Origin: Sinomonas sp. ASV486
Lineage (GTDB): Bacteria; Actinomycetota; Actinomycetes; Actinomycetales; Micrococcaceae
DNA: 64,000 nucleotides
Direction: 5' to 3'
Assembly: GCF_030908215.1 (NCBI RefSeq)
Contig: NZ_JAVFJK010000002.1
Span: 124,001-188,000 of the forward strand
Shown one piece after another: positions 1 to 64,000 of this stretch. The translations under genes were made by a program, and so were the position numbers. How positions within the stretch are numbered: the stretch's first letter is position 1; the number at the start of each line of letters is the position of its first letter. The notes under the pieces were generated by a model. It saw only the letters and a program-made list of their open reading frames with translations. It searched no databases and was not told where the DNA came from.

Positions 1-84
1 GCATCGTCGGGACATGACCCCGCATCGTTGCGAGGTGACCCCGCATCGTCGAGACATGACTCCGCATCGTCGGGACCTGAGGGG
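1..84. repeat. Four-copy 21-bp tandem repeat at window edge
   Basis: Four units begin at 1, 22, 43 and 64, each opening GCATCGT and most containing GACATGACYCC; the period is exactly 21 bases. The array ends at the stop codon of the pucR-type gene. It may continue to the left of the window. The word GACCCCGCATCG recurs in the 22-bp array at 36675-36762, and GGACATGACC recurs in the hairpin at 3402-3446. Function unknown; there are no spacers, so it is not a CRISPR. Confidence 0.8.
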
Positions 85-1281
85 TCAGATGCGCGGGCGG
101 CCCGCCCAGCGCCTCGCCTTCAGCGCGAGGTGCAGCTCGAGCCGCACGCGGCCGGTCAGCGGCTCGGCACGGATGATCTTCCGAACCCGTGCGAGCCGGT
201 GGTAGACGGTCGAGCGATGCACGTGGAGGCGGTCCGCGACGGTCTGCACGGCGCCGTCGGAGTCATAGAGCATCTCGAGGACAGGCAGGAGCTCCCCGTT
301 GCGGTCCTCGGCCTCGAGGATCGAGAAGTAGACGCTGGTCGGCTCAGCCGCGAGCGTGCCCATGAGCTGGTAGGCGCCGACGGCCCGCACGTCCACGAGC
401 TCGCCGAGTGCGGGATCGACGGCGGCAGCCTGCGCAGCGATCTTGGCCTGCGTGTAGGCCTCGCCGAGGCCGCGGAGCGTCGTGAACGGCTCGCTGATGC
501 CCACGAGCACGCGTCCCGCGGGCCGGCCGGAGCGTTTGGCCAGCTCGCGTTCGTAGTGCGTGAGGACGGCTGCATGGCTCGCACGGGCCGGGGTGCCGGC
601 GAACAGCACGACGGCGTGCGTCTCGACTCCGGCCGTGAACAGGGCCGGGTCGATGCCGGCCGTGGCCTGCATCGCCGCCGTGCTGGTGGCCACGACCGCG
701 GCCTGCGGGTCCTGCGGCGTGACGCCATCCGGGTCGAGGAGCACCACAACCTGCCACGGAGCGTGGCCGTGGACCTCCCGCCATCCCGCGATGGCCGCGA
801 GCGCCGACTTGTCGCCGGCCGCCGCGGCCAGGAACTCGGCCTCGCGCCGGCGCCGGTGATCGGACTCCGCCGTGTTGGACTCGAGGAGCAGCCCTCCGAT
901 GAGCTCAAGCTCGAGGCGGATGCCGGGCAGGGCGGAGAGGATCTCCGCCGAGGTCTCCTCGTCTGCGGCCTGCTGGACCCACAGGTAGCCGACCCGGAAG
1001 CCGCGCACGAGCAGGGGCACGCACACCCGGCCGTACATGCCGAGATCGGGGTTCGCCGGGACGGTGACGGGGCGGACGGCTGTGGCGATGCCGTGCGAGA
1101 GCTGCCACGCCTGGACGTCCGCGGGGAGCCGCTTAGAGAGGAGGAAATTCACCCGCACGGGGTCGGCCTGGGCCTGGTTGGACGAGTACGCGATGAGCAG
1201 GCCATCGAGGTCCTCGACGCTCAGCCCGCGCCCGAGCTTGGCTGCCGCCGCTTCCACCAGATCTTCGACGCCATGACGCAC
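85..1281 (-). CDS. PucR-family transcriptional regulator, probable regulator of ald
   Basis: The 398-residue product ends in a PucR-type helix-turn-helix (about residues 340-380; VADRLHVHRSTVYHRL), preceded by a GGDEF-like middle region usual in CdaR/PucR proteins. Members of this family next to alanine dehydrogenase (AldR/AdeR types) activate ald in response to alanine; that role here is inferred from the divergent neighbour. I chose GTG at 1281 because TATGCT lies 6 bases upstream (minus strand), the leaderless arrangement seen repeatedly in this window. The frame stays open to a GTG at 1311, but that start would overlap the promoter box. The stop touches the 21-bp repeat array. Confidence 0.85.
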   Translation of the reverse strand: MRHGVEDLVEAAAAKLGRGLSVEDLDGLLIAYSSNQAQADPVRVNFLLSKRLPADVQAWQLSHGIATAVRPVTVPANPDLGMYGRVCVPLLVRGFRVGYLWVQQAADEETSAEILSALPGIRLELELIGGLLLESNTAESDHRRRREAEFLAAAAGDKSALAAIAGWREVHGHAPWQVVVLLDPDGVTPQDPQAAVVATSTAAMQATAGIDPALFTAGVETHAVVLFAGTPARASHAAVLTHYERELAKRSGRPAGRVLVGISEPFTTLRGLGEAYTQAKIAAQAAAVDPALGELVDVRAVGAYQLMGTLAAEPTSVYFSILEAEDRNGELLPVLEMLYDSDGAVQTVADRLHVHRSTVYHRLARVRKIIRAEPLTGRVRLELHLALKARRWAGRPRI

Positions 1282-1513
1282 TGCTCCAGCATACGGTGTC
1301 GCGGACCACACGAGGAGACAACTGCCGCTCCATCATCAGACAGCTGTCGCATCGGAGATGCCGAAATCCGCGGAAATCCGGGGAAGTCCGCCATGCGTCC
1401 GCCACCGTGTCTGTAACACGCCTCACAAGCGGGCCTACGCTTGAAGTACCAGCGAACGGCCCCCCGGTAAGGGAACAGAGGCCTACCGGCCCCTCGAGCA
1501 ATCGGAGACGAAA
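1282..1513. promoter_or_regulatory. pucR-ald divergent control region
   Basis: Between the two divergent genes are a perfect 10-bp palindrome GACAGCTGTC (1339-1348), three near-identical words GAAATCCG/GAAGTCCG starting at 1363, 1373 and 1383 (exactly 10-bp period, one helical face), and GTGT-N5-ACAC at 1407-1419. TATGCT for pucR is at 1288-1293 (minus strand). The 10-bp phasing suggests a regulator-binding array, probably for the PucR-type protein; this is inference. Confidence 0.5.
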
Positions 1514-2632
1514 GTGATCATCGGAGTCCCCAAGGAAATCAAGAACAACGAGTTCCGCGTGGCCATGACGGCCGCAGGAGTGCACGAGTTCGTGGCCCAC
1601 GGCCACACCGTGCTGATCGAGCGCGGCGCGGGCGTCGCCTCAGGCATCACCGATGACGAGTACCACGTTGCCGGTGCCGAGCTCGTCACGGACGCCGCGG
1701 ACGTGTGGGCCCGCGCCGACATGGTCATGAAGGTCAAGGAGCCGATCGCCTCCGAGTACCGCAACTTCCGCAAGGGCCTCATCCTCTTCACGTACCTCCA
1801 CCTTGCCGCCGAGCCGGAGCTCACCCGCGCCCTGCTCGATTCCGGCGTCACCGCGATCGCCTACGAGACGGTCCAGGATGGCCGCCGGCTGCCGCTCCTC
1901 GCCCCGATGTCCGAGGTCGCCGGCCGCCTGTCGGTTCAGGTCGGCGCCCAGTCGCTCCTTGCCCCGAACGGCGGCAAGGGCATCCTCCTCGGAGGCGTGC
2001 CGGGGGTCCGACCGGCCAAGGTCGTTGTGCTCGGTGCGGGCGTGGCGGGCACGAACGCCGCCGTCGTCGCGATGGGCCTCGGTGCCGATGTCACCATCCT
2101 CGACATCAACATCCCCCGGCTCACCGAGCTGGACGCCCTCTACGGCGGGCGCCTCAAGACGGTCGCGTCGAACAAGTACGAGATCGAGAAGTCACTCGTC
2201 GAGGCCGATCTCGTGATCGGTTCCGTCCTGATCCCCGGCGCGAAGGCGCCGAAGCTGGTGACCAACGAGCTGGTGGCCCGGATGAAGCCCGGCAGCGTGC
2301 TCGTGGACATCGCGATCGACCAGGGCGGCTGCTTCGAGGACTCGCACCCCACCACGCACCAGGACCCCACGTTCCTCGTGCACAACTCGATCTTCTACTG
2401 CGTCGCGAACATGCCAGGTGCCGTGCCGAACACGTCCACCTACGCGCTCACCAACGTCACGCTCCGCTACGGCATCCAGCTCGCGGACCTCGGGGTCAAG
2501 GCTGCCCTCGAGAAGGACGAGGTTCTGGCTGCCGGCCTCAACGTCGCCGCAGGGAAGGTCGTCCACCGTTCGGTCTCGGAGGCGCTCGGGCTGCCGCTCC
2601 AGAGCGACTGGCACGAGGTCGTCCCGGCCTGA
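1514..2632 (+). CDS. ald: Alanine dehydrogenase
   Basis: NAD-dependent oxidative deamination of L-alanine to pyruvate and ammonium, a cytoplasmic enzyme. The 372-residue length and N-terminus ([19 protein letters not shown]) are typical. Arg15, Lys75 (VMKVKEP) and His96 (TYLHLA) match the known pyruvate-binding and catalytic positions, and the Rossmann motif [12 protein letters not shown] lies near residues 172-183. The start is GTG, preceded by GGAGACGAAA. The gene stands alone, divergent from the PucR regulator, and is followed by a long hairpin terminator. Confidence 0.97.
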
Positions 2633-2641
2633 TCCCGGCCG

Positions 2642-2678
2642 GCACGGCGGCGCCCCCTACCCGGGGGCGCCGTCGTGC
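2642..2678 (+). terminator. Terminator hairpin after ald
   Basis: A 16-bp stem (2642-2657 with 2663-2678, one G-T pair) closes on a 5-base loop and has no T-run, as is common in actinobacteria. The 3' arm runs into CGTCGTGCGTTG, the same ending as the hairpins at 8422, 15033, 15619 and 53834. Confidence 0.8.
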
Positions 2679-2789
2679 GTTGTGGCCAAGACCACACAGC
2701 GGATGGGGAATGCCTCCCGACCTCAGGAAGTTGACACATCACAGAAGTGCCCGCGCTGGTGCGGGTCATCGAATCTGTAAGGAGCCCCC

Positions 2790-3365
2790 TTGGCCGAGAA
2801 CACCATCCTGACCCTCGTCGGCAGCCTGCGCGCTGAGTCCGTCAACAGCAAGTTCGCCGAGGTGGCCGCCGCGGCCGCCCCCGAGGGCACCGTCGTGAGC
2901 ACGTTCGAGGGCCTCGAGGAGATCCCGTTCTACAACGAGGACCTCGACGTCGAGGGCAAGGTCCCGGCCAAGGCCGCCGAGCTCCGCGCCGCGGTCGCCG
3001 CCGCGGACGGCGTCCTCTTCGTCAGCCCCGAGTACAACGGCACGATGCCGGCCGTGCTCAACAACGCGATCGACTGGATCTCCCGCCCGTTCGGCGCCTC
3101 CTCCGCAACCGGCACGAAGGCGGCCGTGATCGGTACCTCCGCCGGCCAGTTCGGTGGCGTCTGGGCACACGACGACGTCCGCAAGTCCCTCAAGATCGCC
3201 GGCGCCGAGGTCCTCGAGGACGCCAAGCTCGCGATCGGCGCCTCCTACTCGCGCTTCGCCGAGGTGGAGCCGAAGGATGACTCTGAGGTCGTCGAGGGCA
3301 TCAAGTCCGTCCTGACCGCGCTCGCCGCCCCGGTCGCCGTGGCCGAGGTCGCTTCGGCCAACTGA
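2790..3365 (+). CDS. NADPH-dependent FMN reductase family protein
   Basis: A 191-residue flavodoxin-fold protein of the NADPH-dependent FMN/quinone reductase family. It carries the N-terminal phosphate-binding loop GSLRAESVNSK (residues 9-19) and the conserved SPEYNGTMPAVLNNAIDW stretch (about 80-97) that contacts flavin. The start is TTG at 2790, supported by AAGGAG 5 bases upstream and by the family N-terminus. It is monocistronic, between the ald terminator and a hairpin at 3402. It probably reduces flavin or quinone with NADPH; the substrate cannot be read from sequence. Confidence 0.9.
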   Translation: MAENTILTLVGSLRAESVNSKFAEVAAAAAPEGTVVSTFEGLEEIPFYNEDLDVEGKVPAKAAELRAAVAAADGVLFVSPEYNGTMPAVLNNAIDWISRPFGASSATGTKAAVIGTSAGQFGGVWAHDDVRKSLKIAGAEVLEDAKLAIGASYSRFAEVEPKDDSEVVEGIKSVLTALAAPVAVAEVASAN

Positions 3366-3382
3366 CGCCGCACCAGGCTCAT

Positions 3383-3451
3383 CTGAAGGTCATCTTCTGA
3401 GGGTCATGTCCTGGGGGTCACTTGAGGTGGCTCCCAGGACATGACCTTCAG
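3383..3451. repeat. Nested inverted repeat, possible terminator or repeat element
   Basis: GGTCATGTCCTGGG (3402-3415) pairs perfectly with 3433-3446 around a 17-base loop. A second left arm, CTGAAGGTCAT (3383-3393), is the exact complement of 3441-3451, so two alternative stems share one right arm. GGTCA occurs four times in the segment. It lies downstream of the FMN reductase and just upstream of the metallo-hydrolase promoter. Confidence 0.7.
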
Positions 3452-3509
3452 ACGTCTGTGGGGTCTTTGGACAGTAGCCGCAGGCGGTCGGCACACCTAG
3501 CATTTCGCC

Positions 3510-4907
3510 ATGACGCACGACGGCGGGACGCACCTGAGCTTCTTCGGCGCCACGGATACGGTCACCGGTTCCCGGTACCTCCTCGAGCACGGGGACAAGC
3601 GGGTCCTCGTCGACTGCGGCCTCTTCCAGGGCTACAAGAAGCTGCGCGAGCGCAACCGAGCGCCCCTGCCTGTCCCGCCCGAGTCGATCGACGCCGTCGT
3701 GCTCACCCACGCCCATCTCGACCACTCGGGCTACATCCCTGCCCTCGTGAAGCGCGGATTCCGCGGTCCGGTGTACTCCACTCCCGGAACCGCGGACCTG
3801 TGCACGCTCCTCCTGCCGGATAGCGGGCACCTCCAGGAGGAAGAGGCAGAGACGGCCCGGATGCGCGGCTCGTCGCGGCACAGCGATCCGCAGCCCCTGT
3901 ACACGGCCCGGGACGCAGTCGATTCGCTCGCGTACTTCCACCCGCACGAGTTCCGCGAGCCGCTCCGGCTCGGGCCCGGACTCGAAGTGCGGTTCATCCC
4001 GGCGGGACACATTCTCGGCGCATCCCAGGTGCACGTCACCGCAGGCACCGGAGCCGAGAGGTCCTCGGTCCACTTCACGGGGGACCTCGGACGCGAGGAC
4101 GATCCGCTCATGAAGCCGCCCGCGCCCCTCGAGCCGACGGACGTGCTCGTCACCGAGTCGACCTACGGCGACCGGGCACATCCCCGGAACGATCCCACGG
4201 AGGCGCTGGGCGACGTCGTGCGACGCGTTGCGAAGCGCAACGGGGTCGTGGTGATCGCCGCGTTCGCGGTGGGACGGGCGGAGACGCTCATGCTGCACCT
4301 CGCGCGGCTGCGGCGCCGCGACAGGATCCCGGACATCCCGATCTACCTCAACAGCCCGATGGCCGTGGATGCCACGGAGCTCTACCAGAAGTACCCCGAG
4401 GAGCACCGGCTGAACGAGCGGGAGTTCCGCGAGATGTACGCGCTCCCCCAGATGGTCCGCGACGCCGACGATTCGCGCCTGCTGAACCTCCGTGGCGGCC
4501 CGATGGTCATCATCTCCGCGTCGGGCATGCTCACGGGCGGACGCGTGCTGCACCACGTCGAGGCGTACGGAGAAGACCCGAAGAACGCAATCGTGCTCAG
4601 CGGCTACCAGGCCGGCGGGACGCGCGGGGCCTCCCTGCTCGACGGCGCGACGAGCCTGCGCATCTACGGCCGGGACGTGCCGATCCGCGCGGAAGTCGTG
4701 AGTCTGGACAACCTCTCCGCACACGCAGACGGCGACGAGATCATGCGCTGGATGGGCACGTGCCCACGCGCGCCGAAAATGGTCTACGTGACGCACGGCG
4801 AGGTCGGCGCCTCGGACACCCTGCGGCGCCGCATCCAGCACGAGCTCGGGTGGCGCGCCCGCGTCCCCGAGCACCTCGAGACCGTGGACCTTGCCCATCC
4901 ACGCTGA
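3510..4907 (+). CDS. MBL-fold/beta-CASP metallo-hydrolase (RNA-processing exonuclease type)
   Basis: A 465-residue CPSF73-like beta-CASP hydrolase. The metallo-beta-lactamase core carries the zinc motif HAHLDHSG (about residues 70-77), further metal ligands at HILGASQVH and FTGDLG (about 168-195), and the beta-CASP part with VIIAAFAVGRAE, ISASGMLTGGRVLHH and a late H (LSAHADGDE). Family members are ribonucleases or related phosphodiesterases; the substrate here is unknown. Start ATG 3510 follows TAGCAT by 6 bases, so a leaderless mRNA is likely. The lipoprotein gene follows after 34 bases. Confidence 0.9.
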   Translation: MTHDGGTHLSFFGATDTVTGSRYLLEHGDKRVLVDCGLFQGYKKLRERNRAPLPVPPESIDAVVLTHAHLDHSGYIPALVKRGFRGPVYSTPGTADLCTLLLPDSGHLQEEEAETARMRGSSRHSDPQPLYTARDAVDSLAYFHPHEFREPLRLGPGLEVRFIPAGHILGASQVHVTAGTGAERSSVHFTGDLGREDDPLMKPPAPLEPTDVLVTESTYGDRAHPRNDPTEALGDVVRRVAKRNGVVVIAAFAVGRAETLMLHLARLRRRDRIPDIPIYLNSPMAVDATELYQKYPEEHRLNEREFREMYALPQMVRDADDSRLLNLRGGPMVIISASGMLTGGRVLHHVEAYGEDPKNAIVLSGYQAGGTRGASLLDGATSLRIYGRDVPIRAEVVSLDNLSAHADGDEIMRWMGTCPRAPKMVYVTHGEVGASDTLRRRIQHELGWRARVPEHLETVDLAHPR

Positions 4908-4941
4908 GAAGCACTCTGGGCTCCATACCGAGGGGGACATC

Positions 4942-5664
4942 ATGAAGACCATCCGGCTGGCTGCAGGTTCTGCCGCACTCGCTGCCGCTCTCGCCCTCGC
5001 GGGCTGCTTCGGACCCCCGTCGCCGGGCCCTTCACCGTCCGCATCAGCCTCCCAGTCCGTCCCGCCCAGCGCGTCCGCGAGCACGACGACGAGCGCGAGC
5101 CCCGCGCCGTCGTCCTCCACGGGCACCCCTTCGGCGAGCGCACCATCCACCGCGAGCACAACCCCGACGCCCAGCACGGCCCCGACGCCGAGCACTCCCG
5201 CGCCCTCGACGTCCTCGCCCGCAGCGGAGCCGACCGGCGGCCAGCTTCCCGAGCAGACCGCCCCGCTGACGATCTACTACATCGCGGTCGGCGACGGCGG
5301 GGTGTCGGGCCCGACCGTGGGCTGCGGCGACAGCGCCGTCGCGACGTACACCGAGCCGGTGACGTTCCGCGACCAGGTGGGGCCGAGCCTCAACAGGCTG
5401 TTCGCCAACCACAGCAGGACGATCGGCCAGTCCGGGCTCATCAACGTCCTGTACCAGTCGAACCTCACCTACGTGAGCGGATCCTTCGACGGCACCACGA
5501 TCACCGTCCAGCTCTCCGGCTCGTTCCTCCTCGGCGGGGTGTGCGATATTCCGCGTGCCGAGGCGCAGATCAACCTGACGGCGATGGCGGCTGCCGGGGC
5601 GCAGCGGGCCGCGGTGTTCGTGAACGGGCGGCCGCTCGCGGATGTGCTGAGCCTGAAAGGCTGA
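4942..5664 (+). CDS. Lipoprotein with Ser/Thr/Pro linker and GerMN-like domain
   Basis: A 240-residue exported lipoprotein. The signal peptide starts MKTIRLAAGSAALAAA and ends in lipobox LAGC (Cys21). Residues 22-95 are a low-complexity Ser/Thr/Pro/Ala linker, likely cell-wall spanning. The C-terminal 140 residues resemble a GerMN-type domain (LNRLFANHS, TITVQLSG and a C-terminal AEAQINLTAMA helix). Start 4942 is chosen over the in-frame 4891 because it gives a proper signal peptide and has GAGGGGGA upstream. The two cysteines in the domain (CGDS, GVCDIP) could pair. Function unknown; the GerMN assignment is moderate. Confidence 0.8.
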   Translation: MKTIRLAAGSAALAAALALAGCFGPPSPGPSPSASASQSVPPSASASTTTSASPAPSSSTGTPSASAPSTASTTPTPSTAPTPSTPAPSTSSPAAEPTGGQLPEQTAPLTIYYIAVGDGGVSGPTVGCGDSAVATYTEPVTFRDQVGPSLNRLFANHSRTIGQSGLINVLYQSNLTYVSGSFDGTTITVQLSGSFLLGGVCDIPRAEAQINLTAMAAAGAQRAAVFVNGRPLADVLSLKG

Positions 5665-5769
5665 GCGGTCGCTCCCCGCGTCCTCCCGGCCTACTCTGGA
5701 AGGGAGGCCGGCACTGACCCGTGCGGCCGCGCGGGCACGGCCTCACAGCCAAGAACCGAGGCGACAGAC

Positions 5770-5901
5770 ATGTCAGGATTCGAGCCGGACGCCGAGGACC
5801 GGATCCACAGCGAGGCACCGGCCGAGGGCGACCCCGACCTGGACGTGACAGAGATCCGGGCCCACTCCGAGGCGCCAGCGGAGGGACCCGACGAAGACTA
5901 G
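5770..5901 (+). CDS. Small acidic protein with internal repeat (43 aa)
   Basis: A short reading frame encodes MSGFEPDAEDRIHSEAPAEG followed by a second near-copy, IRAHSEAPAEGPDED. The duplicated word HSEAPAEG is preceded by acidic stretches, giving a strongly negative, probably disordered protein. Codons are GC3-rich like real neighbours. A weak purine-rich site (GAGGCGACAGAC) precedes ATG. A perfect 16-bp stem hairpin follows 45 bases after the stop. No known family recognised. Confidence 0.55.
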   Translation: MSGFEPDAEDRIHSEAPAEGDPDLDVTEIRAHSEAPAEGPDED

Positions 5902-5946
5902 CTGCTGAGAAACCTGCGGGCGCGCTGGCGAGGGGCTGCCAGCGCG

Positions 5947-5986
5947 GAGAGGTAACGCCACGGCCGGGTCCGTGGCGTTACCTCTC
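5947..5986. terminator. Perfect 16-bp hairpin upstream of the AAA ATPase
   Basis: GAGAGGTAACGCCACG (5947-5962) pairs without mismatch with 5971-5986 around an 8-base loop. There is no T-run. The arms are less GC-rich than the other terminators in this window and the position, about 70 bases before the next start, would also suit an operator. Confidence 0.65.
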
Positions 5987-6009
5987 GGCAGACCCTATGA
6001 TGGCTTGAG

Positions 6010-6043
6010 ATTCACGAGATTCACAGGATTCACCGACATTCAC
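6010..6043 (+). promoter_or_regulatory. Four ATTCAC direct repeats before the AAA ATPase gene
   Basis: ATTCAC begins at 6010, 6019, 6028 and 6038 (periods 9, 9, 10) and the last copy ends 10 bases before the GTG start, running into the ribosome-binding site CAGGAG. The near-helical spacing suggests either a protein-binding array or a translational control element. Confidence 0.5.
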
Positions 6044-6053
6044 AGGAGATCGT

Positions 6054-7142
6054 GTGGAAAACCCCTTCAAGCCGACCGCTGGCGCCACGCCCCCCGACAT
6101 CATCGGCAGGCAGGGCCTGCTCGACGAGTTCGCCTACGGGCTCCGGATCCGATCCGGGGCCCCCGGCCTCCTGACCATCTTCACCGGGGCGCGGGGGGTG
6201 GGCAAGACCGTCATGCTCGGGGCCGCCGAGAACACCGCCCGCACCCAAGGGTGGGCCGTCATCTCCGAGACGGCGACGCACGGCTTCCTGGGCCGCATCG
6301 GCAACGCCATGGGCGAGTTCGCCGACGAGCTCGGCGACGGGCCTTCCGGCAGGAAGATCACCGGGGTGACCGTCGCCGGCTTCGGCGTGACGACCCATCT
6401 CCCGCCGGAGAAGCAGGTCGAGTGGCGCGAGACAGGGGCGCGCCTGCTGAGGCTCCTCGACTCCCGCGGAACGGGACTTGTCATCACCGTGGACGAGATC
6501 CATGCTGCCGATCGGCAGGAGATCGCCCAGCTTGCGGCAGACGTGCAGCACTTCATCAGGGAGGGGCTGCCCATCGGCCTGGTCTTCGCGGGCCTCCCTG
6601 CTGCGGTCTCCGACCTGCTCAACGAGGGGGTGGCCACGTTCCTGCGGAGAGCAGACAGGATCGATCTGCACGGGGCATCCATCGAGGAGGTCCAGCGGTC
6701 CTATGAGCAGACCTTCGCCGCAGGAGGCTTTCCTCTCGAACCCGCTCTGGCGGCGGCCGCAGCCGAAGCCACCGGCGGCTACCCCTTCCTGATCCAGCTC
6801 GTCGGGTACTTCCTGTGGCAGGAGGCGGAGGAGGCGTCGGAACTCACGGCGGCACATGTGGAGCACGCCGTCGCGGCGGCGCACCGCAGGAACGAGCGAG
6901 TGGTCATCGAAGCGGCCCTGTCGAGCGCGTCCCACCGCGACCTCGACTTCCTGAGAGCCATGGCTGAGGACGACGACGCCTCGTCGGTAGGCGACATCGG
7001 TGCGCGCATCGTGGCCAAGCCGAACACCATCGGCAACTACAGGTCCCGGCTCATCGACGCCGGCCTCATCGAGCCGGCCGGGTACGGGATCGTGCGGTTC
7101 GCGATCCCCGGGCTCCGCGAGCACCTGCGCGAGAACCGCTGA
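6054..7142 (+). CDS. Stand-alone AAA ATPase with C-terminal winged helix
   Basis: A 362-residue ATPase of the Orc1/Cdc6-like AAA group. Walker A is GARGVGKT (residues 45-52), Walker B is GLVITVDEIH with Asp147-Glu148, and an arginine-bearing FLRRADRIDL segment follows. The last 70 residues look like a winged helix (ISSVGDIGARIVAKPNTIGNYRSRLIDAGLIEP type). Start GTG 6054 follows CAGGAGATC. It has no partner gene: the next gene is convergent. Related ATPases act in replication-origin, transposition or defence contexts, but nothing here fixes a role. Confidence 0.8.
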   Translation: MENPFKPTAGATPPDIIGRQGLLDEFAYGLRIRSGAPGLLTIFTGARGVGKTVMLGAAENTARTQGWAVISETATHGFLGRIGNAMGEFADELGDGPSGRKITGVTVAGFGVTTHLPPEKQVEWRETGARLLRLLDSRGTGLVITVDEIHAADRQEIAQLAADVQHFIREGLPIGLVFAGLPAAVSDLLNEGVATFLRRADRIDLHGASIEEVQRSYEQTFAAGGFPLEPALAAAAAEATGGYPFLIQLVGYFLWQEAEEASELTAAHVEHAVAAAHRRNERVVIEAALSSASHRDLDFLRAMAEDDDASSVGDIGARIVAKPNTIGNYRSRLIDAGLIEPAGYGIVRFAIPGLREHLRENR

Positions 7143-7168
7143 CACGGGAGATTTCCGCTAGGCCGCTC

Positions 7169-7633
7169 TCAGCGGCCCTCGGTGACCACCTTGGCGAGGT
7201 TGGCAAGGCCCTTCTCGAAGTCCTTGCCGATCATCGTGTCCATGTTCATGACCTTCGCGAAGACTGCGGCCACCCCCGTGTTCTGGCCCTTCATGGACCA
7301 GGTGACGCGCGTGCCGCCGTGGTCGGGCTCGAACGTGAAGCCGGTCGGGTTGACCGCCTTGAACGGCTTGACGAATACGAGGCGCAGCCGGATGCTCTCG
7401 GCCTCCACGGCCTCGAGAATCTGCATGCTCCCGGCCCCCGCCTTGCGATTTCCCCGCCACGAGTACTGGGCCCCGACACCAGACTGGGGGCCCGAGTAGG
7501 TGCGCTCCATTCCGGGGTCGAGGTCCTCCCAGGGGGACCACGCCGGCCACCCGTGGAAGTTCACGACGTGCGGATAGACCGCCTCGGGCGGGGCTGGGAT
7601 GAAGGCGCTGCGAGTGATCGTGTAAGCAGCCAT
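7169..7633 (-). CDS. SRPBCC-family protein (polyketide cyclase/START-like)
   Basis: A 154-residue START/Bet v1-like fold protein with the typical beginning YTITRSAFIPAPPEAVYPHV and later WSMKGQNT and a C-terminal helix ending FEKGLANLAKVV. Such proteins bind hydrophobic ligands or act as cyclases; the ligand is unknown. TAGAGT lies 7 bases before ATG on the minus strand, so the mRNA is probably leaderless. Monocistronic, convergent with the AAA ATPase gene. Confidence 0.85.
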   Translation of the reverse strand: MAAYTITRSAFIPAPPEAVYPHVVNFHGWPAWSPWEDLDPGMERTYSGPQSGVGAQYSWRGNRKAGAGSMQILEAVEAESIRLRLVFVKPFKAVNPTGFTFEPDHGGTRVTWSMKGQNTGVAAVFAKVMNMDTMIGKDFEKGLANLAKVVTEGR

Positions 7634-7788
7634 GGAGCCAACTCTAGTGCGGCATGAAGGCGGCGTTAAGGCTCCAGCGTCCCGACTGCTCGAGCCCCGG
7701 GCCGGCGGAGCTTGAACGAGCCGATCCTGTACTCACCCGCGAGTCAGTGCTCGCCCGCGGCGCCGCCGAGCGCAGCTGCCGCATTTGT

Positions 7789-8052
7789 CTAACGCGGCGG
7801 CGTTGCGGGGCCGCTGCCCGGCGGGACGGGGCCATCAGGGGGGATGGGCTCCCCCGGCACCGGCCCACCCGGTGAAGGCCGTCCGGGCCCGGGGAGCGGC
7901 CCATCGGGGTCGAACGGCGGGAACGTGTCCGGGCCGGGCTCGGGGATGCCCGGGTCTTCCGGGCCACCGGGCCGCGGCGGGACACGCGGTGGCCCGGGCT
8001 CGGGAGGAAGGGTGCTGTGCATCTTCGAGGGCTGCATCTTCGAGGGCTTCAT
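7789..8052 (-). CDS. Proline-rich small hypothetical protein
   Basis: An 87-residue frame, about 40 percent proline plus glycine and aspartate, with a recurring P-x-P-G-P pattern (PGPDTFPPFDPDGPLPGP). The amino end has a repeated MxPSK (MKPSKMQPSKMH), made by a 15-bp direct repeat in the DNA, giving three possible ATG starts at 8052, 8037 and 8022. The site GTGAGGG fits the second start better. Proline-rich small proteins of this look occur in other bacteria, but I recognise no family. The opposite strand is also open, so coding status is uncertain. Confidence 0.45.
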   Translation of the reverse strand: MKPSKMQPSKMHSTLPPEPGPPRVPPRPGGPEDPGIPEPGPDTFPPFDPDGPLPGPGRPSPGGPVPGEPIPPDGPVPPGSGPATPPR

Positions 8053-8201
8053 CCCTCACTTTTGCCCGGTCGTAGACGGGCTACACAGCTTGACCGCTCG
8101 GCTCGTCCGAAGGGCGCCATGTTTGCTTTGCCCTGCAAGGGGGAAAGAAAGCTGTACGCGCTGGGCGCCACCGATCCGGCGCGCGGAAGGAGGACACCAT
8201 T

Positions 8202-8387
8202 ATGGGTCTCGGAGACAAGTTCGAGAACAAGGCCGAAGAGCTCAAGGGCAAGACCAAGGAGCACGTCGGAGACGCGACGGACAACAGGGATCTCGAAGCC
8301 GAAGGCAAGGCCGATCAGGCCAAGGCCGGCGTCAAGCAGGCCGGAGAGCACGTCAAGGACGCCGTCCGCGACGTCACCGACAAGTAG
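8202..8387 (+). CDS. CsbD-family stress-response protein
   Basis: A 61-residue, very hydrophilic CsbD-like protein: MGLGDKFENKAEELKGKTKE, then alternating charged helices rich in Lys, Glu and Asp without aromatic residues after Phe7. CsbD proteins accumulate under general stress (SigB in Bacillus); the molecular function is unknown. GGAAGGAGG precedes ATG. An 18-bp stem terminator follows. The first bases of this gene and its leader resemble the mini-ORF at 15244. Confidence 0.93.
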   Translation: MGLGDKFENKAEELKGKTKEHVGDATDNRDLEAEGKADQAKAGVKQAGEHVKDAVRDVTDK

Positions 8388-8421
8388 TCCGAGGACCTGA
8401 GCCCGGTCGAGCAGCGGATGT

Positions 8422-8466
8422 ACGACGGCGGCGACTCGCCCATGCGGGGCGGGTCGCCGCCGTCGC
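8422..8466. terminator. Long GC hairpin after csbD (TACGACG...CGTCG family)
   Basis: An 18-bp stem (8423-8440 with 8448-8465, one T-G pair) and a 7-base loop. It is almost base-for-base the same as the element at 15619-15665. It separates the CsbD gene from the convergent aldehyde dehydrogenase gene. Confidence 0.85.
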
Positions 8467-8517
8467 GCGTCCAGTCACGCCAGCAGCTGGGTGCGCATCC
8501 TCAGCGCGGTGCCCGTC

Positions 8518-10026
8518 TCAGTGTCCGTGGTGGTGCATGACGTGCTTGGTGCGGGAGTAGTCGTCGAGGGCGTAGATGGAGAGGTCGCGTCCGTAGCCGG
8601 AGCCCTTGAAGCCGCCCCAGGGGGCCTCGTTGGCAATGACCAGGTGGGAGTTGACCCAGACGGTGCCGGCGTCGATGCGGGCAGCGGCGTTGTGGCTGCG
8701 GCGGGCGTTCTCGGTCCAGACCGAGGCGGCAAGGCCGACGGGCACGTCATTGGCGCGGCGGATGGCCTCGTCGTCGTCGGCGAAGGTCTCCACGGTGACC
8801 ACGGGGCCGAAGATCTCCTCGCGGGTGCACTCGGCGCCCTCGGGGACGTCCACAAGGACGGTGGGCTCAACGAAGTAGCCGGGTCCCAGGATCGCGGAAC
8901 CGCCGGCAGCGGCCCGCGCTCCCTCCGCGAGGGCGCGCTCGATGTGGCCCAGGACGCGGTCGTAGTGGGTCTTGGAGAACAGCGGGCCGATCTCGATGTC
9001 GTCCCCGGCCTGCGGCTCCCCCACGGCCAGGGCCGTGACCTCGGCAACGAGGTGGGCGGTGAACTCCTCTGCGACGGACTCGTGCACGAGCACGCGGCAC
9101 GCAGCCCCGCATTCCTGGCCGGAATTCCAGAAGGACGCCGTGCGCAGGGCCGCAGCAGCGGCCTTGACGTCCGCATCGGCGAAGATCACGACGGGTGCCT
9201 TGCCACCGAGCTCGAGGTGGACACGCTTGAGGGACTCCGCGGCGGCGCGGGCGACGGCGCGGCCGCTGCCGACCGAGCCGGTCAGGGCGATCATGTCCAC
9301 GTCCGGGTGCTCGGCCAGGCGCGCCCCGACCACGGAGCCCTTGCCCGCAACGACGTTGAAGACCCCGGGCGGGAGGAGGTCGGCGGTCAGCTCGGCGAAC
9401 TTCAGGGTGGTCAGCGGGGTCTGCTCGGACGGCTTGATGACTAGGGTGTTCCCGGCCGCCAGGATTGGGGCGATCTTCCAGGCGGCCATGAGCAGGGGGT
9501 AGTTCCACGGGGTGACGACCCCGATGACGCCGAGGGGCTCGCGCAGGATCACGGAGAGGTGGTCCTCGACGTAGTCGCCCGCAGCCATTGTCGTGGTTGC
9601 CCGCAGTGCACCGGCCATGAACCGGAACGTGTCGATCGCGCTGTCCACGTCGTCCCGGGAGACCGCGAAGGGCTTGCCGGTGTCCGCGGACTCGAGGCGG
9701 ACGAGGAGGTCGTAGTGCTCGGCCAGCCGGTCGGCGATCCTGTGCAGGACCCCGGAGCGCTCCCTCGGGACCATCCGGCCCCACGAGGCCTTTGCGGCGG
9801 CCGCGGCGGCGACCGCCGCGTCAGTGTCAGCCGCGGTGCCCGCCGGGACCCGGGTGATGACCTCCTCCGAGCACGGGTCCACGACGTCCACGAGATCCCC
9901 GCCGGGAGTCTCCCTGAATGCGCCGTCGATGAAGTGCTGCGCCGGCGGCAGGTCACCGGGATTCAGGAGGTGGGCCGCTCCGTAAGCTCGCCGGAGCGTG
10001 AACGCCGTCTGGTCTGAAACTGTCAT
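8518..10026 (-). CDS. NAD(P)-dependent aldehyde dehydrogenase (aminobutyraldehyde/semialdehyde type)
   Basis: A 502-residue ALDH-superfamily enzyme oxidising an aldehyde to the acid. It shows TPWNYPLLMAAWK and VIKPSEQTP (cofactor-binding), GSVGSGRAV, the glutamate motif LELGGKAP (about residue 268) and the catalytic cysteine in NSGQECGAACRV (about 303). Closest in style to betaine-aldehyde, gamma-aminobutyraldehyde or alpha-ketoglutarate-semialdehyde dehydrogenases. AAGGA precedes ATG. The promoter region carries GGATTCGATCAAAGATC, shared with the MFS/amine-oxidase operon, so it should belong to the same regulon under the adjacent GntR protein. Confidence 0.9.
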   Translation of the reverse strand: MTVSDQTAFTLRRAYGAAHLLNPGDLPPAQHFIDGAFRETPGGDLVDVVDPCSEEVITRVPAGTAADTDAAVAAAAAAKASWGRMVPRERSGVLHRIADRLAEHYDLLVRLESADTGKPFAVSRDDVDSAIDTFRFMAGALRATTTMAAGDYVEDHLSVILREPLGVIGVVTPWNYPLLMAAWKIAPILAAGNTLVIKPSEQTPLTTLKFAELTADLLPPGVFNVVAGKGSVVGARLAEHPDVDMIALTGSVGSGRAVARAAAESLKRVHLELGGKAPVVIFADADVKAAAAALRTASFWNSGQECGAACRVLVHESVAEEFTAHLVAEVTALAVGEPQAGDDIEIGPLFSKTHYDRVLGHIERALAEGARAAAGGSAILGPGYFVEPTVLVDVPEGAECTREEIFGPVVTVETFADDDEAIRRANDVPVGLAASVWTENARRSHNAAARIDAGTVWVNSHLVIANEAPWGGFKGSGYGRDLSIYALDDYSRTKHVMHHHGH

Positions 10027-10127
10027 CGGATGTCGTCCTTGGCTCGAAGAGGGTCGGGGCAGTCGGGCGAACCGTGCGCTCCCGGCTGCGGGTGCTGTCG
10101 TCTCGACGTGTGATCACCATCATAGTT

Positions 10128-10155
10128 GGATTCGATCAAAGATCAATGCTTGATC
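10128..10155. promoter_or_regulatory. GntR/FCD operator between aldH and gntR
   Basis: GGATTCGATCAAAGATC (10128-10144) is repeated exactly, inverted, at 11060-11076 before the MFS gene. It overlaps the inverted repeat GATCAA-TGC-TTGATC (10141-10155). A further TTGATC lies at 10232-10237 across the gntR promoter box TATATT (10227-10232). These are the strongest operator candidates for the encoded GntR-family regulator. Confidence 0.7.
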
Positions 10156-10238
10156 TCCGCCGGGGCTGTTCGTTGAGTCGTCCGTTGAGGCGGCGTGGTT
10201 CACGCAGCGCGGCGGAGATCCGCCGATATATTTGATCC

Positions 10239-10922
10239 ATGCCGATTTCCAAGCGGGCCGAGCCGGCGCTGCTGACCGACCAGGTCTATGCGACGCTTCA
10301 CGCCGCGATCCTCAACGGGGATCTGCCCGCTGGGTCTCGTCTCACGGTGCGCGAGCTCGCCGAGCAGGTGGGAACCAGCGCGATGCCGGTCCGCGAGGCG
10401 ATCCGACGGCTCGAGGAAGCCGGGATGGTTGAACGCGAACCCCACAAGGGCGCGGTCGTCAAGGCCCTCACGCTCGAGGAGCTCGTCCATGTCTACGACA
10501 TCCGGCGGCTGCTCGAAGTCGAGGCGGCGCGCCTGGGCAGCGAACACGTCACGGACGAGGACTGCGACAGGATGCAGGCGGAGTACGACCTCATACGCGA
10601 GGCAATCCGAGAACGCAGGGTCGTGGACCTCCTGGACCACGACGAATCGCTCCTCACCATCCTCTACAGCGCCTCGGGCAACCCGCTGCTGGTGAAGATG
10701 ATCCAGAACCTCTGGCTCCAGTGCCGGGCCTACAAGATCGTGGGCGCCACCGGCACCCTCGACGCGGTGGGCGACGACTCGCTGTGGCGGTACCAGCAGT
10801 CACTCATCACCGCCGCCCGCAACCGGGACGCCATCTCCGGCGCGGCGGTCAACGACGCCTCGCTCGTCAACGCCACGAACCGCATCAAGGCCCTCCTCGC
10901 GGCCCAGCGCAGCGGCAACTAG
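10239..10922 (+). CDS. GntR-family (FadR/FCD-type) transcriptional regulator
   Basis: A 227-residue regulator. The winged helix lies near residues 10-75 (VYATLHAAILNGDLPAGSRL, LAEQVGTSAMPVREAIRRLE), followed by an all-helical FCD ligand domain with DIRRLLEVEAARL and DHDESL. FCD domains commonly bind metal plus an organic acid or sugar-acid effector. ATG 10239 lies 6 bases after TATATT, so the mRNA is probably leaderless and the -10 overlaps a TTGATC half-site, implying autoregulation. It sits between the aldehyde dehydrogenase (divergent) and the MFS operon (co-directional). Confidence 0.92.
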   Translation: MPISKRAEPALLTDQVYATLHAAILNGDLPAGSRLTVRELAEQVGTSAMPVREAIRRLEEAGMVEREPHKGAVVKALTLEELVHVYDIRRLLEVEAARLGSEHVTDEDCDRMQAEYDLIREAIRERRVVDLLDHDESLLTILYSASGNPLLVKMIQNLWLQCRAYKIVGATGTLDAVGDDSLWRYQQSLITAARNRDAISGAAVNDASLVNATNRIKALLAAQRSGN

Positions 10923-11224
10923 CCCCACCGGGCGGACCCGGCGGGACGTCAGCGCGCCCCGGAAGTCCGCGCGCGCCGTCGTCCGCCGAAGGCATGCTCT
11001 CATCCCACGCTGCGCAGCCAGCCGGACCTGTTTCAAGTTTTTGATCAAAAGACTTGCTAGATCTTTGATCGAATCCTATCTTTGTAGACGAGACGTGCTT
11101 CACAACAGCGAGAGATCACCGGCACGTCGCCCCAGCCCTTCAGCGCACCAGCGCATCGGCTCCGGCGCACCGGAGCCCCTCAGACCACGATCGAACCCCG
11201 CGCTACATCGACCAGGAGTTCTCG
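10923..11224 (+). promoter_or_regulatory. Control region of the MFS/amine-oxidase/lyase operon
   Basis: This 302-bp gap holds the 12-bp palindrome TTTTGATCAAAA (11039-11050) and GATCTTTGATCGAATCC (11060-11076), the inverted copy of the 17-base word at 10128. The arrangement mirrors the aldehyde dehydrogenase promoter and is the likely second binding region of the GntR regulator. AGGAG stands before the ATG at 11225. No small gene is evident in the first 110 bases. Confidence 0.65.
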
Positions 11225-12586
11225 ATGACCACGAATCCGTTGGACGACGCACCACTGTCCCCCTTCCACAAGAAGCTCGCACTGTTCTCCTCGGGCGGCC
11301 CGTTCCTCGACGGCTACGTCCTGTCCATCATCGGAGTTGCGATGGCGCAGCTCACGGGCCAGTGGCATCTGGACGCGACCGAGCAGGGCCTCATCGGGGC
11401 CTCAACGCTCTTGGGCATCCTGCTCGGCGCGTTCGCCGGCGGCTACCTGACCGACCTCTTCGGCCGGAAGATGCTGTTCACGATCGACCTCGTCGCCATC
11501 ATCGCCTTCTCCGCCGCCCAGTTCTTCGTGGGCGACGTCGTGTGGCTCATCGTGCTTCGCCTGCTCATCGGCGTGGCGGTCGGCGCGGACTACCCCATAG
11601 CGACGTCGCTGCTCGCCGAGTTCGCGCCGAGGAAGTACCGCGGGCCGCTGCTCGGCCTCTACGTCACGATGTGGTTCGTCGGCGCGGCTGCGGCCTACAT
11701 CTTCGGCGAGATGCTCAGCAACCTCGGCCAGGACGGCTGGCGGTGGATGCTGGCCAGCGCCGCGCTGCCCGCGCTGCTGATCGTCCTTGCCCGCATCGGG
11801 ACGCCCGAATCGCCGCGATGGCTCGCGAGCCGTGGGCGCATCGACGAGGCCAACGCCGTGCTGCGGCAGGTCTACGGCGAGGGGGTGAGCATCGCCGACC
11901 TCCCCGACGAGGTGAAGGAGAACCTCAATGTCCGGGCACTCCTCCGCTCAGGCTACGGCGGGCGCATGCTGTTCATCGCCGTCTTCTGGACGGCCTCGAT
12001 CATCCCGCTGTTCGCGGTCTACGCCTTCGCTCCTGCCATCCTCGGCGCGCTTCACCTCGACGGCGACATGGCCCAGTGGGGCTCGGCACTCATCACCGTG
12101 ATGTTCATGGTCGGCTGCGTCATCGCCGTCTTCGTGGTGAACAGGATGGGCCGCCGCCCCCTCATGATCCACAGCTTCCTCTGGTCCGGGGTCGCGTTGG
12201 CGCTCCTCGGCCTGTTCCCCGGCGCGCCGACGGCGATCGTCATGGTCCTCTTCATCGGCTACGCAACCCTCATCGGCGGCACGCAGATCATGCAGTGGGT
12301 CTACCCCAACGAGCTGTTCCCCACCGAGATCCGCGGCTCGGCCGTCGGTCTGGCGTCCTCGCTCAGTCGCATCGGCGCCGCCGTGGGCACGTTCCTCGTG
12401 CCCGTGGCACTCAACAGCCTCGGCATCGGGACCACGATGCTCATCGCCGCCGGCATCACCCTCTTCGGCGCCGCGATCTCCGTCTTCTGGGCCCCCGAGA
12501 CCCGTGGCCTATCCCTGAGTGAGAGCGCTTCCCTCGCCGGCGCGGCTGCTCAGCCGGCCGGGGCCCGGAAGCTCGTCCGCTCCTAG
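11225..12586 (+). CDS. MFS transporter (sugar-porter/metabolite:H+ symporter type)
   Basis: A 453-residue, 12-helix major facilitator. It has GGYLTDLFGRKMLFT (the loop 2-3 signature), PIATSLLAEFAPRKYRG after helix 4, PESPRWLASRGR in the central loop and VNRMGRRPLM in loop 8-9, as in the sugar/organic acid porters. First gene of an operon with the FAD oxidoreductase and the DHDPS-like lyase, so it should import the shared substrate. AGGAG precedes ATG. Controlled, by inference, through the GATCAA operators upstream. Confidence 0.9.
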   Translation: MTTNPLDDAPLSPFHKKLALFSSGGPFLDGYVLSIIGVAMAQLTGQWHLDATEQGLIGASTLLGILLGAFAGGYLTDLFGRKMLFTIDLVAIIAFSAAQFFVGDVVWLIVLRLLIGVAVGADYPIATSLLAEFAPRKYRGPLLGLYVTMWFVGAAAAYIFGEMLSNLGQDGWRWMLASAALPALLIVLARIGTPESPRWLASRGRIDEANAVLRQVYGEGVSIADLPDEVKENLNVRALLRSGYGGRMLFIAVFWTASIIPLFAVYAFAPAILGALHLDGDMAQWGSALITVMFMVGCVIAVFVVNRMGRRPLMIHSFLWSGVALALLGLFPGAPTAIVMVLFIGYATLIGGTQIMQWVYPNELFPTEIRGSAVGLASSLSRIGAAVGTFLVPVALNSLGIGTTMLIAAGITLFGAAISVFWAPETRGLSLSESASLAGAAAQPAGARKLVRS

Positions 12587-12644
12587 ACCAAGCACCCTGC
12601 AGGCCGTCCCCGAGACGTCCCCTCGACAAAGGAAAGTCACGAAC

Positions 12645-14057
12645 ATGAAAGATGTAGTCATCGTCGGAGCTGGACTCGCCGGCCTCTCTGCGGGATGGCG
12701 GCTGCGCCACTGGGACACGGTCCTGCTCGAGTCGGACGCCCGGGTGGGCGGGAGGATCCGCTCGGAGCGGCGCGGTGCCTACTGGATGAACTGGGGAGGC
12801 CACGTCTTCGCGGGGCCCGGATCGTCCACCGACGCCCTGCTTAACGAGGTCGGGGTCACAGCCGTGGAAATCCCCGGCTCGCTCCAGGCCCTGGCGATGA
12901 ACGGGAAGTTCATCCGCGAGGGGCACATCGCGACCTACCCGTTCCGCATCCCGATGCCGCTGTCCTCCCGCATCGCCACGATGCGCGCCGGCATCAAGGT
13001 CGTCGCCGGCGTCGCCAAGTACACCGGAGTGGTGCGCAAGCGGGCGGGCGAGTCGGGCGCCACGCGCCAGCAGCGCATCTACGACTTCGAGAACGACAGC
13101 TCGTTCCTCGATTTCATCGGGGACCTCCCCGAGGATGCCGCCGCGCTCTTCAAGACCACCGTGACCCGTTCGGCGGGAGACATGGACCAGATCTCGGCTG
13201 GTGCGGGAATCGGCTACTTCAGCCTGGTCCTCGGATTCGGCCAGGGTCTGAACCGCGGCATCGTGGGCGGACCCTCGACGCTGACCGAGTCGATCGCGGC
13301 CGCGCTCGGGGACCGCATCCAGCTCGGCGCCACGGTGCAGGAAGTCGTGCACCGGAAGAACTCCGTCCTCGTGCGGTACAGCCAGGGCGGCGTGGACCGC
13401 GAAGTGGAGGCGCGCGCCGTCGTGCTCGCGACGACCGCGGACGTTTCGCACCGAATCGGGGTGGACCTCCCGGAGGACCTGCGGGGCGCGCTCGGCCATA
13501 TCAAGTACGGCCCGCACGTGAGCACGGCCTTCCTGACCAACGAGACCTCGGCACGGCCGTGGGACGACATCTACGCCATTGCGGCGCCCAAGCGCTCGTT
13601 CGCGATCGCGCTGAACCAGGCAAGCATCGTGCGCGGCGCCGAGTCCGAACGCAAGCCGGGCGGCAGCTTCATGACCTTCTCCCCGGCGAGCCTCGGACGC
13701 GCACTGCTGGAGAAGAGCGACGAGGAGGTCATCCAGACCCACCTCTCCGACCTCGATGCGATCCTCGGCCACGGCTTCGCCGAGAGCGTCGTCGAGGCCA
13801 AGGCGAACCGGTGGAAGGTCGCCTCCCCGTACTGCTTCCCCGGCCGGGCCAAGATCCAGTCGACGCTCATGCGGGGCGCCGACCGTGTGTTCCTCGCCGG
13901 CGACTACCTCGGGACCCTCTACACCGAGAGCTCGATCACCTCCGGCTTCTCGGCAGCCCAGGAGACGGCGAGCCTCCTGGCCACGCAGCGGCAGACGCAC
14001 CCCCTCTCCCACGTCTCCACAGGCGTCTCCACAGGCGTGTCGAACGACGCCGCCTGA
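12645..14057 (+). CDS. FAD-dependent amine-oxidase-family oxidoreductase
   Basis: A 470-residue flavoprotein of the amine oxidase/protoporphyrinogen oxidase superfamily. The FAD dinucleotide fold is at the very N-terminus (VVIVGAGLAGLSAGWRL, residues 4-20), followed by the GG-doublet DARVGGRIRSE and a C-terminal FAD contact VFLAGDYLGTLYTESS with SGFSAAQ. It would oxidise a C-N or C-C bond and pass electrons to O2 or another acceptor. The start at 12645 has AAAGGAAAG 10 bases upstream; the frame is open further upstream without support. It lies between the MFS gene and the lyase gene. Confidence 0.85.
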   Translation: MKDVVIVGAGLAGLSAGWRLRHWDTVLLESDARVGGRIRSERRGAYWMNWGGHVFAGPGSSTDALLNEVGVTAVEIPGSLQALAMNGKFIREGHIATYPFRIPMPLSSRIATMRAGIKVVAGVAKYTGVVRKRAGESGATRQQRIYDFENDSSFLDFIGDLPEDAAALFKTTVTRSAGDMDQISAGAGIGYFSLVLGFGQGLNRGIVGGPSTLTESIAAALGDRIQLGATVQEVVHRKNSVLVRYSQGGVDREVEARAVVLATTADVSHRIGVDLPEDLRGALGHIKYGPHVSTAFLTNETSARPWDDIYAIAAPKRSFAIALNQASIVRGAESERKPGGSFMTFSPASLGRALLEKSDEEVIQTHLSDLDAILGHGFAESVVEAKANRWKVASPYCFPGRAKIQSTLMRGADRVFLAGDYLGTLYTESSITSGFSAAQETASLLATQRQTHPLSHVSTGVSTGVSNDAA

Positions 14058-14111
14058 ACCTGGCGCCGCAACTCCAGAACCACTCACGACCCCCAGAACA
14101 AGGAACCCTCC

Positions 14112-15005
14112 ATGTCCCGTGACCTCCGCGGCGTCCTCACCGCCCTCTCCACCCCCTTCGGCCCCGACGAGGCCATCGACGTCACCACCCTGCGCCGGGT
14201 CGTCGACCGCTCCATCGACGCTGGAGTCGACGGCGTCGTGGCCGCCGGCTCCACCGGCGAAGTCGGGGCCCTGTCCTCCGAGGAGCGCCTGCTCCTCATC
14301 GACACGGTCATCGAGCACACCGACGGGCGCGTCCCGGTGATCGCCCAGACCGGCGCAACCTCCACCCGCGAGGCCGTCCGCCTCTCCAAGGCCGCCCAGT
14401 CCTCGGGCGCGGACGTGCTCATGCTCATCACCCCGTACTACGAGCCGCTTTCGGTCGCCGAGACCGTCGCCTACATCAAGGACGTGGCCGGGGCTGTGGA
14501 CCTTCCGGTCATGCTCTACAACATCCCGGCCGTCACCGGGGTGAACCTCGACCCGGCGACGGTCCGCTCGCTGGCCGAGGACGTTCCGAATATCCGCTAC
14601 ATCAAGGACTCGAGCGCGAACTGGGAGCAGGCCCTCCAGCTGATCCACCACCACAGCGACGTCATCGGCACGTTCATCGGCTGGGACGCCTACCTCTACA
14701 GCGCCCTCGTCGAGGGCGCGGCCGGCGTCATGGCCGGCACCGCCAACGTGGTTCCCGAGGAGATCGTCGCGGTCAGCCGCCTCATCGCCGAGGGCGACCT
14801 CACGGGGGCACGTGTGCGCTGGAAGTCTCTGTACCCGGTCATCGACGCGCTCCTCTCGGTGCCGTTCATCCCGGCCGTCAAGGCCGGGCTGGCCCTACAG
14901 GGGCTCCCCGCCGGCGCGGCCCGCCGCCCCACCGCCGACCTCAACCCCGAGGACCTCGCCCGGCTCCAGCATGTGCTCTCCGCCCTCAAGCAGCCGGTCG
15001 GATAA
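14112..15005 (+). CDS. DHDPS/N-acetylneuraminate lyase family lyase or deaminase
   Basis: A 297-residue TIM-barrel class I aldolase of the DapA/NanA superfamily. GSTGEVGALSSEE (47-59) is the oxo-acid binding loop, YNIPAVTG holds Tyr136, and IRYIKDSS carries the Schiff-base Lys165. Family members include dihydrodipicolinate synthase, ketodeoxy-sugar-acid dehydratases and pyrroline-hydroxycarboxylate deaminase. The catabolic operon context argues against a biosynthetic DapA. AAGGAACC precedes ATG. Confidence 0.88.
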   Translation: MSRDLRGVLTALSTPFGPDEAIDVTTLRRVVDRSIDAGVDGVVAAGSTGEVGALSSEERLLLIDTVIEHTDGRVPVIAQTGATSTREAVRLSKAAQSSGADVLMLITPYYEPLSVAETVAYIKDVAGAVDLPVMLYNIPAVTGVNLDPATVRSLAEDVPNIRYIKDSSANWEQALQLIHHHSDVIGTFIGWDAYLYSALVEGAAGVMAGTANVVPEEIVAVSRLIAEGDLTGARVRWKSLYPVIDALLSVPFIPAVKAGLALQGLPAGAARRPTADLNPEDLARLQHVLSALKQPVG

Positions 15006-15032
15006 CCGATTCAGAACCCCGCTGCGCCGACC

Positions 15033-15119
15033 CACGACGGCGGGGGGGCCCCCCCCCCCGCGGGGCCCCCCCCGCGGGGGGGGGGGGGGCCCCCTGTGGG
15101 GCACCCCGCCGCCGTCGTG
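15033..15119. repeat. Extreme G/C homopolymer palindrome inside a terminator-type stem
   Basis: CACGACGGCGG (15033-15043) pairs with 15109-15119 and encloses runs of 7 G, 11 C, 4 G, 8 C, 14 G and 5 C, which can fold on themselves in many registers. The 3' end CCGTCGTGCG matches the hairpin family seen elsewhere here. Homopolymer lengths in such DNA are prone to sequencing and replication slippage, so the exact runs are doubtful. Confidence 0.75.
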
Positions 15120-15340
15120 CGCGTGTGCGCCCCGATTTGCGAAACCGCCCAGAATGCACCAAAACTTATGTCTCGTTCGAACAGAATCCGACACGAGCGA
15201 GGGAGGGCAACCGGCCCTCCCACTGATGGGAGGACGACAAACCATGGGTCTCGGCGAAGAATTGGGTCGCTGAGCAGCACCGGACGCGTCCGCTCACACA
15301 CAGAGTTCACCTGAATCATCATCTGAACAGGAGTAGTTCC
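15120..15340 (+). promoter_or_regulatory. Leader of the stress membrane protein gene, with a 9-codon ORF
   Basis: The mini-ORF at 15244-15273 encodes MGLGEELGR and has GGGAGGACGAC upstream. Its start and leader match those of csbD at 8202 (GGAGGAC then ATGGGTCTCGG). It is either a decayed CsbD start or a leader peptide for the gene at 15341, which begins 67 bases later with its own ACAGGAG site. GAGGGAGGGCAACCGGCCCTCCC (15200 region) can form a stem GGGAGGGC/GGCCCTCCC before it. I see no other gene in this gap. Confidence 0.4.
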
Positions 15341-15601
15341 ATGGGTTTCTTCGCTTTCCTCATTCTCGGTCTCATCGCTGGCGCCATCGCCAAGGCCATC
15401 CTCCCCGGCCGCCAGGGCGGCGGGATCATCATCACCATGCTTCTCGGCGTAGTCGGTGCCCTGGTGGGCGGCTGGGTGGGCGGCACCGTCTTCCACATCG
15501 GCCTCGAAGGCTTCTTCAACATCCAGACGTGGATCGTCGCGATACTCGGCTCGCTCGTGGTTCTGGCGATCTACGGCGCGATCACCCGACGCCGCGCCTG
15601 A
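15341..15601 (+). CDS. GlsB/YeaQ/YmgE-family stress-response membrane protein
   Basis: An 86-residue membrane protein with three hydrophobic segments (MGFFAFLILGLIAGAIAKAI, a glycine-rich GGGIIITMLLGVVGALVGGW and WIVAILGSLVVLAIYGAI). The early GLIAGAIAKAILPG and the middle GVVGALVGG are family signatures. Such proteins (also called transglycosylase-associated) are induced by acid, phage or general stress; function unknown. ACAGGAG precedes ATG, and a hairpin nearly identical to the one after csbD follows, so the two stress genes share both leader and terminator features. Confidence 0.93.
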   Translation: MGFFAFLILGLIAGAIAKAILPGRQGGGIIITMLLGVVGALVGGWVGGTVFHIGLEGFFNIQTWIVAILGSLVVLAIYGAITRRRA

Positions 15602-15618
15602 CCCCCGCACAGCCGACC

Positions 15619-15665
15619 TACGACGGCGGCGGCTCGCCCACACGGGGCGGGTCGCCGCCGTCGTG
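15619..15665. terminator. Long GC hairpin after glsB (near copy of 8422-8466)
   Basis: About 19 paired bases (15620-15638 with 15646-15664, two wobble pairs) and a 7-base loop; it differs from the csbD hairpin at only about four positions. Ends in CGTCGTGCGTCG. Upstream of it is the stress membrane protein, downstream an aminotransferase promoter. Confidence 0.85.
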
Positions 15666-15737
15666 CGTCGTCGCCCGAAGGATGCGTCCGATCAACATAG
15701 GGTGCATATTGAGAAACAAATGGGCTACGATGTGTGC

Positions 15738-17036
15738 GTGACATCACAGGACATCGCGCCCACGCAGGACATCGAGCTCAGCGCCGAGACGCAGACTGCC
15801 CTCGAGCGTGCCGAGGCAAGCCATCGCCACGAGGCACTCTTCTCCGAACGGGCCCACAACATCAAGCAGTCGGCCGTGCGGGACGTCTTCGACATCTCGA
15901 TCCGTCCCGGCCTCGTCTCCCTCGCCGGCGGCTCCCCGAGCCTCACCAAGCTCCCGCTGGACCTCGTCGCCGAGACCGCGTCCCGCGTGATCACCGAGCA
16001 CGGCATGGAGGCCCTGCACTACGGTGGCGGCAAGGGCACCCTCGAGCTGCGGACGCTCATCTGCGAGATCATGGCTGAGGAAGGGATCCTCGGAGCCTCG
16101 CCGGAGGATGTCGTCGTGACCACCGGCTCGCAGTCGGCCCAGGACATCGCGACGAAGGTCTTCTGCAACCCCGGCGACGTGGTGCTCGTCGAGGACCCCA
16201 CCTACGTCGGTGCGCTCAACACGTTCGAGGCGTACCAGGTGCAGGTCGAGCCGATCCGCATGGACGTGGACGGGCTCGACCCCACAGAGCTCGAGGCGCG
16301 CATCGCTGCCCTTGAAGCCGAGGGCAAGACCATCAAGATCCTCTACACGATCCCGAGCTTCAACAACCCCTCGGGCATCACGATGGCCGCCGAACGCCGG
16401 CAGCGCGTCGTCGACATCTGCCGCGGCCACAACATCCTCGTCCTCGAGGACAACCCGTACGGCATGCTCCGCTTCGACGGGCACCCGCTCACGCCGCTGC
16501 GCGCCGACAACCCGGACGACGTCATCTACTGCGGCTCGTTCTCCAAGATCTTCTCCCCGGGCGTGCGCCTCGGCTGGGCGCTCGTGCCGAAGCACCTGTA
16601 CCGCCGGTTCTACCTCGCCGCCGAGGCCGTGGTGCTCTGCCCGTCCACCCTCAACCAGATGCTCGTCACCGAGTTCTTCCGCGTCTTCGACTGGCGCGGC
16701 TACCTCGCAGAGTCCCGCGCCGTGTACGCGGAGCGCTGCGCCGCGATGCTCGACGCGCTCGCCGCGGAGTTCCCGGCCGAGGCGACGTGGACGACGCCGG
16801 ACGGCGGCTTCTTCGTGTGGATCACCCTCCCCGAGGGGATCGACACCTACCCCCTGCTGTACCAGGCGATCGACGCGGGGGTCGTGTTCATCCCCGGCGC
16901 CGCGTTCACGCCGTCGGACGTTCCGAGCAACAAGCTCCGGCTCGCGTTCTCCGGCGTGGCGCCCGAGCAGATCCGTGAGGGCGTGCGGCGGCTGGCCCCT
17001 GTGGTCCGCGCTGCGGTGGAGGCCCACCGGGGCTGA
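15738..17036 (+). CDS. PLP-dependent aminotransferase, class I/II (2-aminoadipate/aromatic type)
   Basis: A 432-residue fold-type I aminotransferase resembling LysN/KAT-II and the aminotransferase domain of MocR proteins, without a DNA-binding domain. FDISIRPGLVSLAGGSP, TGSQSAQDI, IPSFNNPSG and the PLP-lysine motif YCGSFSKIFSPGVRLGW (Lys near 270) are all present. GTG 15738 is chosen because TACGAT stands exactly 6 bases before it, giving a leaderless mRNA. An upstream ATG at 15721 would place the promoter box inside the gene. Probably an amino acid aminotransferase with broad specificity. Confidence 0.9.
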   Translation: MTSQDIAPTQDIELSAETQTALERAEASHRHEALFSERAHNIKQSAVRDVFDISIRPGLVSLAGGSPSLTKLPLDLVAETASRVITEHGMEALHYGGGKGTLELRTLICEIMAEEGILGASPEDVVVTTGSQSAQDIATKVFCNPGDVVLVEDPTYVGALNTFEAYQVQVEPIRMDVDGLDPTELEARIAALEAEGKTIKILYTIPSFNNPSGITMAAERRQRVVDICRGHNILVLEDNPYGMLRFDGHPLTPLRADNPDDVIYCGSFSKIFSPGVRLGWALVPKHLYRRFYLAAEAVVLCPSTLNQMLVTEFFRVFDWRGYLAESRAVYAERCAAMLDALAAEFPAEATWTTPDGGFFVWITLPEGIDTYPLLYQAIDAGVVFIPGAAFTPSDVPSNKLRLAFSGVAPEQIREGVRRLAPVVRAAVEAHRG

Positions 17037-17050
17037 CGCCCGCGCGACGT

Positions 17051-18259
17051 TCAGGCCATGGCTAGGACGCGGCGCTGGGTGCGGACGAGGGTGACCGCCG
17101 TGGCCGCGACGAGCACGAGCATGACCGCGCCGAAGCCGATGACCGACGGCACGAGCGGCAGCGCCTGGAGCGCGAGGCCCAGGACGACCACCGGCAGGGC
17201 CATCCCGATGTAGCCCACAAGGAACAGGCCCGCGAGCGCCTCGCCACGGGTCTCTGCGGGGGCGATGGAGACGACGGTTCCGAGCGCCGACTTGAAGGTC
17301 ACGCCGACGCCGGAGCCCGCCACGAGGCCGCCGACCACGAGCAGCACGAGCGACGACGCGACGATCGCCGAAGTCGTCAGGACGAGGCCCGCGGCGAGCA
17401 GCACCAGGCCGACGCCGAACTGCGCCGTGCGGGCCCACCGCGAGGACAGCACCTGGAACGCGGCCGAGGCGGCGAAGACGAGGAAGGCCACGAGTCCGGC
17501 CACGATGTGGGACCTGATGCCCAGCTGGCCGGCCACGAAGGAGGGGGCGAGCGAGGTGAAGAAGCCGAACATCGCGAACCCCACGAATGCCATCATGGTC
17601 GCGGCGATGTACTGGCCGAGCCCCTCGCGCGGGACCACGACCCGCTGGGGCCGGTACTCCCACGACTGGTCCACACCCTCGACGGTCTCGGGAACGGTGA
17701 CGATCAGCAGCGCGCCGACCACCAGCAGGAAGCCGAAGACCACGTACGGGGTGACGAGCGGCTGCGGCGCGTACTCCGCGAGGGCACCGGTGACGAGCGG
17801 CCCGACGCCGATGCCGCCGATGTTCGCGGCGGTGGAGACCACCTCGGCCCGGCGCGTACCGGTGCCGGGGCGGGCGACGCCGTGGAGCTCGGTGAGGTGG
17901 GCCGTCGCGGTGGCGGTGAGCATGCCGATGCCGAGGCCGCAGATGAACCGGGCCAGCAGGAGGCCGGGCACGTCCGGCCAGACCATGAAGACGAGGACGG
18001 AGAGCACATTCAGGAGCACCGCGGTGGCGATGATGCGTCGCCGCCCGAATCTGTCCGAGATGTGTCCCGCGAGGAACAGGCTGATGACGACGCCCAGGGC
18101 GTAGGCGGCGAAGATGAGGGTGATGGTGAAGGCGCTGAAGCCGTCCCGCTGCTGGTAGAGCACGTAGAGGGGAGCGGGGGCGCCGGCGAAGGCCATCGTG
18201 ATCATGAAGACGAACGTGACGATCCAGAAGCCGCGGCCGTGGGCTGATTTCTTGGGCAT
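17051..18259 (-). CDS. MFS transporter (drug/metabolite efflux type)
   Basis: A 402-residue, 12-helix major facilitator with AGHISDRFGRRRII in loop 2-3, GLGIGMLTATATAHLTEL in helix 5 and a C-terminal repeat including AGSGVGVTFKSALGTVV. Divergent from a LysR regulator with 82 bases between, an arrangement usual for a transporter controlled by its neighbour. GGAGCC precedes ATG. Substrate unknown; an efflux role is as likely as import. Confidence 0.88.
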   Translation of the reverse strand: MPKKSAHGRGFWIVTFVFMITMAFAGAPAPLYVLYQQRDGFSAFTITLIFAAYALGVVISLFLAGHISDRFGRRRIIATAVLLNVLSVLVFMVWPDVPGLLLARFICGLGIGMLTATATAHLTELHGVARPGTGTRRAEVVSTAANIGGIGVGPLVTGALAEYAPQPLVTPYVVFGFLLVVGALLIVTVPETVEGVDQSWEYRPQRVVVPREGLGQYIAATMMAFVGFAMFGFFTSLAPSFVAGQLGIRSHIVAGLVAFLVFAASAAFQVLSSRWARTAQFGVGLVLLAAGLVLTTSAIVASSLVLLVVGGLVAGSGVGVTFKSALGTVVSIAPAETRGEALAGLFLVGYIGMALPVVVLGLALQALPLVPSVIGFGAVMLVLVAATAVTLVRTQRRVLAMA

Positions 18260-18341
18260 GGCTCCAAGTCTCGGGCAACCTACCGATCACGTCCAACACT
18301 CATTGGTGCTTTAATCGATCACCATCGGCGATACTTGTTCC

Positions 18342-19253
18342 GTGCAGCTCGCCCAGATCGAATACTTCGTGGCCGTCGCCGAGGCCCTGAGCTTCACCCG
18401 CGGGGCCGAGGCGGCCGGCGTCGTGCAGTCGGCCGTGTCCGCTGCCATCCGGCAGCTCGAGCGGGAGATGGGCGCCGAGCTCTTCGTGCGGCTCGGCCGG
18501 AGCGTCCGGCTCAGCCCGGCCGGGGAGGCGCTGCTCCCCCGCGCCCTCGACGTGCTCGACGCGGTGCAGGCGGCGCGTGACGCGGTCGACGGCGTGCGGG
18601 GCACTGCCCGGGGCACGGTCGCCCTGGGCGTGCTGGCCCACTCGGGGAACCTCGACGTTCCCGGGGTCCTGCGGTCCGTCCACCGGCAGTACCCCGAGAT
18701 CGTGGTCAAGCTCCGTCAGACCATCCAGGGAACGCGGACGAGTCTGGACGACGTGCGCTCGGGCGCGCTCGACCTCGCCATGGTCTCCGTCTCCGAGGCC
18801 GCGGCCCCGGACATCGACCTGACCCCGCTGCATGCCGACGGGATCCTGTTCGTGTGCGCCCCGGGCCATCGGCTCGCGGGCCGCAGGCGCATCACGCTGG
18901 CCGACGTCGCGGGCGAGCCCTTCGTCGACTTCCCGGAGGGCTGGGGGAACCGCGCCACCGTCGATGCCGCCTTCGCGGCGGCCGGGCTCGGCCGGGCCGT
19001 CCGGACCGAGGTCGTGACCTTCGGCATGGCGCTCGAGCTCATCCGGGACGGGCTCGGCGTCGGCTTCGTCCCCGAGTCTGCGTTCGATGGCGGCGCGCTG
19101 CCGCTGGAGAAACGAGAGGCCGGCGAGCTCGACGGCGTGTGGGCTGTCCGTACCGCCCTGATCTGGAAGATCCAGCTCGCCCGCTCCGCGAGGCGCCGCA
19201 GCACGGCCGCCGAGGAGGCCGTGCTGCAGGCGTTCCTGGCGCAGGGCCGCTGA
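18342..19253 (+). CDS. LysR-family transcriptional regulator
   Basis: A 303-residue LysR protein. The winged helix-turn-helix covers residues 1-60 (LAQIEYFVAVAEALSFTRGA, VVQSAVSAAIRQLEREMGAELF), followed by the two-lobed effector domain. GTG start, 6 bases after GATACT, so probably leaderless. The intergenic stretch with the divergent MFS gene contains ATCGATCACCATCGGCGAT, a plausible T-N11-A site. Likely controls the MFS gene. Confidence 0.92.
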   Translation: MQLAQIEYFVAVAEALSFTRGAEAAGVVQSAVSAAIRQLEREMGAELFVRLGRSVRLSPAGEALLPRALDVLDAVQAARDAVDGVRGTARGTVALGVLAHSGNLDVPGVLRSVHRQYPEIVVKLRQTIQGTRTSLDDVRSGALDLAMVSVSEAAAPDIDLTPLHADGILFVCAPGHRLAGRRRITLADVAGEPFVDFPEGWGNRATVDAAFAAAGLGRAVRTEVVTFGMALELIRDGLGVGFVPESAFDGGALPLEKREAGELDGVWAVRTALIWKIQLARSARRRSTAAEEAVLQAFLAQGR

Positions 19254-19270
19254 CCGGCCCTGCTCTGCTC

Positions 19271-20824
19271 TCAGCCGCGGATCGCGCTCAGGGCGTTGAT
19301 CCGGCCCTTGCCGGCGAACGAGTTGTAGCCCGTGCCGCCGGTGCACGTCTGCGGGGCCCCGTTCTCAAGTGACGGGAACGCCAGATACGGGGTCATATCC
19401 GCCGGGCACGGCACCGCATCCGCCGTTCCGCCAATCCGCGCAGCTACCGCACCCGGACTCGTCACACCCGCGCTCACGATGAGCGCCGCGACGCCGGCGA
19501 CATGCGGCGAGGCCATGGACGTGCCCTGGATGTTGCAGTACGTGGCACCCGAGGCGTCGATGACCTTCCGAAAACAGTGGCTCATGAGCGAGGCGGGCCA
19601 CGTCGAGAGAATGCGGCCGTTGGCCACACCCGGAGCCACATTGCGGCTATCGCCGCCGGGTGCCATCACGTCCGCCACGCCCGAACCGTAGTTCGAGTAG
19701 AACGACTTGAAACCCTTGCTGCCGTTCGCCGTCACGCCGATCACCCCGGGCACCTCAGCAGGCACCACGGCGCACGCGTTCGTGACGTCGCGCGTGACCG
19801 GGGTCGTGTTGTCGGGGCTCTGCATGTCCTGCGTGGGATGGGCGAGGTCATCGGAGAAGTTCCCGAGCGCAGCCACGACTGTCGTCCCCTGCTGCTGGGC
19901 GTACCTGATGGCGCGGCGCTCGGCCTCCCAGATAGCCCGCTGCTGCGGATCGTTCTTGCAGTTGAAGTACCACGGATCGGCGAAGTAGCTGTTGTTCGTC
20001 ACCTGGATGCCGTGCGTTGCAGCCCACATGAACGAGCACACCACGGCCTCGGGGAAGAAGAACCCGTCCGCGTTCCCGGCCTTGATCCCGGCGAGCTTGA
20101 CGTTCGGCGCCACGCCCACGATGCCGATGCCGTTCTTGGCCGCCGCGATCGTGCCGGCGGTGTGCGTTCCGTGCCCGTTGTCGTCCATCCAGGCTGTCGG
20201 CGTCTGGTTCGGCGCGCCGCCCAGACACGAGACGGACCGCGACAAGTCGACGTTCGGCGCGAGGTCCGGGTGCGTGTAGTCGAGGCCAGTGTCGATGTCG
20301 CCGACAACGACGGAGGGGCTGCCCCCGTTGATCGCCCGCGCCTCTGGGGCGTGGATCTGGTTCATGTCCCATTGGAGGCCAGACAGAGCGTCGCCGCCCG
20401 GGGCGGGTGCCGCCGGGAGGACTGGTTCCGCAGCAGAGTCTGCCGCGGCGTCGCCGCCGAGTGAGACCCCGAAGCCCGCCGTCGACGAGGCCGCGTCCAC
20501 GCTCGGATCCGCCGCGCGCAGCCTCACCGAGAAGTCCGACGCCGCGGAACTCACCACGGCGACGCCGATCGCGCTGTAGTCCTGCACGAGCGCGCCGCCC
20601 GCGGCCGTGATGGCGTCGAGGGACTTGCCGGCGGCCGTTCCACCGGACTTGTAGAGCACGAGGTAGTTCTGTGTGCCTTGGGCGGCCGTCTGCGCCGACG
20701 GTCCAGTGGCCTGCGCCGTGGCAGCCGTAACCGCGACGGCCGCGGGCGCGGTCCCCGCAATCGCGAGCCCGGCCGCGAGGCCTGTACATAGGAGGGGCCT
20801 TACGAAGGTGCGTGATCGCATCAT
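19271..20824 (-). CDS. Secreted S8 family serine peptidase (subtilisin-like)
   Basis: A 517-residue exported protease. The signal peptide runs MMRSRTFVRPLLCTGLAAGL to about residue 38. An inhibitor-I9-like propeptide follows (QNYLVLYKSGGTAAGK to about 95). The catalytic triad is Asp in VVVGDIDTGLDYTHPDL, His in DDNGHGTHTAGT and Ser in GTSMASPHVAGVAALI; the oxyanion Asn lies in VTNNSYFADP. I start at 20824 because GAAAGG stands before the double Met and a signal peptide begins there; the frame is open 29 codons further upstream. The last 60 residues contain a Cys pair (CPADM, CTGG). Confidence 0.93.
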   Translation of the reverse strand: MMRSRTFVRPLLCTGLAAGLAIAGTAPAAVAVTAATAQATGPSAQTAAQGTQNYLVLYKSGGTAAGKSLDAITAAGGALVQDYSAIGVAVVSSAASDFSVRLRAADPSVDAASSTAGFGVSLGGDAAADSAAEPVLPAAPAPGGDALSGLQWDMNQIHAPEARAINGGSPSVVVGDIDTGLDYTHPDLAPNVDLSRSVSCLGGAPNQTPTAWMDDNGHGTHTAGTIAAAKNGIGIVGVAPNVKLAGIKAGNADGFFFPEAVVCSFMWAATHGIQVTNNSYFADPWYFNCKNDPQQRAIWEAERRAIRYAQQQGTTVVAALGNFSDDLAHPTQDMQSPDNTTPVTRDVTNACAVVPAEVPGVIGVTANGSKGFKSFYSNYGSGVADVMAPGGDSRNVAPGVANGRILSTWPASLMSHCFRKVIDASGATYCNIQGTSMASPHVAGVAALIVSAGVTSPGAVAARIGGTADAVPCPADMTPYLAFPSLENGAPQTCTGGTGYNSFAGKGRINALSAIRG

Positions 20825-20993
20825 GTGCCTTTCATCCCGCCGGCGAGATGGGTGCAGTGCCCGCCGGCTTGACCTCCCCCCGGCGGAAGGCCGGGGCAAC
20901 GAGAGGCTCACGGCGTTGCCATAGTCCCCTCGAACGACTCGAGACTAGTGGGATGCGTCACATTTTGGAATGGTCGCTTCAGAACGGATGACA

Positions 20994-21779
20994 TCAGGTG
21001 CTGCGTTCGAGGCGCCACGGCAGGCTGTTGATCCACAGCCGGTGGCGGGCGCCTCCCTTGGCCGCCGGGTCGCCATACTGGGCGTCGCCCGCCCACAGGA
21101 CGGCCTCGAGCCGCCCGTCCGCGCCGCTCAGCTGGAAGCTCTCGAACTCCTTCGGCGGGCGCGGCGCGGCGGCGAGCGCCTCCGCCACCGAGAAGGCTCC
21201 CCCCAACGCATCGAGGGTGATCCACGTGGGCGGGAAGAGCTGCAGCTCGCCAGCGGCGTGCAGCCTCAGGGCCTCCGCGGGCGGCAGCCACGCCGAGTCC
21301 ACGTGCTCGTCGGCGCTCACGCTGAGCTCCCCTGCCGGATCCGGGGCGAGGAAGAACCAGGTGATGAGCCTCTTGGTGACGCGAAGCGGCGGGACCCAGC
21401 GGGAGAACGGGACGAGCGAGTCCTGGGGTACCACGAGCCCCGTCTCCTCGCGGGTCTCGCGGACGGCTGCGCGTCTCACACGGAGTGGGACGGCGAGTGG
21501 CACGGCGAGCGGCACGGCGGGTGACGCGCCCAAGGAGGCGCCGGCGTCGTGCGCAGAGTCCTCCGAGCGCGGGGCCTCTTCGGGCTGCGGGTCCTCAGGA
21601 CCCGCGTCCTCCGGATCCACGCGACCACCCGGGAACGCCCACGCGCCCCCGAACGAGCCGGTGGAGAGCCGCTCGAGGAGGAGTACCTCGAGTCCGGCGG
21701 GAGCGTCGCGGAGCACGACGACGGTCGCGGCCTCCCCGACGATCGGCGGCTCAGGCGTCTGGTCCAGATCTGCTGCCAT
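20994..21779 (-). CDS. NUDIX hydrolase with large insertion in the Nudix box
   Basis: A 261-residue NUDIX protein. The Nudix box is split: GAWAFPGGRVDPED (about 39-52) and RRAAVRETREETGLVV (about 95-110) are separated by some 40 residues rich in Pro, Glu and Ala. Part of the insert is PLAVPLAVPLRV, coded by a 12-bp tandem repeat at 21480-21517. An insertion at this place is known for the NUDT19-like CoA diphosphatases, so hydrolysis of CoA or acyl-CoA is a reasonable guess. Start ATG is 6 bases after TACATT (minus strand), probably leaderless; divergent from the multicopper oxidase. Confidence 0.88.
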   Translation of the reverse strand: MAADLDQTPEPPIVGEAATVVVLRDAPAGLEVLLLERLSTGSFGGAWAFPGGRVDPEDAGPEDPQPEEAPRSEDSAHDAGASLGASPAVPLAVPLAVPLRVRRAAVRETREETGLVVPQDSLVPFSRWVPPLRVTKRLITWFFLAPDPAGELSVSADEHVDSAWLPPAEALRLHAAGELQLFPPTWITLDALGGAFSVAEALAAAPRPPKEFESFQLSGADGRLEAVLWAGDAQYGDPAAKGGARHRLWINSLPWRLERST

Positions 21780-21823
21780 ACCGTCAATGTAGCCTCCCAG
21801 CCGAAAGGCCTACGCTAGAAGGC

Positions 21824-23311
21824 GTGCCTGTGACCCGCCGCCTGTTCCTCCGCGCCTCCACGGCCGCCGTCTTCCTCGTGCCACTGGCCTCGTCACTGGC
21901 CGGCTGCGCAGCCTCCGAGGACGTGCCGAGCGTCGCGTTCGGAACAAGACTGCCCATCCCGCCGCTGGACGCGGGCACCGTGGAGAACGGCGTACGCACG
22001 TTCAGGCTCGCCGCGCAGCCCGGCACCCATGAGTTCGTCCCCGGCAAGCCCGCCGAATCGATGGGCTACAACGGCGCCTACCTCGGCCCCACGCTGAGGG
22101 CCTCCCGCGGCGAGAAGGTCAGGGTTCTCGCCGAGAACAGGCTGCCGGACGCCACGACCCTCCACTTCCACGGGATGATGCTGCCGGCCGCGCAGGACGG
22201 CGGACCGCACGCCATGATCGACCCGGGCGCCTCCACATCGCCCGAGTGGACCATCGATCAGCCCGCAGCGACCCTCTGGTACCACCCCCACCCGCACGGG
22301 AACACCGAGAAGCAGGTCTCCTACGGGCTCGCGGGGCTGTTCTTCGTCGATGAAGGGCCGCAGGCCGGCCTTCCCCAGGACTACGGCGTCGATGACATCC
22401 CGCTCGTGGTCCAGGACCGCCGCCTCGACGCGAACGGCAAGCTCACCTTCGACCCCTCCGGCAACTCCCTGGGTACCCTCGGCAACTCGATCGCCGCGAA
22501 CGGCACGCTCGGCGCGGTCCTGCCCGTCACGACGCAGCGCGTGCGGCTTCGGATCCTCAACGCGAGCGCGGGCCGGTGGTTCACGTTCGGCTTCGCGGAT
22601 CGGCGGAAGTTCCACATGGTCGCGTCCGACGGCGGGCTGCTCGCCGCGCCGCTCGAGCTCGACGCCGTCCAGCTCTCGCCCGCGGAACGGGCCGAGGTCG
22701 TCGTGGAGCTCAAGGCCGGCGAGTCCGTCATGCTGCGTTCGTTCGCACCTGATCTGGGCCGGGTCAATCCCCCGGAGGCCTTCGGCGGAGGGAAGGAGTT
22801 CGACGTCGTGCGGCTCGACGCGGCCGCGAGCCTCGCGCCGTCGCCCGCTCTGCCCGCGGCGTTCACCGAGCTGCCCGCGCCTGCCGGAACGACGACGGCG
22901 GTCTCGCGCTCCTTCACGTTCAACGGCCGGACGATCAACAACAAGACCACGGACATGACCCGGACCGACTTCACGGCCGTGCCCGGTGGGTCCGAGGTGT
23001 GGTTCGTCGACAATGTCAGCGCCTACCAGCACAATCTGCACATCCATGGCGTCCAGTTCCGGCTCGTGGACATCGACGGCAAGCAGCCGCCGCCCGAGCG
23101 GGCGGGGTGGAAGGACACGATCCCGCTCCTGCCGCGCGAACAGAACCGGATCGCCCTCCGGATGCCGCAATGGTCGGACCCCGAGCACCCGTACATGTAT
23201 CACTGCCACCTGCTCACCCACGAGGACGAGGGCATGATGGGGCAGTTCACCGTCGTCGATCCCTCGGCAGCGGGCGGAGCAGCGACGCCCAGCGCACACC
23301 AGCACGGCTGA
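21824..23311 (+). CDS. Multicopper oxidase, Tat/lipoprotein exported
   Basis: A cupredoxin-domain enzyme of about 495 residues of the CueO/laccase type. The N-terminus has TRRLFLRAS (twin-arginine) and lipobox SLAGC, so it should be exported folded and anchored as a lipoprotein. Copper ligands: TLHFHGMM, TLWYHPHPHGN, HNLHIHGVQF and the C-terminal YHCHLLTHEDEGMMG that binds T1 and trinuclear copper. It oxidises Cu(I), phenols or metals. TACGCT is 7 bases before GTG 21824; GTG 21830 is the alternative start (MTRRLF). Confidence 0.93.
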   Translation: MPVTRRLFLRASTAAVFLVPLASSLAGCAASEDVPSVAFGTRLPIPPLDAGTVENGVRTFRLAAQPGTHEFVPGKPAESMGYNGAYLGPTLRASRGEKVRVLAENRLPDATTLHFHGMMLPAAQDGGPHAMIDPGASTSPEWTIDQPAATLWYHPHPHGNTEKQVSYGLAGLFFVDEGPQAGLPQDYGVDDIPLVVQDRRLDANGKLTFDPSGNSLGTLGNSIAANGTLGAVLPVTTQRVRLRILNASAGRWFTFGFADRRKFHMVASDGGLLAAPLELDAVQLSPAERAEVVVELKAGESVMLRSFAPDLGRVNPPEAFGGGKEFDVVRLDAAASLAPSPALPAAFTELPAPAGTTTAVSRSFTFNGRTINNKTTDMTRTDFTAVPGGSEVWFVDNVSAYQHNLHIHGVQFRLVDIDGKQPPPERAGWKDTIPLLPREQNRIALRMPQWSDPEHPYMYHCHLLTHEDEGMMGQFTVVDPSAAGGAATPSAHQHG

Positions 23312-23338
23312 GGCGCCCTCGGCGTCGGCCGTCACCGT

Positions 23339-24202
23339 CTAGTCTTCGGTGACGATCGGGCCGCGCGGATCGAGGGCAGCCGCTGGCTCGCGGACCGCGA
23401 CGAGGGGAAGGTCGTGGGCTTTTCCCAGAGCCTCCCAGTAGGCCGCGGGACGCGCTGCGAACGCGCGGGCAAGCTCGTCACGAGTCCCGCCGACGTGCAC
23501 CGCGAGCCGCCGGGCGAAGTGCGGTTCCAGCGCGGCGACCGCGATGAATCCGTCCGACGCCGCGTAGATGCCGTACGCGGCCTCGGCTCCGCCCAAGACG
23601 GCGCCGGGTGAGGTCAGGCCGTGTCGCACGGCGCTCGCGGCGGCCCACGCCGCCGACTCGAGGACCACGCGTTCACGCACCTCCCGCACGCCGTGGTCGC
23701 GCAGGCGGAGCGCGGCCAGCGTGGCAACCACGGCCCGTTCGGCGCCCAGCATGTCCGCGATCGGCACGAGGGGCAGGGCGGGCGGGAGGAGCGTGCCGCA
23801 AGCCGCCTGATAGGTCAGATCGTGCCCGGGCTGCTCGGCGTGCGCGCCGTCGTGCCCCACGATCTCGATGAGCGCCACGCCGCGACTCAGAGCAGCCTCG
23901 GCAAGGCCGAGACGGTCAAGCGCCGAGGGACGCATCGCGGTGAGCAGTAGGTCTGCGTCATCGAGCAGGCTGTCGAGGCGGGAACGGCCGGAAGGGTCCT
24001 TCAGGTCCAGCGAGACGATCTTCTGGCCCGCGACGAGCTCGGCGTACCACGTCGGCGCCGCGCTCCTGAGGGGATCGCCCTGCGGAGGTTCGACCTTGAT
24101 GACCCTGGCTCCGAGCTCGGCGAGCCTCGAGGCCGCGAGCGGGCCCGGGATGTTGACGGCAAGGGAGACCACCGTGATGCCAGACAGCACGCGAGCGGAC
24201 AT
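23339..24202 (-). CDS. CaiB/BaiF-family CoA transferase (short AMACR-like form)
   Basis: A 287-residue class III CoA-transferase or racemase: SLAVNIPGPLAASRLAELGA and VIKVEPPQGDPLR at the N-terminus, DLKDPSGRSRLDSLLDDADL, and HDLTYQAACG carrying the expected catalytic Asp. It lacks about 80 residues of the usual 370-400 residue enzymes, mostly the C-terminal interlocking part, but reads cleanly and has AGGAGG before ATG. The APC permease gene is 57 bases upstream on the same strand, so the two may form an operon. Substrate unknown. Confidence 0.82.
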   Translation of the reverse strand: MSARVLSGITVVSLAVNIPGPLAASRLAELGARVIKVEPPQGDPLRSAAPTWYAELVAGQKIVSLDLKDPSGRSRLDSLLDDADLLLTAMRPSALDRLGLAEAALSRGVALIEIVGHDGAHAEQPGHDLTYQAACGTLLPPALPLVPIADMLGAERAVVATLAALRLRDHGVREVRERVVLESAAWAAASAVRHGLTSPGAVLGGAEAAYGIYAASDGFIAVAALEPHFARRLAVHVGGTRDELARAFAARPAAYWEALGKAHDLPLVAVREPAAALDPRGPIVTED

Positions 24203-24259
24203 CCGGCCTCCTGACGTCGGACCACCTCGTAGCGCTCCGATCGGTTGACGGGAGCGGCG

Positions 24260-25984
24260 TCAGCCCTTCGGTCGATCCCCCACCCCGGGCGCCCCGCGGC
24301 GCTTCTCATCTGCGGCGCCTGCGGTGTCTGAGGAGACTGCGCTGTCGACCGCCTCGAACTCGAACTCATCCTCGCCCACCGCCACTGCGATGTCCTCGGG
24401 ACTCATCGAGAGGCTCACCGCATAGTAGAAGATCAGCAGTGCGAACGCGACGACGAACAGGATGTCGACCCACTCGGGGAGGATGTTCAGCGACCCGTTG
24501 CCGTACCGGCCGAGGAGCCCCAGGACGACGAGCCCGATGAGCCATGGCCAGATCCACGACGCCGCGCGCCAGTCGAGGTCCCTGCGGAACCGCAGCGACT
24601 TGGACCGGTGCAGCGCAATCTCGAAGATGACCCGCCCGATGAGGATGGCGGTGAGGATCTTCCAGATCGCCTCGAAGCCCGACCAGTAGATGATGAGGTT
24701 CGCCGCCACGAAGCCGAACGGCGTGAGGACCTGGGGCCAAGGGACCCGGTAGGGGTGTGCGCGGCCCGCGTGCCGGCGGATGAGCGCCTCGAGGGAGACC
24801 GGCGCGAAGGCGTACATGATGGCCGTCGCATCCGTGATGAGACCCACGAGCGACTGCCAGCTCGGGAAGGGCAACAGCGCGACGAGACCGATGACGAACG
24901 CGAGCAGGATCGACCCGAACGGAACCCCCCGCTTGCTCACGGACGTGAGCCACGGCGGCAGGGCATCGTCCTCGCCGAGCGCGTACGAGATGCGGGCTGA
25001 GGTTCCGATGTACACGAGGCCAGTGCCTGCCGGCGAGACGACTGCGTCGATCAACAGGACGGTCGCCAGCCACCCCGCGCCAGCGGCGAGCGCGAGGTCG
25101 TAGTACGGGCCGAACGCGCCGGCGCCGAGGGGGTTGTCCCAGCCATTGACCACATTGGCCGGGTCGACCGCGCCGATGAACGCGACCTCGAGGAAGATGT
25201 ACACGGCCGCCCCGATGATCATCGCCGTGATGATGGCCCGCGCGACGTCCTTCTTCGGGTTGCGGGCCTCGCCGGCCATCTGCGCGGCCTGCTCGAAGCC
25301 CTGCAGGGCGAACACCACGCCGAGAGGCAGTGCCGCGAAGATGCCGTGGAAGCCGTTAGGGGCGAACCCGCCGCCTGTCTGGCCGAAGTTCCCGGGATGG
25401 AAGGACAGGGACATGAGGACGACGATGGCCAGGACAGGCACCGCGGTCTTCCAGATCACCACCGCGATGTTGCTGTCGGAGAGCCACTTGGCGCCCATGA
25501 TGTTGATCACCGTGAACACGGCGAGGGCCGCGGCCGCGATGACGAGCCCGATCGGAGTGAGGGTCGAGTCCGGGTTGACCATGTCCAGGCCTTTGGCCCA
25601 CGGCGCCGACTCGAGGTAGGTGATGGCCCCCTCGACCTCGATCGGCGCGATCGCCACAGCCTGCAGATAGCCGACCCAGCCGGCGGTGAAGCCCGCGAGC
25701 GCGCCGAAGGCGTAGTGCGGGTACCGGGCAGTTCCGCCGGCCACGGGGTACGCGGCGCCCAGATCGGCGTGGATGAGGGCCAGCACGATCAGCATGACCG
25801 CGGCGATGAGCCACGAGACGATCGACGCCGGGCCCGCCGACTTCGCGGCGCCCAAGGCCCCGAGGAGCCAGCCGGATCCGATGATCGATCCAAGGGAGAC
25901 GAACATCAGGCCCCAGTACCCGACGACGCGCTTGAGAGCGTGCCCGCCGTGGGTCGGTATGGGAGTTACAGCTTCGTGTGCCAT
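24260..25984 (-). CDS. APC-family amino acid permease
   Basis: A 574-residue transporter with about 12-14 membrane helices. The unwound helix 1 motif GSIIGSGWLLG (about 32-42) is the amino acid/polyamine/organocation signature, and GVVFALQGFEQAAQMAGEARNPKKD (substrate and Na/H site region) follows in helix 6. The C-terminus is a soluble acidic tail of about 60 residues (EDIAVAVGEDEFEFE). First gene of a possible pair with the CoA transferase. Amino acid or amine specificity cannot be stated. Confidence 0.9.
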   Translation of the reverse strand: MAHEAVTPIPTHGGHALKRVVGYWGLMFVSLGSIIGSGWLLGALGAAKSAGPASIVSWLIAAVMLIVLALIHADLGAAYPVAGGTARYPHYAFGALAGFTAGWVGYLQAVAIAPIEVEGAITYLESAPWAKGLDMVNPDSTLTPIGLVIAAAALAVFTVINIMGAKWLSDSNIAVVIWKTAVPVLAIVVLMSLSFHPGNFGQTGGGFAPNGFHGIFAALPLGVVFALQGFEQAAQMAGEARNPKKDVARAIITAMIIGAAVYIFLEVAFIGAVDPANVVNGWDNPLGAGAFGPYYDLALAAGAGWLATVLLIDAVVSPAGTGLVYIGTSARISYALGEDDALPPWLTSVSKRGVPFGSILLAFVIGLVALLPFPSWQSLVGLITDATAIMYAFAPVSLEALIRRHAGRAHPYRVPWPQVLTPFGFVAANLIIYWSGFEAIWKILTAILIGRVIFEIALHRSKSLRFRRDLDWRAASWIWPWLIGLVVLGLLGRYGNGSLNILPEWVDILFVVAFALLIFYYAVSLSMSPEDIAVAVGEDEFEFEAVDSAVSSDTAGAADEKRRGAPGVGDRPKG

Positions 25985-26093
25985 CGCGACGCCCCTTGCG
26001 GTTGAAGCCCGGCGGATCCAGGGATCCGCCCCCGATCATCCGAAGATATGACAGCGGCCGTAGGAGGGAAAGGGGCGGAACAGGCCTTCCGCG

Positions 26094-27062
26094 TCAGTAG
26101 CCCGCGGCCGCGTCCACGAGGCCCTCGAGCTCCGCGCTGGCGGCGAAGCGGCGGAGGTTCTCTGTCACGCGCTCGCCGAGGAGTGGACGGATCATCTCGA
26201 GCGTGTCTGCCGCGTGGGGCGTGATGAGCGCATGCGGCTCGTCCCACAGCGGGTGACCGTCGGGGAGGGGCTCGGGATCGGTGACATCGAGGGCCGCGCC
26301 GGCGATGGATCCGGCGCGCAGGGCCTCCACCACGGCGTCCGTGTCGACGAGTCCGCCGCGCGCGATGTTCACCAGGACCGCGCTCGGCTTCATGAGCGCG
26401 AGCTCGGGCGCGCCGATGAGCTTGGAGGTGTCCGCCGTGAGCGCCGCGGCGACGACCACGACGTCGGCCTCCGCCAGATGCTCGGCGAGGTGGGCCGGCG
26501 TCGTCGTGCGCCGTGCGCCCGGAACGGCGACGAGGGTGCGGCGCACGACGTCGACCTCGACGTCGAACACCCGGAACAGGCGCAGGATCTCGAGCCCGAC
26601 GCCGCCGGCGCCGATCACGACGGCGCGCAGGCCGTGCAGCGATGTGCCGGTCGCCGGGGCCCACGAGCGGGCGCGGGCACGCTCGGGCAGATGGCGCAGG
26701 AGGGCGAGGGTGAGGGCGAGGGCATGCTCGGCGACGGGCTTCGCGTAGGCGCCCTTCGCGCTGGTCCAGACCTTGTCCGGGTAGGCGGCGAGCGCGTCGG
26801 CGTAGGACTCGATGCCGGCGGACGGCAGCTGGACCCAGCGGATCGACGAGGCGTCGTGGAGCGCATCAAGGAGCTCGTGCTTGGGGTTGCCGTGGTCGAG
26901 CACCAGCACCTCGGGCTCGTCCTCGAGGCCGACGACGGTGCCCCCTCCCGCTGTGATCGCTGCGGTCAGGAAGGGCATCGGCTCGCCGTGGATCGCGACC
27001 CGGAGAGGGGAGGCGGCCGTCCGCGGGGTGCCGGGCGTGGAGGTCTCAGGCTCGGTGGTCAT
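26094..27062 (-). CDS. D-isomer-specific 2-hydroxyacid dehydrogenase family protein
   Basis: A 322-residue NAD(P)-dependent reductase of the D-2-hydroxyacid/phosphoglycerate dehydrogenase family. The Rossmann motif is VVIGAGGVGLEILRLF (about 145-160), the catalytic Arg is in VNIARGGLVD, Glu in DVTDPEPLPDGHPLW and His in ITPHAAD. TAATCT stands 6 bases before ATG on the minus strand, so probably leaderless; divergent from the 2H phosphoesterase (43-bp gap), which is leaderless too. Substrate unknown. Confidence 0.9.
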   Translation of the reverse strand: MTTEPETSTPGTPRTAASPLRVAIHGEPMPFLTAAITAGGGTVVGLEDEPEVLVLDHGNPKHELLDALHDASSIRWVQLPSAGIESYADALAAYPDKVWTSAKGAYAKPVAEHALALTLALLRHLPERARARSWAPATGTSLHGLRAVVIGAGGVGLEILRLFRVFDVEVDVVRRTLVAVPGARRTTTPAHLAEHLAEADVVVVAAALTADTSKLIGAPELALMKPSAVLVNIARGGLVDTDAVVEALRAGSIAGAALDVTDPEPLPDGHPLWDEPHALITPHAADTLEMIRPLLGERVTENLRRFAASAELEGLVDAAAGY

Positions 27063-27105
27063 GAGGCCAGATTACCCACGCCTACGCTCACCCTAGGATC
27101 GAAGC

Positions 27106-27597
27106 GTGCACCGCTTCGCGATCGTCCTGCCCTTGGAGCCCATGGCCGTGGGCGAGCGCTACGCCGTGCGGGACTGGCCCCTACACATCACCGTCATGCC
27201 GGTGTTCGCAACGTGGGCCAGCAGGGCCCAGCTCGCGGCAGGCATGGGCGAAGTCGCCGCGCGGACCGCTCCGATCGACGCCGCCGCCGGTCCCGCCGAG
27301 CTCTTCGGTCCCCGGCACGACACTCCTGTGGCGCTCGTCGACTCCCCTGCGATCCGGGCCCTGCACCGGTCGTTCATCGACGCCCTCGATCTCCACGTCC
27401 CCACATTCCACCGCCCCGACTTCACCGGGGATGGCTTCCGCGCGCACATCACGGCGACGAGGCGCGGCGCCGCCGAAGAAGGCCAGCCGCTGCACCTGGC
27501 GCAGCTCGCGCTCGTCGACATGCACCCAGAACCAGGCCAGGGGCGCCCCGCAGTGGTGGCGGTCGCTGCGCTGGATGTTGAGCCCAAAGGCCCATAG
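27106..27597 (+). CDS. 2H phosphoesterase (2'-5' RNA ligase family)
   Basis: A 163-residue LigT-like protein with the two HxT motifs of the family: LHITVMPVF (about residue 26) and AHITATRRG (about 117), each supplying one catalytic His and Thr. Members open cyclic phosphodiesters in RNA or nucleotides. GTG start 6 bases after TAGGAT: leaderless. It ends 32 bases before the HSL-type hydrolase. Confidence 0.87.
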   Translation: MHRFAIVLPLEPMAVGERYAVRDWPLHITVMPVFATWASRAQLAAGMGEVAARTAPIDAAAGPAELFGPRHDTPVALVDSPAIRALHRSFIDALDLHVPTFHRPDFTGDGFRAHITATRRGAAEEGQPLHLAQLALVDMHPEPGQGRPAVVAVAALDVEPKGP

Positions 27598-27629
27598 TCC
27601 GGCCCCGAATTCCGGCGGTAAAGTGTGCC

Positions 27630-28700
27630 ATGGCAACCATCCGGGTGCACGCACCGACGTTGAGCCCCGCGCTGGGCGCGGCGGTCAGCACGGCCGTCAG
27701 GAGGGGAGCACTGGAGGCCGCGGGCGCCGGGGTCCGGGCCAGCATGCTGGTCACTCCGCGTCTCGCTGCGTTCCTCATCCGGGAGACGTTCCGCAGGTCT
27801 GGCCTGCGCACGGCGGCGTCGCTCATGCGGCACGCACCGGTCGGCGTCGAAGCCCTCAGGGACCTCCGGTACGGACCGGAGCCGGACATGCTGCTCGACG
27901 TGTTCCGCCCGGCCGACGGCGACGGACCCCATCCGCTGCTCCTGTGGGTCCACGGCGGCGGCTTCGTGGGCGGATCCAAGGACGAGCTCGCGGGCTACTT
28001 CCAGATGATCGCCTCGCACGGCTACACAGTCGCGGCCCCCCGGTACGCGCTCGCACCGAAGTACCGCTACCCGGTGCCGGTCCGCCAGGTCATGCGGGCC
28101 CTCGACTTCCTGCAGGCCGAGAGGACCAGCTTCCACCTCGATCCCGATCGGATCGTGCTCGCGGGCAATTCCGCAGGAGCCCACATCGCGGCGCAGATCG
28201 GTACCCTCGCCACGACCCCGGGATACGCCGGCCTCGTGGGGATCCCGCCCACGATCGCGGCCGAGCAGGTCCGGGGCCTGGTGCTGGCCTGCGGCACCTT
28301 CGACCTCTCCCTGACGCTCGGCGTGAGCGGCCTCGCCGAGTCGATCCTGGTCCGGGCGGCGGGGTGGTCCTACTCAGGACGGCGCAACTTCAACCGGGAC
28401 ATCACCTTCGCCGCGTGGTCGATCCCGGACTTCCTCACTCCGGCGTTCCCGCCGACGCTTCTCACCGTGGGCAACGCGGACCCTCTGCGCGCCCACACGG
28501 AGCGGCTCCACGAAGCGATGCGTGCCGCGGGCCTCGAGCCCGAGACCGTGTTCTGGCCCGACCATGTTCCGGCACTCGACCACGAGTACCAGTTCAACCT
28601 CGACACCGAGCCAGCCCAGGTCTTCCGCAGCAGGCTCCTCGAATTCCTCGCGGCGAAGACGGGAGCCGACGGGGCGGAAGAGGCGAGCCCCGGCCGCTGA
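27630..28700 (+). CDS. Alpha/beta hydrolase, hormone-sensitive-lipase type
   Basis: A 356-residue carboxylesterase. The oxyanion motif WVHGGGFVGGS (about 108-118), nucleophile elbow VLAGNSAGAHIA (Ser near 184), acid residue in VGNADPLRAH and His in DHVPALDHEYQF form the HSL-family set. The first 75 residues form a helical cap. Start ATG has TAAAGT 5 bases upstream rather than a Shine-Dalgarno site. Likely hydrolyses short acyl esters. Confidence 0.9.
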   Translation: MATIRVHAPTLSPALGAAVSTAVRRGALEAAGAGVRASMLVTPRLAAFLIRETFRRSGLRTAASLMRHAPVGVEALRDLRYGPEPDMLLDVFRPADGDGPHPLLLWVHGGGFVGGSKDELAGYFQMIASHGYTVAAPRYALAPKYRYPVPVRQVMRALDFLQAERTSFHLDPDRIVLAGNSAGAHIAAQIGTLATTPGYAGLVGIPPTIAAEQVRGLVLACGTFDLSLTLGVSGLAESILVRAAGWSYSGRRNFNRDITFAAWSIPDFLTPAFPPTLLTVGNADPLRAHTERLHEAMRAAGLEPETVFWPDHVPALDHEYQFNLDTEPAQVFRSRLLEFLAAKTGADGAEEASPGR

Positions 28701-28772
28701 GGGCCGCCTCTCGAGGGCCGCCTCTCCCTGCCGAACCCGGCGTGAGCGCAGCCCAGGGCCCGACCACGCGAG

Positions 28773-29432
28773 TCAGGCCGAGGCGGCCGCCCCCACGCAC
28801 GCGCGCCCGAGCGCCTCACCCAGCCGCGCGGCGTCGTGCGCCCCGGCGAAGACCGCCGTGCCCGGCTCGAAGGCGCGCCCGGCCGCGAGAGGCCCTGCGT
28901 CGACCGCGTCATAGCCGAGCGATTCGATGAAGGCGAGCACGACGGCGCGGGCTTCTTCATCGTCACCGGCCGCGGCGAGCGCGCGCCGGTCCGCGGCGCC
29001 GGCGGGGCGCCCATCCGACTCGAGTTCGTGGTACCCGATGTGGTTGAGCGTCTTGACCACGTGCGCGGCCGCGAGGAAGTCCTGGACCACCTCGGATGTG
29101 CCGCGGCCAGCGTGCATCTCGGGCATCGCGCCGTCGGTGGGCTCCCAGTAGTTCATGGCATCGATGACCACACGGTCGGCGAGCGCGGCGGGATCGAGCG
29201 AGCGGAACTTGTGCAGCGGGAGGGCGAGGACCACGAGGGCCGATGCGGCGGCCTCGGCGGCCGTGACCGCGACTGCGCCCGGGGTGATGATCTCGACGAT
29301 CAGCGCGATGTCCTCGACGGGCTTGGCCGTGGCGATCCGGACCTCGTACCCCGCCTTGACGGCCTCGCGGGCCACGGCCGTCCCGACCCGGCCCGCCCCG
29401 AGAATGCCGACGCTCCTGATGCGGTGCTCCAT
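28773..29432 (-). CDS. NADPH-dependent F420 reductase-like NAD(P)-binding protein
   Basis: A 219-residue Rossmann protein of the F420-dependent NADP reductase-like group: SVGILGAGRVGTAVAREAVKA (residues 7-27), LVVLALPLHKFRSL and VVIDAMNYWEP, then VKTLNHIGYHELE. GGGAGA precedes ATG. A MarR-type palindrome (29447-29462) sits right upstream, so it is probably induced by a ligand through an unlinked regulator. Reaction unknown. Confidence 0.87.
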   Translation of the reverse strand: MEHRIRSVGILGAGRVGTAVAREAVKAGYEVRIATAKPVEDIALIVEIITPGAVAVTAAEAAASALVVLALPLHKFRSLDPAALADRVVIDAMNYWEPTDGAMPEMHAGRGTSEVVQDFLAAAHVVKTLNHIGYHELESDGRPAGAADRRALAAAGDDEEARAVVLAFIESLGYDAVDAGPLAAGRAFEPGTAVFAGAHDAARLGEALGRACVGAAASA

Positions 29433-29446
29433 CCAGCTCTCCCTGA

Positions 29447-29462
29447 AGTTGATTCGTCAACT
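29447..29462. promoter_or_regulatory. MarR-type palindromic operator
   Basis: AGTTGATTCGTCAACT, 6-bp perfect arms around TTCG, 14 bases upstream of the start of the NAD(P)-binding protein gene. A related imperfect site, TTACTTG-N6-CAACTAA, stands before the SnoaL-like gene at 53124. No MarR gene is in the window. Confidence 0.6.
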
Positions 29463-29580
29463 ACTCTATCGGAATCTTCAACGCGGGAGGGTCGCGTGGC
29501 ATTCCGGGCAGGCCAGATGCCGAGCCGTGCGAGGCCCTCGGGCCCTCCCCAATCACCGCGCGGCATGGAATGCTGACCCC

Positions 29581-30129
29581 ATGCCGCGCATTCCAGAGCA
29601 CACCCGCGAAGACCTCCCCGCCGAAGCCCAGAACGGGGTCAACCAGATCGCCGGAGGCGTGGGCCGCCTGAGCCACATGCTGGGCGAGCTCGCCGACAAT
29701 CAGGCCATCTTCGAGATCTACCTCGGCAAGACCAAGGCCCTCAAGGACCACGGCACGTTCGACGCGAAGACCCGTGAGGCCATCGCGCTCGCGATGGCCA
29801 ACGAGAACAACTGCGAGTACTGCGAGGCCTCCCATACCCGCACCGCCCGTCGCGCCGGATGGACCGACGAGGAGATGCTTGCGATCCGCGCCGGGAAGGT
29901 CACATGGGACCCGAAGACCGCGGCCATGACGGCGCTCGTCCGCAGCGCGTCGTCGAACACGGGAGACGTTCCCGACGACGTGTGGCAGGCGGCCCTCGAC
30001 GCGGGATGGACGGAGCAGGACCTCGTCGAGGCCTTCGCCCACATCATGGGCAACATCTTCAACAACTACTTCAACCGCTACGCGCGCACCGAGTTCGACT
30101 TCCCCGCCGCACCGGCGCTGCCGGAGTAG
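29581..30129 (+). CDS. Carboxymuconolactone decarboxylase/AhpD-family protein
   Basis: A 182-residue all-helical protein. NNCEYCEASHTRTARRAG (about 79-96) is the AhpD-type active site, Glu-x-x-Cys-x-x-Cys-x-x-x-His, giving alkylhydroperoxidase-like thiol chemistry. The frame is open about 140 codons further upstream, but the family N-terminus (MPRIPEHTREDLP) begins at 29581. Neighbour YciI-like gene starts 27 bases later but has its own promoter box. Confidence 0.9.
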   Translation: MPRIPEHTREDLPAEAQNGVNQIAGGVGRLSHMLGELADNQAIFEIYLGKTKALKDHGTFDAKTREAIALAMANENNCEYCEASHTRTARRAGWTDEEMLAIRAGKVTWDPKTAAMTALVRSASSNTGDVPDDVWQAALDAGWTEQDLVEAFAHIMGNIFNNYFNRYARTEFDFPAAPALPE

Positions 30130-30155
30130 GGCTCCCGGGAGGCTATGATCCGGGC

Positions 30156-30437
30156 ATGGAATGCGTAGTCCTCTACAGCATGCGACAGGGCGCGGAGCGC
30201 GCCCAGGTCCTCGAGGTGTATCCGCGGCACAAGGCCTACTACGAGGCGTTCAAGGCCGACGGCGGCGGGCTCGTTGCGCTCGGGCCCTTCCCGCCCAACC
30301 CGGTCGCCGGCTCGATGGGCCTGTTCACGAATCGCGAGGATGCGGAGCGCTTCGTGGCGTCCGACCCCTTTGTGACCGAGGGCCTCGCAGAGGCCCACGT
30401 CCTCGACTGGGACCCGGTGCGGTTTCCCGAAGCCTGA
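30156..30437 (+). CDS. YciI-family protein
   Basis: A 93-residue ferredoxin-like alpha/beta protein: VVLYSMRQGAERAQVL, HKAYYEAFKADGGGLVALGP (conserved His of the family), GLFTNREDAERFVASDPFV and a C-terminal beta strand. YciI proteins are small enzymes of unclear activity, some dehalogenase-like. TATGAT is 6 bases before ATG, so leaderless. Confidence 0.85.
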   Translation: MECVVLYSMRQGAERAQVLEVYPRHKAYYEAFKADGGGLVALGPFPPNPVAGSMGLFTNREDAERFVASDPFVTEGLAEAHVLDWDPVRFPEA

Positions 30438-30459
30438 GCGGCGCTGAACCACCACGGCG

Positions 30460-31002
30460 TCAGCCGCCCATCGAGGCGGCCCATGCGTCGATGCGGGCCT
30501 TGACCTCCTCGTCGGAGAGATCCTCGACGCGGGTCATCACCGACCACCGGATGCCGAACGGATCCCTGATGCTCGCGTAGCGGTCCCCTGAGACGAAGTT
30601 CGTCGCGGGCTCGCGCACCGTGGCCCCCGCGGCGACGGCTCGCTCGACGGCGGCATCGACGTCCGGCACGTACACCGCGAGCGAGAGGCAATCGTCCTCT
30701 CCCGCGGGCGGGAGCACGAGGTGGTACTGCGGGTTCGAGTCGCCGAGCTCGAGCCGGCCGGTGCCGAAGTCGAGGACGGCATGCGCAACGATCGGCGTGC
30801 CAGCCGGCCCGGGGAAGTCCGTGCGGGACAGGAGCCGCGCCCCGAACACCGTCCCGTAGAAGCGGATCGCTGTGTCTGCCCCGTCCACCACGATGAACGG
30901 CGTCAGGGAGGTCGAGCCGCGCGGCATGCCGTTGACAGTGTGCTCGCCGTTCGCTGGCTGGGTGAGGTGCTGGCCGGTCGCGGTCTGGGTCTCTTCGCTC
31001 AT
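30460..31002 (-). CDS. VOC-family (glyoxalase-like) protein
   Basis: A 180-residue vicinal-oxygen-chelate protein: TPFIVVDGADTAIRFYGTVF (residues about 33-52), DFGTGRLELGDS and LSLAVYVPDVDAAVERAVAAG, ending YASIRDPFGIRWSVMTRV with a possible metal-binding Glu replaced. Resembles the PhnB subgroup. ATG 31002 follows TAGCGT by 7 bases; GTG 31011 would also read. Divergent from the AraC-type regulator. Confidence 0.85.
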   Translation of the reverse strand: MSEETQTATGQHLTQPANGEHTVNGMPRGSTSLTPFIVVDGADTAIRFYGTVFGARLLSRTDFPGPAGTPIVAHAVLDFGTGRLELGDSNPQYHLVLPPAGEDDCLSLAVYVPDVDAAVERAVAAGATVREPATNFVSGDRYASIRDPFGIRWSVMTRVEDLSDEEVKARIDAWAASMGG

Positions 31003-31116
31003 GTCCGCCACGCTAGCCCCGCCGCCGTCCGCAGCTCTTGAACATTCGCGCCACTCCCTCCCGGGCCCTTCCCGCCAGGCGGCCGTTCCGCCTCAGCACC
31101 GCCTAGGCTGACCTCT

Positions 31117-31896
31117 GTGAAGCCGACATCCCGCGGCGAGCTGACCCCGGATCCGCGCTCGCCGATCACGAGGATCGCCCCGCCGGACTGGGCCGACCAC
31201 GCCGTGCAGCACATCTGGATCGTCGAGTGGGACCTCCCGCCCGGCGTTGCCCTGCGCCAGACCGCCCTGAGCTACCCGGCGCTCAACATGGTCGCCCAGC
31301 CCGGCAGGCTCGCCGTCTACGGACCCACGACGGCGGTCTCGTTCCGGACGCTCGAGGGCCGCGGTTGGGCCGTGGGTGCCCTGCTCAGACCGGCGGCCAC
31401 GCCACTCTTCACCGATCGTCCTGCGGGTTTCGCGAACTCCGAGCGCGAGATCGACGCGCCTGCGCTGCGCGCCGCCGTCACGCGTTCGATGGACTCGCCG
31501 GAGCGGGCGGCGACCCGGCACGCCGAGGCGAGCGACGCCGTCGTGCGCTGGATCGTGGAACGGATGCCAGCCGCCGATCCGAGGGGGCTCGAGGCGAACC
31601 GCATGGCCGAGCTCGCCGACTCGGAGCCCGGGCTGCTGCGGGTGCCGGACCTCGCGGCCGCGATGGGCGCGTCCGTGCGCACCCTCGAGCGGCTCGCGGC
31701 CGACTACTTCGGCCCGACGCCGGCGGCGATCATGCGGCGCCGGCGGATCCAGATGGCAGCCGAACGGCTGCGCGCCGAGCCGCAGGCCCCGCTCGCCGAT
31801 CTCGCACAGGAGCTCGGCTACGCCGACCAGCCGCACCTCACGCGGGACTTCCGCGCAGTGCTCGGCATGACGCCGCGCGAGTATGCGGGTCGCTGA
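31117..31896 (+). CDS. AraC-family transcriptional regulator
   Basis: A 259-residue regulator with an N-terminal DUF6597-like sensing domain (WADHAVQHIWIVEWDLPPG) and a C-terminal AraC helix-turn-helix pair (VPDLAAAMGASVRTLERLAA and LADLAQELGYADQPHLTRDF, ending GMTPREYAGR). GTG start 7 bases after TAGGCT: leaderless. Divergent from the VOC gene, which it may control. Confidence 0.9.
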   Translation: MKPTSRGELTPDPRSPITRIAPPDWADHAVQHIWIVEWDLPPGVALRQTALSYPALNMVAQPGRLAVYGPTTAVSFRTLEGRGWAVGALLRPAATPLFTDRPAGFANSEREIDAPALRAAVTRSMDSPERAATRHAEASDAVVRWIVERMPAADPRGLEANRMAELADSEPGLLRVPDLAAAMGASVRTLERLAADYFGPTPAAIMRRRRIQMAAERLRAEPQAPLADLAQELGYADQPHLTRDFRAVLGMTPREYAGR

Positions 31897-32012
31897 GAAG
31901 CGGCGGCACGCCCTACGCCGAAGGTGCGGCAGGATCGCGGTGCCCACTCCGGTGCCCCCTTCCCAGCTTCGGGAGTACAGTCGCCTCATCCAGCGTCCGG
32001 GAGGAGGCGGGC

Positions 32013-32843
32013 ATGGCCGGATCCGTGCCTGAGCTTCCGCTTCCCGGTGCTCCCCTACTGCTGGCCACCGAGGAGGTGCGCCTCCTGTGGTCCTTCGTGC
32101 ACGGCGACATCATGAGCGCACCGATGCGGACCTGGCTGCGCGCCTCGCTCGGCTTCTGTCCTCGGCACACATGGGCGTACGCGGTCGTGGAGGTCGAGCT
32201 GTGGGAATCTGGGGTCGGCGCGCGCGGCGGCCACCAGCCCTTCGACGTGAGCGTGCTGTACGAGGACCTCTGCCGCGAGGCCGCGTCCCGGCTCGCCCGG
32301 GGACGCGCGTGGGGCCGGCGCCCCGACGCCGCGCTCCTGCCCTCCCGCCCGTGCTACCTGTGCACGCAGCTCGCCGCCCCCGCACGCGAGGGGCTCGCCA
32401 TCGGCTACGCGAACTCGAACAGCGTGGCGCTTGCCGCCGAGGCGAACCTCGCGCGTCACACTCGGCATTGGTGCTCGGCCACGCTGGACACGTGGGAGCC
32501 TCTCGCGTGCCCGGCGTGCCTTGGGCGGTTGGCGGGCGCGGGGGACGGCGGGAACGGGCGGGGCGGCGGCGTGGACGACGGCGCGTGGCTGTGCCGACTG
32601 CACCTCGCCGAAGCGCTCCGCGCGGGCCGCGCCGACGACGCCGACCCTGCCGCTGGCCTCCCGGCCGCGGCACGTCGGCTCAACCGACTAGCAGACCGGC
32701 TCGGCGCCTTCGCCGAGTCGATGACGGCCGCCGGGCCACCCGCCGACGCCGAGGTCGAGACGAGCTGGATCGTAGCGCTCGGGTTCTTCGCGGGCTGGCG
32801 ATTCCCGGCGTACCTGGCGGGAGCTGCGGTGGGCGAGGGCTGA
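32013..32843 (+). CDS. Cysteine/histidine-rich hypothetical protein
   Basis: A 276-residue protein with spaced metal-ligand-like pairs: LGFCPRHTWAYA, SRPCYLCTQL, HTRHWCSATL, LACPACLGRL and WLCRLHLAEAL. The layout CxxH, CxxC, CxxC, CxxH suggests one or two zinc sites in an otherwise helical protein, similar in style to DUF6062 proteins, but I do not recognise the family. GGGAGGAGG precedes ATG. The frame overlaps a long open frame reaching back into the AraC gene, which I regard as chance. Confidence 0.7.
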   Translation: MAGSVPELPLPGAPLLLATEEVRLLWSFVHGDIMSAPMRTWLRASLGFCPRHTWAYAVVEVELWESGVGARGGHQPFDVSVLYEDLCREAASRLARGRAWGRRPDAALLPSRPCYLCTQLAAPAREGLAIGYANSNSVALAAEANLARHTRHWCSATLDTWEPLACPACLGRLAGAGDGGNGRGGGVDDGAWLCRLHLAEALRAGRADDADPAAGLPAAARRLNRLADRLGAFAESMTAAGPPADAEVETSWIVALGFFAGWRFPAYLAGAAVGEG

Positions 32844-32910
32844 GGAGGCCCGCGACGAATCGTGTGTCGCTCGAGTGGCCACGCCCGGCAGCTCACCACA
32901 TCGATTCAGC

Positions 32911-33210
32911 TCATCCTTCGCAATCGGTGCAGTATGTCTCACCATGACGCTCGAGGGCCCTCTGGCTGCGGTGGCGCACGAGGAAGCAGGACGCGCACAC
33001 AAACTCGTTCTCCTGAACGGGCACGACCTGGATTGTCAGCTCCAAACCTGACAGGTCGGCCCCGGGGAGGTCTATGCCCTCGGCCGTATCGTTGTCGTCG
33101 AGCTCGAGGACGGCAGCCCGAGCCGCGTCTCTGCCGGCCGGCTTGAGCACCTCCAGCGACTCTTCTTGTTCCTCTTCCCGATTCCTGGGCTGGTCATAGT
33201 CAACTGCCAT
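32911..33210 (-). CDS. DUF4193 family protein
   Basis: A 99-residue actinobacterial protein with acidic N-terminus (MAVDYDQPRNREEEQEESLE), EGIDLPGADLSGLELTIQV and a C-terminal zinc ribbon EFVCASCFLVRHRSQ ... YCTDCEG (two CxxC pairs). DUF4193 is nearly universal in actinobacteria and of unknown function; some relatives associate with RNA polymerase or stress control. GGAGGCCC precedes ATG. Confidence 0.93.
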   Translation of the reverse strand: MAVDYDQPRNREEEQEESLEVLKPAGRDAARAAVLELDDNDTAEGIDLPGADLSGLELTIQVVPVQENEFVCASCFLVRHRSQRALERHGETYCTDCEG

Positions 33211-33306
33211 TGCTCTGGGCCTCCTTCACTAAGGTGAGCGCCCGATCCTACAGCTCCCCCCGGCAGAGGTGGAAACGGGCCGACCGCGAAGGAGCCGCCC
33301 GGCCCC

Positions 33307-34905
33307 TTACCCTCGGGCCGCCGCGCGGAGCTCCCGGCGCAGGATCTTGCCCGAGGAGGACTTGGGGATCGCGTCGATGAACTCGACCACCCGGACCTTC
33401 TTGAAGGGCGCCACGCGCTCGGCCACGAACGCCATGACGTCCTCCGCCGCCAAAGAAGCCCCAGCCTGAGTGACGACGAACGCCTTCGGTACCTCCTCGC
33501 CGTCGTCCGCCTTCACCCCGATCACCGCGGCATCCGCGATCTGCGGATGCGTGAGCAACAGGGCCTCGAGCTCCGCGGGGGCGATCTGATAGCCCTTGTA
33601 CTTGATGAGCTCCTTGAGCCGATCGACGATCGTCACGACGCCTTCCGCGGTCACGGTCGCGATGTCACCGGTGCGGAGGAAGCCGTCCGGATCGATGGTC
33701 GCCGCCGTGGCGTCTGGCCGGTTGAGGTAGCCGATCATGTTCTGCGGACCCCTGACGAGAAGCTGGCCCGGGGCGCTCGCCCCTTCGGCAGGCAGCGGGA
33801 TCTCCTCGTCGGTGGCCGGGTCCAGGATCTTGCACTCGGTGTTGGGGAGGGTGAACCCCACCGAGCTCACGGGGAGGCGGCCTGCCTCCGCCAGGGGCAT
33901 GATGTGCGACGCGGGGCTCATCTCGGTCATACCGTAGCCCTGCATCATGACGCATCCGAGGCGGGCAGCGACCGCCGCGCCGAGGTCAGCATCCAGTGGC
34001 GCCGCACCAGAGAACGTCACGCGCACGCTCGAGAGGTCGTACTGGTCCACGAGCGGGTGTTTCGCCAGGGCCACCGCGATGGGCGGGGCGATGAACAGAT
34101 AGGTGCAGCGATGTTCCTGCGTGATGCGCAGGAACTCGGCCAGATCGAACTTGGGCATCGTCACGAGCCGGGCGCGGTTGAGAAAAGCCGCATTGACCAG
34201 CATCGTCAGGCCGTAGATGTGGAAGAACGGCAGTACGGCCAGGAGCGGGTCCTCTTCCGTGACCCCGAGCAGCGGACGGCCTTGTGCCACGTTCGCCACG
34301 AGGTTGTAGTGGCTGAGCATGACGCCCTTCGGCGTGCCGGACGTCCCGGACGAGTACGGCAGTACGGCCACCGCGTGCGGATCGACCTGCACGTCCGGCG
34401 CGGGCAGCCCGGCGGCCAGCGCCTCCACCAGTGCGGGGTGGGCGGCCCCGGACGGCGAGGGGCCGCCGTCGAGCACCACGATCCGCTCCGGCGGGATCCC
34501 CGCCGCGGCGGCGGCCGGCTCCGCCCGATCCAGGAAGGGCGAGATGGTGAACAGCCAGGAGGCGCTGGCATCGATGAGCTGCTTGGCGATCTCCTCGCCC
34601 GTGTAGAGGGAGTTGACCGTCGTGACGACGGCGCCAGCTCGCAGGATCCCGTGGAAGACGACGGGGAATGCCGGCACGTTGGGGCACAGGATCGCGAGCG
34701 TCACGCCGGGGCCGACTCCCTGCCCCGCGAGCCAGCCCGCGAGGGCATTGATGCGCCCGATGAGCTCGCGGTAGGTGGTGGTGGCCCCGCTCACGCCGTC
34801 CACGATCGCCACCCGGTTCAGATCCTCCTCGGCGATCCCACCGAACAGGCACTCATAGAGAGTGGACTCGGGGATCTCGACATCGGGGTATGGGCTCGTG
34901 AACAT
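33307..34905 (-). CDS. AMP-forming acyl-CoA ligase, 4-coumarate-CoA-ligase-like
   Basis: A 532-residue ANL-superfamily ligase. P-loop YSSGTSGTPKGVMLSH (about 182-197), MMQGYGMTEMSP, the hinge TGDIATVTAEGVVTIVDRLKELIKYKG split across two motifs, and the catalytic C-terminal Lys in PKSSSGKILRREL. Converts an aromatic or fatty acid to its CoA thioester via an acyl-adenylate. Start 34905 (MFTSPYP) has AAGGAG upstream; the frame is open 11 codons earlier. Confidence 0.9.
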   Translation of the reverse strand: MFTSPYPDVEIPESTLYECLFGGIAEEDLNRVAIVDGVSGATTTYRELIGRINALAGWLAGQGVGPGVTLAILCPNVPAFPVVFHGILRAGAVVTTVNSLYTGEEIAKQLIDASASWLFTISPFLDRAEPAAAAAGIPPERIVVLDGGPSPSGAAHPALVEALAAGLPAPDVQVDPHAVAVLPYSSGTSGTPKGVMLSHYNLVANVAQGRPLLGVTEEDPLLAVLPFFHIYGLTMLVNAAFLNRARLVTMPKFDLAEFLRITQEHRCTYLFIAPPIAVALAKHPLVDQYDLSSVRVTFSGAAPLDADLGAAVAARLGCVMMQGYGMTEMSPASHIMPLAEAGRLPVSSVGFTLPNTECKILDPATDEEIPLPAEGASAPGQLLVRGPQNMIGYLNRPDATAATIDPDGFLRTGDIATVTAEGVVTIVDRLKELIKYKGYQIAPAELEALLLTHPQIADAAVIGVKADDGEEVPKAFVVTQAGASLAAEDVMAFVAERVAPFKKVRVVEFIDAIPKSSSGKILRRELRAAARG

Positions 34906-35263
34906 GCGGGGTCTCCTTCGAATCTGCGCGCACGACACGGGGACGCACCGTTGTGAGCCATGGTCCGGTAGGCGCGGGGCGGGGGCAAGGGGTCCAGCCG
35001 ATTGTTACCTGCCGGTAATCGAGGGTACGGGCCCTCATGAGCACGCACCGGCGACCGCCAACCGATGCGCCGAGCAGCACTGGCCGATTGAACCTGCCAA
35101 GGACCGGCAGAATCCTGCCGTTTTTCGCCAGCGACGGCCCTGATGGGCATCGCAACCTGCGAATCGGCAGAATCTTGCCGAATTGCGCGAAAACGCCGGA
35201 CAATGGTGCCAAGGACTAGCCGATCGGCAGGATCCTGCCGTTCTGAAAGCACAGGGAGTTCGC
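34906..35263 (+). promoter_or_regulatory. hipBA control region with three operators 60 bp apart
   Basis: Three 16-bp palindromic sites CGGCAGRATCYTGCCG lie at 35105-35120, 35165-35180 and 35225-35240: identical spacing of 60 bp, the last being a perfect palindrome and ending 24 bases before hipB. They are the likely binding sites of the HipB-like repressor. A poorer match with half-site CCTGCCA is near 35091. The left half of the gap (34906-35090) holds the acyl-CoA ligase promoter and no gene I can support. Confidence 0.75.
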
Positions 35264-35476
35264 ATGGACAACTCGGCGGGGGCGGCGGTGCGGGCCACGG
35301 GTGCGGCCATCCGCACCGCGCGCAAGGAGGCCGGCATCACCCAGACAACCCTTGCGGAGCTCGCTGGCCTCTCGGAGCGCACCGTCCGGGATATCGAGGG
35401 CGGCTCGCCGAGCCCGAGCATCGGGTCCGTCGCCGCGGCCGCCGCGGCCGTCGGACTCACGCTGGGGGCCAGCTGA
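35264..35476 (+). CDS. hipB: HipB-like antitoxin, XRE-family HTH
   Basis: A 70-residue Cro/cI-type protein that is almost only helix-turn-helix: AIRTARKEAGITQTTLAELA, GLSERTVRDIEGG, then SIGSVAAAAAAVGLTLG. This short form, directly before hipA with stop and start overlapping (TGATG), is the usual HipBA order. ATG has AGGGAG upstream. It should repress the operon through the 60-bp-spaced palindromes and neutralise HipA. Confidence 0.87.
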   Translation: MDNSAGAAVRATGAAIRTARKEAGITQTTLAELAGLSERTVRDIEGGSPSPSIGSVAAAAAAVGLTLGAS

Positions 35477-36660
35477 TGTCGCACGACTTCTCGGCCCTGC
35501 GCTTCGTCACCGAGGCCGACGTCTACAAGGGCGGCACCCTCGCCGGTCGACTCTGGCGCGACGAGAGGGCCAGGATCCATTTCGCGTATCGCGAGGAGTA
35601 CATCGGCTCAGGCGGACGGCCCGTGGCGCGCACCCTCCCCGTAGGACCCGAGGCGGTGGGGCCTCTCCACGGGCTGCCGGCGTTCTTCGCGGGCCTCCTC
35701 CCGGAGGGCCACCGGCTGACGGTGCTGCGCTCGGCAGCCAAGACGAGCCTCGACGACGAGCTCACCCTCCTGCTCGCCGTCGGCTCCGAAGTGCCGGGCG
35801 ACGTACAGGTGGTGCCGGCGCGAACCCTCCCCGCCGAGCCGCAGCCGCTCGCCGACCTCGACCACGAGGCGGTCGACTTCTCGACCCTCGCCGACGCGCT
35901 CGACTTGCACGGCCTGCCCGGAGTGCAGGACAAGGTCAGCGCCTCGATGCTCTCCGCGCCCGTCGCCTCGGCCGGGCACCGCTGGATCCTCAAGCTCGAT
36001 CCGCCCGGCACCCCACACCTCGTGCTCAATGAGGCGCTCCATCTGGCCGCAGCACGCGGGCTGAGGGTCCCGGTGGCGTCCGCCCACGTGGTCCGCGACA
36101 CCCACGGAGCGCCAGGGCTTCTCGTCTCCCGCTTCGATCGGGTGAAGGACGACGGCGCGTGGCGTCGTCTCGAGCTCGAAGACGGGGCACAGCTCCTGGG
36201 TGTCCTGCCGGCCGCGAAGTACTCGGTCGCCGCGGAGGAGCTCGTCGCTGGAGTGGCCAGCGTGTGCCGGGCCCCGGCGGTTGCCGTGAGGAACCTCTAT
36301 CTCCAGTTCCTCTTCGCGTGGCTCACGGGCAACGGCGACCTGCACGCGAAGAACGTGGCCGTCCTGACCGACGCGCGCGGGCACGCGGCTGTGGCCCCGA
36401 TGTTCGATCTCCCGAGCACCGTCCTCTACGGCGACATGACGATGGCGCTGCCGATCGCGGGCCGCACGAGAGGGATCCGGGCACGGCACTGGGCCGAGTT
36501 CGCCGACGCGGTCCGCCTGCCCGCCAAGGCCGCCGCATCCGCGCGGGCCCTCGCGCTCGGGGCCGCCGCGCGCGCGGACCTGAGCGAGCTGCCGTTCACG
36601 GGCTCGCCCCTCAACCGGGCGCTCCGGGAGCTCCGGCAGCGGCGGTCCGAGCTCGAGTGA
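35476..36660 (+). CDS. hipA: HipA-family serine/threonine kinase toxin
   Basis: A 394-residue HipA-type kinase. The N-terminal couple domain (AGRLWRDERARIHFAYREEY, LPAFFAGLLPEGHRL) precedes the kinase domain: WILKLDPP (P-loop Lys strand), LLVSRFDRVKD, catalytic loop LTGNGDLHAKNVAV (Asp near 286, Asn near 290) and metal-binding Asp in MFDLPS (near 310). Family members phosphorylate GltX or other tRNA synthetases and cause growth arrest. All key residues are intact, so the toxin should be active. Overlaps hipB by one base. Confidence 0.9.
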   Translation: MSHDFSALRFVTEADVYKGGTLAGRLWRDERARIHFAYREEYIGSGGRPVARTLPVGPEAVGPLHGLPAFFAGLLPEGHRLTVLRSAAKTSLDDELTLLLAVGSEVPGDVQVVPARTLPAEPQPLADLDHEAVDFSTLADALDLHGLPGVQDKVSASMLSAPVASAGHRWILKLDPPGTPHLVLNEALHLAAARGLRVPVASAHVVRDTHGAPGLLVSRFDRVKDDGAWRRLELEDGAQLLGVLPAAKYSVAAEELVAGVASVCRAPAVAVRNLYLQFLFAWLTGNGDLHAKNVAVLTDARGHAAVAPMFDLPSTVLYGDMTMALPIAGRTRGIRARHWAEFADAVRLPAKAAASARALALGAAARADLSELPFTGSPLNRALRELRQRRSELE

Positions 36661-36674
36661 CCGCACCGGGCTCC

Positions 36675-36762
36675 GCCAGAGACCCCCCAACACCCCGCCA
36701 GAGACCCCGCATCGCCCCGCCAGAGACCCCACAACAGCCTGCCAGAGACCCCGCAACGCCGG
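36675..36762. repeat. Four-copy 22-bp tandem repeat after hipA
   Basis: Units GCCAGAGACCCCRCAACRCCCC begin at 36675, 36697, 36719 and 36741, period exactly 22. The second copy contains GACCCCGCATCG, also found in the 21-bp array at 1-84. It fills the gap between hipA and the convergent WYL regulator. A short direct repeat GGGCAGGGATCGC follows at 36779-36805. Confidence 0.8.
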
Positions 36763-36818
36763 GGGGACACCTTGTCGCGGGCAGGGATCGCGGGCAGGGA
36801 TCGCGGGCGGGCGCGCTG

Positions 36819-37763
36819 CTACGCCCCTGCCGCCGTCAGCCTCTCCGCGAGCTCGCGCATGGCCTCGCGCAGCTCGGGCGGCTCGATCACCGTCACAGGC
36901 CAGCCGAGTCGCACCACGTGGTAGGCGACGTAGTCGAGATTGTCGGCACCTGCCGTGAGGATCGAGGCCTCGCCGTCGGGCTCCACGACCGCCATCGTCG
37001 GGGGGACGCGCTCGGCGACCTGGTGGGCCGGGGCATAGATGCGGACCTTTGCAACGAACTGGTAGGGCGCCTGGGTGATGGAGGACTGGACGTATTCGAC
37101 GGCGTCCGGGGCGTCCCGCGGCTTGAACCGCCACCCGGTGCCCCGGGCGGCCACCATCCGGTCGAGTCGGAACGTGCGCCAGTCCTCGCGGTCGAGGTCC
37201 CAGGCCATGAGGTACCAGCGCCGTGCTGCAGCCACCAGCCGGTAGGGCTCCACCCGCCGTTCGGAGCGCTCTCCGCCGGGCTTGGTGTAGTCGAACGTTG
37301 CCCGCTCGGGGGTTCGGACAGCGCGGGCGAGGGCCACGAGGATGTCGGCGTCGACCGGGGTGACCGGGCCGTCGAGGCTCACGGTCGCGTCGATGACGCC
37401 TTTGACCTCGCTGCGCAGGCGCGCGGGCAGCACCTGGTCGAGCTTGGCGAGTGAGCGGACGGCCGCCTCGCCCAGCCCCGTGACCGTGCCGCCGGCGGCG
37501 AGGCGCAGGCTGACGGCGACGGCAACCGCCTCCTCGTCGTCGAGCAGGAGCGGTGGAAGCGCCTTGCCTGCACCCAGCTGGTACCCGCCACCCGTGCCGT
37601 GCTCGGCGCGCACGGGGTAGCCGAGCTCGCGCAGGCGCTCGACGTCGCGGCGGATGCTGCGCGTCGTCACTCCAAGCCGCTCGGCCAGCTCCGCACCCGT
37701 CCACACCGGGCGCGACTGCAGCAGGTTGAGGAGGCTCAGCACGCGCTGGGTTGTGTCGTTCAC
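36819..37763 (-). CDS. WYL-domain transcriptional regulator (YafY/DeoR type)
   Basis: A 314-residue regulator: N-terminal HTH_11 (VLSLLNLLQSRPVWTGAELA, LGVTTRSIRRDVERLRELGY), then the WYL domain with RVEPYRLVAAARRWYLMAWD and a C-terminal WCX extension. WYL domains bind nucleic acids or nucleotides and many regulators of this type sit beside defence genes, here next to hipBA. GTG start; CATGAT 6 bases upstream. Confidence 0.9.
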   Translation of the reverse strand: MNDTTQRVLSLLNLLQSRPVWTGAELAERLGVTTRSIRRDVERLRELGYPVRAEHGTGGGYQLGAGKALPPLLLDDEEAVAVAVSLRLAAGGTVTGLGEAAVRSLAKLDQVLPARLRSEVKGVIDATVSLDGPVTPVDADILVALARAVRTPERATFDYTKPGGERSERRVEPYRLVAAARRWYLMAWDLDREDWRTFRLDRMVAARGTGWRFKPRDAPDAVEYVQSSITQAPYQFVAKVRIYAPAHQVAERVPPTMAVVEPDGEASILTAGADNLDYVAYHVVRLGWPVTVIEPPELREAMRELAERLTAAGA

Positions 37764-38159
37764 CCCTCCATCATGACTCAGGATTGCGGACAGGTGCTGT
37801 CCGCAGGAGCGGATCTTCGGACACTACTCTTGCGCCCACGAAAGTCGCGATATATCTTGATTTTCAAACACGATATATCGCGTCTAGACAGAGGACCGAT
37901 CCTGTCCTAGCGCAAGACGAGACTGGATCTGGGACAGCAGAACGAAAGGTTGAAGGCCATGGCATCACGTGGGGTTGCGCGCCGGGTAGACCGCGAGCGC
38001 ACCACAACTGCACGCACCAGCACAGCACGCTCCAGCACCGTCCTAACCAGCACAGGGGGAATCCACCCAAGACACGCGCCTGCGCTGCTGGCCGGCGCGG
38101 TGCTGCCCGGGGCCGAACACGCGGCGGCGGGAAACCTCGAGCACAAGGGACGGCACACG
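37764..38159 (+). promoter_or_regulatory. Gap with a paired GATATATC palindrome
   Basis: CGCGATATAT (37846-37855) is perfectly inverted at 37873-37882; each arm itself contains the palindrome GATATATC, 23 bp apart centre to centre, with the word GATATATCTTGA at the left. Such AT-rich sites are typical of PadR-type operators in actinobacteria, but no PadR gene is nearby. The frame from 37959 to 38159 is open to the right but its third positions are mixed, unlike coding sequence here; I treat it as leader. Confidence 0.55.
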
Positions 38160-38507
38160 ATGAGCACCGCCGCAACGGCAACAGCAACAGTGCGTGCATC
38201 TGCACGTGGACCCATAAGGGCGGACGTCCCTGTGCCCAGGCTGACGGGGGCCCAGCTCGACGCGTTCGAGGAACGCGTCGAGCGCGAAGTGAGCGCCATC
38301 GAGGCCGCGCGCGCGGATGAGGCCGCGTCTTACGGCGCCGTGCCTCGCGGCGCCGTGCCTCGCGGACCCGAGGCGAGCTGGCTGCGGCGCGCGGCGGGCG
38401 CCGTCGTGCGCGGATGGCGCTCTGCCGCCGAACGGGAAGCTGGCCTCGACGCCGAGCGGGACGAGGTGCGCCGCCGGCTCCTCATGGACCAGTCGCGCCT
38501 CTGGTGA
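38160..38507 (+). CDS. Hypothetical protein, charged helical
   Basis: A 115-residue protein I do not recognise. The first 20 residues are Ala/Thr-rich, then VPRLTGAQLDAFEERVEREV begins a charged helix; a repeat GAVPRGAVPRG interrupts it and a second Arg/Glu-rich helix ends RRRLLMDQSRLW. AAGGGA precedes ATG 38160. A longer form from ATG 37959 (AAAGGTTGAAGG upstream) is possible but its codon use is atypical. Sits downstream of the paired palindrome that may regulate it. Confidence 0.5.
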   Translation: MSTAATATATVRASARGPIRADVPVPRLTGAQLDAFEERVEREVSAIEAARADEAASYGAVPRGAVPRGPEASWLRRAAGAVVRGWRSAAEREAGLDAERDEVRRRLLMDQSRLW

Positions 38508-38525
38508 CCCTGCGGGAAGCCCGCG

Positions 38526-39746
38526 CTACGGACGCGTGAGCAGGAGGCTCACGTTGTGGCCGCCGAATCCGAACGAATTGGAGACTGCGGCTTCGACGCG
38601 GGCCTGACGCGGGGCATCGGTCACGACATCGATGTCGATCGCCGGGTCGAGCTTCTCGAGGTTGCGGGTCGCGGGAATGACGCCCGACTCGAGCGTGAGC
38701 GCGGTCAGGATCGCCTCGACGGCGCCCGCCGCTCCGACGAGGTGGCCGAGGGCGCCCTTGGGCGCCGTCACGGCCACGTGCTCGCCGAGGGCCTCGCGGA
38801 CGGCGAGCGCCTCGCTCACGTCGCCCACCGTGGTCGCCGTGGCATGGGCGTTGACGTGCTGGACGTCCGCGGGCGCCAGTCCGGCCTTCACGAGGGCCTT
38901 GCGGATGGCCTTGATCTGGCCGACCCCCTCCGGGTCCGTTCCGGTGATGTGGAACGCGTCCGCCGTGACGCCGTAGCCGGCGAGGACCGCACGGATCCTC
39001 GCTCCGCGCGCGCGGGCGTGGTCGGCCCGCTCGAGGATGACGATGCCGGCGCCCTCGCCGAGGACAAATCCAGTCCGGTTCACGTCGAACGGGCGGGAGG
39101 CGGCTTCCGGGTTCCCCGGATCCTTCGAGAGGGCACCGATCTGGGCGAACCCGGCGATCGTCAGGGGCGTGATGGCGGCCTCGGCGCCTCCGGCGATCAC
39201 GATATCCGCCTCCCCGCACTCGATGAGCCGTGCAGCCTGGACAAGCGCCTCGGCGCCCGAGGCGCAAGCGGACGTGGGCGCGCACGCCGCCGCCCGGGCC
39301 CCGAACTCGATGCTCACCTGGGCTGCGGCCGCGTTGGCCATGAGCATGGGAACTGTGCGCGGGGAGACGCGGCGCGGGCCGGAGCGCTCGAGGACGTCAT
39401 CCTGGCCGAGGAGTGTCAGGACGCCGCCGATGCCCGTCCCGATCACGACGGCGAGCCGGTCGCCGTCGACATCCGGCAACCCGGCGTCGGCCCACGCCTC
39501 GCGAGCGGCGATCACCGCGGCCTGCTGGCTGCGGTCGAGGCGGCGGGCCTGAACCGGGGGCATGGCGGACTCGGGCTCGACCGCGAGGGTCGCCGCGATG
39601 TGCACGGGCAGAGCGTCGAACCCCTCGCCGCGGAGCGATCGCACGCCGGAGCGCAGCGCAAGCATGCCGTCCCAGAGTTCCGGGACGGTGCCCCCGAGGG
39701 GCGTCGTCGCACCCATTCCCGTGATGACGACCGCTGTCTGGGCCAC
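38526..39746 (-). CDS. Beta-ketoacyl-[acyl-carrier-protein] synthase II-type enzyme
   Basis: A 406-residue KAS of FabF type. Catalytic Cys161 in TSACASGAEALVQ, the two His in VNAHATATTVGD (about 299) and KGALGHLVGAAGAVE (about 335), and SNSFGFGGHN at the C-terminus are all intact. It condenses malonyl-ACP with acyl-ACP. GTG 39746 has GGAGGAACT upstream; the frame is open 47 codons earlier into the operator region. It stands alone, without acpP, and is divergent from a TetR gene with shared operators, which is unusual for housekeeping FabF. Confidence 0.9.
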   Translation of the reverse strand: MAQTAVVITGMGATTPLGGTVPELWDGMLALRSGVRSLRGEGFDALPVHIAATLAVEPESAMPPVQARRLDRSQQAAVIAAREAWADAGLPDVDGDRLAVVIGTGIGGVLTLLGQDDVLERSGPRRVSPRTVPMLMANAAAAQVSIEFGARAAACAPTSACASGAEALVQAARLIECGEADIVIAGGAEAAITPLTIAGFAQIGALSKDPGNPEAASRPFDVNRTGFVLGEGAGIVILERADHARARGARIRAVLAGYGVTADAFHITGTDPEGVGQIKAIRKALVKAGLAPADVQHVNAHATATTVGDVSEALAVREALGEHVAVTAPKGALGHLVGAAGAVEAILTALTLESGVIPATRNLEKLDPAIDIDVVTDAPRQARVEAAVSNSFGFGGHNVSLLLTRP

Positions 39747-39780
39747 AGTTCCTCCGATCAGACCAAGGACCCGACCGCAT

Positions 39781-39822
39781 TTGTATGCGATACAAGAAGA
39801 GCTCAGTTTGTACAGCATACAA
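39781..39822. promoter_or_regulatory. Two TetR operators between KAS and tetR
   Basis: TTGTATGCGATACAA (39781-39795) and TTGTACAGCATACAA (39808-39822) are both 15-bp inverted repeats of TTGTA, 27 bp centre to centre. The second overlaps the -10 box TACAAT (39818-39823) of the tetR gene, so binding would block tetR and, through the first site, the divergent synthase gene. Confidence 0.8.
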
Positions 39823-39829
39823 TTCCTCC

Positions 39830-40474
39830 ATGCGCACCGTCGAGACCGAGCCCCGCACTGAGCAGTCGAGCGACACAAACGGAGCACGGGTGCGCCGCCT
39901 CTTCCCGACGAAGCGCCGCGGCGCCCGTACCCGGAACCGCATCATCGACGCTGCCGCCGCGCTGTTTGCGGCGCGCCCATCGGACAAGGTCACAGTGAGC
40001 GAGATCGCGGCCGCCGCGGGGGTGTTCCCGAACCAGATCACCTACCACTTCGGGTCCAAGGACTCGCTGTTCATCCACTCCGCGTTTGCACTGCTCCTGC
40101 GGGACGCGGGCAGGATCGAGGGCGTGGGGATGCGGCTTTCCACGGCCGAGGCGTTCCGACGGGCCGTCGCCCGGACCGTGCTCGTGACGCCTTCCCTCCC
40201 GGTGGTCATCAGCGCGCTCGCGCTCGCTCGGGCCAAACCGGCGCTCGGGCCCGTGGTCAAAGGCCACCTGAGCCTGCTGTTCCGCATGTCCGAGCGTCAC
40301 CTCGAGAACGTCCTCGGCCTGCGCGGTTGGCTGATCGACCGGAGTTCGCGTCAGGAGGTCAAGACGTTCTGGGCCGCCGCGTTCGGCGCCATCCTCATCG
40401 CCGAGTCCGGGTACCCCGGCACACACGCGGACCTCGACCTCGCGGGAACACTCACCATCCGCGAGCGCGGCTGA
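39830..40474 (+). CDS. TetR/AcrR-family transcriptional regulator
   Basis: A 214-residue TetR protein. The helix-turn-helix runs RNRIIDAAAALFAARPSDKV, VSEIAAAAGVFPNQITYHFG, SKDSLF; the rest is the helical ligand domain. ATG is exactly 6 bases after TACAAT, a clear leaderless start. Divergent from the ketoacyl synthase, sharing the TTGTA-N5-TACAA operators, so it probably represses that gene in response to an acyl-CoA or similar ligand. Confidence 0.92.
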   Translation: MRTVETEPRTEQSSDTNGARVRRLFPTKRRGARTRNRIIDAAAALFAARPSDKVTVSEIAAAAGVFPNQITYHFGSKDSLFIHSAFALLLRDAGRIEGVGMRLSTAEAFRRAVARTVLVTPSLPVVISALALARAKPALGPVVKGHLSLLFRMSERHLENVLGLRGWLIDRSSRQEVKTFWAAAFGAILIAESGYPGTHADLDLAGTLTIRERG

Positions 40475-40499
40475 TCGCGGACAGGGCGACAAGACAGAA

Positions 40500-40526
40500 C
40501 GTGGCCCCCGGAGTCCGGGGGCCACG
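40500..40526. terminator. Bidirectional terminator between tetR and the monooxygenase
   Basis: CGTGGCCCCCGGA (40500-40512) is the exact complement of TCCGGGGGCCACG (40514-40526); the stem closes at GGCCCCC/GGGGGCC with a short loop. It lies between two convergent genes. Confidence 0.85.
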
Positions 40527-40542
40527 CTCTGGATGGCGGGCG

Positions 40543-42138
40543 TCAGCGACGGTTGAGGAAGATGCTCACGTCGTCGTTGTTGATGAGGTCCGGCACGGTC
40601 CAGCCGTCGAGGTCGTACTCGGCAAGGCATGCATCGGCCAGCCCCTTCATGGCGGCAGTGGTGCCGTTGGCCTCGGCGACCATGAGGGTCTCGAGCTTGA
40701 CCCCCTCGTGGTTGCCGGCGTAATTGCGCTCGTAGAGCTCGTGCCGGCCTCCGAACTCGGTGCCGATCGCGTCCCACAGCAGCTTCATGAGCTTGACGCG
40801 GTCTACGGCCTGGACCCCCTCGGAGCCGCGGATGTACTTGTCGAGGTACGGGCGGATCTCCGGGGTCTTGAAATCGAGCGCGCTCGAGTTGAGATAGATG
40901 AGCCCTGAGGCCACGTCCTGCTCGATGATCTCCTTGATCCGCGGGTAGCCGACCGACATGAAGACCCGATAGGCCATCGCGTAGTCGACCTTGGGCAGGA
41001 CTGTCCCGTTGGGGCCCGCATCCGGGTTGAGCGCCATCCCGTCGGCGAGAGCGTAGAACATGTTGCGCCAGGCGATCACCTCGCCGGCGCGCGTCTGCAC
41101 GCCGCGGAAGTCCTTGGTGCCCGTGATCTCGAGAGCCTTGAGCAGGAGTCCCGCGATGAAGTCGAGCTTCACCGCCAGGCGGATCACGCCCTGGAACGAG
41201 AAGCGGTTGAGGAAGCCCGTGGCCGGGGTGAAGTTGTTCATCTTGTCGATGTCGCCGTAGGAGAAGACGTTCTCCCATGGGACGAGCACGTTGTCGAACA
41301 CGAACACGGCGTCGTTCTCGTCCAGCCTCGAGGAGAGCGGGTAGTCGAACGGCGTGCCCATCACTGCGGCCTGGTGGGAGTATGAGGCGCGCGAGATCAG
41401 CTTCACCCCGGGAGAGTCCATGGGGACGGTGCAGATGAGCGCGAACTCCTTGCGCTTGATCGGAAGCCCGTAGTGCGCGATGAAGTTGTACTGCGTGATC
41501 GCGGAGCCGGTCGCCACCACCTTGGCACCGGAGACGATGAGCCCCGCGTCGGTCTCCTTGTGGACCTTCATGAACACGTCCCCGGCTTCCTCCGGGGGAA
41601 GGTGGCGGTCCACCGGAGGGTTGACGATCGCGTGGTTCCAGTACAGGACCTTTTCCTGGGACTCCTTGTACCAGCGGTTGGCATTGTCCTGGTACGGCTC
41701 GTAATACTCGGGCATGCCGCCGAGGGTTCCGAGGAAGGAGCCCTTGTAGTCCGGCGAGCGGCCAAGCCAGCCGTAGGACATCCGCGCCCACGTCTCGATC
41801 GCGGTGCGCGAGGCCTTCAGGTCCTCGACGCTTCGGGCGGCCTTGAAGAAGGGGTGCGTGAGGCCCCCGGAGCCGGTGTCCGTGGGGACGAGCAGCTTGC
41901 CCGCCGTCTCGTCGTGGTGGAACCCGTCGTACAGGCGCGCGACCATGCGCACCGAGTTGCGGAAGGCGGGGTGGGTCGTGACGTCCTTGACGCGCTCGCC
42001 GTAGATCCACACCTCGCGGCCGTCCTGGAGGGAGGCGATGTACTCGTCGCCGGTCTGCGGCTTGAGGGGGTTGGCCGGCGTGGTGCGGGCGCTCATGTCC
42101 GGGATGGTGTTCGTGGGGTTCTCGAGGGTTTCGGTCAT
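40543..42138 (-). CDS. hpaB: Two-component aromatic monooxygenase, oxygenase subunit (phenol/4-hydroxyphenylacetate type)
   Basis: A 531-residue HpaB/PheA1-family FADH2-dependent oxygenase. Family stretches: [85 protein letters not shown] and [18 protein letters not shown]. Uses reduced flavin from the reductase 90 bases upstream. Of the family, the sequence and gene order (AraC regulator, reductase, oxygenase) look most like the Rhodococcus phenol hydroxylase PheA1A2, so phenol to catechol is likely; 4-hydroxyphenylacetate remains possible. GGAAAG precedes ATG. catB and catC, 8 kb away, would take the catechol product onward. Confidence 0.9.
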
Positions 42139-42228
42139 GGTGGAGCTTTCCTTTCGTGAGGTCGACGGCGGCGCTGCCGCGGCCTGGGGTGGGCGGGTGA
42201 GGCCTTGGGCTCGGGTTCTGGTCTGGGG

Positions 42229-42786
42229 TTAGACGGCGGCGAACTGCGGAACGGACGTGAACTGGGTGAGGTGGCCGTCGCCGCAGAAGTCCCACGGAGC
42301 CCCGCCGACGAGGCCGCCGAGGTGGTGGAACTTCCCTCCGAAGAACAACAGGGGGGCACCCGGTGTGATCTCGAGGGCAACGACCTCGCCGACGACGATG
42401 AGGTGATCGCCGCCGTCGTACACGGCCCACGGACGGCACTCGAGGGTCGCCGCGTTGCCCGCGAGGACGGGGACACCCGTGGCGCTCGCACCCCACACCG
42501 GGCCGTCGGTCATCGGCTTGCCCGCGAAATGCAGGCACGTTGCCTGCTGCGCGGCGCTCATGATGTTGATCGCGAACGGCTGCCCAGCCACGTAGGTCGA
42601 CAGCTTGGATTCGCGCATGAGCGTGACCTGCGCGAGCGGCGGGTCGAGGGAAACGGAGGTGAACGCGCTCACGGTGGCGCCATGGGCCTCGCCCTCGTCG
42701 TTGCGGGTCGTGACGACCGTGACGCCGGTGCCGAAGCGCCCGAACGCGTGCCGCAGATCGCGGGGATCAATGGAGGTAGTTGCCAT
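42229..42786 (-). CDS. hpaC: Flavin reductase component of the aromatic monooxygenase
   Basis: A 185-residue flavin:NAD(P)H reductase (HpaC/PheA2 family, split beta-barrel): DLRHAFGRFGTGVTVVTTRN, GATVSAFTSVSLDPPLAQV (flavin-binding), FAINIMSAAQQA and GDHLIVVGEVVALE with the conserved late GGKFHHLG. It supplies FADH2 to the oxygenase subunit downstream in the same operon (90-bp gap with its own GGAAAG site). Confidence 0.9.
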   Translation of the reverse strand: MATTSIDPRDLRHAFGRFGTGVTVVTTRNDEGEAHGATVSAFTSVSLDPPLAQVTLMRESKLSTYVAGQPFAINIMSAAQQATCLHFAGKPMTDGPVWGASATGVPVLAGNAATLECRPWAVYDGGDHLIVVGEVVALEITPGAPLLFFGGKFHHLGGLVGGAPWDFCGDGHLTQFTSVPQFAAV

Positions 42787-42952
42787 GCCGTCGAGTGTTC
42801 AGGATCACAAGTGGTCTTGTGGCCCTATCGCCTGTCTGGTCCCCGAGGGTCAAAAACGCGTCCGACAAGTGCAAAAACGAGGGGCCTTTGACCCGATACA
42901 GGATGTCCGAGGCACCCCATACTCGCTGCTAACGGCACGGGCAGGAGTGGAG

Positions 42953-43825
42953 ATGTTGGGCACCCGACGGCAGGCTCTGACGGACGAGACACGAGGCAGC
43001 CTGCCCGGCAGTTTCGTAAAGCTTTCGGCAGGCGTTACACACTACGAACTCCGCGGCGACTCGGGTGCCAAGACCGTCGTCCTGATCCATGGCAACGCGG
43101 CACCCTACATTACCTGGAATCAGACGGTCGGGCCTCTGTGCGAGGTGGGTTTCCGGGTGCTCCGATACGACCTTTTCGGTCACGGCTTCTCGGACAGGCC
43201 GGAACTGAAGAGATACGACCGCCATTTCTACAACGTGCAGCTGACGGAGTTGTTGAACCGTCTTGGTATCGCGGAGCCGGTCCGCGTGGTGGGTACGTCT
43301 CAGGGGGGAAGCATCGCCGCCTGCTTCACGGCAGAGCGTCCAGGCGCCGTCAGCAGGCTCGCCCTCCTGGCACCGTTCTTCGATCAGCTCCCGGGGCAAG
43401 ACGGCGCGGCATACAGGCTCCTCGTCCGGCCCATTGTCGGGGAACTCGTCCTGCAGATGATGAGCGACCGCAAGCTCGCAGACCTCTCGGACGCCCTCGT
43501 CTCACCTGAGACGAGGGCCTCACTCGAACGCGAGGTCATCGAGCAGTTCCGCTATCGCGGAAAGCGCAGGGCGATCCTGGCCAACCTGAGAGGCGACGCC
43601 TTGCATGACGCTACCTCCTGCTACCGAAGCATCGGGGCCCAGGGCATCCCCGTGCTGCTCACCTACGGGGCGCAGGATCAGAAGATTCCGAGGGCATCTA
43701 TGAGCAGGCTGCGTGAGCTGGTGCCCGGTATCGAATATCACGAGATCGAGGGCGCGGGGCACCTCGCTCATTACGAGTTACCCGACCGCGTCAGCCCCCT
43801 TCCGATCCGATTCCTTGAGGGTTGA
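42953..43825 (+). CDS. Alpha/beta hydrolase with atypical codon use
   Basis: A 290-residue alpha/beta hydrolase: VLIHGNAAPYITWNQT (oxyanion), RYDLFGHGFSDRP, nucleophile VVGTSQGGSIAA (Ser near 117), acid in LTYGAQDQKIP and His in IEGAGHLAHYE. Similar to meta-cleavage product hydrolases, so a role in aromatic breakdown is possible. Third codon positions carry clearly more A and T than neighbours (aca, gta, ctt, cga), suggesting acquisition. It lies between the flavin reductase (divergent) and the AraC regulator, whose end it overlaps by 35 bases. AGGAG precedes ATG. Confidence 0.85.
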   Translation: MLGTRRQALTDETRGSLPGSFVKLSAGVTHYELRGDSGAKTVVLIHGNAAPYITWNQTVGPLCEVGFRVLRYDLFGHGFSDRPELKRYDRHFYNVQLTELLNRLGIAEPVRVVGTSQGGSIAACFTAERPGAVSRLALLAPFFDQLPGQDGAAYRLLVRPIVGELVLQMMSDRKLADLSDALVSPETRASLEREVIEQFRYRGKRRAILANLRGDALHDATSCYRSIGAQGIPVLLTYGAQDQKIPRASMSRLRELVPGIEYHEIEGAGHLAHYELPDRVSPLPIRFLEG

Positions 43826-44885
43826 ACGTCCCGCCCAACAGCGGGTCATGTGCGGGAAGCACAAGACCCTCACTGCATGCCTCGCGCCTGGCCTTGAGCG
43901 GCGTTGTGCCGAAGCGGGCCTTGAACACGCGGGCAAAGTAGGCCTGCGAGGAGAAGCCGCACCGGGAAGCCAGCGCCGCGATCGGCGTCGTGCGCTCTGA
44001 ACCGTCGGCGAGGATGGCGCGGGCGCGTTCGAGGCGGCGTCTCATAACGTAGGCGGCAGGGGGCTCGCCCGCCTCGGCGAACACGCGGGTGAGGTGCCGC
44101 TCGCTGATGCCGACGGCGTCGGCCACTTGGGCCGGGCACAGACCGGGATCACCGAGGTGGTCTTCGATGAAGCACTTGGCCGCGGCAAGGTACCCCTCGG
44201 GCGTTCCCCCGCCCCGCCCTGCCACGAGGAGGCGAAGGAGTTCGAGGGATGTCGACTCGACGGCACCTGAGTCGAGCGGAGTCCCACCTGTGGCCCCGGC
44301 ACCCATCCCCTCGGCGAGCGCGTCCCGGACGAGCCGCGCAAGCGCGAGCATGTGCCGGTTCGCCGGACCGGCCTCATGGAAGTCGACGACCACAGGCCGC
44401 AGGAGCGGCTTGCCTCCGGAGAGCGCGAGGTAGTCGTCGCGCGGGATGGTCAGGACCATCTCTTCGACGCCGCGGTGGAACCCGCGCATGTACGGCTGGT
44501 CTGCGTCGTAGATGACGGCCTGACCCGGTCTGAGGGTCTCGAACCCGCCCGGGTAGTAGAAGAAAGCCTCGCCCTTGAGCGCGAAGAACACGCCGATGAC
44601 TTCCGTCGGATGCTTGCGGATGTATGGCTCGTTCCGCTCGATCACCTGCGCGCTGCCCCGCACCTGGGCCAGTTTGATCGAAGGGAAATGCAGGTTGATC
44701 TCAGCCGCCGTGAGGGGCGAATCGTCCATGGTCCGGATGTCGAGTGCGATGAGCGCCTTCGCGTTGTGGATCGTCCACAGCTCGACCCGGTTGGCGGCGG
44801 GAATCCCGTCGGTCGAGAACTTCAGTGACCGCGCGCGGGCAGTTCCCGTCGCGTGGACCCCCGACTGCCTGCCGACCTCTGTCAT
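43791..44885 (-). CDS. AraC/XylS-family regulator, probably of the monooxygenase operon
   Basis: A 364-residue regulator. N-terminal AraC-binding-like domain (residues about 35-215, with EVIGVFFALKGEAFFYYPGG), C-terminal double helix-turn-helix (LCPAQVADAVGISERHLTRV and IAALASRCGFSSQAYFARVF with FGTTPLKAR). It resembles PheR/XylS-like activators beside phenol hydroxylase genes. AAGGAG precedes ATG. The 256-bp gap upstream holds its promoter only. The C-terminus overlaps the convergent hydrolase gene. Confidence 0.9.
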   Translation of the reverse strand: MTEVGRQSGVHATGTARARSLKFSTDGIPAANRVELWTIHNAKALIALDIRTMDDSPLTAAEINLHFPSIKLAQVRGSAQVIERNEPYIRKHPTEVIGVFFALKGEAFFYYPGGFETLRPGQAVIYDADQPYMRGFHRGVEEMVLTIPRDDYLALSGGKPLLRPVVVDFHEAGPANRHMLALARLVRDALAEGMGAGATGGTPLDSGAVESTSLELLRLLVAGRGGGTPEGYLAAAKCFIEDHLGDPGLCPAQVADAVGISERHLTRVFAEAGEPPAAYVMRRRLERARAILADGSERTTPIAALASRCGFSSQAYFARVFKARFGTTPLKARREACSEGLVLPAHDPLLGGTFNPQGIGSEGG

Positions 44886-45091
44886 CGCGCCTCAACTCCT
44901 TGACGTCGCAAAGGGAGCGGCCTGACCCCTCTGTGATCCATGTCACTCAGTGCGCTGCCGGATCGACTGTAGGCAGGCCCGCGCACCGGGTGAACCATCC
45001 GCTTCCGCTGAGTTGAAGGCAGTGCAGACGAGGCAGCCCACACTACGGATGGCGCCTTCCGCAGGGGCCAGCCTCCCGCACCCTTTCGGGC

Positions 45092-45137
45092 CGCCGGGGC
45101 CACACTCACCGACGGGGAGATGACGGTGGCCCCGGCG
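45092..45137 (-). terminator. Terminator of the osmolyte-binding lipoprotein gene
   Basis: CGCCGGGGCCAC (45092-45103) pairs exactly with GTGGCCCCGGCG (45126-45137); the 22-base loop can form an inner ACCG/CGGT stem. It lies 4 bases beyond the stop codon of the minus-strand gene. Confidence 0.75.
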
Positions 45138-45141
45138 CGCG

Positions 45142-46080
45142 TCAGCCAGCGAGGCCCTTCTCCTTGAGCCACGCGTCCGCGGCGGCCTTCGGATCCTGCT
45201 TGGCGGAGCCTGACACCTCGTCGTTGAGCTTGACCAGGTCCGCCGTGGTGAGCGCAGTCTGGACCTTGTTGAGAGTCTGCTTCGCCTTGTCCCCGACCCG
45301 GTCGGCCCGGACCAGCGGGATCACCTGCTGGGACGCATAGAGGTTCTGCGGGTCCTCGAGGGTCACGAGATGGTTCTGGGCGATGAGTGGCGAGGTCGTG
45401 AAGATGTCCGCCGCCTGGATCTGGTTGTCCAGGAGCGCCTTGAGCGTGACGGGGCCGCCGCCGTCGCTCATCGGAACGAACTGCTTCGGCTCGCAGCCGT
45501 ACTTGGACTTGAGCCCGGGCAGGCCCTGCGGACGATCCTTGGCCTCGGGCGGCATGCCGAGGGCGATCTCGCTGCAGACCTTGCCGAGGTCCGCAAGGCT
45601 CTTGAGCCCGTACTTGTCAGCAGTCGCCTGGGTGACAACGATCGAGTCCTTGTCCTCGGCGTTGGCGGGGTTCAGGACCGCGAGCCCCTGCGGTGTCTTG
45701 CCTGGCAGCGCCGCCATAACGTCTGCGGGGCTGCTCACTGTGGCGTTCTTGTCGAAGTACCGCAGGAGGTTGCCCGAATAGTCCGGAATGAGGTCGATCG
45801 AGCCGTCCTGGAGTGCCTTGATGTAGACCTCGCGGGAGCCGATCCCGGTCTTGGTCGTTGCCTGGACGCCTGCGGCGTTGAGCGCACCGGCATAGACGTC
45901 AGCGAGGATCTCGCTCTCGGTGAAGTTCGCCGAGCCGACGACGAGCGGTGCGCCCGCGGAGGCGGAGCCCGAGGACGTCGAGAGGGGACTGCCGCCGCCT
46001 CCGCAGGCGGACAACGTCAGGGCGAGGATCGGCAGGGCGGCGAGGGACGCTAGCCGCGGAAGGCGGTGTGGCAGTGTCAT
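45142..46080 (-). CDS. Glycine betaine/choline ABC transporter substrate-binding lipoprotein (OpuAC-like)
   Basis: A 312-residue binding protein. Signal peptide ending in lipobox LTLSACGGGG, then GAPLVVGSANFTESEILADV, IKALQDGSIDLIPDYSGNLL and a late LVTLEDPQNLYASQQVIPLVR, all typical of the QAT-family (OpuCC/ProX-type) binding proteins. No permease or ATPase gene adjoins it, so it must use subunits coded elsewhere, or the operon was split. GGAGGACC precedes ATG. Confidence 0.9.
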   Translation of the reverse strand: MTLPHRLPRLASLAALPILALTLSACGGGGSPLSTSSGSASAGAPLVVGSANFTESEILADVYAGALNAAGVQATTKTGIGSREVYIKALQDGSIDLIPDYSGNLLRYFDKNATVSSPADVMAALPGKTPQGLAVLNPANAEDKDSIVVTQATADKYGLKSLADLGKVCSEIALGMPPEAKDRPQGLPGLKSKYGCEPKQFVPMSDGGGPVTLKALLDNQIQAADIFTTSPLIAQNHLVTLEDPQNLYASQQVIPLVRADRVGDKAKQTLNKVQTALTTADLVKLNDEVSGSAKQDPKAAADAWLKEKGLAG

Positions 46081-46288
46081 GGTCGGGGTCCTCCGGGTGT
46101 CGTGGATTGCGGGTTGGGCTTACGAGCCGCGATGAGGCGAATCCGATCATCCGGGCATGGATCTCGGCCCGGACTGCCGCGGCGTACGACCGAACAGACG
46201 CGGCAAGCTCGTTTCCAGACTCATAGCGCTTCTTCTCGGATGGTAGTGCCGCTTCCCTGATCGAAGGCGATGATTCTTCCGGTCAGAG

Positions 46289-47080
46289 TCACTGGGGACC
46301 GCGGGCGATCGCGCGCAGCCCTGCAGGGTCCTGGAGGCCGATCCGGCCACGGCCCTGCCGGATGAGCCCACGGGAGGCGAACTCGGAGAGGACCTTGCTC
46401 GTGGCCTCGCGGGTGGCGCCCAGAAGCCCCGCGACCTGCTCGTGCGTGAGCCGCACGGTCGGCGTCGTGCGCCCGAACCGGGAGGGCGCCGGAGATCCGG
46501 CCATGCTCAGGAGCGTGGAGGCGACCCGGGCAGGGAGCGGCCGGAGGGCGAGGTCGGCGAGGCGCCCCTCGAGCTCCGCTACCCGCTCGCCGAGGAGTCG
46601 CGAGACCCGCACGGCGATGCGGGGATCCGAGAGGAGGAAGCGCTCGACGTCTTCCACCCCGAGCTGGCACACGCGGGAGTCCTCGATCGCCTCGGCGTAG
46701 GAGTCGTACATGCGCTGGCCCACGAGCACCATCTCGCCGAACACGGCGCCGGGTTCGAGGATCGCCAGGGTCAGGGCCTTGCCGTCCTCGGCGACCCGGA
46801 ACACCCGGATGCGGCCGGTCTTGAGGATGAACAGGGCGCTGACCGGCTGGGCCTGGCTGTAGAGCAGTTCGCCGCGGCGGAGGAGCTTGGACGGCGCCAT
46901 GAGGTCCATCTCGGCCACCTCGGCTGCCGAGAGGTCCGCAAACAGGTCCACCTCGGTCAGGCACGCGAAGGCGCCTGATGCGAGCAGCGGGTCGAACGGA
47001 TCGGCCTCGCGCGCCTCCGGGGACCAGGGACGTGCCTTCCCTGCCCCGGAGGCGAGCTCAGCGCCGCACTCCTCGTTCAT
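46289..47080 (-). CDS. Crp/Fnr-family transcriptional regulator
   Basis: A 263-residue regulator: cyclic-nucleotide-binding-like beta roll (about residues 45-165: RRGELLYSQAQPVSALFILK, AILEPGAVFGEM) and a C-terminal winged helix (RLTHEQVAGLLGATREATSK, VLSEFASRGLI). No four-cysteine cluster for an Fe-S FNR sensor. Start overlaps the stop of the membrane protein gene (ATGA), so it is translationally coupled to it. The site TGTGA-N6-GCACA upstream of that operon is a likely target (autoregulation). Confidence 0.92.
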   Translation of the reverse strand: MNEECGAELASGAGKARPWSPEAREADPFDPLLASGAFACLTEVDLFADLSAAEVAEMDLMAPSKLLRRGELLYSQAQPVSALFILKTGRIRVFRVAEDGKALTLAILEPGAVFGEMVLVGQRMYDSYAEAIEDSRVCQLGVEDVERFLLSDPRIAVRVSRLLGERVAELEGRLADLALRPLPARVASTLLSMAGSPAPSRFGRTTPTVRLTHEQVAGLLGATREATSKVLSEFASRGLIRQGRGRIGLQDPAGLRAIARGPQ

Positions 47081-47532
47081 GCCCTGCGGGCCTTGAGCAC
47101 CCGCACGGCGACCAGCGCGGCGAGGATGCCATAGACGAGGTGGCCCATCAGGGACATCATCGCGGTGGCGTCCATGGAGAACACCTGCATGCCGAGCATG
47201 ATCGGCATTACCATGAGCGGGCCGATCACCCACAGGACCACGCCGAACACGGCCCCAGACGCCGCCGCCCTTCCGTACGAGCGCAGGAACCGGGTGAAGA
47301 GCAACGTCAGGACCAGCCCGTAGACCACCGAGATCATGAGGTGGACACCGAACCCGACCCACGCCGAGTGCGATCCCACCATCGAGGCGATCGTCGTGAG
47401 CATTCCCATCATGGCCATGAGCATGCCGAATACCACGCCTCCCGCCAAGCCCCCGAGCACCCCGGCCGCCGCGCGGCGACCCCAGGTCGATGTGACGCTT
47501 CCCGCATGCTGCGCTGACATTGAAGCTGACAT
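47077..47532 (-). CDS. Small integral membrane protein, cotranscribed with crp/fnr gene
   Basis: A 151-residue hydrophobic protein with four or five membrane helices (AAAGVLGGLAGGVVFGMLMA, WVGFGVHLMISVVYGLVLTL, GAVFGVVLWVIGPLMVMPIM, LMGHLVYGILAALVAVRV) and many Met residues (MLMAMMGM). No family recognised with confidence. Start 47532 has AGGAAGTC upstream. It overlaps the Crp/Fnr gene by 4 bases, so the two are expressed together, suggesting a sensor or an object of the regulator. Confidence 0.75.
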   Translation of the reverse strand: MSASMSAQHAGSVTSTWGRRAAAGVLGGLAGGVVFGMLMAMMGMLTTIASMVGSHSAWVGFGVHLMISVVYGLVLTLLFTRFLRSYGRAAASGAVFGVVLWVIGPLMVMPIMLGMQVFSMDATAMMSLMGHLVYGILAALVAVRVLKARRA

Positions 47533-47605
47533 GACTTCCTGCCTTCCCTGGATTCTGGTCGGCGGATCCGCCGATGAAGCTGACGCTACGCACGCCGGCG
47601 GCGCG

Positions 47606-47629
47606 GTTCTGTGAACGAGTGCACAGAAC
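47606..47629. promoter_or_regulatory. CRP-like operator between two divergent operons
   Basis: GTTCTGTG (47606-47613) is perfectly inverted at 47622-47629 (spacer 8). It contains TGTGA-ACGAGT-GCACA, one base from the CRP consensus TGTGA-N6-TCACA. It lies between the membrane-protein/Crp operon and the FAD reductase/lgt operon and could serve both. Confidence 0.7.
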
Positions 47630-47691
47630 GGATCATGCACATAAGCGGAGGATGGTTAGGGAAGCACCACCCCACAGAGAAGGAGTCGGCC

Positions 47692-49047
47692 ATGGCCGAA
47701 TCGGCAGACGTCATTGTGATCGGCATGGGTCCCGGCGGGGAATCAGCCGCCGCGCAGCTCGCGCGGGCCGGGCTCACGGTGGTCGGGATCGAAAAGAACC
47801 TCGTGGGCGGCGAATGCCCGTACTACGGCTGCATTCCCACGAAGATGATGATCCGGGCCGCGGACTCGCTCGCCGAGGCCCGGCGCGTCGCCGACCTGGC
47901 AGGAGCTGCCGATGCCGTGCCCGACTTCGCGCCCGTCGCCAAGCGCATCCGCGAGGAGGCGACGGACACGTGGGACGACACGGTCGCCGTCGAACGCTTC
48001 GAGAAGGCGGGCGGGCGCCTTGTCCGCGGAACCGCAAAGGTGACGGGCCCGAGGACCGTGCGCGTCGGCGAACGGGAGTTCGAGGCCGGCAGAGCGATCC
48101 TCCTCAACACGGGAACCGACCCCGCCGTCCCGCCAATCCCAGGTCTGGCCGGCACGCCGTTCTGGACGAACCGAGAAGCGGTCGCCGCGACGGCAGCCCC
48201 CGAATCGCTCATCGTGCTGGGCGGCGGCGCGGTGGGGCTTGAACTCGCGCAGTCGTTCTCACGCTTCGGCACGCGGGTCACCGTGCTCGAGGCGCTGGAC
48301 CGGATCCTCCCGCTCGAGGAGCCCGAGTCGAGTGCGCTCGTGGAAGACGTGCTCAAGGCCGAGGGCCTTGACGTCCGCACGGGGACCGCGGCCGAGTCCG
48401 TGGGCCACGATGGGACGTCTTTCACGGTCCAGGCGGGAGGCCGCGGGCTGACCGCGGAGCGCCTCTTGGTTGCGACGGGCCGCAGGGTGGACCTCGAGCG
48501 GCTCGGGCTGGCCTCCCTCGGCCTCGACACGACGCGCCGCACGGTCGAGACCGACCCGCATCTGCGCATCGCCGACGGCGTCTACGCGATCGGCGACATC
48601 ACCGGCCACGGAGCGTTCACGCACATGTCGATGTACCAGGCCGGAATCGCCGCCGCCCACATCCTCGGGGACGCCACGGCTGCCGCCGAGTACCACGCCG
48701 TACCCCGGGTGACGTTCACGGACCCTGAAGTGGGCGCCGTCGGCCTCACCGAGCAGCAGGCGCGGGAGCAGGGGCTCTCCGTCGCCACCGCGATCTCGCA
48801 GATCCCTGATTCCACCCGCGGCTGGATCCACAAGTCAGGGAACCGTGGGATCATCAAACTCGTCGCGGACATCGACCGCGGCATCCTCGTCGGCGCCACC
48901 TCGGCGGGCCCGACGGGAGGCGAGGTGCTCTCGATGCTCACCCTCGCCGTCCACGAACGGACGCCGCTGACCAGATTGAGGCAGATGATCTACGCGTACC
49001 CCACGTTCCACCGTGCCGTCGAAGACGCCGTGCGGAAGCTCGCATGA
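47692..49047 (+). CDS. FAD-dependent pyridine nucleotide-disulfide oxidoreductase (mercuric reductase/Lpd-like)
   Basis: A 451-residue class I disulfide oxidoreductase. FAD fold VIVIGMGPGGESAAAQLA (residues 7-24), redox-active pair GGECPYYGCIPTKMM (Cys 42 and 47 region), NAD(P) fold LIVLGGGAVGLELAQSF, GDITGHGAFTHMSMYQ and a dimer domain ending YPTFHRAVEDAVRKL. The active-site spacing is four residues as in Lpd and MerA; the C-terminal His-Glu pair is reduced to FHRAVE. GAAGGAGTC precedes ATG. Coupled (ATGA) to lgt downstream. Substrate not clear. Confidence 0.88.
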   Translation: MAESADVIVIGMGPGGESAAAQLARAGLTVVGIEKNLVGGECPYYGCIPTKMMIRAADSLAEARRVADLAGAADAVPDFAPVAKRIREEATDTWDDTVAVERFEKAGGRLVRGTAKVTGPRTVRVGEREFEAGRAILLNTGTDPAVPPIPGLAGTPFWTNREAVAATAAPESLIVLGGGAVGLELAQSFSRFGTRVTVLEALDRILPLEEPESSALVEDVLKAEGLDVRTGTAAESVGHDGTSFTVQAGGRGLTAERLLVATGRRVDLERLGLASLGLDTTRRTVETDPHLRIADGVYAIGDITGHGAFTHMSMYQAGIAAAHILGDATAAAEYHAVPRVTFTDPEVGAVGLTEQQAREQGLSVATAISQIPDSTRGWIHKSGNRGIIKLVADIDRGILVGATSAGPTGGEVLSMLTLAVHERTPLTRLRQMIYAYPTFHRAVEDAVRKLA

Positions 49048-49934
49048 CGGCGCTGGCGGCCGCGGCGGTCCCGGCCTACCTGCCCTCGCCGACCGTCAAC
49101 GCAATCCAGATCGGCCCGCTGTCAATCCACTTCTACGCGCTGTGCATCATCGCGGGCATCATCCTCGCGTGGTGGCTCACGGAGCGGCGTTGGGTGAAGC
49201 GCGGCCGCGAGTCGGGCCAGCCCCTCGACATCGCCCTGTGGGCCGTGCCGTTCGGGATCGTGGGCGGACGCATCTACCACGTCATCACGGACCCCGAGCT
49301 GTACTTCCTGCCGGGGAGGAACCCGTGGAACGCGTTTGCGATCTGGGACGGCGGCCTCGGGATCTGGGGGGCAATAGCCCTCGGCGGCCTGGGCGCATGG
49401 ATCGGGTGCCGCCGCGCCAAGGTGCCGCTGCCTGCCTTCGCCGACGCGCTCGCGCCCGGGCTGCTGTTCGCGCAGGCGATCGGCAGGCTCGGCAACTGGT
49501 TCAACAATGAGCTCTACGGAGATCCGACCACCCTCCCCTGGGGCCTCGAGATCCACCAGATGGACCCGTCCACGGGTGCCGCGGCACACAACGCGGACGG
49601 CACCGCGGTGGTCCTCGGCTACTTCCAGCCCACGTTCCTCTACGAGGCGCTGTGGAGCGTGGCCGGCGGTCTCCTCATCCTCTGGCTGGGCCGCCGCTTC
49701 AGGCTCCCCCGCGGTGCGGAGTTCGCGCTGTACGTCATGGCTTACACGTCGGGGCGCTTCATCGTCGAGCTCATGCGCTCCGACTTCGCGAACCTCATCC
49801 TCGGCCTGCGCGTCAACACCTGGGTGGCGGGGCTCGTGTTCGTCGGCGGCCTCGTGTCGTTCATCGTCGTCATGCGCCGAGGCAGGCGCGACGAGGTCAC
49901 CGAATCGAATTCGGGTGCTTCGCAAGAGGCGTGA
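49044..49934 (+). CDS. lgt: Prolipoprotein diacylglyceryl transferase
   Basis: A 296-residue, seven-helix membrane enzyme that puts diacylglycerol on the lipobox Cys. HFYALCIIAGIILAWWL with the catalytic His, WDGGLGIWGAIALGGLGAW and the family signature IGRLGNWFNNELYG are present. It overlaps the FAD reductase stop by 4 bases and the convergent catC by 38. Substrates would include the lipoproteins at 4942, 21824 and 45142. Length is normal. Confidence 0.95.
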   Translation: MTALAAAAVPAYLPSPTVNAIQIGPLSIHFYALCIIAGIILAWWLTERRWVKRGRESGQPLDIALWAVPFGIVGGRIYHVITDPELYFLPGRNPWNAFAIWDGGLGIWGAIALGGLGAWIGCRRAKVPLPAFADALAPGLLFAQAIGRLGNWFNNELYGDPTTLPWGLEIHQMDPSTGAAAHNADGTAVVLGYFQPTFLYEALWSVAGGLLILWLGRRFRLPRGAEFALYVMAYTSGRFIVELMRSDFANLILGLRVNTWVAGLVFVGGLVSFIVVMRRGRRDEVTESNSGASQEA

Positions 49935-50175
49935 CCCTGATCTTCATGTAGGGGTACATGGGGAAGCCGCTCAGGATCTCGTGGAGTTCGTCGTTGGAGT
50001 CCACATCGAACAGCGAGTGGTTGGCGTACTCGCCCACGATCCGCCAGATCCCGGCCATCTTGCCCGAGTGCTGGAGCGAGCCGGAGTACTCCTTCTCGCG
50101 GGCCTGGAGGTCCGCGATCTGCTCGGGGGTCAAGTGCGGCGGGAACGTCACGTCCATGCGGGCCATGAACAGCAT
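49897..50175 (-). CDS. catC: Muconolactone delta-isomerase
   Basis: A 92-residue enzyme of the catechol ortho pathway, turning (+)-muconolactone into 3-oxoadipate enol-lactone. MLFMARMDVTFPPHLTPEQI, AREKEYSGSLQHSGKMAGIW and GMYPYM-type GFPMYPYMKIRVTPLAKHPN match the family. AAGGAGG precedes ATG; 46 bases after catB. Its end overlaps lgt. Confidence 0.95.
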   Translation of the reverse strand: MLFMARMDVTFPPHLTPEQIADLQAREKEYSGSLQHSGKMAGIWRIVGEYANHSLFDVDSNDELHEILSGFPMYPYMKIRVTPLAKHPNSIR

Positions 50176-50221
50176 GCGGGTGCCTCCTTGGGGGTCGGGT
50201 GAGCGGTCGGGCGGGCGTGCC

Positions 50222-51325
50222 CTACGCGTCCTGGCGGTAGCGGGCGAGCTTGTCCTCGTCGATCTCGGCGCCGACGCCGGGCGCTTCGCGGACGCGGATC
50301 ACGCCGTCGCGGATCGTGAGCGGCTCGGCGAGGAGGTCGTCGGCCATGTCGAGGAAGTTGGAGAGCTCGCCAGCGCGGCGTTGGCTCGCCTCGTGCGCTG
50401 CGCCGAACGTCACGGTGGCGAGTGAGCCGATCTGCGTATCGATCTGGTTGCCCATCGTCACGTCCACGCCGAGCCCTGTGCACAGGCCCAGGATCTCGGT
50501 GGCCTGCGTGAAGCCGCTGCGCGCCGTCTTGATGCAGATCGCGTTGCAGCCGCCCGAGAGGAGCTCGCGCGAGACGTCGCCGGGGGTCGGGACCGACTCG
50601 TCGCCCGTGATCGGGATCTGCGACTGCTCCACGAGGCGGCGCCGGCCCATCGCCTCGGAGGCGTCGCACGGCTCCTCGAGGGCGGTCAGGCCCAGGCCGT
50701 CGGTGCGGCGCAGCACCTCCATGGCCTCGTTCGCGGTCCAGCCTCGGTTGGCATCGAGGTAGATCTCCACGTCATCCCCGAGCCCCTCGCGCAGCACGTG
50801 CACGGCCTCGACGTCGAGGCCGAGAGGGCGGCGGCCGGTCTTGAGCTTGAACGTGGTGATGCCGTACTGCTCGCCGAAGCGCTGGGCCTCCTCGAGCAGC
50901 TCCTGGGCCGGCTTGAAGCCGAGCATGTGGGAGACCCGCATCCCATCGGCGTAGCCGCCCAGCAGCTTGTGCACGGGCGTTCCGAGGGACGTGCCGATGA
51001 GGTCCCACAGGGCGATGTCCACGGCACCCTTGGCGGTGTCGTTGTGGATGGTCCGCGCCATGATCGCCTGGGCCTTCCCACGGTCGAGCGGATCGAGGCC
51101 GGTCAGCTGGGGGCCGAAGATGTCCCGCACCACCGCGATGATCGAGGCCTGCGTCTCGCCGTACGTGTACGGGCGCGGCGGTGTGTCGGCGACGCCCACG
51201 AGCCCCTCGTCCGTGTGGATCCGGATCAGCACGTGCTCGGCCGCATGCACCTCGCCGCTCGCGAAGCGCAGCGGATGGGTGTACGGGATCGAGTACGGGA
51301 TCGCCTCGATGCGCTCAATCTTCAT
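50222..51325 (-). CDS. catB: Muconate cycloisomerase (mandelate racemase/muconate lactonising family)
   Basis: A 367-residue enolase-superfamily enzyme. Active-site Lys pair in TTFKLKTG (about 163-170), metal ligands in YLDANRGW, LEEPCD and TGDESV, second acid/base Lys in AICIKTARSG and Glu at the end of the barrel. Converts cis,cis-muconate to muconolactone; catC follows, catR precedes. Start 51325 has AAGGAGACA upstream and overlaps the end of catR by 11 bases, so translation is coupled. Confidence 0.92.
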   Translation of the reverse strand: MKIERIEAIPYSIPYTHPLRFASGEVHAAEHVLIRIHTDEGLVGVADTPPRPYTYGETQASIIAVVRDIFGPQLTGLDPLDRGKAQAIMARTIHNDTAKGAVDIALWDLIGTSLGTPVHKLLGGYADGMRVSHMLGFKPAQELLEEAQRFGEQYGITTFKLKTGRRPLGLDVEAVHVLREGLGDDVEIYLDANRGWTANEAMEVLRRTDGLGLTALEEPCDASEAMGRRRLVEQSQIPITGDESVPTPGDVSRELLSGGCNAICIKTARSGFTQATEILGLCTGLGVDVTMGNQIDTQIGSLATVTFGAAHEASQRRAGELSNFLDMADDLLAEPLTIRDGVIRVREAPGVGAEIDEDKLARYRQDA

Positions 51326-52358
51326 GCGCTGTCTCCTTGGGGGTGGCGCTGGGGGCGGCGTTGGGGGCGGCACTCGGGCTTGCAGCAACGGATGCCGCCG
51401 GGGGCGAGGCAAGGCGTGCGGTGCGGACGACGGCGACCGGTGAGGGCGCGCCGTCGTCCGCACCGGCGGCGGGGGAAACCCCCGGTGCGGACACAGTGTC
51501 GAAGAGCGTCAGGAAGCGGCGGACGAGCGGCGTCCTTTCGCCGCGGCGCCACGCGACCGCGAGGTCGACGGAGGGTGCATTGCGGACGGGACGGAACTCG
51601 ATGCCCTGGAAGGCGAAGCCGCGCGTGCTCATCGGGACGAGGGCGATCCCCATCCCGGCCGCGACGAGCGCCAAGAGTGTCGAGGTCTCAGCAGCCTCCT
51701 GGACTACGCGCGGGATGAACCCCTCGCGCCGGCACGCGTCTCGGAAGATCCTCGTCACGACCGACTGCGCGGGGTAGCCCACAAAGGACTCCCCCGCGAG
51801 CTCCGCTAGGTCCAGTTCGGCCTGTTCGCCCCACGGCGAGTCCGCAGGGAGCGCGGCGACGAGCCGGTCCTGCTCGAGGTAGTCGAGCTCCACGTCCGGT
51901 GAGTCGACGGGTGGGCGGAGGACGGCGACATCGAGCCTGCCCTCCTCGAGGTCGTCGACCATCTGGGGCGTGAGCATCTCCCCGCGCACCGTGAGCCTGA
52001 GGCCCGGCATCTCGCTGCGGACCCGCTGCACGAGCGGCGGGAGGAGCCGGTAGGTCGCCGAGCCGGAGAGGCCCACGCGGAGCACGCCGGCGGCGCCACG
52101 GCCCACCTGGACCACATCCGACTCGAGCTCCTCGAGGTCCTGGAGGATGCGGCGGCCCCGCTCGAGCAGAAGCTCGCCGGCGGGTGTGAGCTCGACCTTG
52201 CGGGTGGTGCGCTCGAACAGCGCGGCGCCGAGCTGCTCCTCTAGCTGCTTGATCTGCTGGGACAGGGGCGGCTGGGCCATGTGGAGGCGCTGGGCCGCGC
52301 GGCCGAAGTGGCGTTCCTCGGCGACGGCAACGAAGTACCTCAAGTGTCGCGTCTCCAT
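51315..52358 (-). CDS. LysR-family regulator of catBC, with long C-terminal tail
   Basis: A 347-residue LysR protein: HTH METRHLRYFVAVAEERHFGR, AAQRLHMAQPPLSQQIKQLE, effector domain to about residue 285 and then a 60-residue Ala/Pro/Ser tail (AGADDGAPSPVAVVRT and onward) not usual in the family. The tail DNA contains a perfect 16-bp inverted repeat (51420-51464). ATG is 7 bases after TACGCT, leaderless; the AT-rich ATAATGGATATTT upstream is a plausible operator. Its end overlaps the start of catB. CatR-type control of catBC is inferred from gene order. Confidence 0.9.
   Translation of the reverse strand: METRHLRYFVAVAEERHFGRAAQRLHMAQPPLSQQIKQLEEQLGAALFERTTRKVELTPAGELLLERGRRILQDLEELESDVVQVGRGAAGVLRVGLSGSATYRLLPPLVQRVRSEMPGLRLTVRGEMLTPQMVDDLEEGRLDVAVLRPPVDSPDVELDYLEQDRLVAALPADSPWGEQAELDLAELAGESFVGYPAQSVVTRIFRDACRREGFIPRVVQEAAETSTLLALVAAGMGIALVPMSTRGFAFQGIEFRPVRNAPSVDLAVAWRRGERTPLVRRFLTLFDTVSAPGVSPAAGADDGAPSPVAVVRTARLASPPAASVAASPSAAPNAAPSATPKETAHED
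51420..51464. repeat. 16-bp perfect inverted repeat inside the LysR tail
   Basis: GGTGCGGACGACGGCG (51420-51435) is exactly inverted at 51449-51464 with a 13-base loop. The core GACGACGGCG/CGCCGTCGTC is the same as in the terminator-like hairpins of this window, but here it lies in coding sequence, in the non-conserved C-terminal extension of the regulator. Confidence 0.75.
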
Positions 52359-52430
52359 GGTGACCAGCGTAGGTCCACGGATTAGGTTGAGGAAATATCC
52401 ATTATGCAGTCATTCAGATGATCTCGGTAT

Positions 52431-53090
52431 TTATAGGACGTTGAGGAAGACCTGCCACAGCCCCACGATCACCAGCGGCCCGAAGACGGCCCCCGCCACC
52501 ACCTGCGCGGGCGTGTGGGCGCGCAGCATCACGCGGGCCCAGCCTACGGCCGGAACCACGAGCACGAGGGGCCACCACTCGGGGCCGAACAGCAAGAGCA
52601 TCGACACCGCGGCCGTCGAGACGGCGGCGGCATGTCCGCTGACCTTCCACCACAGGCTGACCACGGCATGCACCGCGATCCCTGCGATGAGGGCGGCCAC
52701 CATCGCCAGCACGGACGCCGGGGCCCCGAGCGCGATGAGCAGCCCGAGCCCTGCCAGCACGCACACGATCGCCATCGCGAGCACGGGCGCACGCTGCGAC
52801 CTCTCGCTCACATGGTGGTCCACGACCTTCCCGGCGCGCACGAGCCCGATCAGGATCACGAACGGGAGCACACACGTGAACAGGGCCGCCACGCCGCCGA
52901 ACCACCACGTTCCCGGCCATCCTGGGCTCGCCGCGGGACTCAGCAGCAGTGCGGCGGCGATCGTGAACGGCGGCTGGAACACCTCGCTGAGCACACGCGC
53001 GACGGCGGTGCGGACGGTCCGCGGGGCGGCTGCTGGACGGGAGTGAGGCGGCACAGGCCAAGTCTTCCATCGCGCGAGCCCGACGGCCAT
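52431..53090 (-). CDS. PAP2-family membrane phosphatase-like protein
   Basis: A 219-residue protein with about six membrane helices. Motifs of the lipid phosphatase/PAP2 group in degenerate order: VDHHVSERSQRAPV (motif 1 region), KVSGHAAAVS (motif 2, GH) and WARVMLRAHTPAQVVAG (motif 3, R and H). Such proteins dephosphorylate membrane lipids or polyprenyl diphosphates. No strong ribosome-binding site at ATG 53090. Confidence 0.8.
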   Translation of the reverse strand: MAVGLARWKTWPVPPHSRPAAAPRTVRTAVARVLSEVFQPPFTIAAALLLSPAASPGWPGTWWFGGVAALFTCVLPFVILIGLVRAGKVVDHHVSERSQRAPVLAMAIVCVLAGLGLLIALGAPASVLAMVAALIAGIAVHAVVSLWWKVSGHAAAVSTAAVSMLLLFGPEWWPLVLVVPAVGWARVMLRAHTPAQVVAGAVFGPLVIVGLWQVFLNVL

Positions 53091-53123
53091 TCGCGTACCG
53101 AGGCGGAGGGTGAGCTTTTCGAT

Positions 53124-53198
53124 TTACTTGTATCTTCAACTAAATAGGTCTACTGTCCCTCAAGGAGCCTCCAGTCGGAGGCTCCGGATGACAGGAGG
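53124..53198 (+). promoter_or_regulatory. Promoter, imperfect operator and 5' hairpin of the SnoaL-like gene
   Basis: TTACTTG-TATCTT-CAACTAA (53124-53143) is an inverted repeat with one mismatch and covers the -35 TTGTAT (53128-53133); TACTGT (53150-53155) fits the -10 with a 16-base spacer. In the leader, GGAGCCTCC (53164-53172) pairs perfectly with 53177-53185 around AGTC, just upstream of AGGAGG (53193-53198). A MarR-like repressor and a leader structure are suggested. Confidence 0.6.
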
Positions 53199-53204
53199 TT
53201 CGTT

Positions 53205-53810
53205 ATGTTCAACCGCCGCCAGCTCCTGACGACAGGCAGCGCTGCAGCTTTCGGTGCGCTCGCCCTCACCGCTGTGTCCTCGGGCGCCGCCTATGCCGAC
53301 CAGCCCGGCCCGGGGCCGCTTATGGGCGATCCCGCGGCCGGCGGTGTCGCCACGCCGCCCTTCCCCATGCACCTCAACGACGCAGAAAGGGACCATCTCG
53401 AGACGTTCGACACTCTCGACTTCGAAGTCTTCTCCCACGCCGACTGGGCGCGCCTCCATGAGAGCCACGCCGAGAACATCCGCGTGCACTGGCCGGACGG
53501 CCACTACACCGACGGGATCCAGCGTCACATCGAGGATCTCGCAGGCCTCTTCGTCTGGGGACCGGACACACGCATCGAGGTCCACCCGATCCGGATCGCC
53601 CACGACTCCCTGACCGCCGTCACCGGAGTCATGCGCGGCACATTCACCCGGCCAATGCCGAACGGGAAGGGCGGCTTCATCCAGCCCACCGGCAAGTCCT
53701 ATGCAATCAACATGGCCACGGTGGGCATCTGGAACCGCCAGGGCACCATGAACGAGGAGTTCCTCTTCTGGGACAACCTCACGTTCTACCAGCAGATCGG
53801 GCTCATGTGA
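53205..53810 (+). CDS. Exported SnoaL/ester-cyclase-like protein
   Basis: A 201-residue protein: MFNRRQLLTTGSAAAFGALA with twin arginine is a Tat-type signal, cleaved near SSGAAYA. The mature part is a SnoaL/NTF2-like alpha+beta barrel (LETFDTLDFEVFSHADWARL, ENIRVHWPDG, VTGVMRGTF, NEEFLFWDNLTFYQQIGL). Family members are cyclases or binders; few are secreted. AGGAGG precedes ATG. Followed by a strong bidirectional hairpin. Confidence 0.85.
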   Translation: MFNRRQLLTTGSAAAFGALALTAVSSGAAYADQPGPGPLMGDPAAGGVATPPFPMHLNDAERDHLETFDTLDFEVFSHADWARLHESHAENIRVHWPDGHYTDGIQRHIEDLAGLFVWGPDTRIEVHPIRIAHDSLTAVTGVMRGTFTRPMPNGKGGFIQPTGKSYAINMATVGIWNRQGTMNEEFLFWDNLTFYQQIGLM

Positions 53811-53833
53811 GGCCCCTCCTGCCTTGAGGCGAG

Positions 53834-53880
53834 TACGACGTCCGGGGCGCACCTCGCGCAGGTGCGCCCCCGACGTCGTG
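53834..53880. terminator. Bidirectional hairpin between SnoaL-like and MFS genes
   Basis: About 20 paired bases (53834-53854 with 53860-53880, one C-C mismatch, one wobble) and a 5-base loop. Begins TACGACG and ends CGTCGTG(CGTC), as the hairpins at 8422 and 15619. Confidence 0.85.
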
Positions 53881-53892
53881 CGTCACCACCCC

Positions 53893-55347
53893 CTACGGCG
53901 AGATGTGGTCCAGATGCTTGTTCCGCGTGTGCGGCGTGAACTGGACGAGGATCGCGGCGATCACGAGGAACACCGAGATGAGGCCCAGGGCGCCGATCAC
54001 CGAGAGCATCGGCAGGATCGGCGTGATCACCATGACGCCGATGCCGCCGCCGATGTGGCCCGCGCCGTCGACGATCGCGAAGCCTGTGGTCCGGGCACGG
54101 GTCGGGAAGGACTCAGCGGTGAGCGCGTACGTCGGGGACACCCACAGGTTGAAGCCCGCGAAGATGAGGATGGCGCCGATGAACGCGATCCCCACGTTGT
54201 TCCCGGCGACGGCGACCACGAGCGAGCCGATGAGCGTCACGGCGGCGCCGATCGGCAGCCAGTAGCGGCGCTCGAGCTTCTCGACGATCGCGCTCATAAT
54301 CGCCGCCTCCGCCACGAACCCGAGCGTGCCGACCGCGGCGATCACGCCGGCCTCGGGCGGCGGGTAGTGCAGGGCCGCAAGCACCACGGTGAACCCCGCG
54401 GCGAACGAGTACACCGTGATGTACCCGATGAACCACACGAAGAACAGCAGGATCATGCGGCGCACGTAGAGCGGGTTGCCAAACAGGTCGCGGTAGGGGA
54501 CGGGCGACGGCGGCTTGGTCGCCCCGTGCACGTCCGTCACCACGGGCTCGGAGAGCGGCCCATGCTTGGAAGCCCGCACCTCCATGTCCCGCACCACCAC
54601 ATCGGCCTCCGCGAGGCGGCCCTGGCCGATGAGCCAGCGCGGCGACTCGGGGAGCTCGAGCCTCAACAGGACGGCGACGGCGGCGAGGATCGCGCCGACC
54701 CCGTACATCCACCGCCAGCCAGCCTCGAAATTGGGCCCGGCGAGCGCGAACGGCAGCCCGAGCGGCCAGGGAGTGGCCGGCGTCGTGAGGATGAGGCCCA
54801 GCCAGATGCCCACGAACGCGCCGAGCGCGGACATGATGAAGATGATCGTCGTGAACCGCGCGCGGGCGTGGCGCGGCGCCATCTCGTTGATGTACGTGTT
54901 GACGATCGCGAGGTCCGCGCCGATGCCGATACCGGTGATGATGCGCGCGATGTTGAAGTTCGCGTAGTCGCCCACGAACGCGTTGTACAGCGAGCCGAGG
55001 CCCGTGATCAGCATCGTGATCATGAGCATGTTCCTGCGGCCGATGCGGTCTGCAATCGGACTCAGGACCAGCGTGCCGACCACATAGCCGGCCAGATTGA
55101 GCAGCACTGGCAGCGGGAGCGCCTCGAGCGCCGTCTCCGGCGTGCAGCCCTTGTTCAGCTCGATGCACGTCTGGATGAACGAGACGTTGATGTCGAAGAT
55201 GTCGTAGAACGTGAACAGGAACCCCAGCCCGATGATCCCGATGAAGAGGTAGGAGAGACTCCATACCTCGAGTCGCTCGAGACGGGCGATGATGTGCGGA
55301 CCTGTCGGGGCGGCGCTCACCGCCCCAGCGTCCATGGATGCAGCCAC
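53893..55347 (-). CDS. MFS transporter (metabolite:H+ symporter/sugar-porter type)
   Basis: A 484-residue, 12-helix carrier: YDIFDINVSFIQ in helix 1, SPIADRIGRRNMLMIT in loop 2-3, NTYINEMAPRHARARFTT after helix 4, PESPRWLIGQGRLAEAD in the central loop and AESFPTRARTTGF near the end. Similar to carriers of aromatic or dicarboxylic acids. GTG 55347 has GGGAGG 9 bases upstream; ATG 55335 is the alternative. Located just beyond the cat genes, so an aromatic acid is a reasonable guess. Confidence 0.88.
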   Translation of the reverse strand: MAASMDAGAVSAAPTGPHIIARLERLEVWSLSYLFIGIIGLGFLFTFYDIFDINVSFIQTCIELNKGCTPETALEALPLPVLLNLAGYVVGTLVLSPIADRIGRRNMLMITMLITGLGSLYNAFVGDYANFNIARIITGIGIGADLAIVNTYINEMAPRHARARFTTIIFIMSALGAFVGIWLGLILTTPATPWPLGLPFALAGPNFEAGWRWMYGVGAILAAVAVLLRLELPESPRWLIGQGRLAEADVVVRDMEVRASKHGPLSEPVVTDVHGATKPPSPVPYRDLFGNPLYVRRMILLFFVWFIGYITVYSFAAGFTVVLAALHYPPPEAGVIAAVGTLGFVAEAAIMSAIVEKLERRYWLPIGAAVTLIGSLVVAVAGNNVGIAFIGAILIFAGFNLWVSPTYALTAESFPTRARTTGFAIVDGAGHIGGGIGVMVITPILPMLSVIGALGLISVFLVIAAILVQFTPHTRNKHLDHISP

Positions 55348-55505
55348 AAGGACCAACCTCCCGCAGCCTAGGGGTGGTGCGCCACGCGCCAGAAGGTGCC
55401 CTGGCTGACGCATCCATCGTGCGCCTTGGCAGACGTGCTGTCACTGCCTCGCGCACAGGCAGGCGCGGCGTCAGACACGACCGGCCGCCGCACCCGTCCG
55501 CCCAG

Positions 55506-57014
55506 TCAGTCGAGCAGGAGCGCCGGCTCCTCCATGATCGCCGCGACGTCCGCCATGAAGCGCGCGGACAGGTCGCCGTCGACCACACGGTGGTCGAACG
55601 AGCCGCCGAGCGTCGTGATCCAGCGCGGGATGACCTCGCCGGAGACGACCCATGGCTTCTGCTTGATCGTGCCGAACGCAACGATCGCGACCTCGCCCGG
55701 GTTGATGATCGGGGTGCCGATGTCGATGCCGAGGGCACCGATGTTCGTGATCGTCAGCGTTCCGTCCTGCATATCCGCGGGCTTCGTCCTGCCCGCGCGG
55801 GCCGTGGTCGCGAGATCGTTGAGCGCGATCGCAAGCTCCTTGAGGGAGAGGTCCTGCGCGTCCTTGATGTTCGGCACGAGCAATCCCCGCGGCGTCGCTG
55901 CGGCGATGCCGAGGTTCATGTAGTGCTTGATGTGGACCTCGTCGGCGCCCGACGGCGTGGTGACCCACTCCGAGTTCACGCTCGGGTTCCGCGCGGCTGC
56001 CCAGATGACGGCCTTCGCGAGGATGAGCAGCGGCGAGACCTTCACACCCTCGAAGTCGCGGGACTTCTTGAGCCGCTGCACGAATTCCATGGTCCGTGAA
56101 GCGTCGACATCCACGAAGATGCTCACGTGCGGTGCGCTGAATGCCGAGTCCACCATCGCCTTGGCCGTCGCCTTGCGCACACCGCGAACAGGGATGACCT
56201 CGATCCGCCGATGCGCCGAGGACGTCGTGTGGTCCCAGAACTGCGGCGCGGCGTCCTGCTCGCGCTCGCGCTGCGCCTGGTAGGACTCGAGGTCCGCACG
56301 CGTCACCTCGCCGCGCGCACCCGTGCCCGGGACGTCCGCGAGGTTGATGCCCAGCTCCTTCGCGATGCGCCGCACGGGCGGCTTCGCGAGGACGCGGGCG
56401 AGCAGGCCGACGACGGGGTTCGGCTGGCTCTCCGCGCCCCTCTGGCCGAGCGGCTCTGCACCACCCTGGCTGAGCGGGGTCGAAGCCGGCCGGGGCTCCG
56501 CAGTCCGCTGGTTGACCGGGGCCGAAACCCGCTGGCCGAGCGGCTCGGCCGCACGCTGGTTGAGCGGAGTCGAGGCGCCCGACTTCCGCGGGCGGCGCTT
56601 GGCCGCATCGGCCTTGGGGCCCGAGCCCACGAGCGGAGCGCTCTCGATCCCCGGCTCCTGCACGGTTGGAACCGGCGATTCGGCCGAGGTGGCGGCCGCC
56701 GGAGCCGTAGGTGAGGCAGAAGCGGAGGCGCTGGGGGCGCCGGACGGCGCGCCACCGCCGTCGTGCGCCTTAGCCGCGTCACCGATCGCAATGATCGGGG
56801 TGCCCACCTCGATGGTCTCGTTCTCGGGGGCGAGAAGCTCGACGACGGTGCCCGCGTAAGGGCTCGGAAGCTCCACAAGGCTCTTGGCCGTCTCGATCTC
56901 GCAGATGATGTCGTTGATCGCGACGACGTCACCCGGCCTGACCTTCCAGGAGACGATCTCTGCCTCGGTGAGGCCCTCGCCGACGTCCGGGAGGGTGAAG
57001 ATCTGCTGGGTCAC
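55506..57014 (-). CDS. bkdC: Dihydrolipoamide acyltransferase, E2 of 2-oxoacid dehydrogenase complex
   Basis: A 502-residue E2. Lipoyl domain with ETAKSLVEL (lipoyl Lys44), a long linker (80-200), the peripheral subunit-binding domain [19 protein letters not shown] and the catalytic domain with [15 protein letters not shown] (His, Asp). The linker contains five 8-residue repeats such as [16 protein letters not shown] and PVNQRTAE (about 145-191), which are coded by DNA repeats (see that entry). GTG start, AGGAGCATC upstream. Third gene of the E1 alpha, E1 beta, E2 operon; acts on branched-chain oxoacids by analogy. Confidence 0.93.
56442..56579. repeat. In-frame repeats CTGGNNGAGCGG in the E2 linker
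   Basis: Five copies of a CTGGYYGANCGG word start at 56442, 56466, 56508, 56532 and 56556 (spacing 24, 42, 24, 24, all multiples of 3). The best copies read TGGTTGAGCGGAGTCGA and TGGCTGAGCGGGGTCGA. That word is much like an intergenic repeat common in Micrococcales genomes. The reading frame is kept throughout. Confidence 0.75.
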
Positions 57015-57023
57015 GTGATGCTC

Positions 57024-58004
57024 CTAGTACGCGAACGCGCGGTCGAGGGCTTCGAGGATGCGGTCGATGTCCGGGAGGTAGTGCTCCTCGACCTTCGCCA
57101 CCGGGTAGGGCATGTGGAAGCCGCCCACGCGGATCACGGGTGCCTCGAGGGCGAGGAAGGCGCGCTCCGAGACGCGGGACGCAATCTCGCCGCCGATACC
57201 GCCGAACGTCGGGGCCTCGTGGGCCACGATCAGGCGGCCGGTCTTCTCCACCGACGCCACGACGGCATCGAAGTCGATCGGGGAGATGGATCGCAGGTCG
57301 ATGACCTCGATGCTGCGGCCGTCCTCCGCGGAGGCCTCGGCGGCAGCGAGCGCCACGGGGACAAGCGGACCATAGACCACGACCGTCGCGTCAGTGCCCT
57401 CGCGGACCACGTGGGCGCGGAACGGGTCGGCGCTCGCGCCGGGGTCCTCGGTGTCCACCTCGCCCTTGAGCCAGTACCGGCGTTTCGGCTCGAAGATGAT
57501 GACCGGGTCCTCGCACGCAATGGCCTGCTGGGTCATCCAGTAGGCGTCGTGGGGGTTGGACGGCGTGACGATCCGCAGGCCAGCGGTGTGCGCAAAGAGC
57601 GCCTCGGGCGATTCCGAGTGGTGCTCGATCGAGCCGATACCACCGCCGTAGGGGATGCGGATGGTCACGGGGACCGTGAGCTGGCCCTTGCTGCGGGAGT
57701 GCATCTTGGCCAGCTGCGTGGTGATCTGGTTGAAGCCCGGGAACACGAAGCCGTCGAACTGGATCTCCGCCACGGGCCGGTAACCGCGCAGCGCGAGGCC
57801 GATGCTCGTGCCGATGATCCCGGACTCGGCCAGCGGGCTGTCGATGACGCGCTCTCCGCCGAAATCGGCCTTGAGGCCCTCCGTCACGCGGTACACGCCG
57901 CCGAGGGTTCCGATGTCCTCGCCCATGAGCATGACGGTCTCGTCCTGCCCCAGGGCCGCGCGGAGGCCCGCGTTGATCGCCTTCGCGATGGTCATGGTGG
58001 GCAT
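57024..58004 (-). CDS. bkdB: 2-oxoacid dehydrogenase E1 component, beta subunit
   Basis: A 326-residue transketolase-like subunit: MGEDIGTLGGVYRVTEGL, DSPLAESGIIGTSIGLALRG, QFDGFVFPGFNQI, PYGGGIGSIEHHSESPEALF and VEKTGRLIVAHEAPTFGG with the C-terminal transketolase domain. Its start overlaps the alpha-subunit stop by one base (TGATG). With the alpha subunit it decarboxylates a 2-oxoacid on thiamine diphosphate. Branched-chain substrate is inferred from the three-gene layout, usual in actinobacteria, where pyruvate is handled by AceE. Confidence 0.94.
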   Translation of the reverse strand: MPTMTIAKAINAGLRAALGQDETVMLMGEDIGTLGGVYRVTEGLKADFGGERVIDSPLAESGIIGTSIGLALRGYRPVAEIQFDGFVFPGFNQITTQLAKMHSRSKGQLTVPVTIRIPYGGGIGSIEHHSESPEALFAHTAGLRIVTPSNPHDAYWMTQQAIACEDPVIIFEPKRRYWLKGEVDTEDPGASADPFRAHVVREGTDATVVVYGPLVPVALAAAEASAEDGRSIEVIDLRSISPIDFDAVVASVEKTGRLIVAHEAPTFGGIGGEIASRVSERAFLALEAPVIRVGGFHMPYPVAKVEEHYLPDIDRILEALDRAFAY

Positions 58005-59290
58005 CAGTGGCCGCCTTCCTGGGCGCTGCCGGAGTTCTCGTCCGCGAATCCGGCCTCGTACTCGCGGTGCCACGCGAGTTCCTCGGCGATGAGCGGGTGC
58101 GGCTCGGCGTAGACGTTGCGGAACGAGTCCTCGAGGGACGGAGCGACGAAGTCCAGGACGTCGGCGCGCGCCTTGGCCGCGACCGCGTCTCCCTCGGCGG
58201 CCACCTGGGCGAAGAACGCGTCGTCGGCGATGCCCTCGGCACGGAGGTACTTCTCGAAGCGGGAGAGCGGGTCCTTGGCCACCCAGGACTGCTCCTCGTC
58301 GCTGAGCCGGTACTTGGTCGGATCGTCCGCCGTGGTGTGCGCGCCCTGGCGGTAGGTGTACGCCTCGATGAGCACGGGTCCCTTGCCACTGCGCGCCCGC
58401 TCGAGCGCCCACTCGGTGACGGCACGCACGGCGAGCACGTCGTTGCCGTCCACGCGGACGCCCGGGAAGCCGTAGCCCTTCGCCCGGTTGAACAACGGGA
58501 TGCGCGACTGCACCTCAGAGGGCACCGAGATGGCCCACTGGTTGTTCTGGCAGAAGAAGACCACGGGCGCCTTGAAGCTCGCCGCGAACACCATCGACTC
58601 GTGGACATCGCCCTCGGAGCTCGCACCGTCACCGAAGTACGCGACGACGGCACCGGGTTCGGCTGATGGCGCGCCAGCATCCGCCGTGGCCGAGGGTCCC
58701 GCCCCCGGCGCCGCAGCGGTCTGTGCTGTCGCGGTCTGTGCCGCCGCGCGCGCCGCATCCCGCTGCATGCCCATCGCATACCCGACGGCGTGCGGCACCT
58801 GCGCGGCGAGGACGAGCGTGTAGAGGTGGAAGCCCGTGATTCTGGGATCCCACCCGCCGTTGGAGATGCCCCGGAAGAGGCGGAGCAGGTCCGCGAGGTC
58901 GATTCCCCGTGTGAGGGCGACACCGTGCTCGCGGTAGGTCGGGAAAACATAGTCCTGCGCCAGAGTTGCCGTGCCCGAGCCGATCTGGGCGGCTTCCTGT
59001 CCGCGCAAGGGCACCCAGAGGGCGAGCTGGCCCTGCCGCTGGAGGGCGGTGGCCTCGGTGTCGAACCGGCGGATCATCGCCATATCGCGGTACATACCAC
59101 GGAGGGAATCTTCACTCAGGGTGCTGATGGACTGGGCCAGCTTCGATTCGGACCTGAAGCGCCCCTCCTCGTCGAGGAGCTGCACCTGGCCCGCATGGCC
59201 CTGAGCGCCGTCGTGGGCGTGGGACTCGAGCTCGAGCCAGAGTTCATCGGGGATATCGCTGAACTCGGTAGTGGGAAGTTCGACTCCCAT
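58004..59290 (-). CDS. bkdA: 2-oxoacid dehydrogenase E1 component, alpha subunit
   Basis: A 428-residue E1 alpha: MYRDMAMIRRFDTEATALQR, GQEAAQIGSGTATLA, the thiamine diphosphate motif AYFGDGASSEGDVHESMVFA ... NNQWAIS, and the loop TYRQGAHTTADDPTKYR. An Ala/Pro/Gly-rich insert of about 35 residues (AAAQTATAQTAAAPGAGPSA and more) stands just before the thiamine motif and is unusually long. GAGGAGG precedes ATG. Upstream palindromes (59352-59391) may be operators. Confidence 0.94.
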   Translation of the reverse strand: MGVELPTTEFSDIPDELWLELESHAHDGAQGHAGQVQLLDEEGRFRSESKLAQSISTLSEDSLRGMYRDMAMIRRFDTEATALQRQGQLALWVPLRGQEAAQIGSGTATLAQDYVFPTYREHGVALTRGIDLADLLRLFRGISNGGWDPRITGFHLYTLVLAAQVPHAVGYAMGMQRDAARAAAQTATAQTAAAPGAGPSATADAGAPSAEPGAVVAYFGDGASSEGDVHESMVFAASFKAPVVFFCQNNQWAISVPSEVQSRIPLFNRAKGYGFPGVRVDGNDVLAVRAVTEWALERARSGKGPVLIEAYTYRQGAHTTADDPTKYRLSDEEQSWVAKDPLSRFEKYLRAEGIADDAFFAQVAAEGDAVAAKARADVLDFVAPSLEDSFRNVYAEPHPLIAEELAWHREYEAGFADENSGSAQEGGH

Positions 59291-59351
59291 ACCGCCTCCT
59301 CGCTTGCCTTCGAATGACCAGCCCGGGGGCTCCGGGTGGAGTTCGTCGCAT

Positions 59352-59391
59352 CATATTCCCCTGAGGGAATGTATTCCGATGCCGGAATATG
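59352..59391. promoter_or_regulatory. Double palindrome upstream of the bkd operon
   Basis: Outer arms CATATTCC (59352-59359) and GGAATATG (59384-59391); inside, ATTCCC-CTGA-GGGAAT (59355-59370) and TATTCC-N6-GGAATA (59372-59389). All are built of TTCC/GGAA half-sites, resembling Lrp/AsnC-type sites. The gap 59291-59451 separates bkdA from the end of the aminotransferase gene. Confidence 0.7.
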
Positions 59392-59451
59392 AGCGGCGGC
59401 CCAGCAGTCACTCTACCGAGTCGAACTGGGCCGCCGCGAAGTGGATTACTT

Positions 59452-60618
59452 CTAGGAAGACTGGGGAACCCTTGTGAAAACCCTACAGAGGTCGAGGAAA
59501 CGCGTATTCGCCTCGGGCTCCCCGATGCTGACGCGGACTCCCTCGGTGCCGAAAGCGCGCACCGACAGCGCCTGCGCGGCGGCGCGCTGGGCGAAATCGG
59601 GTGTCGCCTCGCCGAGCGAAAGCCACACGAAGTTGCCCTGGGCGTCCGGGACGTCCCAGCCGAGCTCCCGAAGTCCTGCCGTCACGCGGTCGCGCTCATC
59701 GACCAGGGTTTGTACCCTTCCTACAACATCCGCGAAGCTCTCGAGGGACGCGATCGCGGCGCTCTCGGCAATCGTGGACACTGCGAACGGCACGGCGGCG
59801 ATCCGCAGGTACTGGGTTACCTCCGGGTGGGACACGGAGTATCCGACGCGGAGGTTCGCGAGGCCGTGCGCCTTGGAGAAGGTGCGCAGCACGGCGACGT
59901 TCGGGTACTTGCGGTACATCGCGATACCGTCCACGGCCTCGGGATCACGCACGAATTCTTGGTAGGCCTCATCGATGACGATCAGCACGTCGCTCCGGAC
60001 GGCCCGGATGAAGCGCTCCGTCTCGTCGCGGCGCAGGGCAGGACCCGTGGGGTTGTTCGGCGTGCAGAGCAGGATGACCCGGGTCCGGTCCGTGACCGCT
60101 GCGAGCATCGCGTCGAGGTCGTGGCGGCCATCGGGCAGCACGGGGACCTGCACGCTCTTCGCGCCCGCGAGCCCGACCGAGATCGGGTAGGCCTCGAAGG
60201 ACCGCCACGCGTAGACGACCTCGTCCTCGGTGCCGTCCTCGCGCTGCCCCGCGAAGGCAGCGAGGATCTGGTTCAGGGCACCCAGGCTGCCGCCGCCGGT
60301 GACGATGTCGTCCGCCGGGACATCGAGGAAGGCCCCGAGCGCGTCCCGGAGCCGCGTCGCGACGGCGTCGGGGTAGCGGTTGATGGCGGATTCGTGCACG
60401 ATCGCCTCGGTCACGGCCGGCAGCGGCGCGAGCGGGTTCTCGTTCGAGGAGAGCTTGTAGCTGGTGAGCCCCTCCACCGGGGCCGGAGGTCGTCCAGCGG
60501 CGTACTTGGGGAGCCGGCTCATCACGGGGCGAGGGGTGACGCCCGTGGGGCCGGCTGCGGCGGCGGAGGCACCGGTGCCCTCGCTGCCGCCTTCGTGCTC
60601 GTTCAGCGGTGAAGTCAT
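59452..60618 (-). CDS. hisC: Histidinol-phosphate/aromatic amino acid aminotransferase
   Basis: A 388-residue PLP enzyme of the HisC group: LSSNENPLAPLPAVTEAI, TGGGSLGALNQIL, LLCTPNNPTGPALRRDE, VIDEAYQEFV and PLP-Lys in LRTFSKAHGLANLRVGY. HisC-like enzymes outside the his operon often act as phenylalanine/tyrosine aminotransferases (Pat), and the position ahead of the oxoacid dehydrogenase genes supports an amino acid catabolic role. ATG is 7 bases after TACGCT (minus), so leaderless; the frame is open much further upstream without support. Confidence 0.9.
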   Translation of the reverse strand: MTSPLNEHEGGSEGTGASAAAAGPTGVTPRPVMSRLPKYAAGRPPAPVEGLTSYKLSSNENPLAPLPAVTEAIVHESAINRYPDAVATRLRDALGAFLDVPADDIVTGGGSLGALNQILAAFAGQREDGTEDEVVYAWRSFEAYPISVGLAGAKSVQVPVLPDGRHDLDAMLAAVTDRTRVILLCTPNNPTGPALRRDETERFIRAVRSDVLIVIDEAYQEFVRDPEAVDGIAMYRKYPNVAVLRTFSKAHGLANLRVGYSVSHPEVTQYLRIAAVPFAVSTIAESAAIASLESFADVVGRVQTLVDERDRVTAGLRELGWDVPDAQGNFVWLSLGEATPDFAQRAAAQALSVRAFGTEGVRVSIGEPEANTRFLDLCRVFTRVPQSS

Positions 60619-60702
60619 GCCATACAGCGTAGCGGCCCCCCACAGGCGGGCCTCGGAAAGGTTCGGCTGCGGCCGCACAGTGGGCTGTGCGAGCATAGGC
60701 GC

Positions 60703-61125
60703 ATGCGCTTCCTGCTGCACGTCATCGTCAGCGCGCTCGCCCTGTGGGTGGCCGCGTGGATCCTCCCCGGCATGGATATCACTACGTCCTCGACCGCGGG
60801 CGTCGCCGCGAACGCCGGCGCCGGCGACGCGAGCTCGGCCGCGGGGATTGTCATCGCCTATCTGTTCATCGGTCTCATCTTCGGGCTGGTCAACGCGATT
60901 GTCAGGCCCGTTGTGAGCTTCGTGTCCCTCCCAGTCACCTGTCTGACCCTCGGGCTGTTCGCACTCGTGATCAACGCCGCGATGCTCTGGCTGACGGCGT
61001 GGGTCTCGGGCTACACGCCGGTCCACCTCACGATCGATTCCTTCCTCACCGCCTTCCTGGGCGCCATCATCATTTCGGTTGTCTCGGCAGTGACGGGCTG
61101 GGCCGTAGGGCTGCGGAAGAACTAG
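60703..61125 (+). CDS. Phage-holin-family (4-helix) membrane protein
   Basis: A 140-residue protein with four membrane helices (FLLHVIVSALALWVAAWILPG, IVIAYLFIGLIFGLVNAIVR, CLTLGLFALVINAAMLWLTA, FLGAIIISVVSAVTGWAVGL). RPVVSFVSLPVTCLTLGLF is the signature of the superfamily IV holin-like group, which is common on bacterial chromosomes without phage genes. Its end overlaps the convergent hydrolase gene by 56 bases. Confidence 0.85.
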   Translation: MRFLLHVIVSALALWVAAWILPGMDITTSSTAGVAANAGAGDASSAAGIVIAYLFIGLIFGLVNAIVRPVVSFVSLPVTCLTLGLFALVINAAMLWLTAWVSGYTPVHLTIDSFLTAFLGAIIISVVSAVTGWAVGLRKN

Positions 61126-62488
61126 GCGCGCCCGGCGTCGCCGGCGTCGTCGTGTCTGTGCCCGTGTAGACGAACCGCTCGCGGCGGGGGCCCGCACCGG
61201 CACCGGCAGAGGCCGTCCCGATGATCCCGGTCCCCACCGCGACGCCGAGGAGCGAGGCGTAGCCGCGGACCGAGGGGTCGGTCGAGGCATCCAGCGCCCG
61301 GGCGTCCGAGGCGTAGCGATCGAGACCGTGGGCGGTGACCACCGCGTCAAGCAGCCCTCCGCTGCCGACGTCGGGGTAGGAAGGGGTCCGGACATCGACG
61401 ACGTTCGGCCGCGGAACGGGCGGGAGGCCCGAGAGTCCGGGCACCACGTCGTCTCGGTTCGCGACGCTCAGCACCGCGACGTCATCGGGAACGCGGAACG
61501 CCGTCGGGACACCTCCGAGCACTGTCACGGCGACCACGGGATGCCGCCTCCGGAAGTCCTCATCCTCGAGCAGGCCGAAGACGTGCAGGGAGCCCTGGCT
61601 GTGGGCGTTGAAGACCACGACGTCCCCGGCGCGCAGCTGCTGGTCGCCGAGCGCGCGCTCGATGAGCTGCCGCGCGTGGCTGTCCCTTCCGGCCATGGCG
61701 TCGAGGTTGCCCTCGCCGTCGAAGATGCCGCCTCCGGGATCGTCCGGGGACCATGTCTGCGTCCCGGGCACCGTGACGATGACGGCCACGCTGCCGTCCG
61801 GCTTGGGGATGCGCTCCACGAGGACGGACGACGGCGGCACGCTGGTTCCGTCGTCGAGCGTCGCCGCGCCCTGGGCCTGCTGCAGGCTCCTCCCCGCGTA
61901 GGCGAACGTTGAGGCGTCCTCCGAGCCCGCGGCGACCTCGGACCGGACGACGCTGATCCTGTCGCGCGGCCCGCCGGCCACGACCCACGGAACGAGCGGG
62001 GGCACCGCGGAGGCCCCACCGAGGAGGAGCCGCAGGCTCTGGGCACCCCCGCGCACAGGGGCCTCCCCCGGGACGCGCCAGAGTCCCGGAGGGACCAGTC
62101 CCCAGACGAGCCCGCGCATGATCAGCTGATGGCCGCCCGCGGCGCCGGCGATCTGCGCCTCGGCGGCGCGGTAGCCGGACGCGGCGGCGGCGACGCCCCG
62201 TGCGGTGGCCCGAGTGTCGAGGGCCGCCCGCGCCGCCTGCCCGATGAGGGCCGCGGCCTCGTCGTCGAACACCGCTGCCGAGGCGCTTCCGGCGCACGCA
62301 CCCCGCCATACGGCCGCTCGGGCCGCCTCGAGGCACACGGGCAGGCCCGCGATCACCGAGGCGGCCGACGCGAGCGCGCCGATGGCCGTGTCGAGGGCCT
62401 CCAGATTGACGCGGAACGACGCCCCACCGGTGACGACGAACGTCGAGGGGTCCCGGAGCTCCTCACCACTCACCGCGAATCCGGTCAT
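61070..62488 (-). CDS. WXG-like helical domain fused to an alpha/beta serine hydrolase
   Basis: A 472-residue protein. The first 130 residues form Ala-rich amphipathic helices of WXG100 type (turn VWRGACAGSASAAVF near Trp61). The hydrolase part follows: VIVTVPGTQTWSPDD, nucleophile VVFNAHSQGS (Ser near 298), NRDDVVPGL (acid) and VVTAHGLDRY (His). The combination suggests a type VII secretion-type effector or cell-surface lipase. The start overlaps the stop of the small WXG-like gene (ATGA). No signal peptide. Low-complexity C-terminal tail. Family not recognised beyond the fold. Confidence 0.75.
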   Translation of the reverse strand: MTGFAVSGEELRDPSTFVVTGGASFRVNLEALDTAIGALASAASVIAGLPVCLEAARAAVWRGACAGSASAAVFDDEAAALIGQAARAALDTRATARGVAAAASGYRAAEAQIAGAAGGHQLIMRGLVWGLVPPGLWRVPGEAPVRGGAQSLRLLLGGASAVPPLVPWVVAGGPRDRISVVRSEVAAGSEDASTFAYAGRSLQQAQGAATLDDGTSVPPSSVLVERIPKPDGSVAVIVTVPGTQTWSPDDPGGGIFDGEGNLDAMAGRDSHARQLIERALGDQQLRAGDVVVFNAHSQGSLHVFGLLEDEDFRRRHPVVAVTVLGGVPTAFRVPDDVAVLSVANRDDVVPGLSGLPPVPRPNVVDVRTPSYPDVGSGGLLDAVVTAHGLDRYASDARALDASTDPSVRGYASLLGVAVGTGIIGTASAGAGAGPRRERFVYTGTDTTTPATPGAPSSSAALRPSPSLPRQPK

Positions 62489-62949
62489 CTGCAGGCCGCC
62501 CCGTCCGCGGGGCCCGGGCCAGCGGACGGACCGGCAGAACCCCGTGTGAAGGCCGGGCCGCTCGGCGTCTCAAGACGCAGGGCGGGTGTGGGCGCGGGCA
62601 GGGGCGCGATGGGGCCGACAGGTCGTCCTGCCACTAGCCAGGCGGGGCCGGACGCGGGCGCTCCGACCGGACCGCGCGCGCCCGGGAGTCCAGAGCATGC
62701 CGCAGAGTCGGCCTGTAGGGCCGCCGCCACCATGGCGAGCCCGGCCAGGCCCGCCGCGAGTGCGGCCAGCCGCGCAGCAATCGCGGCGGTCGAGGTGCCG
62801 AAGGCGGCAGCGGCGGGGCCGCCCCATTCGACGGCCTCGGCCCGACCCAGGGACGCCCGCGCCTCGTCGACCTCGTCCTGGGCCTTCGCGAGCTGCGTCG
62901 CCGCAGCCCGGAGTTCGGCCTCGTCGTGGCCGCATGTCGTTCCGGTCAT
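62485..62949 (-). CDS. WXG100/ESAT-6-like small protein
   Basis: A 154-residue protein. Residues 8-85 are two predicted helices separated by EWGGPAAAAF (Trp42, WxG-type turn), as in WXG100 proteins: DEAELRAAATQLAKAQDEVD and AAIAARLAALAAGLAGLAMV. The C-terminal 70 residues are a Pro/Gly/Ala tail. GGGGAGGGGACC precedes ATG 62949. Coupled to the hydrolase downstream; the two probably form a secreted pair. The assignment is by pattern, not by strong family similarity. Confidence 0.65.
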   Translation of the reverse strand: MTGTTCGHDEAELRAAATQLAKAQDEVDEARASLGRAEAVEWGGPAAAAFGTSTAAIAARLAALAAGLAGLAMVAAALQADSAACSGLPGARGPVGAPASGPAWLVAGRPVGPIAPLPAPTPALRLETPSGPAFTRGSAGPSAGPGPADGAACR

Positions 62950-63135
62950 GGTCCCCTCCCCCACTCCTCCGCGTCCGTTCGCCGCGGTATCCCCGACGCT
63001 AGGCGCCCCCGGCAGCGCGCGGTGCGGCCCGGCGTCGTATGTGGACGACATGCCGTTCCCGAGACCTGTGGAGGACAAGACAGGCGAGCCCCGCTGAGCC
63101 GCAGGGCACGGGAGTGCCATGGAAGAATGGAGGTC

Positions 63136-64000
63136 ATGGCTGATTCATCCTCGCGCATCCCGTCCGGACGTCTTTCCCTTGCCGCCGGTGAGGCTGCCGG
63201 GCCGGCAGCCGCGCAGAACATCGCCCTCGGTCCGCTCGACGGGCGCTATCGGCCGGCCGTCGCGCCGCTTGTCGACTACCTGTCCGAGGCCGCGCTCAAC
63301 CGCGACCGCGTGGCGGTGGAAGTCGAGTGGCTCATCCATCTGACCCGCAACTCGGTCCTCCCCGGCGCGGGTCCGCTCACCGCCGAGCAGGAGGAGGGCC
63401 TGCGGAAGATCGTCACGGAGTTCGACGCCGCCTCGGTCGGCGAGCTCGCGGAGATCGAGGCCGTCACAGTGCACGACGTCAAGGCCGTCGAGTACTACAT
63501 CGGACGGCGCCTCGAGGGCCTCGGCATCAAGGACCTGACCCCCATGGTGCACTTCGGCTGCACCTCCGAGGACATCAACAACCTCTCGTACGCGCTGGGT
63601 ATCAAGGGCGCCGTCGAGGACGTGTGGCTCCCCGCCGCCCGCGCGCTCGTGGACCAGATCGCCGAGATGGCCCGCACCAATCGCGACGTGCCGATGCTCT
63701 CGCGCACGCACGGCCAGCCCGCGACCCCCACGAGCCTGGGCAAAGAGCTCGCGGTCATGGCGCACCGCCTCGGCCGGCAGCTCACGCGGATCGGGCGCAC
63801 CGAGTACCTCGGGAAGATCAACGGCGCGACAGGCGACTTCGCGGCGCACGTCGCGTCCGTGCCCCGGGCGGACTGGCAGCAGGTCTCGGAGTCCTTCGTC
63901 GAGGGTCTCGGACTCACGTGGAACCCCCTGACCACGCAGATCGAGAGCCACGACTGGCAGGCCGAGCTGTACGCGGACGTGTCGCGCTTCAACCGGATCC
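63136..64000 (+). CDS. purB: Adenylosuccinate lyase (incomplete, runs off the window)
   Basis: The first 288 codons of a PurB-type lyase, which splits SAICAR and adenylosuccinate in purine synthesis. ALGPLDGRYRPAVAPLVDYL, VEVEWLIHLTRN, VHDVKAVEYYIGRRL and FGCTSEDINNLSYALGIKG (His/Thr-Ser region) are typical, as is MLSRTHGQPATPTSLGKELA with the catalytic His. GGAGGTC precedes ATG. The active-site Ser loop lies beyond 64000. Confidence 0.95.
   Translation, partial: MADSSSRIPSGRLSLAAGEAAGPAAAQNIALGPLDGRYRPAVAPLVDYLSEAALNRDRVAVEVEWLIHLTRNSVLPGAGPLTAEQEEGLRKIVTEFDAASVGELAEIEAVTVHDVKAVEYYIGRRLEGLGIKDLTPMVHFGCTSEDINNLSYALGIKGAVEDVWLPAARALVDQIAEMARTNRDVPMLSRTHGQPATPTSLGKELAVMAHRLGRQLTRIGRTEYLGKINGATGDFAAHVASVPRADWQQVSESFVEGLGLTWNPLTTQIESHDWQAELYADVSRFNRI

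What the first reader, a model, noticed from the sequence alone, without database searches (positions are those of the whole stretch)
61070..62949. Coupled WXG100-like protein and WXG-like/serine-hydrolase fusion
A short helix-WGG-helix protein overlaps by ATGA with a 472-residue protein that has a similar Ala-rich helical head (WRG turn) and then a serine-hydrolase core (HSQGS). No secretion machinery lies nearby. This has the design of type VII secretion substrates (a small partner plus an enzyme with a WXG-like head) but I know no named family. It is the best candidate here for an undescribed secreted enzyme system.
Basis: partly seen in the sequence, partly recalled or inferred. Interest (0 to 1): 0.7.

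Follow-up and report, generated by a model that had tools for sequence, protein, structure and literature searches.

The report
WXG-headed lipase-fold enzyme with partner
A soil actinobacterium carries a two-gene unit, a small hairpin protein and a lipase-like enzyme with a matching hairpin head, that is built like cargo of the type VII secretion pathway, was found in most sampled genomes of its order, and is covered by neither of the two protein family libraries searched.

Summary
P0002 (154 aa, 62485-62949, minus strand) overlaps P0001 (472 aa, 61070-62488) by ATGA. P0002 is modelled as a helical hairpin with W42 in the turn. P0001 is a WXG100-like head fused to a class-3-lipase-like alpha/beta hydrolase (candidate triad S297-D347-H387). 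Neither matches Pfam or NCBIfam significantly.

Three tests support the type VII reading. First, the head aligns with canonical WXG100 proteins over 85 columns, through its terminal YxxxE (hhalign E 2.6e-6; eight reversed controls 0.003 to 0.12). YxxxD/E is present in 43 of 46 relatives with a head. Second, a W-bearing partner frame lies upstream at 43 of 47 places. Third, the genome (Sinomonas group) shows no EccB, EccD, YukC or YukD, but has an EssC-like FHA/FtsK ATPase and one WXG100. In 149 genomes of the order hydrolase and EccC/EssC-like ATPase co-occur (both 133, neither 6; p = 5.6e-6, not corrected for phylogeny).

Corrections: the head's "WRG" is not the WXG position and occurs only in part of Sinomonas. 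The locus looks vertically inherited beside purB, not a mobile toxin. Export, heterodimer and enzyme activity are inferred. Verdict: a new variant of a known kind.

The parts
62485..62949 (-). P0002, 154-aa WXG100-like partner protein
62836..62922 (-). P0002 helix 1 (residues 10-38)
   Evidence: AlphaFold2 model
62824..62826 (-). P0002 W42 of the WGG turn, invariant in 23 of 23 partners
62692..62817 (-). P0002 helix 2 (residues 45-86); hydrophobic in Sinomonas
62488..62691 (-). P0002 proline-rich tail, low-confidence (probably disordered), ends in CR
62485..62488 (.). ATGA overlap of the two genes (translational coupling)
61070..62488 (-). P0001, 472-aa WXG-headed alpha/beta hydrolase
62138..62449 (-). 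P0001 WXG100-like head (residues 14-117)
62159..62173 (-). P0001 Y106-R-A-A-E110, the YxxxD/E motif at the end of the head
61229..61957 (-). P0001 alpha/beta hydrolase core (residues 178-420)
61592..61603 (-). HSQG nucleophile elbow with S297
61448..61450 (-). catalytic-acid candidate D347
61328..61330 (-). catalytic-base candidate H387
60703..61125 (+). convergent PF04020 protein (four-TM holin family by its Pfam name), overlaps the 3' end of P0001 by 56 nt; a syntenic neighbour, not claimed as part of the unit
63136..64000 (+). divergent purB-like gene (name recalled, not from a family search), runs past the window end; a syntenic neighbour

Best explanation
The two genes encode a type VII-style substrate pair. 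P0002 (WxG hairpin) and the N-terminal hairpin of P0001 (ending in YxxxE) pack against each other, so that the WxG of one and the YxxxE of the other form a composite export signal. This would be read by the EssC-like FHA/FtsK membrane ATPase encoded elsewhere in the genome (G000:C18:17900-22186), which moves the pair across the membrane. Outside, the class-3-lipase-like domain (S297, D347, H387) would hydrolyse an ester, most plausibly a lipid or another envelope ester. The housekeeping-like position and order-wide retention suggest an envelope maintenance or nutrient role rather than a toxin. Shown here: gene coupling, conservation, hairpin and hydrolase models, WXG100 relationship of the head, motif conservation, and ATPase co-occurrence. 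Inferred: heterodimer, export, route, lipase activity, substrate.
Against: No export data. The dimer was not modelled. P0001 and P0002 themselves match no WXG100 model in Pfam. The genome shows no EccB, EccD, YukC or YukD, so the proposed route would be an ATPase almost alone. The ATPase is on another contig of the assembly than the pair. Eight genomes have the ATPase without a hydrolase match and two the reverse (320 and 1060 contigs). The Fisher test ignores phylogeny, genome reduction could remove both, and the search scored only part of the candidates in many genomes (at most 10 and 4). L052 has Y without the acid; the paralogues L056 and L057 lack Y. Reversed-profile controls are not all clean: partner against its own reversal gave E 0.0032. 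The partner profile also matched two overlapping wrong frames (E 0.013 and 2.7e-4), so its weakest two calls (L067, L070) are doubtful. In Sinomonas, helix 2 of P0002 and helix 35-53 of P0001 are hydrophobic enough to suggest a membrane-associated hairpin.
Confidence: 0.62

Rival explanations
1. The pair is cytosolic or at the inner membrane face: the helical head and partner form an oligomerisation or membrane-docking module of an intracellular lipid esterase, descended from a WXG100 protein but no longer exported.
For: No full known T7SS in the genome; hydrophobic helices in the Sinomonas pair; housekeeping-like fixed locus; two genomes show the hydrolase without a detected ATPase.
Against: YxxxD/E is kept in 29 of 29 aligned relatives, as is the catalytic triad, which a mere docking helix would not need; ATPase and hydrolase are present or absent together in 10 of 10 sampled members of family f3 (5 both, 5 neither).
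Confidence: 0.22
2. An antibacterial polymorphic lipase toxin exported by T7SS, like TslA of S. aureus, with an unrecognised immunity protein.
For: T7SS phospholipase toxins with helical partners exist (PMC10730906, passages). A paralogue locus (L057) encodes a WXG-headed hydrolase followed by a lipoprotein-like gene. A PF04020 membrane protein lies beside it at 32 of 47 places.
Against: The gene after P0001 is convergent, and the next same-strand gene (59452-60612) is an aminotransferase; locus beside a purB-like gene at 38 of 47 places; no plasmid match; the same whole enzyme domain in the 29 aligned relatives, no swapped toxin tips.
Confidence: 0.1
3. The helical parts are a chance or convergent resemblance: Ala-rich helices in a high-GC genome, no type VII relation.
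For: Ala-rich sequence; no Pfam match for either window protein at a useful E-value; one reversed control reached E 0.0032; the P0002 model matches unrelated hairpins as well as Esx chains.
Against: The reversed controls against WXG100 stay at E 0.018 to 0.12, against 1e-4 and 2.6e-6 for the true order; W42 invariant in 23 partners and partner position kept at 43 of 47 places.
Confidence: 0.06

Closest known systems
LipY of mycobacteria (PE domain plus lipase, ESX-5 substrate)
   Same: N-terminal helical export domain with YxxxE (YAAAE there, YRAAE here) in front of a lipase (PMC4536007 passages)
   Different: P0001 has no PE-family match, has a coupled WxG partner, for which LipY is said to have little evidence, and its genome has no ESX locus detected
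TslA with TlaA1/TlaA2, T7SSb phospholipase toxin of S. aureus
   Same: Lipase plus small helical partners as T7SS cargo (PMC10730906 passages)
   Different: TslA has its helical part at the C-terminus, two partners and an immunity lipoprotein; here the head is N-terminal, with one partner and no evident immunity gene
WXG100 / EsxA-EsxB and Lap partner proteins
   Same: Hairpin with W in the turn; WxG plus YxxxD/E (PMC3935865 passages)
   Different: P0002 falls outside the Pfam model, is 154 aa with a Pro-rich tail, and carries no YxxxD/E of its own at the end of helix 2
T7SSd of Actinomycetota (Garrett et al. 2024)
   Same: FHA-bearing EssC-like ATPase with FHA core motifs, a WXG100 protein and no ubiquitin-like protein (PMC11217815, sections read; here)
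   Different: No T7SSd gene cluster was recognised by inspection around the Sinomonas ATPase, and the WXG100 lies on another contig (TsdD, TsdH and TsdI were not searched for); the paper's abstract names Olsenella and Bifidobacterium for T7SSd

Membership tests
WXG100 (PF06013), P0002 | score over Pfam's curated cut-off | tested here: not met
   P0002 no match to it; 10 of 23 relatives match at E<=0.1, best 9.4e-4
WXG100 (PF06013), P0002 | two-helix hairpin with W in the turn | tested here: met
   helices 10-38 and 45-86, W42 between them; W invariant in 23 of 23
WXG100 (PF06013), P0002 | profile relationship to canonical WXG100 proteins | tested here: inconclusive
WXG100 superfamily, head of P0001 | profile relationship to canonical WXG100 over the whole domain | tested here: met
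   85 columns, E 2.6e-6, probability 89; reversed controls E 0.041 and 0.12; 3 of 29 members match PF06013 at E<=0.1
WXG100 superfamily, head of P0001 | WxG in the turn | tested here: not met
   W61-R-G is not in the aligned position and is in 8 of 29 rows, all Sinomonas
T7SS substrate | YxxxD/E at the end of the helical domain | tested here: met
   43 of 46 places with a head
T7SS substrate | helical WxG partner encoded alongside | tested here: met
   43 of 47 places at E<=0.1, 42 at E<1e-3
T7SS substrate | no Sec signal peptide | not tested
   no predictor run; only hydropathy
T7SS substrate | exported, dependent on an EccC/EssC ATPase | not testable with these tools
   only co-occurrence: 133/8/2/6 of 149
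T7SSa (ESX) machinery in the own genome | EccB, EccD, EccC over cut-off | tested here: not met
   none over cut-off in G000
T7SSb machinery in the own genome | YukC/EssB and YukD/EsaB | tested here: not met
   none in G000
T7SSd | FHA-EssC ATPase with conserved FHA core | tested here: met
   FHA 109-175, FtsK 563-764; GRS, SREH, GSANG and two Walker A motifs (motif names recalled)
T7SSd | TsdA, TsdD kinase, TsdH and TsdI clustered with the ATPase | tested here: inconclusive
   not recognised by inspection of the genes called in the 20 kb around the ATPase; no family search was made
Class 3 lipase / alpha-beta hydrolase | Ser-Asp-His triad and fold | tested here: met
Class 3 lipase (PF01764) | Pfam match | tested here: not met
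   P0001 none; 4 of 29 members at E<=0.1, best 3.6e-4
PE / PE-PPE (PF00934, PF08237) | Pfam match | tested here: not met
   P0001 none; 1 of 29 members matches PE-PPE at 0.053

The most novel reading that the evidence does not exclude
Most of the order to which Sinomonas belongs keeps a housekeeping, minimal type VII route: an EssC-like FHA ATPase and an EsxA-like protein without the other known type VII components, whose core cargo is a WXG-headed lipase-fold enzyme with its own WxG partner acting on the cell envelope. That would make type VII export of a conserved enzyme an ancestral, non-virulence function of monoderm Actinomycetota.
Probability: 0.4. Interest if true: 0.78.

Novelty: new variant of a known kind. 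Interest (0 to 1): 0.6.

Why it matters
The hydrolase family is matched in 135 of 149 genomes sampled across the order, yet neither window protein has a Pfam or NCBIfam model. If exported, it gives type VII secretion a conserved, non-virulence cargo and a minimal machine to study in harmless soil bacteria. The composite WxG plus YxxxE signal and the role of an EssC-like ATPase without partners become directly testable.

Tried and rejected
Toxin with immunity gene: the next gene is convergent and the next same-strand gene an aminotransferase; fixed locus. Mobile element: no plasmid match. EspG chaperone for the extra middle gene of L045-L047: no Pfam match (given there as the L020, L030 and L025 copies of the same places) and PF14011 negative in those genomes. 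LipY/PE and PE-PPE membership: no Pfam match for P0001. PDB by sequence: none for P0001; P0002 was not searched that way. Foldseek on P0001 gave no E<=0.001 match; VIA-align put class-3 lipases on top. Literature: searches list no paper on this pair (open-licence library; listings only, apart from passages or sections of PMC11217815, PMC3935865, PMC10730906, PMC4536007 and PMC10140165). A first motif count used a wrong column offset and was discarded; one search replaces it (the purB and PF04020 counts do not depend on it). In the partner profile three of 34 rows (L006, L007, L027) were cut at a wrong Trp; it was used as it was. One of 30 WXG100 loci (L101) was dropped because it was too short. 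The genome-contig scan found only 12 relatives, because its patterns were strict, and was used only for names.

Full report
What is there. Two genes lie on the minus strand: P0002 (62485-62949, 154 aa) and P0001 (61070-62488, 472 aa), overlapping by ATGA. P0001 matches nothing in Pfam, NCBIfam or the PDB sequences; P0002 has only rows with E 0.25 or worse in Pfam and NCBIfam. The genome belongs to the same genus group as records that the genome-contig collection names Sinomonas (contig lengths agree with those of genome-search hits, e.g. 261796 and 83682). The name of the window's own genome is therefore an inference.

Conservation. P0001 as a single query finds homologues in 45 of 58 relatives, including all 14 of the genus, own included. 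The profile finds the family in 135 of 149 genomes drawn across the order (the weakest three, at E 1.5e-5 to 8e-7, may be other hydrolases). I examined all 47 places found in the 45 genomes. With a profile made from 34 partners (three of them cut at a wrong Trp), a partner frame lies upstream on the same strand at 43 of 47 (42 with E<1e-3, one, L070, at 0.078). The misses are L026 (contig ends inside the hydrolase), L055, L056 and L057; the frames printed show W-bearing helical stretches by eye in L055 and in the hydrolases' own heads of L056 and L057. Of the 12 assessable places not used for the profile, 9 were found. The profile also matched two overlapping wrong frames (L005 E 0.013, L007 E 2.7e-4). 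In L045, L046 and L047 a further gene of 223-292 aa sits between partner and hydrolase (for L045 the reading frame given is 290 aa). In the genus the overlap is 4 nt in 13 of 14 and 1 nt in one, with starts chosen by me.

Locus. A purB-like gene lies within the fetched flank at 38 of 47 places and the PF04020 protein at 32 of 47 (flanks from 1.5 kb upward where the contig allows, so misses are not proof of absence). No plasmid record matches P0001 at 1e-5. The pair is therefore most likely inherited vertically. It evolves faster than its neighbours: within the genus P0001 is 42-71% and P0002 32-54% identical to the window copy, against 82-90% for the purB-like protein (over the part held) and 66-86% for PF04020.

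Anatomy of P0001. The model (pLDDT 84.8, pTM 0.81) has helices 29-47, 49-63 and 69-116, then an alpha/beta hydrolase. The invariant columns of 29 relatives are M1, Y106, T243, A279, S297, G299, G325, D347, H387 and Y392. Over all 47 places S297 is kept in 47, D347 in 46, H387 in 46. Over the 46 with a head, Y106 is in 44 and YxxxD/E in 43; exceptions are L052 (Asn for the acid) and the paralogues L056 and L057 (no Tyr). The head aligns with 29 canonical WXG100 proteins of relatives over 85 columns, ending in the same YxxxE (E 2.6e-6). Head and partner profiles also match each other (E 6.5e-5 and 4.9e-5). Eight reversed controls gave E 0.0032 (partner against itself reversed), 0.015, 0.018, 0.039, 0.041, 0.044, 0.072 and 0.12. 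So the head gives YxxxE and the partner gives W. PMC4536007 (passages) describes such joint WxG plus YxxxD/E motifs and a lipase, LipY, exported by ESX-5 through Y-A-A-A-E. PMC3935865 (passages) places YxxxD/E in the C-terminal helix of WXG100 proteins. PMC10140165 (passages) says that EspB carries both motifs in one helix bundle.

Machinery. The own genome has no EccB match (5 of 58 relatives have it), no EccC over the ESX cut-off (15 of 58 have one), no EccD match (9 of 58 over cut-off, 18 of 58 with any match), no YukC (0 of 15 in the genus) and no YukD (1 of 15, G001). It has a 1429-aa protein with an FHA domain and an FtsK/SpoIIIE domain, two Walker A motifs and FHA core motifs. Long matches to it are in 14 of 14 genus genomes. 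No secretion genes were recognised by inspection in the 20 kb fetched around it. One canonical WXG100 match is on another contig, and a PF06013 match over cut-off is in 57 of 58 relatives (in G002 only a partial one). This resembles the T7SSd ATPase in having FHA and lacking a ubiquitin-like partner (PMC11217815: abstract, part 1 of 3 of the results, T7SSd/e, substrates and discussion), but no T7SSd cluster was recognised; its other components were not searched for.

Co-occurrence. In 149 genomes, hydrolase (E<=1e-3) and EccC/EssC-like ATPase (E<=1e-25, a limit chosen after to exclude ordinary FtsK): both 133; ATPase only 8 (G049, G057, G082, G090, G098, G109, G139, G153); hydrolase only 2 (G046 with 320 contigs, G066 with 1060); neither 6 (G037, G087, G113, G127, G141, G155). 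Fisher p = 5.6e-6. Family f3 has 5 sampled genomes with both and 5 with neither. Limits: no correction for phylogeny; FHA and ESX types are mixed; genome reduction could remove both; and the searches scored at most 10 (hydrolase) and 4 (ATPase) candidates a genome, so some absences, above all in the large genomes of f15, may be misses.

Judgement. The anatomy is that of a type VII substrate pair, and I give export by the EssC-like ATPase 0.62. The main rival is a cytosolic or membrane-docked esterase that kept a WXG100-derived head (0.22); the hydrophobic helices of the Sinomonas pair speak for it. A toxin is unlikely (0.1). Novelty: a new variant of a known kind, since T7SS lipases are known (LipY; TslA with helical partners, PMC10730906 passages), but this family, its order-wide spread and its association with an otherwise bare ATPase were not found in print in the eight searches named under Tried and rejected.

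Noticed in passing
window 62692-62817 (P0002 helix 2) and 62330-62386 (P0001 residues 35-53): In Sinomonas both helices are hydrophobic (best 19-residue Kyte-Doolittle mean 1.8-2.4 in 14 of 14 partners, 2.0 in P0001), while the 9 partners of other genera peak at 0.7-1.4; this could mean buried packing or membrane contact.
   Followed up: partly
window 62932-62934 and 62488-62493: Partners of Sinomonas carry an N-terminal Cys close to a His (C-G/R/S-H, with one inserted residue in L008) in 14 of 14 and a penultimate C-terminal Cys in 14 of 14 (CR in 13, CP in one), perhaps a disulfide or metal site.
   Followed up: no
L057 about 3300-6200 and L056 6086-7990: Paralogous hydrolases whose own head has a W-x-G and lacks the Tyr of YxxxE; in L057 the gene is followed by a 145-aa gene that looks like a lipoprotein (by eye), a layout more like toxin and immunity.
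   Followed up: partly
L045, L046, L047: Three-gene version: WXG-like partner, a 223-292 aa protein without Pfam match, then the hydrolase.
   Followed up: partly
window 61070-61125: The 3' end of P0001 overlaps the convergent PF04020 gene by 56 nt.
   Followed up: no
L038:7900-12189 (G000:C18): An EssC-like FHA/FtsK ATPase lies near cell-surface polysaccharide-type genes and a small WhiB-like gene (names by recall); EccC/EssC-like matches at E<=1e-25 are in 141 of 149 order genomes.
   Followed up: partly
G001:C32: One genome of the genus has an additional ESX-type EccC (over cut-off) and an EccD match (below cut-off), so ESX loci may come and go within the genus.
   Followed up: no
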